DNA from: JAUXIQ01 sp030620925 [NCBI: Nitrospinota bacterium]
GTDB lineage: Bacteria; JAUXIQ01
Direction: 5' to 3'
DNA length: 6,353 nt
Assembly (NCBI GenBank): GCA_030620925.1
Contig: JAUXIQ010000123.1
Coordinates: 1 to 6,353, forward strand
Position 1 is the stretch's first letter; the number at the start of each line of letters is the position of its first letter. A program made the position numbers and the translations under genes. Shown piece by piece: positions 1-6,353 of the stretch. Below the pieces are notes generated by a model. The model was not told the DNA's origin, searched no databases, and saw nothing but the letters and a program-made list of their open reading frames with translations.

Positions 1-557
1 CAGACATGGGCATGGTAGCAGCCGGGAGGAAGCAGGGGGTATCGGCAACCGCATACCTTTTCGAGTCCTTGATAGACCCCGGGGCACACATTGTAGAGGG
101 CTACGGAAACATAATGCCCCCGGTTCACAAAGCGCCTATTTCCCTGAACGAATCGGAACTGATGACCATGGTGGCGTTTCTGCAGAGCCTGGGGGGAACG
201 GTTACAGTGACCCGCGAGGATATCCCCCCTGAGGTGAGGAAGGCCGGGGCGGGTTCAGTTGCCTCTGGCGTGGGAGTTGGTGCGGTTCCGGGGGTAGCCG
301 AGAAGGGGGAAGAACTGTTTCGCAAGCACTGCACGGTCTGCCATATAGTTAAGGGCGTGGGAGGGGCTCTGGGTCCCGACCTTAGTTCTATAGGAGCCCG
401 GAAGGAAGAAGGATTCATCGGAGAGTCCATACTCATCCCGGGAGCGGTGATTGCCGAGGGTTACCCTCCGGTAATGCCGCCTAATTTCTCTGAGCAGCTC
501 ACAGTTAAGGGGTTCAGCGACCTTATGGCATATATAATGAGCCTTAAAGGAGAATAG
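1..557 (+). CDS. Cytochrome c with at least two class I-type domains, 5' end outside the window
   Basis: This is a partial gene: the reading frame is open from base 3 and the first methionine codon (base 6) lies inside a domain, so the true start is upstream. Numbering from that methionine, residues 19-63 are the C-terminal half of one cytochrome c domain, with a candidate axial Met at residue 37 in an IMPP motif. Residues 98-183 form a complete second domain with heme motif CTVCH at 109-113 and a candidate axial Met at 157 in VMPP. The two halves repeat each other (a PGA then EGY then MPP pattern at 25-39 and 145-159), so the gene arose by domain duplication and a further CxxCH is expected upstream. 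A Gly/Ala/Val-rich linker (80-97) joins them. The product should be a periplasm-facing electron carrier or complex subunit. The next gene starts four bases after the stop. Confidence is high for cytochrome c and low for the specific partner. Confidence 0.9.
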   Translation, partial: DMGMVAAGRKQGVSATAYLFESLIDPGAHIVEGYGNIMPPVHKAPISLNESELMTMVAFLQSLGGTVTVTREDIPPEVRKAGAGSVASGVGVGAVPGVAEKGEELFRKHCTVCHIVKGVGGALGPDLSSIGARKEEGFIGESILIPGAVIAEGYPPVMPPNFSEQLTVKGFSDLMAYIMSLKGE

Positions 558-564
558 GATATTG
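545..564 (+). promoter_or_regulatory. Ribosome binding site supporting a TTG start
   Basis: AAAGGAG at 546-552, inside the last codons of the preceding cytochrome gene, sits nine bases before the TTG at 562. No ATG or GTG lies close by in the same frame, and translation from this TTG begins just before a good hydrophobic membrane segment. This supports the rare TTG start and suggests translational coupling with the upstream gene. Confidence 0.6.
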
Positions 565-1296
565 CGGTCGAAGTTCGTTCAGGTAGTATTGATAGCAGTG
601 GTTATTTTCCTGTTTCTGAAACTGGGTATCAGGCCGCCTATACCCGGCAGCCTCATTACCCTCTTCATGGCCATAACCGCTTTAACCCTTTTTATCTATG
701 TTTCGTCCGACGAGGAATCATGGCAGGATTTCATCAGGCCCATACTGGCGACACTGGTTGAGGAGAAAAGGGCGAGGCTGAGGCTGATCGTATTCATAGT
801 TTTCCCCCTCCTGGTGGGTTGGGGGACTTTGAAGGTAATGATGCCCGGCGTGGATCCCCCTGCCGAGCTGCGTGTCATACACCCTGCACCTCCCTCTAAC
901 ATACAGTTTCGGGGGAAGAATATAAAAATTGAGGGGCTGGTAAATCCCTTGCGAGAGAACGGTGAAGAAGCATCGGGTTATATAAAAGAAGGTATGGAGA
1001 TTTATTTTAAGAACTGTTTTTTCTGTCATGGCGACGCTTTGGACGGGAATGGACATTTTACCCTGGCGTTAAACCCGCCTCCCGCTGATTTTACCGACAC
1101 TGGAACCATCGCCCAATTGCAGGAATCGTATCTTTTCTGGAGGATCGCCAAAGGGGGAATCGGACTTCCCCGGCAATCAAAGCCCTGGAATTCCGCCATG
1201 CCCGCCTGGGAAGAGAACCTTACAGAGGATGCAATTTGGAAGACAATCATGTACCTATACCATGCAGCGGGAGTCTCACCACGCACCTGGGAATAA
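562..1296 (+). CDS. Membrane-anchored monoheme cytochrome c with three N-terminal transmembrane segments
   Basis: The 244-residue product has two closely spaced hydrophobic segments at about 6-23 and 30-47, a charged stretch with ARG/LYS/GLU (50-74), and a third hydrophobic segment at about 75-93. A soluble cytochrome c domain follows at about 135-238. The heme motif is CFFCH at 152-156, followed by a GDALDGNGH segment typical of small cytochrome c domains, and the likely axial Met is 213 in SAMPAW. Three spans put the C-terminal heme domain on the opposite side of the membrane from the N-terminus, consistent with a periplasmic heme. The start is TTG, chosen for its ribosome binding site. Spacing of 4 and 5 bases to its neighbours indicates one operon and probably one complex. 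It resembles cytochrome c subunits that accompany bc-type or other quinol-oxidising complexes, but no quinone-binding or b-heme signature is visible here. The family assignment is good; the complex is inferred. Confidence 0.88.
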   Translation: MRSKFVQVVLIAVVIFLFLKLGIRPPIPGSLITLFMAITALTLFIYVSSDEESWQDFIRPILATLVEEKRARLRLIVFIVFPLLVGWGTLKVMMPGVDPPAELRVIHPAPPSNIQFRGKNIKIEGLVNPLRENGEEASGYIKEGMEIYFKNCFFCHGDALDGNGHFTLALNPPPADFTDTGTIAQLQESYLFWRIAKGGIGLPRQSKPWNSAMPAWEENLTEDAIWKTIMYLYHAAGVSPRTWE

Positions 1297-1301
1297 CATG
1301 A

Positions 1302-2840
1302 ATGGACGGCGAAACAGCTATGTACAAAATAAAAGATATTATGAAAACCTCTATTTCGGTACTTATGCTTAGCGGCCTTCTTGTAGCCGGAAGCCTGGCT
1401 GATGCTCAGACTGAAAAGGCCCCTGCACTCTCACAGGAAGCCGAGGCGGGGCGTTCCTTATATAACGACTGGTGCGCCGGCTGCCACGGTGCAGATGGTC
1501 TGGGGGACGGACCGGCGGCGGATTACCTCGATCCCCGGCCGCGGAATTTCGTAGACGGCGCTTTCAAGATAAGAAACACTGTTAGCGGCGAGCTGCCCAC
1601 CGATGAGGACATCTTTAAGATGATCGACGTGGGGATGCCCGGCTCCTCTATGCCCGGGTGGAAGAAACAATTTTCCGAAAAGCAGATACACCAACTCGTG
1701 GCATACATTAAAACCCTCATAGACATGGAATTCTTCGGAGAAGAAATACCTGAAAAAATAACTGTCGGTGAACCCCTGCCTTCGTCAGCTGAAAGCCTGG
1801 CAAAGGGGAAGGAGCTCTATCGAAAGCTCAAATGCTGGGAGTGCCATGGAGAGGAAGGACGGGGGGACGGCCCCTCCGCGCCCACTCTGAAAGACGACTG
1901 GGGCAACCCCATCATATCCGCTGACATAACCAAAGGCTGGACCTTCAGAGGAGGCAGCCATACTTTCGATATTTATCGTACTTTTACCACAGGTCTCGAC
2001 GGAACCCCCATGCCCTCATACATAGACACTATCGGCGATGAAGACAGATGGCATCTTTCAAACTACGTTAAATCCCTGTCCCCTCTGGAGATGCCGCCGG
2101 TGAAGACGGTGCTCACCTCCAGGAGGATCAAGGGCGAGATACCCGGTAACCCCGACGACCCGATCTGGCGGCAAGGAGAAGATTATTTTTTCCCGTTAGC
2201 AGGCCAGATAGTTTTTGAGCCCAAATTATACACCCCCTCTATAGATTCCATACTGATCAAGTCTGTGTACAATGACAAGGAAGTAGCCTTCCTCATAACA
2301 TGGAACGACAGAACCCGGAACGCCCCTGAGAAAGGAAAAGATGAGCTTCCCGACTCTATGGCCGTTCAATTTCCGGTTGAACTGAAGGATGAGAGGCCTC
2401 ATTTCGTCCTGGGGGATGCGGGCAACCCCGTCAATCTCTGGAAGTGGAAGGCTGGAGGTGATACATTGGAGGAAGCCAATGCCAGGGGAGTAGGAAAGTA
2501 TTTTCCCCAGGGGCCCGAAAGTCAGGGCTTGAAGGGGGATGCTGCGTATATGCACGGGCGGTGGAAGCTGATCGTGAAAAGGTCCCTGACTACCGAAGAA
2601 GAAAACAATGACATTCAGTTTGTCCCCGGGGAATTCATCCCTATTTCCTTTCTGGCCTGGGACGGGTCCAATAATGAAGCAGGGGGTAAAATGTCCCTCT
2701 CCAGTTGGTACTATCTGGTGTTAGAGAAACCCGTTACCGCCAGGGCGTTCATTTTCACTCCCCTGGCAATATTGGGTGCAGTGGGCCTGGAGTTTCTGGC
2801 TATGCGCAGGGCACGGAGGGGCGCTCGCAGCCGAAATTAA
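1302..2840 (+). CDS. Exported diheme cytochrome c fused to an ethylbenzene dehydrogenase gamma/NxrC-like heme-b domain, membrane-anchored
   Basis: The 512-residue product has a signal peptide with the hydrophobic core at about 17-33 and a likely cleavage after ADA at residue 35. Cytochrome c domain 1 spans about 45-142, with CAGCH at 58-62 and candidate axial Met117. Domain 2 spans about 163-262, with CWECH at 178-182 and candidate axial Met237. Residues about 275-475 resemble the ethylbenzene dehydrogenase gamma (EB_dh) family, which binds heme b in ethylbenzene, DMS, selenate and chlorate enzymes and in nitrite oxidoreductase NxrC. The DSMAVQFP segment (351-358) and the GRWKLIVKR segment (419-427) match its conserved blocks and offer Met353 and a Lys as possible heme-b ligands. 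A hydrophobic segment at 481-500 followed by an Arg-rich tail anchors the C-terminus with the bulk outside. The start is ambiguous: ATG 1302, 1320 and 1341 are all in frame, and 1341 gives the most compact signal peptide. It follows the previous gene by five bases. The electron-relay role is inferred from family. Confidence 0.87.
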   Translation: MDGETAMYKIKDIMKTSISVLMLSGLLVAGSLADAQTEKAPALSQEAEAGRSLYNDWCAGCHGADGLGDGPAADYLDPRPRNFVDGAFKIRNTVSGELPTDEDIFKMIDVGMPGSSMPGWKKQFSEKQIHQLVAYIKTLIDMEFFGEEIPEKITVGEPLPSSAESLAKGKELYRKLKCWECHGEEGRGDGPSAPTLKDDWGNPIISADITKGWTFRGGSHTFDIYRTFTTGLDGTPMPSYIDTIGDEDRWHLSNYVKSLSPLEMPPVKTVLTSRRIKGEIPGNPDDPIWRQGEDYFFPLAGQIVFEPKLYTPSIDSILIKSVYNDKEVAFLITWNDRTRNAPEKGKDELPDSMAVQFPVELKDERPHFVLGDAGNPVNLWKWKAGGDTLEEANARGVGKYFPQGPESQGLKGDAAYMHGRWKLIVKRSLTTEEENNDIQFVPGEFIPISFLAWDGSNNEAGGKMSLSSWYYLVLEKPVTARAFIFTPLAILGAVGLEFLAMRRARRGARSRN

Positions 2841-2869
2841 TTATGGAAACCAAAAGAGAGGGCAGTCTA

Positions 2870-3859
2870 ATGTACAGTAATGTTCTCGTTCCCATCGATA
2901 ATTCAGTTCCCTCACGGGATACGATTTCCGCCGCAGCCTGGTTGGGGAGAGGGTTCGGGGCGTCCATGACATGTCTCCATGTCTACGCCGCTAAGCTTCA
3001 TGAGAGGTCTTTTGTGAAGCTGGAGCCTTTCCTGCCTCATGAATATCGGGACCTAGGCCAGATGGCGGCGCAAAGGGAATTCCACGGAGCCCTGATTGAA
3101 AAGGGCCTTCGTTCCATATCCGAATCTTATGTGCAAAAAGCGACAGAGACGCTCAAATCGGCGGGGCTCCAATGCGTATATAAATCCATAGAGGGGAAAA
3201 ACTTTCAGGTGATAGTGGAAGAGGCCGCAAATGACCCATACAATCTTATCATCATGGGAGCACACGGATGGGGAAAGGAAAGAAATTCGATATTGGGCAG
3301 TGTGTGTCACAGGGTGGTGAGGACCGTCAATAAAGATACATTGATTATAAAAAACGCTGCTGTCCTTAACAACGAGGGTGAGATAATGGTGGCCCTGGAC
3401 GGAAGCCTTGACTCCTTTACTGCGCTGAATAAAGCCCTGGAGCTGGCGCTGGCTCTGGATATGAAGGTCAGCGCCGTTACTGTTTACGATCCCCAATTCC
3501 ACTACAGGGTGTTTAAAAGCTTGATGGAAGTTCTTTCCAAGGAAGCTCAAAGCATATTCCCCCTGGAACACCAGGAACGACTGCATACCGCGGTCATTGA
3601 CAAGGGCCTCAAGAACGTGGCCCAGGGCTATCTGGAGCATGCCAAAAAGGTTGGAGCCGAGCGTGGACTGCAAGTGGATACCCACCTTCTGGAGGGAAAG
3701 CCCTTCAGTGCCATACTTGACCTCCTGGAAGAGCGACGGCCCTCATTATTGGTCACCGGGAAGCATGGAAGCCATCATAGTGAGCTAAGCACTATCGGTA
3801 GCAACACGGAAAACCTGCTGTTGCTCTCCAGCGTTAACCAGCTGGTGGCAGGCAATTAG
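2870..3859 (+). CDS. Tandem-domain universal stress protein (UspA family)
   Basis: Starting at ATG 2870 gives 329 residues beginning MYSNVLVPID, the canonical first strand of a Usp domain. A purine-rich ribosome binding site (AGAGAGGG, about 2855-2862) precedes it. The frame is open further upstream (to 2705), but that part overlaps the cytochrome gene in another frame and lacks Usp similarity, so I reject it. Domain 1 covers about 1-162 and domain 2 about 170-326. Both keep the ATP-binding pattern G-x2-G-x9-G-S: G130/G133/G143-S144 and G297/G300/G310-S311. The domains also share an internal block (EKGL/DKGL near 77-80 and 244-247, then GL near 99-100 and 266-267, and EGK near 108-110 and 275-277), showing duplication. 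No signal peptide or membrane segment is seen, so it should be cytoplasmic. It lies 29 bases after the heme protein gene and probably shares its transcript. ATP binding and a stress or energy-state role are family knowledge; a specific function cannot be read here. Confidence 0.9.
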   Translation: MYSNVLVPIDNSVPSRDTISAAAWLGRGFGASMTCLHVYAAKLHERSFVKLEPFLPHEYRDLGQMAAQREFHGALIEKGLRSISESYVQKATETLKSAGLQCVYKSIEGKNFQVIVEEAANDPYNLIIMGAHGWGKERNSILGSVCHRVVRTVNKDTLIIKNAAVLNNEGEIMVALDGSLDSFTALNKALELALALDMKVSAVTVYDPQFHYRVFKSLMEVLSKEAQSIFPLEHQERLHTAVIDKGLKNVAQGYLEHAKKVGAERGLQVDTHLLEGKPFSAILDLLEERRPSLLVTGKHGSHHSELSTIGSNTENLLLLSSVNQLVAGN

Positions 3860-4002
3860 CTCCGGGGAAGAACAATTCGTTGGATGTTTTTAGCCCCGCC
3901 CCACTTCTCGGAGTGTTATTTCAGGAGGAGTTTCACAAAAGTTTCCGGTAGGATGATGATCAACCCTTTTTTAAATCTTCCTCAATGGTGAGGTATGTGA
4001 CA
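3860..4002 (+). other. Intergenic region between the cytochrome/Usp run and the radical SAM gene
   Basis: This 143-base gap is the first real break in the gene run and a plausible place for an operon boundary. CTCCG (3860-3864) and CGGAG (3909-3913) can pair, with GGGG and CCCC runs between them, and weakly T-rich sequence follows (TGTTATTT, 3914-3921). The loop is large, so a terminator is only possible. A strong Shine-Dalgarno-like AGGAGGAG at 3923-3930 has no start codon at a usable distance. A 12-codon frame beginning ATG 3953 ends at 3991, just where the ribosome binding site for the next gene lies. I find no convincing -35/-10 pair. Confidence 0.35.
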
Positions 4003-4005
4003 ATG
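3988..4005 (+). promoter_or_regulatory. Ribosome binding site that favours ATG 4003 over ATG 3985
   Basis: GTGAGG at 3988-3993 lies nine bases before ATG 4003. The alternative in-frame ATG at 3985 is preceded only by pyrimidine- and A/T-rich sequence with no Shine-Dalgarno match. The protein from 4003 begins MDYVPF, directly before the conserved N-terminal strand of the radical SAM domain. Confidence 0.55.
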
Positions 4006-5217
4006 GATTACGTTCCTTTTATAGTTTCCTGGAACAGCACAAAAAGATGCAACCTCAAGTGCGCTCACTGTTATCTGGACGCCAGGGAACTAGAGTTCGG
4101 CGGGGAGGACGAGCTGACCACCGATGAAGGTATTCAGCTGATAGACTCCATCGCTTCCCTTAACCCCAAGGCCTTCCTCATCCTCACCGGCGGCGAACCA
4201 CTATTGAGGGAGGACGTCTTTGAGTTGGCGTCTCACGCTTCTTCCAGGGGGTTAATGGTTCTGTTGGGGACCAACGGCACCCTGCTCGATGAGGCGATGG
4301 TGAAAAAGATCAAAGGGTGCGGGATAAGGGGACTGGGGATGAGCCTCGATTCCATGGACCCTGAAGTCCACGATTCTTTTAGAGGCATGGCAGGAAGCTG
4401 GTCGAATACGGTGGAAGGGATGAATAGATGCAGGAGCGCGGGTCTCGACTTCCAGGTACAAACCACGGCAACCCGTGGGAACATTAGCGAGATCGCTTCC
4501 ATCATAGACTATTCCCGCGAGATGGGCGCCAGGGTGTTCAACTTGTTCTTCCTGGTGTGCACCGGAAGAGGTCAAGACCTGACTGACCTTACACCCCAGG
4601 AATACGAGGAAGCCCTCTCTCTGCTCCTTGAGGAACATTCAAAGGGCGGTGATATGATGGTAAGGGCGCGTTGCGCGCCGCACTTCAAAAGGGTTGCAAG
4701 ACAGAAAAACCCGGACGATTTCTTCGCCGGAGCAGAGATGAGCGGGTGTCTTGCAGCCAAGAACTACTTTCGGGTGACGCCGAACGGAGATGTAACCCCA
4801 TGCCCCTACATGCCCCTTTCAGCCGGAAACTTGAGAGAGAAGGGTCTCGAGAGCATCTGGCATGATTCGGAGCTGTTTCATAACCTGAGGAGCTCTTCGT
4901 TAAAAGGTAAATGTGGCCGTTGTGAGTTCAATGAGATTTGTGGTGGTTGCAGGGCCAGGGCTCTGGCCATAAAGGGAGACGCTATGGAAGAAGACCCCTG
5001 GTGCCTGCATCAGCCCTCCGGGAAAAAAGAGATGGATGCTGAAGAGCAAGGCGACCTCCAATGGACTCCGGACGCAGAGAAGCTGATGGACAAAATACCC
5101 TTTTTCATCAGGAACTCTGTCAAGAAGGGAGTAATCGAGTACGCAAAGAAAGAAGGGCTCTCCCTTATCACACCCGAAATCCTCAGCAAGTTAAAAAGAA
5201 AGGTCAGGCCTCATTAG
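4003..5217 (+). CDS. Radical SAM/SPASM protein of the NirJ/AhbC/AhbD heme-synthesis group with a C-terminal PCP_red-like domain
   Basis: The product is 404 residues from ATG 4003 (410 from ATG 3985). The radical SAM core is about 5-215: CNLKCAHC (C16, C20, C23) binds the SAM-linked 4Fe-4S cluster and GGEP at 63-66 contacts SAM. The FNLFFLVCTGRG segment (179-190) is very like the NirJ/AhbD group. A SPASM-type auxiliary cluster region follows: C249, then G262-x4-C267, then C304-x2-C307-x5-C313-x2-C316 and C334. Known relatives make heme d1 (NirJ) or heme b by the siroheme route (AhbC, AhbD), acting in the cytoplasm on tetrapyrrole side chains. Residues about 352-402 (WTPDAEKLMDKIPFFIR, then an EYAKKEG and an ITPEI block) resemble the PCP_red domain found at the C-terminus of protochlorophyllide reductase subunit B and in other proteins. 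A charged linker (340-351) separates the parts. Which heme product is made cannot be decided here; peptide-modifying SPASM enzymes are a less likely alternative. Confidence 0.88.
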   Translation: MDYVPFIVSWNSTKRCNLKCAHCYLDARELEFGGEDELTTDEGIQLIDSIASLNPKAFLILTGGEPLLREDVFELASHASSRGLMVLLGTNGTLLDEAMVKKIKGCGIRGLGMSLDSMDPEVHDSFRGMAGSWSNTVEGMNRCRSAGLDFQVQTTATRGNISEIASIIDYSREMGARVFNLFFLVCTGRGQDLTDLTPQEYEEALSLLLEEHSKGGDMMVRARCAPHFKRVARQKNPDDFFAGAEMSGCLAAKNYFRVTPNGDVTPCPYMPLSAGNLREKGLESIWHDSELFHNLRSSSLKGKCGRCEFNEICGGCRARALAIKGDAMEEDPWCLHQPSGKKEMDAEEQGDLQWTPDAEKLMDKIPFFIRNSVKKGVIEYAKKEGLSLITPEILSKLKRKVRPH

Positions 5218-5246
5218 CTGTCAATTTTAAAAGCTTTCCTTGACAG
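5218..5246 (+). repeat. Inverted repeat overlapping the ribosome binding site of the small membrane protein gene
   Basis: CTGTCAA at 5218-5224 is the exact reverse complement of TTGACAG at 5240-5246, with a 15-base A/T-rich loop. It starts directly after the stop codon of the radical SAM gene. The 3' arm runs into AGGA (5245-5248), the likely Shine-Dalgarno of the GTG at 5256, so folding could partly hide that site. It lacks a following T-run, so it is not a typical intrinsic terminator. Confidence 0.45.
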
Positions 5247-5255
5247 GAATCTGCA

Positions 5256-5663
5256 GTGGATACGGAATTAACCACTCGAAATGATACGTTAAAGGGCAGG
5301 CCCCCGGAGGCAATCTTAATCTGTCTCTATTTTTTCCTCGGTGCTTTCCTTCAACTTTACGCTTACCTTAAAGGTGCAGAAATCCTTAATTACGGCACAC
5401 CCTCCATTCGGAACTTTATAATCTACTGCGGCTTTTCACCGATGGTGGGCTATTTCCTGTGGATCAAAAACAGAAGGGCGAGATTCGCGGCCTACATATT
5501 CTTGACTATGGAGATCGTGAGGTCGATTCGTGGAGGCGACCCTTTACCCCTTTCCATTGCTGCCTTGGCCATTTTGACCCTTCAAACGGCCAGGATGAGG
5601 AAAGTCTACCCTTCTTTGCTAAAAAAGGGGAAGATGAAATCATGCGCCGAAGACAATAGTTAA
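5256..5663 (+). CDS. Small unrecognised multi-span membrane protein
   Basis: The 135-residue product starts at GTG 5256, seven bases after AGGA (5245-5248). I do not recognise the family. Hydrophobic segments lie at about 18-38, 53-70, 77-90 (less certain, with charged residues near its end) and 96-111, giving three or four membrane spans. A basic cluster KNRRAR (71-76) after the second span should sit on the cytoplasmic side. The N-terminus (1-17) is polar, and the C-terminus is Lys-rich then acidic with a single late Cys (130). There is no heme motif, no Cys-pair metal site and no signal peptide. The gene begins 38 bases after the radical SAM gene and may be cotranscribed with it. Codon use and composition look like its neighbours, and the long open frame with a membrane pattern argues it is real. 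No function is assigned. Confidence 0.68.
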   Translation: MDTELTTRNDTLKGRPPEAILICLYFFLGAFLQLYAYLKGAEILNYGTPSIRNFIIYCGFSPMVGYFLWIKNRRARFAAYIFLTMEIVRSIRGGDPLPLSIAALAILTLQTARMRKVYPSLLKKGKMKSCAEDNS

Positions 5664-5799
5664 CGCGAGCCCTGGCAGCGCATTACCATAGGGCTGCAGT
5701 GAAGATGGGCATGCTACCACAAAAACAGGTAAACCTCTTCTCCACAGGGAAACGAGCAGTTAAGTTTTTCAGTACAAAAAATGGGAGGAAATACTGGAA
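5664..5799 (+). other. Intergenic region upstream of the cupredoxin gene
   Basis: This gap is 136 bases. A weak stem can form between AGCCCT (5668-5673) and AGGGCT (5690-5695), or alternatively between CTGGCAGC (5672-5679) and GCTGCAG (5693-5699) with one bulged base. Neither is followed by a T-run, so a Rho-independent terminator is not supported. The 3' part (5759-5780) is A/T-rich and could hold a promoter for the cupredoxin gene, but no convincing -35/-10 pair is visible. Confidence 0.3.
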
Positions 5800-6234
5800 A
5801 TGAAGGGATACAGAAAAGTATTATGGATTTTCATTGCCCTTTTTGTGGTCCCACAATCAACACTTGCTGTCGGTGACCTGAGCAACCAGAACCCTATAGT
5901 AGTTACCGTAATCCTTGGTTCAGAGAAAAATGAACTCACTTTTTTCCCTGAAAAACTGACTTTTGAGACCGGCAAACTTTACAGGCTGATATTGAAAAAC
6001 TCGAGTCCTCAGAAACACTATTTCACCTCACCGGGGTTTGCAGCCTCAGTCTGGACGAGAAAGGTGCAGGATAGTTCCATGGAGGTCAAAGGGGCTATCA
6101 GAGAAATAGAGCTCCTGCCAGGTAAAACCGCCGAATGGTTTTTTGTGCCCGTAAAGACGGGAACTTTTGGACTTTATTGCCACATATCTGGTCACAAGGA
6201 AGCAGGCATGGTAGGTATCATCGAAATAAAATGA
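5800..6234 (+). CDS. Exported cupredoxin (type 1 blue copper protein)
   Basis: The 144-residue product has an N-terminal signal peptide (basic MKGYRK, hydrophobic core about 8-17, likely cleavage near 23 after TLA). The mature part is a single cupredoxin-type beta barrel. The apparent type 1 copper ligands are His73 in KHYF, then Cys127, His132 and Met137 in the YCHISGHKEAGM segment (126-137), so the full His-Cys-His-Met set is present. The C-terminal loop resembles auracyanin-, sulfocyanin- and plastocyanin-like carriers, which shuttle single electrons outside the cytoplasmic membrane. The ribosome binding site GGGAGGA (5783-5789) lies ten bases before ATG 5800, a clear start. It could receive or donate electrons to the cytochromes encoded upstream, but it is separated from them by two other genes and a gap, so the partnership is inferred. 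A copper-binding or copper-resistance role is a weaker alternative. Confidence 0.88.
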   Translation: MKGYRKVLWIFIALFVVPQSTLAVGDLSNQNPIVVTVILGSEKNELTFFPEKLTFETGKLYRLILKNSSPQKHYFTSPGFAASVWTRKVQDSSMEVKGAIREIELLPGKTAEWFFVPVKTGTFGLYCHISGHKEAGMVGIIEIK

Positions 6235-6290
6235 TAGTTGCTCCTAACAGTATAGGGGGCACGGCGGAGATGGAATGGAAAGGAATGACC

Positions 6291-6353
6291 ATGAGTCCCA
6301 AAATCCCCACTCTCAAGGGCGCGGCGGCCCATTTCCCGGCTCCAAGAGGCCCC
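6291..6353 (+). CDS. Start of an unidentified gene running off the window
   Basis: A frame is open from ATG 6270 to the last base. The best start is ATG 6291, six bases after GGAAAGGA (6277-6284); ATG 6270 and 6285 are in-frame alternatives with poorly spaced binding sites. Only 21 codons are visible (beginning MSPKIPTLKG, then GAAAHFPAPRG). No signal peptide or motif can be recognised. It lies 56 bases after the cupredoxin gene on the same strand, so it may belong to the same transcript. The product is unknown and the call rests mainly on the ribosome binding site and the open frame. Confidence 0.4.
   Translation, partial: MSPKIPTLKGAAAHFPAPRGP

Follow-up and report, generated by a model that had tools for sequence, protein, structure and literature searches.

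A radical SAM enzyme with a PCP_red tail that may modify a tetrapyrrole for a bd-like oxidase complex

AhbD, a radical SAM enzyme of heme synthesis, turns the two propionates of coproheme into vinyl groups, and the M. barkeri enzyme most likely carries two [4Fe-4S] clusters, according to passages of PMC3942049. Passages of PMC6606698 and PMC3578206 describe a gene cluster that combines a bd-like oxidase with an alternative NxrC, known from Nitrospira, Nitrospina and anammox bacteria; N. moscoviensis transcribes it strongly, its role is described as yet to be established, and neither text contains the term "radical SAM". Our search of the openly licensed literature, with subscription papers mostly outside it, returned no paper linking either PCP_red or a bd-like oxidase to a radical SAM enzyme of the kind described below. 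The window, by which we mean the whole 6,353-nucleotide stretch analyzed here (contig JAUXIQ010000123.1 of a Nitrospinota bacterium), holds the following features.

3..557, + strand: cytochrome c, "cytc28", gene cut by the contig's left end (PF00034; gene maps)
562..1296, + strand: cytochrome c, "cytc18" (PF13442, PF00034; gene maps)
1302..2840, + strand: two cytochrome c domains and an ethylbenzene-dehydrogenase-type heme b domain (PF00034 twice, PF09459)
2843..3859, + strand: tandem universal stress protein (Usp), start at 2843 or 2870 (PF00582, two stretches)
4003..5217, + strand: rSAM-PCP gene, radical SAM/SPASM enzyme with C-terminal PCP_red (ORF, Pfam, NCBIfam)
4033..4467, + strand: radical SAM core, residues 11-155 (PF04055; C16, C20, C23; GGEP 63-66)
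4747..5004, + strand: SPASM/auxiliary Fe-S region, residues 249-334 (C249, C267, C304, C307, C313, C316, C334)
5062..5196, + strand: PCP_red domain PF08369, residues 354-398 (Pfam, own-genome search)
5256..5663, + strand: small hydrophobic ORF (no family match in Pfam)
5800..6234, + strand: cupredoxin-like protein (weak PF13473/PF00127 matches, below cut-off)

Positions 1-2840 resemble the stretch of a bd-like oxidase operon that encodes its cytochromes c and NxrC-like subunit, cut short by the contig end. The product of 1302..2840 scores 124.4 bits against TIGR03477, under the cut-off of 169.85, and by its domain make-up would be an alternative NxrC-like subunit. Like the published cluster, as far as the passages describe it, the window has two cytochromes c and an NxrC-like cytochrome c, with the bd-like gene found in the related locus L126 and others; we equate the two by this make-up, not by sequence comparison. 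Locus L126 carries a single-order run of bd-like oxidase, cytc28, cytc18, alternative NxrC, Usp and rSAM-PCP, the bd-like gene lying directly upstream of the cytc28 homolog, and the window matches this run from its cut edge on. Because the window begins inside cytc28, the gene that follows bd-like in L126, a bd-like gene is expected just off the contig; none was matched in the window's own genome, which is 89% complete. Clustering also places a homolog of the cupredoxin-like protein upstream of the bd-like gene in locus L123, and it is uncertain whether the ORF at 5256-5663 belongs to the module.

The ORF at 4003-5217 encodes a protein of 404 aa (an in-frame ATG at 3985 would make it 410 aa). 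A preliminary description of this DNA had read it as a complete radical SAM core with a SPASM-type Cys set and a PCP_red-like tail at about residues 352-402, and all three domains pass their Pfam cut-offs, with the Cys motifs present: Radical_SAM at residues 11-155 (E 9.1e-25, 88.2 bits vs a cut-off of 29.5), with CxxxCxxC at C16/C20/C23 and GGEP at residues 63-66; SPASM (PF13186) at residues 249-308 (E 4.9e-11, 43.2 bits vs 21.5); and PCP_red at residues 354-398, over the full model 1-45 (E 1.9e-13, 50.6 bits vs a curated cut-off of 32.5). The PCP_red domain of BchB/ChlB, a protochlorophyllide reductase of chlorophyll synthesis, is thus matched in its entirety by a 45-residue tail that is here joined to a radical SAM enzyme, and the tail also matches solved BchB chains (2kru at residues 350-399, E 1.4e-8; 3aek at residues 347-398, E 6.1e-5). 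A six-frame search of the whole genome gave this stretch as its sole PCP_red match. The fusion of a heme-type radical SAM enzyme with a PCP_red tail is confirmed.

Nor is the fusion confined to this genome. A genome collection scan begun from three fused proteins gave 544 confirmed relatives, of which the best 80, a set that the starting proteins bias towards fused ones, all have the domain within the ORF itself, with a single PCP_red copy in 78 and three in the proteins of L095 and L106, as counted with an HMM made from 14 PF08369 matches that include the window's own. Nearly all of these 80 come from MAGs, and they span Nitrospira and other Nitrospirota, Nitrospina, Poribacteria, Deltaproteobacteria, several Proteobacteria and a Gemmatimonadaceae MAG. 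An independent check is provided by a sample of 241 genomes, in which 12 matches at E<=1e-110 (own included) all have the tail, the next match falls at 1.7e-95 and every weaker one stops by residue 364; the E<=1e-110 line was drawn after this gap had been seen. The radical SAM/SPASM Cys columns are 100% Cys in 29 members, and in the tail all 26 aligned members keep W354, P366, F368 and V373. With invariant tail residues in a conserved domain fusion, the association goes far beyond chance. The preliminary description had treated the fusion as an isolated one; the fusion itself held up, and its isolation did not, the gene being one of a conserved set that, in some relatives, also contains a bd-like oxidase and an NxrC-like subunit. 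This gene context, in which rSAM-PCP stands alongside a poorly understood respiratory complex, is what the present analysis adds.

The predicted structure of rSAM-PCP (mean pLDDT 88.1, pTM 0.82) has block means of 74-88 for residues 351-400 and only 53 for the linker at 341-350, which makes the modeled position of the tail relative to the core unsure. Its nearest solved folds are those of PqqE, a PQQ enzyme, and of the peptide maturases SkfB and SuiB, with PqqE also the top PDB sequence match (E 4.6e-21). Together with the respiratory gene context, these folds could suggest that rSAM-PCP is a SPASM enzyme acting on peptides or proteins, with a subunit of the bd-like complex as its maturation target. 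As the 34 PDB sequence matches include no chain named NirJ or AhbD, such folds are no strong argument for a peptide substrate. The maturase profiles score about half as high as the heme-type models or lower (GeoRSP 182.6 bits, cut-off 400; mycofactocin 138.7, cut-off 265; PqqE 133.6, cut-off 381.35), and rSAM-PCP reaches no maturase or other equivalog cut-off among the 25 of 85 NCBIfam families listed; PCP_red and the HemY neighbors described below point instead to tetrapyrroles, and we consider peptide modification quite improbable.

The highest scores are those against NirJ2 (TIGR04055, 346.1 bits) and AhbD (TIGR04545, 333.5 bits), neither of which reaches the equivalog cut-off of 500, with six relatives at 303-346 bits against AhbD and rSAM-PCP itself at 193.9 bits against NirJ (TIGR04051), where the equivalog cut-off is 515.45. 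For phylogenetic placement, 92 rSAM-PCP proteins were available (the 80 best relatives, the window's own and 11 from further genomes), 29 of which entered each of two trees; a few fragments, duplicate rows and any core shorter than 250 aa had been removed before the first, and both trees were built from rows other than peptide maturases. In a first tree of 115 rows, support for the rSAM-PCP group was 70 and a very long row, L050, stood next to it. A second tree, with L050 and L238 left out, 67 cores sampled from the other 113 and tails removed, recovered the 29 rSAM-PCP proteins as one clade (96/98), with NirJ2 as its sister (94/93; its rows L229 and L230 exceed the NirJ2 cut-off), AhbD apart from it in the same half, and AhbC and NirJ in the other half (100/100). 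The rSAM-PCP core thus lies outside the AhbD clade. By these scores and this topology rSAM-PCP is a member of the AhbD/NirJ2 half and, on their own cut-offs and clades, neither AhbD nor NirJ2, and the heme-type assignment made in the preliminary description is borne out.

Residue patterns in the 115-core alignment follow the same lines: rSAM-PCP shares C224, C249, C267 and C316 with AhbD and NirJ2 rows but with few AhbC rows, and C304, C307, C313 and C334 with all three groups. AhbD and rSAM-PCP share C224-A-P and the auxiliary Cys residues as well as a tree half, and by analogy they likely perform the same kind of side-chain chemistry, although AhbD rows have E11 and R24 where the rSAM-PCP family has N11 and Y24. 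NirJ2 has the same Cys set as rSAM-PCP. Tail-less matches in genomes G113 and G137, which exceed the NirJ2 cut-off, are 43-46% identical to rSAM-PCP and measure 330-335 aa without a PCP_red tail, vs 404 aa for rSAM-PCP; the NirJ2 gene of L229 has an AhbC-type gene about 1 kb away.

The sister position of NirJ2 could be taken to mean that rSAM-PCP acts in heme d1 synthesis as a NirJ2-type enzyme, and cytochrome d1-type proteins do occur in 7 of 29 genomes that we surveyed (28 of which were chosen for holding rSAM-PCP; G047 is the one without it). The remaining 22, the window's own included, gave no cytochrome d1 match at E<=1e-30, and this absence from most genomes already weakens the reading. 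In the own genome, at 89% completeness, it also agrees with the preliminary observation that nirS is missing. Two of the genomes, G195 and G229, moreover hold a separate NirJ-like gene near their cytochrome d1 genes, and rSAM-PCP falls short of the NirJ2 cut-off, so that a role in heme d1 synthesis seems to us barely plausible. G195 holds four NirJ-family members in all, spread over contigs C3, C7 and C13 (L225, L150, L190): rSAM-PCP, an AhbC-type protein, AhbD and the NirJ-like protein near cytochrome d1.

The preliminary description had also suggested a step in siroheme-dependent heme b synthesis and a survey of the genome for that route. HemY, HemQ-family and HemH proteins have no match in the own genome (89% complete), and its contig C66 encodes a protein of AhbC type, at 566.5 bits vs a cut-off of 650, and a truncated one of AhbD type, whose 279 aa score 426.6 bits vs a cut-off of 500. 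As judged from these genes, the genome looks like one using the siroheme-dependent route; the assignment of rSAM-PCP to the route finds no support, for the AhbC- and AhbD-type steps have genes of their own and rSAM-PCP is a further paralog. Across the 28 rSAM-PCP genomes, 13 have HemY, HemH and a HemQ-family protein (PF06778, which covers true chlorite dismutases too), 8 have HemY and HemH only, and G000, G087, G195 and G229 have AhbC- and AhbD-type genes but neither HemY nor HemH, G195 with a HemQ-family match in addition; the remaining 3 (G074, G076, G080) fall outside these groups. The route names are provisional, as they were drawn from HemY, HemH, the HemQ family and AhbC/AhbD. Because rSAM-PCP occurs beside three heme b routes, and separate AhbC- and AhbD-type genes are present in the own genome and in relatives, it probably does not catalyze a standard heme b step.

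Other PCP_red proteins and neighboring genes bear on the substrate. Among the best 80 of 544 relatives, 46 have a Usp gene within 300 bases of rSAM-PCP, and 45 of these 46 Usp proteins carry PCP_red; the adjacent homologs mostly have 1-4 copies, unlike the window's own Usp, in which the profile count found none. In genome G005, a PCP_red domain (47.5 bits) forms the N-terminus of a Chlor_dismutase/ChdC-family protein (202.2 bits; L022:736-1698, - strand), a fusion that supports the tetrapyrrole link proposed earlier for the PCP_red module and, with rSAM-PCP, suggests for PCP_red a broader link to tetrapyrroles, beyond chlorophyll synthesis alone. The rSAM-PCP protein of G005 groups with Nitrospina in the tree.

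A HemY-type gene follows rSAM-PCP within 1 kb in 7 of the best 80 loci, the product in L106 scoring 250.5 bits vs a cut-off of 97.85. Five surveyed genomes have such a neighboring HemY: in G072, G073, G075 and G081 it is the genome's only HemY match and HemJ is present too, and G074 has a second HemY and lacks HemJ. A sole HemY placed beside rSAM-PCP while HemJ is present suggests a dedicated oxidase and not a housekeeping one. A HemY tree separates the 6 operon rows from the remaining 16 and splits them into a pair and a set of four, with no resolved position for either, and so gives no reading of copro- or protoporphyrinogen specificity.

These neighbors could also be read in favor of an oxygen-independent coproheme decarboxylase, in which rSAM-PCP would perform the AhbD function and supply ordinary heme b where ChdC or HemF is unable to operate, with the neighboring HemY providing coproporphyrin. 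The tree half and Cys set shared with AhbD, the HemY neighbors and the fusion of a ChdC-family protein to PCP_red are all consistent with this, and passages of PMC10548856 report AhbD genes beside hemY/hemH/hemQ. Nevertheless, the AhbD score lies well under the equivalog cut-off and the clade is separate; the own genome, G087, G195 and G229 have an AhbD-type gene as well; and the link to a bd-like oxidase would not be expected of a general heme b enzyme. We regard this function as rather unlikely.

Across the 241-genome sample, a bd-like oxidase (E<=1e-30) occurs in 17 genomes, rSAM-PCP in 12 and both in 11 (Fisher p 4.6e-14, not corrected for kinship), the one rSAM-PCP genome without a bd-like match being the incomplete genome of the window. 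As a control for specificity, a tail-less AhbD/NirJ2-type match (E<=1e-60, ending by residue 364) is found in 49 of the 241, only 4 of which have a bd-like gene, and 3 of those 4 hold rSAM-PCP as well. Six of the 17 bd-like genomes (G031, G047, G056, G109, G119, G258) are without rSAM-PCP, which is therefore no constant requirement of the complex. In the 29-genome survey, a bd-like match at E<=1e-5 is present in 28 genomes and in 27 of the 28 with rSAM-PCP, the weakest being that of G078 (2.1e-52). The match of G087 in the 241-genome sample is a distant one (E 6.3e-63, 513-aa frame). At the level of single loci, the bd-like gene lies in the same locus as rSAM-PCP in 7 of the best 80 and on the same stretch in 4 of 11 further genomes (L215, L216, L221, L226), and no bd-like gene is near rSAM-PCP in the other 73 of the 80, each covered for at most 10 kb on either side and often less. 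A comparison of bd-like sequences gave D88 and K343 (L126 numbering) as a candidate signature of rSAM-PCP genomes, each present in 14 of 16 sequences from genomes with rSAM-PCP and 1 of 6 from genomes without it; two columns of this kind also arise in 16 of 500 label shuffles, kinship not removed, and we treat this as a weak lead only.

On evidence drawn entirely from sequence, and with a probability that we put at roughly 0.55, rSAM-PCP would be a tetrapyrrole side-chain-modifying radical SAM enzyme that serves the bd-like/NxrC-like/cytochrome c complex. Its family and Cys set are most simply read as pointing to an AhbD-like attack on a side chain of a tetrapyrrole: SAM would most likely be cleaved at the CxxxCxxC cluster, and the resulting 5'-deoxyadenosyl radical would abstract a hydrogen from a porphyrin or heme side chain, probably a propionate, with the auxiliary cluster assisting as inferred from AhbD. 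The probable role of the PCP_red tail is to hold the tetrapyrrole, or else to dock rSAM-PCP to further PCP_red proteins like the Usp neighbors seen in relatives. The bd-like oxidase/NxrC-like/cytochrome c complex would use the product, a heme or a modified heme, a destination that we infer from co-occurrence and gene order. The co-occurrence suggests, short of proof, that rSAM-PCP prepares a special heme for this complex, and the presence of both in 11 of 12 sampled genomes offers a concrete way to ask which heme the complex holds.

More tentatively, it is possible that this side-chain chemistry belongs to a dedicated pathway for an unrecognized heme, in which rSAM-PCP would alter the porphyrin or heme side chains, the HemY-type enzyme, where present, would finish the oxidation, and Usp-PCP, zinc-ribbon-PCP and ChdC-PCP proteins would hold or pass the pigment, and whose product would serve the bd-like oxidase/NxrC-like complex of nitrite oxidizers and others as a special cofactor.

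Several further observations concern the neighborhood. A small membrane protein adjoins rSAM-PCP in Nitrospira and Poribacteria and lies within 2.5 kb in 54 of the best 80 loci; the window's ORF 5256-5663 did not cluster with it. The candidacy of this membrane protein as a HemJ analog was rejected, as one member gave no UPF0093 match and matches to DUF4149, Sdh_cyt, CopD and TMEM192 were weak and under their cut-offs. Two Usp proteins, L014:376-2427 and L023:754-2709, consist of a tandem Usp followed by three PCP_red domains, the latter also with a rubredoxin-like stretch below the Pfam cut-off. The frame L025:1492-2373 has a weak PCP_red match (21.7 bits, below cut-off) and ferredoxin-like Cys motifs in its remainder, and by eye its product looks like a sulfite-reductase-type protein. 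Finally, many Nitrospira loci have a B12-binding radical SAM protein and a UbiE-type methyltransferase upstream of Usp and rSAM-PCP (L076:5940-7595, L075:3498-4316), the former scoring 449.8 bits against the slr0320 model, with a cut-off of 775.
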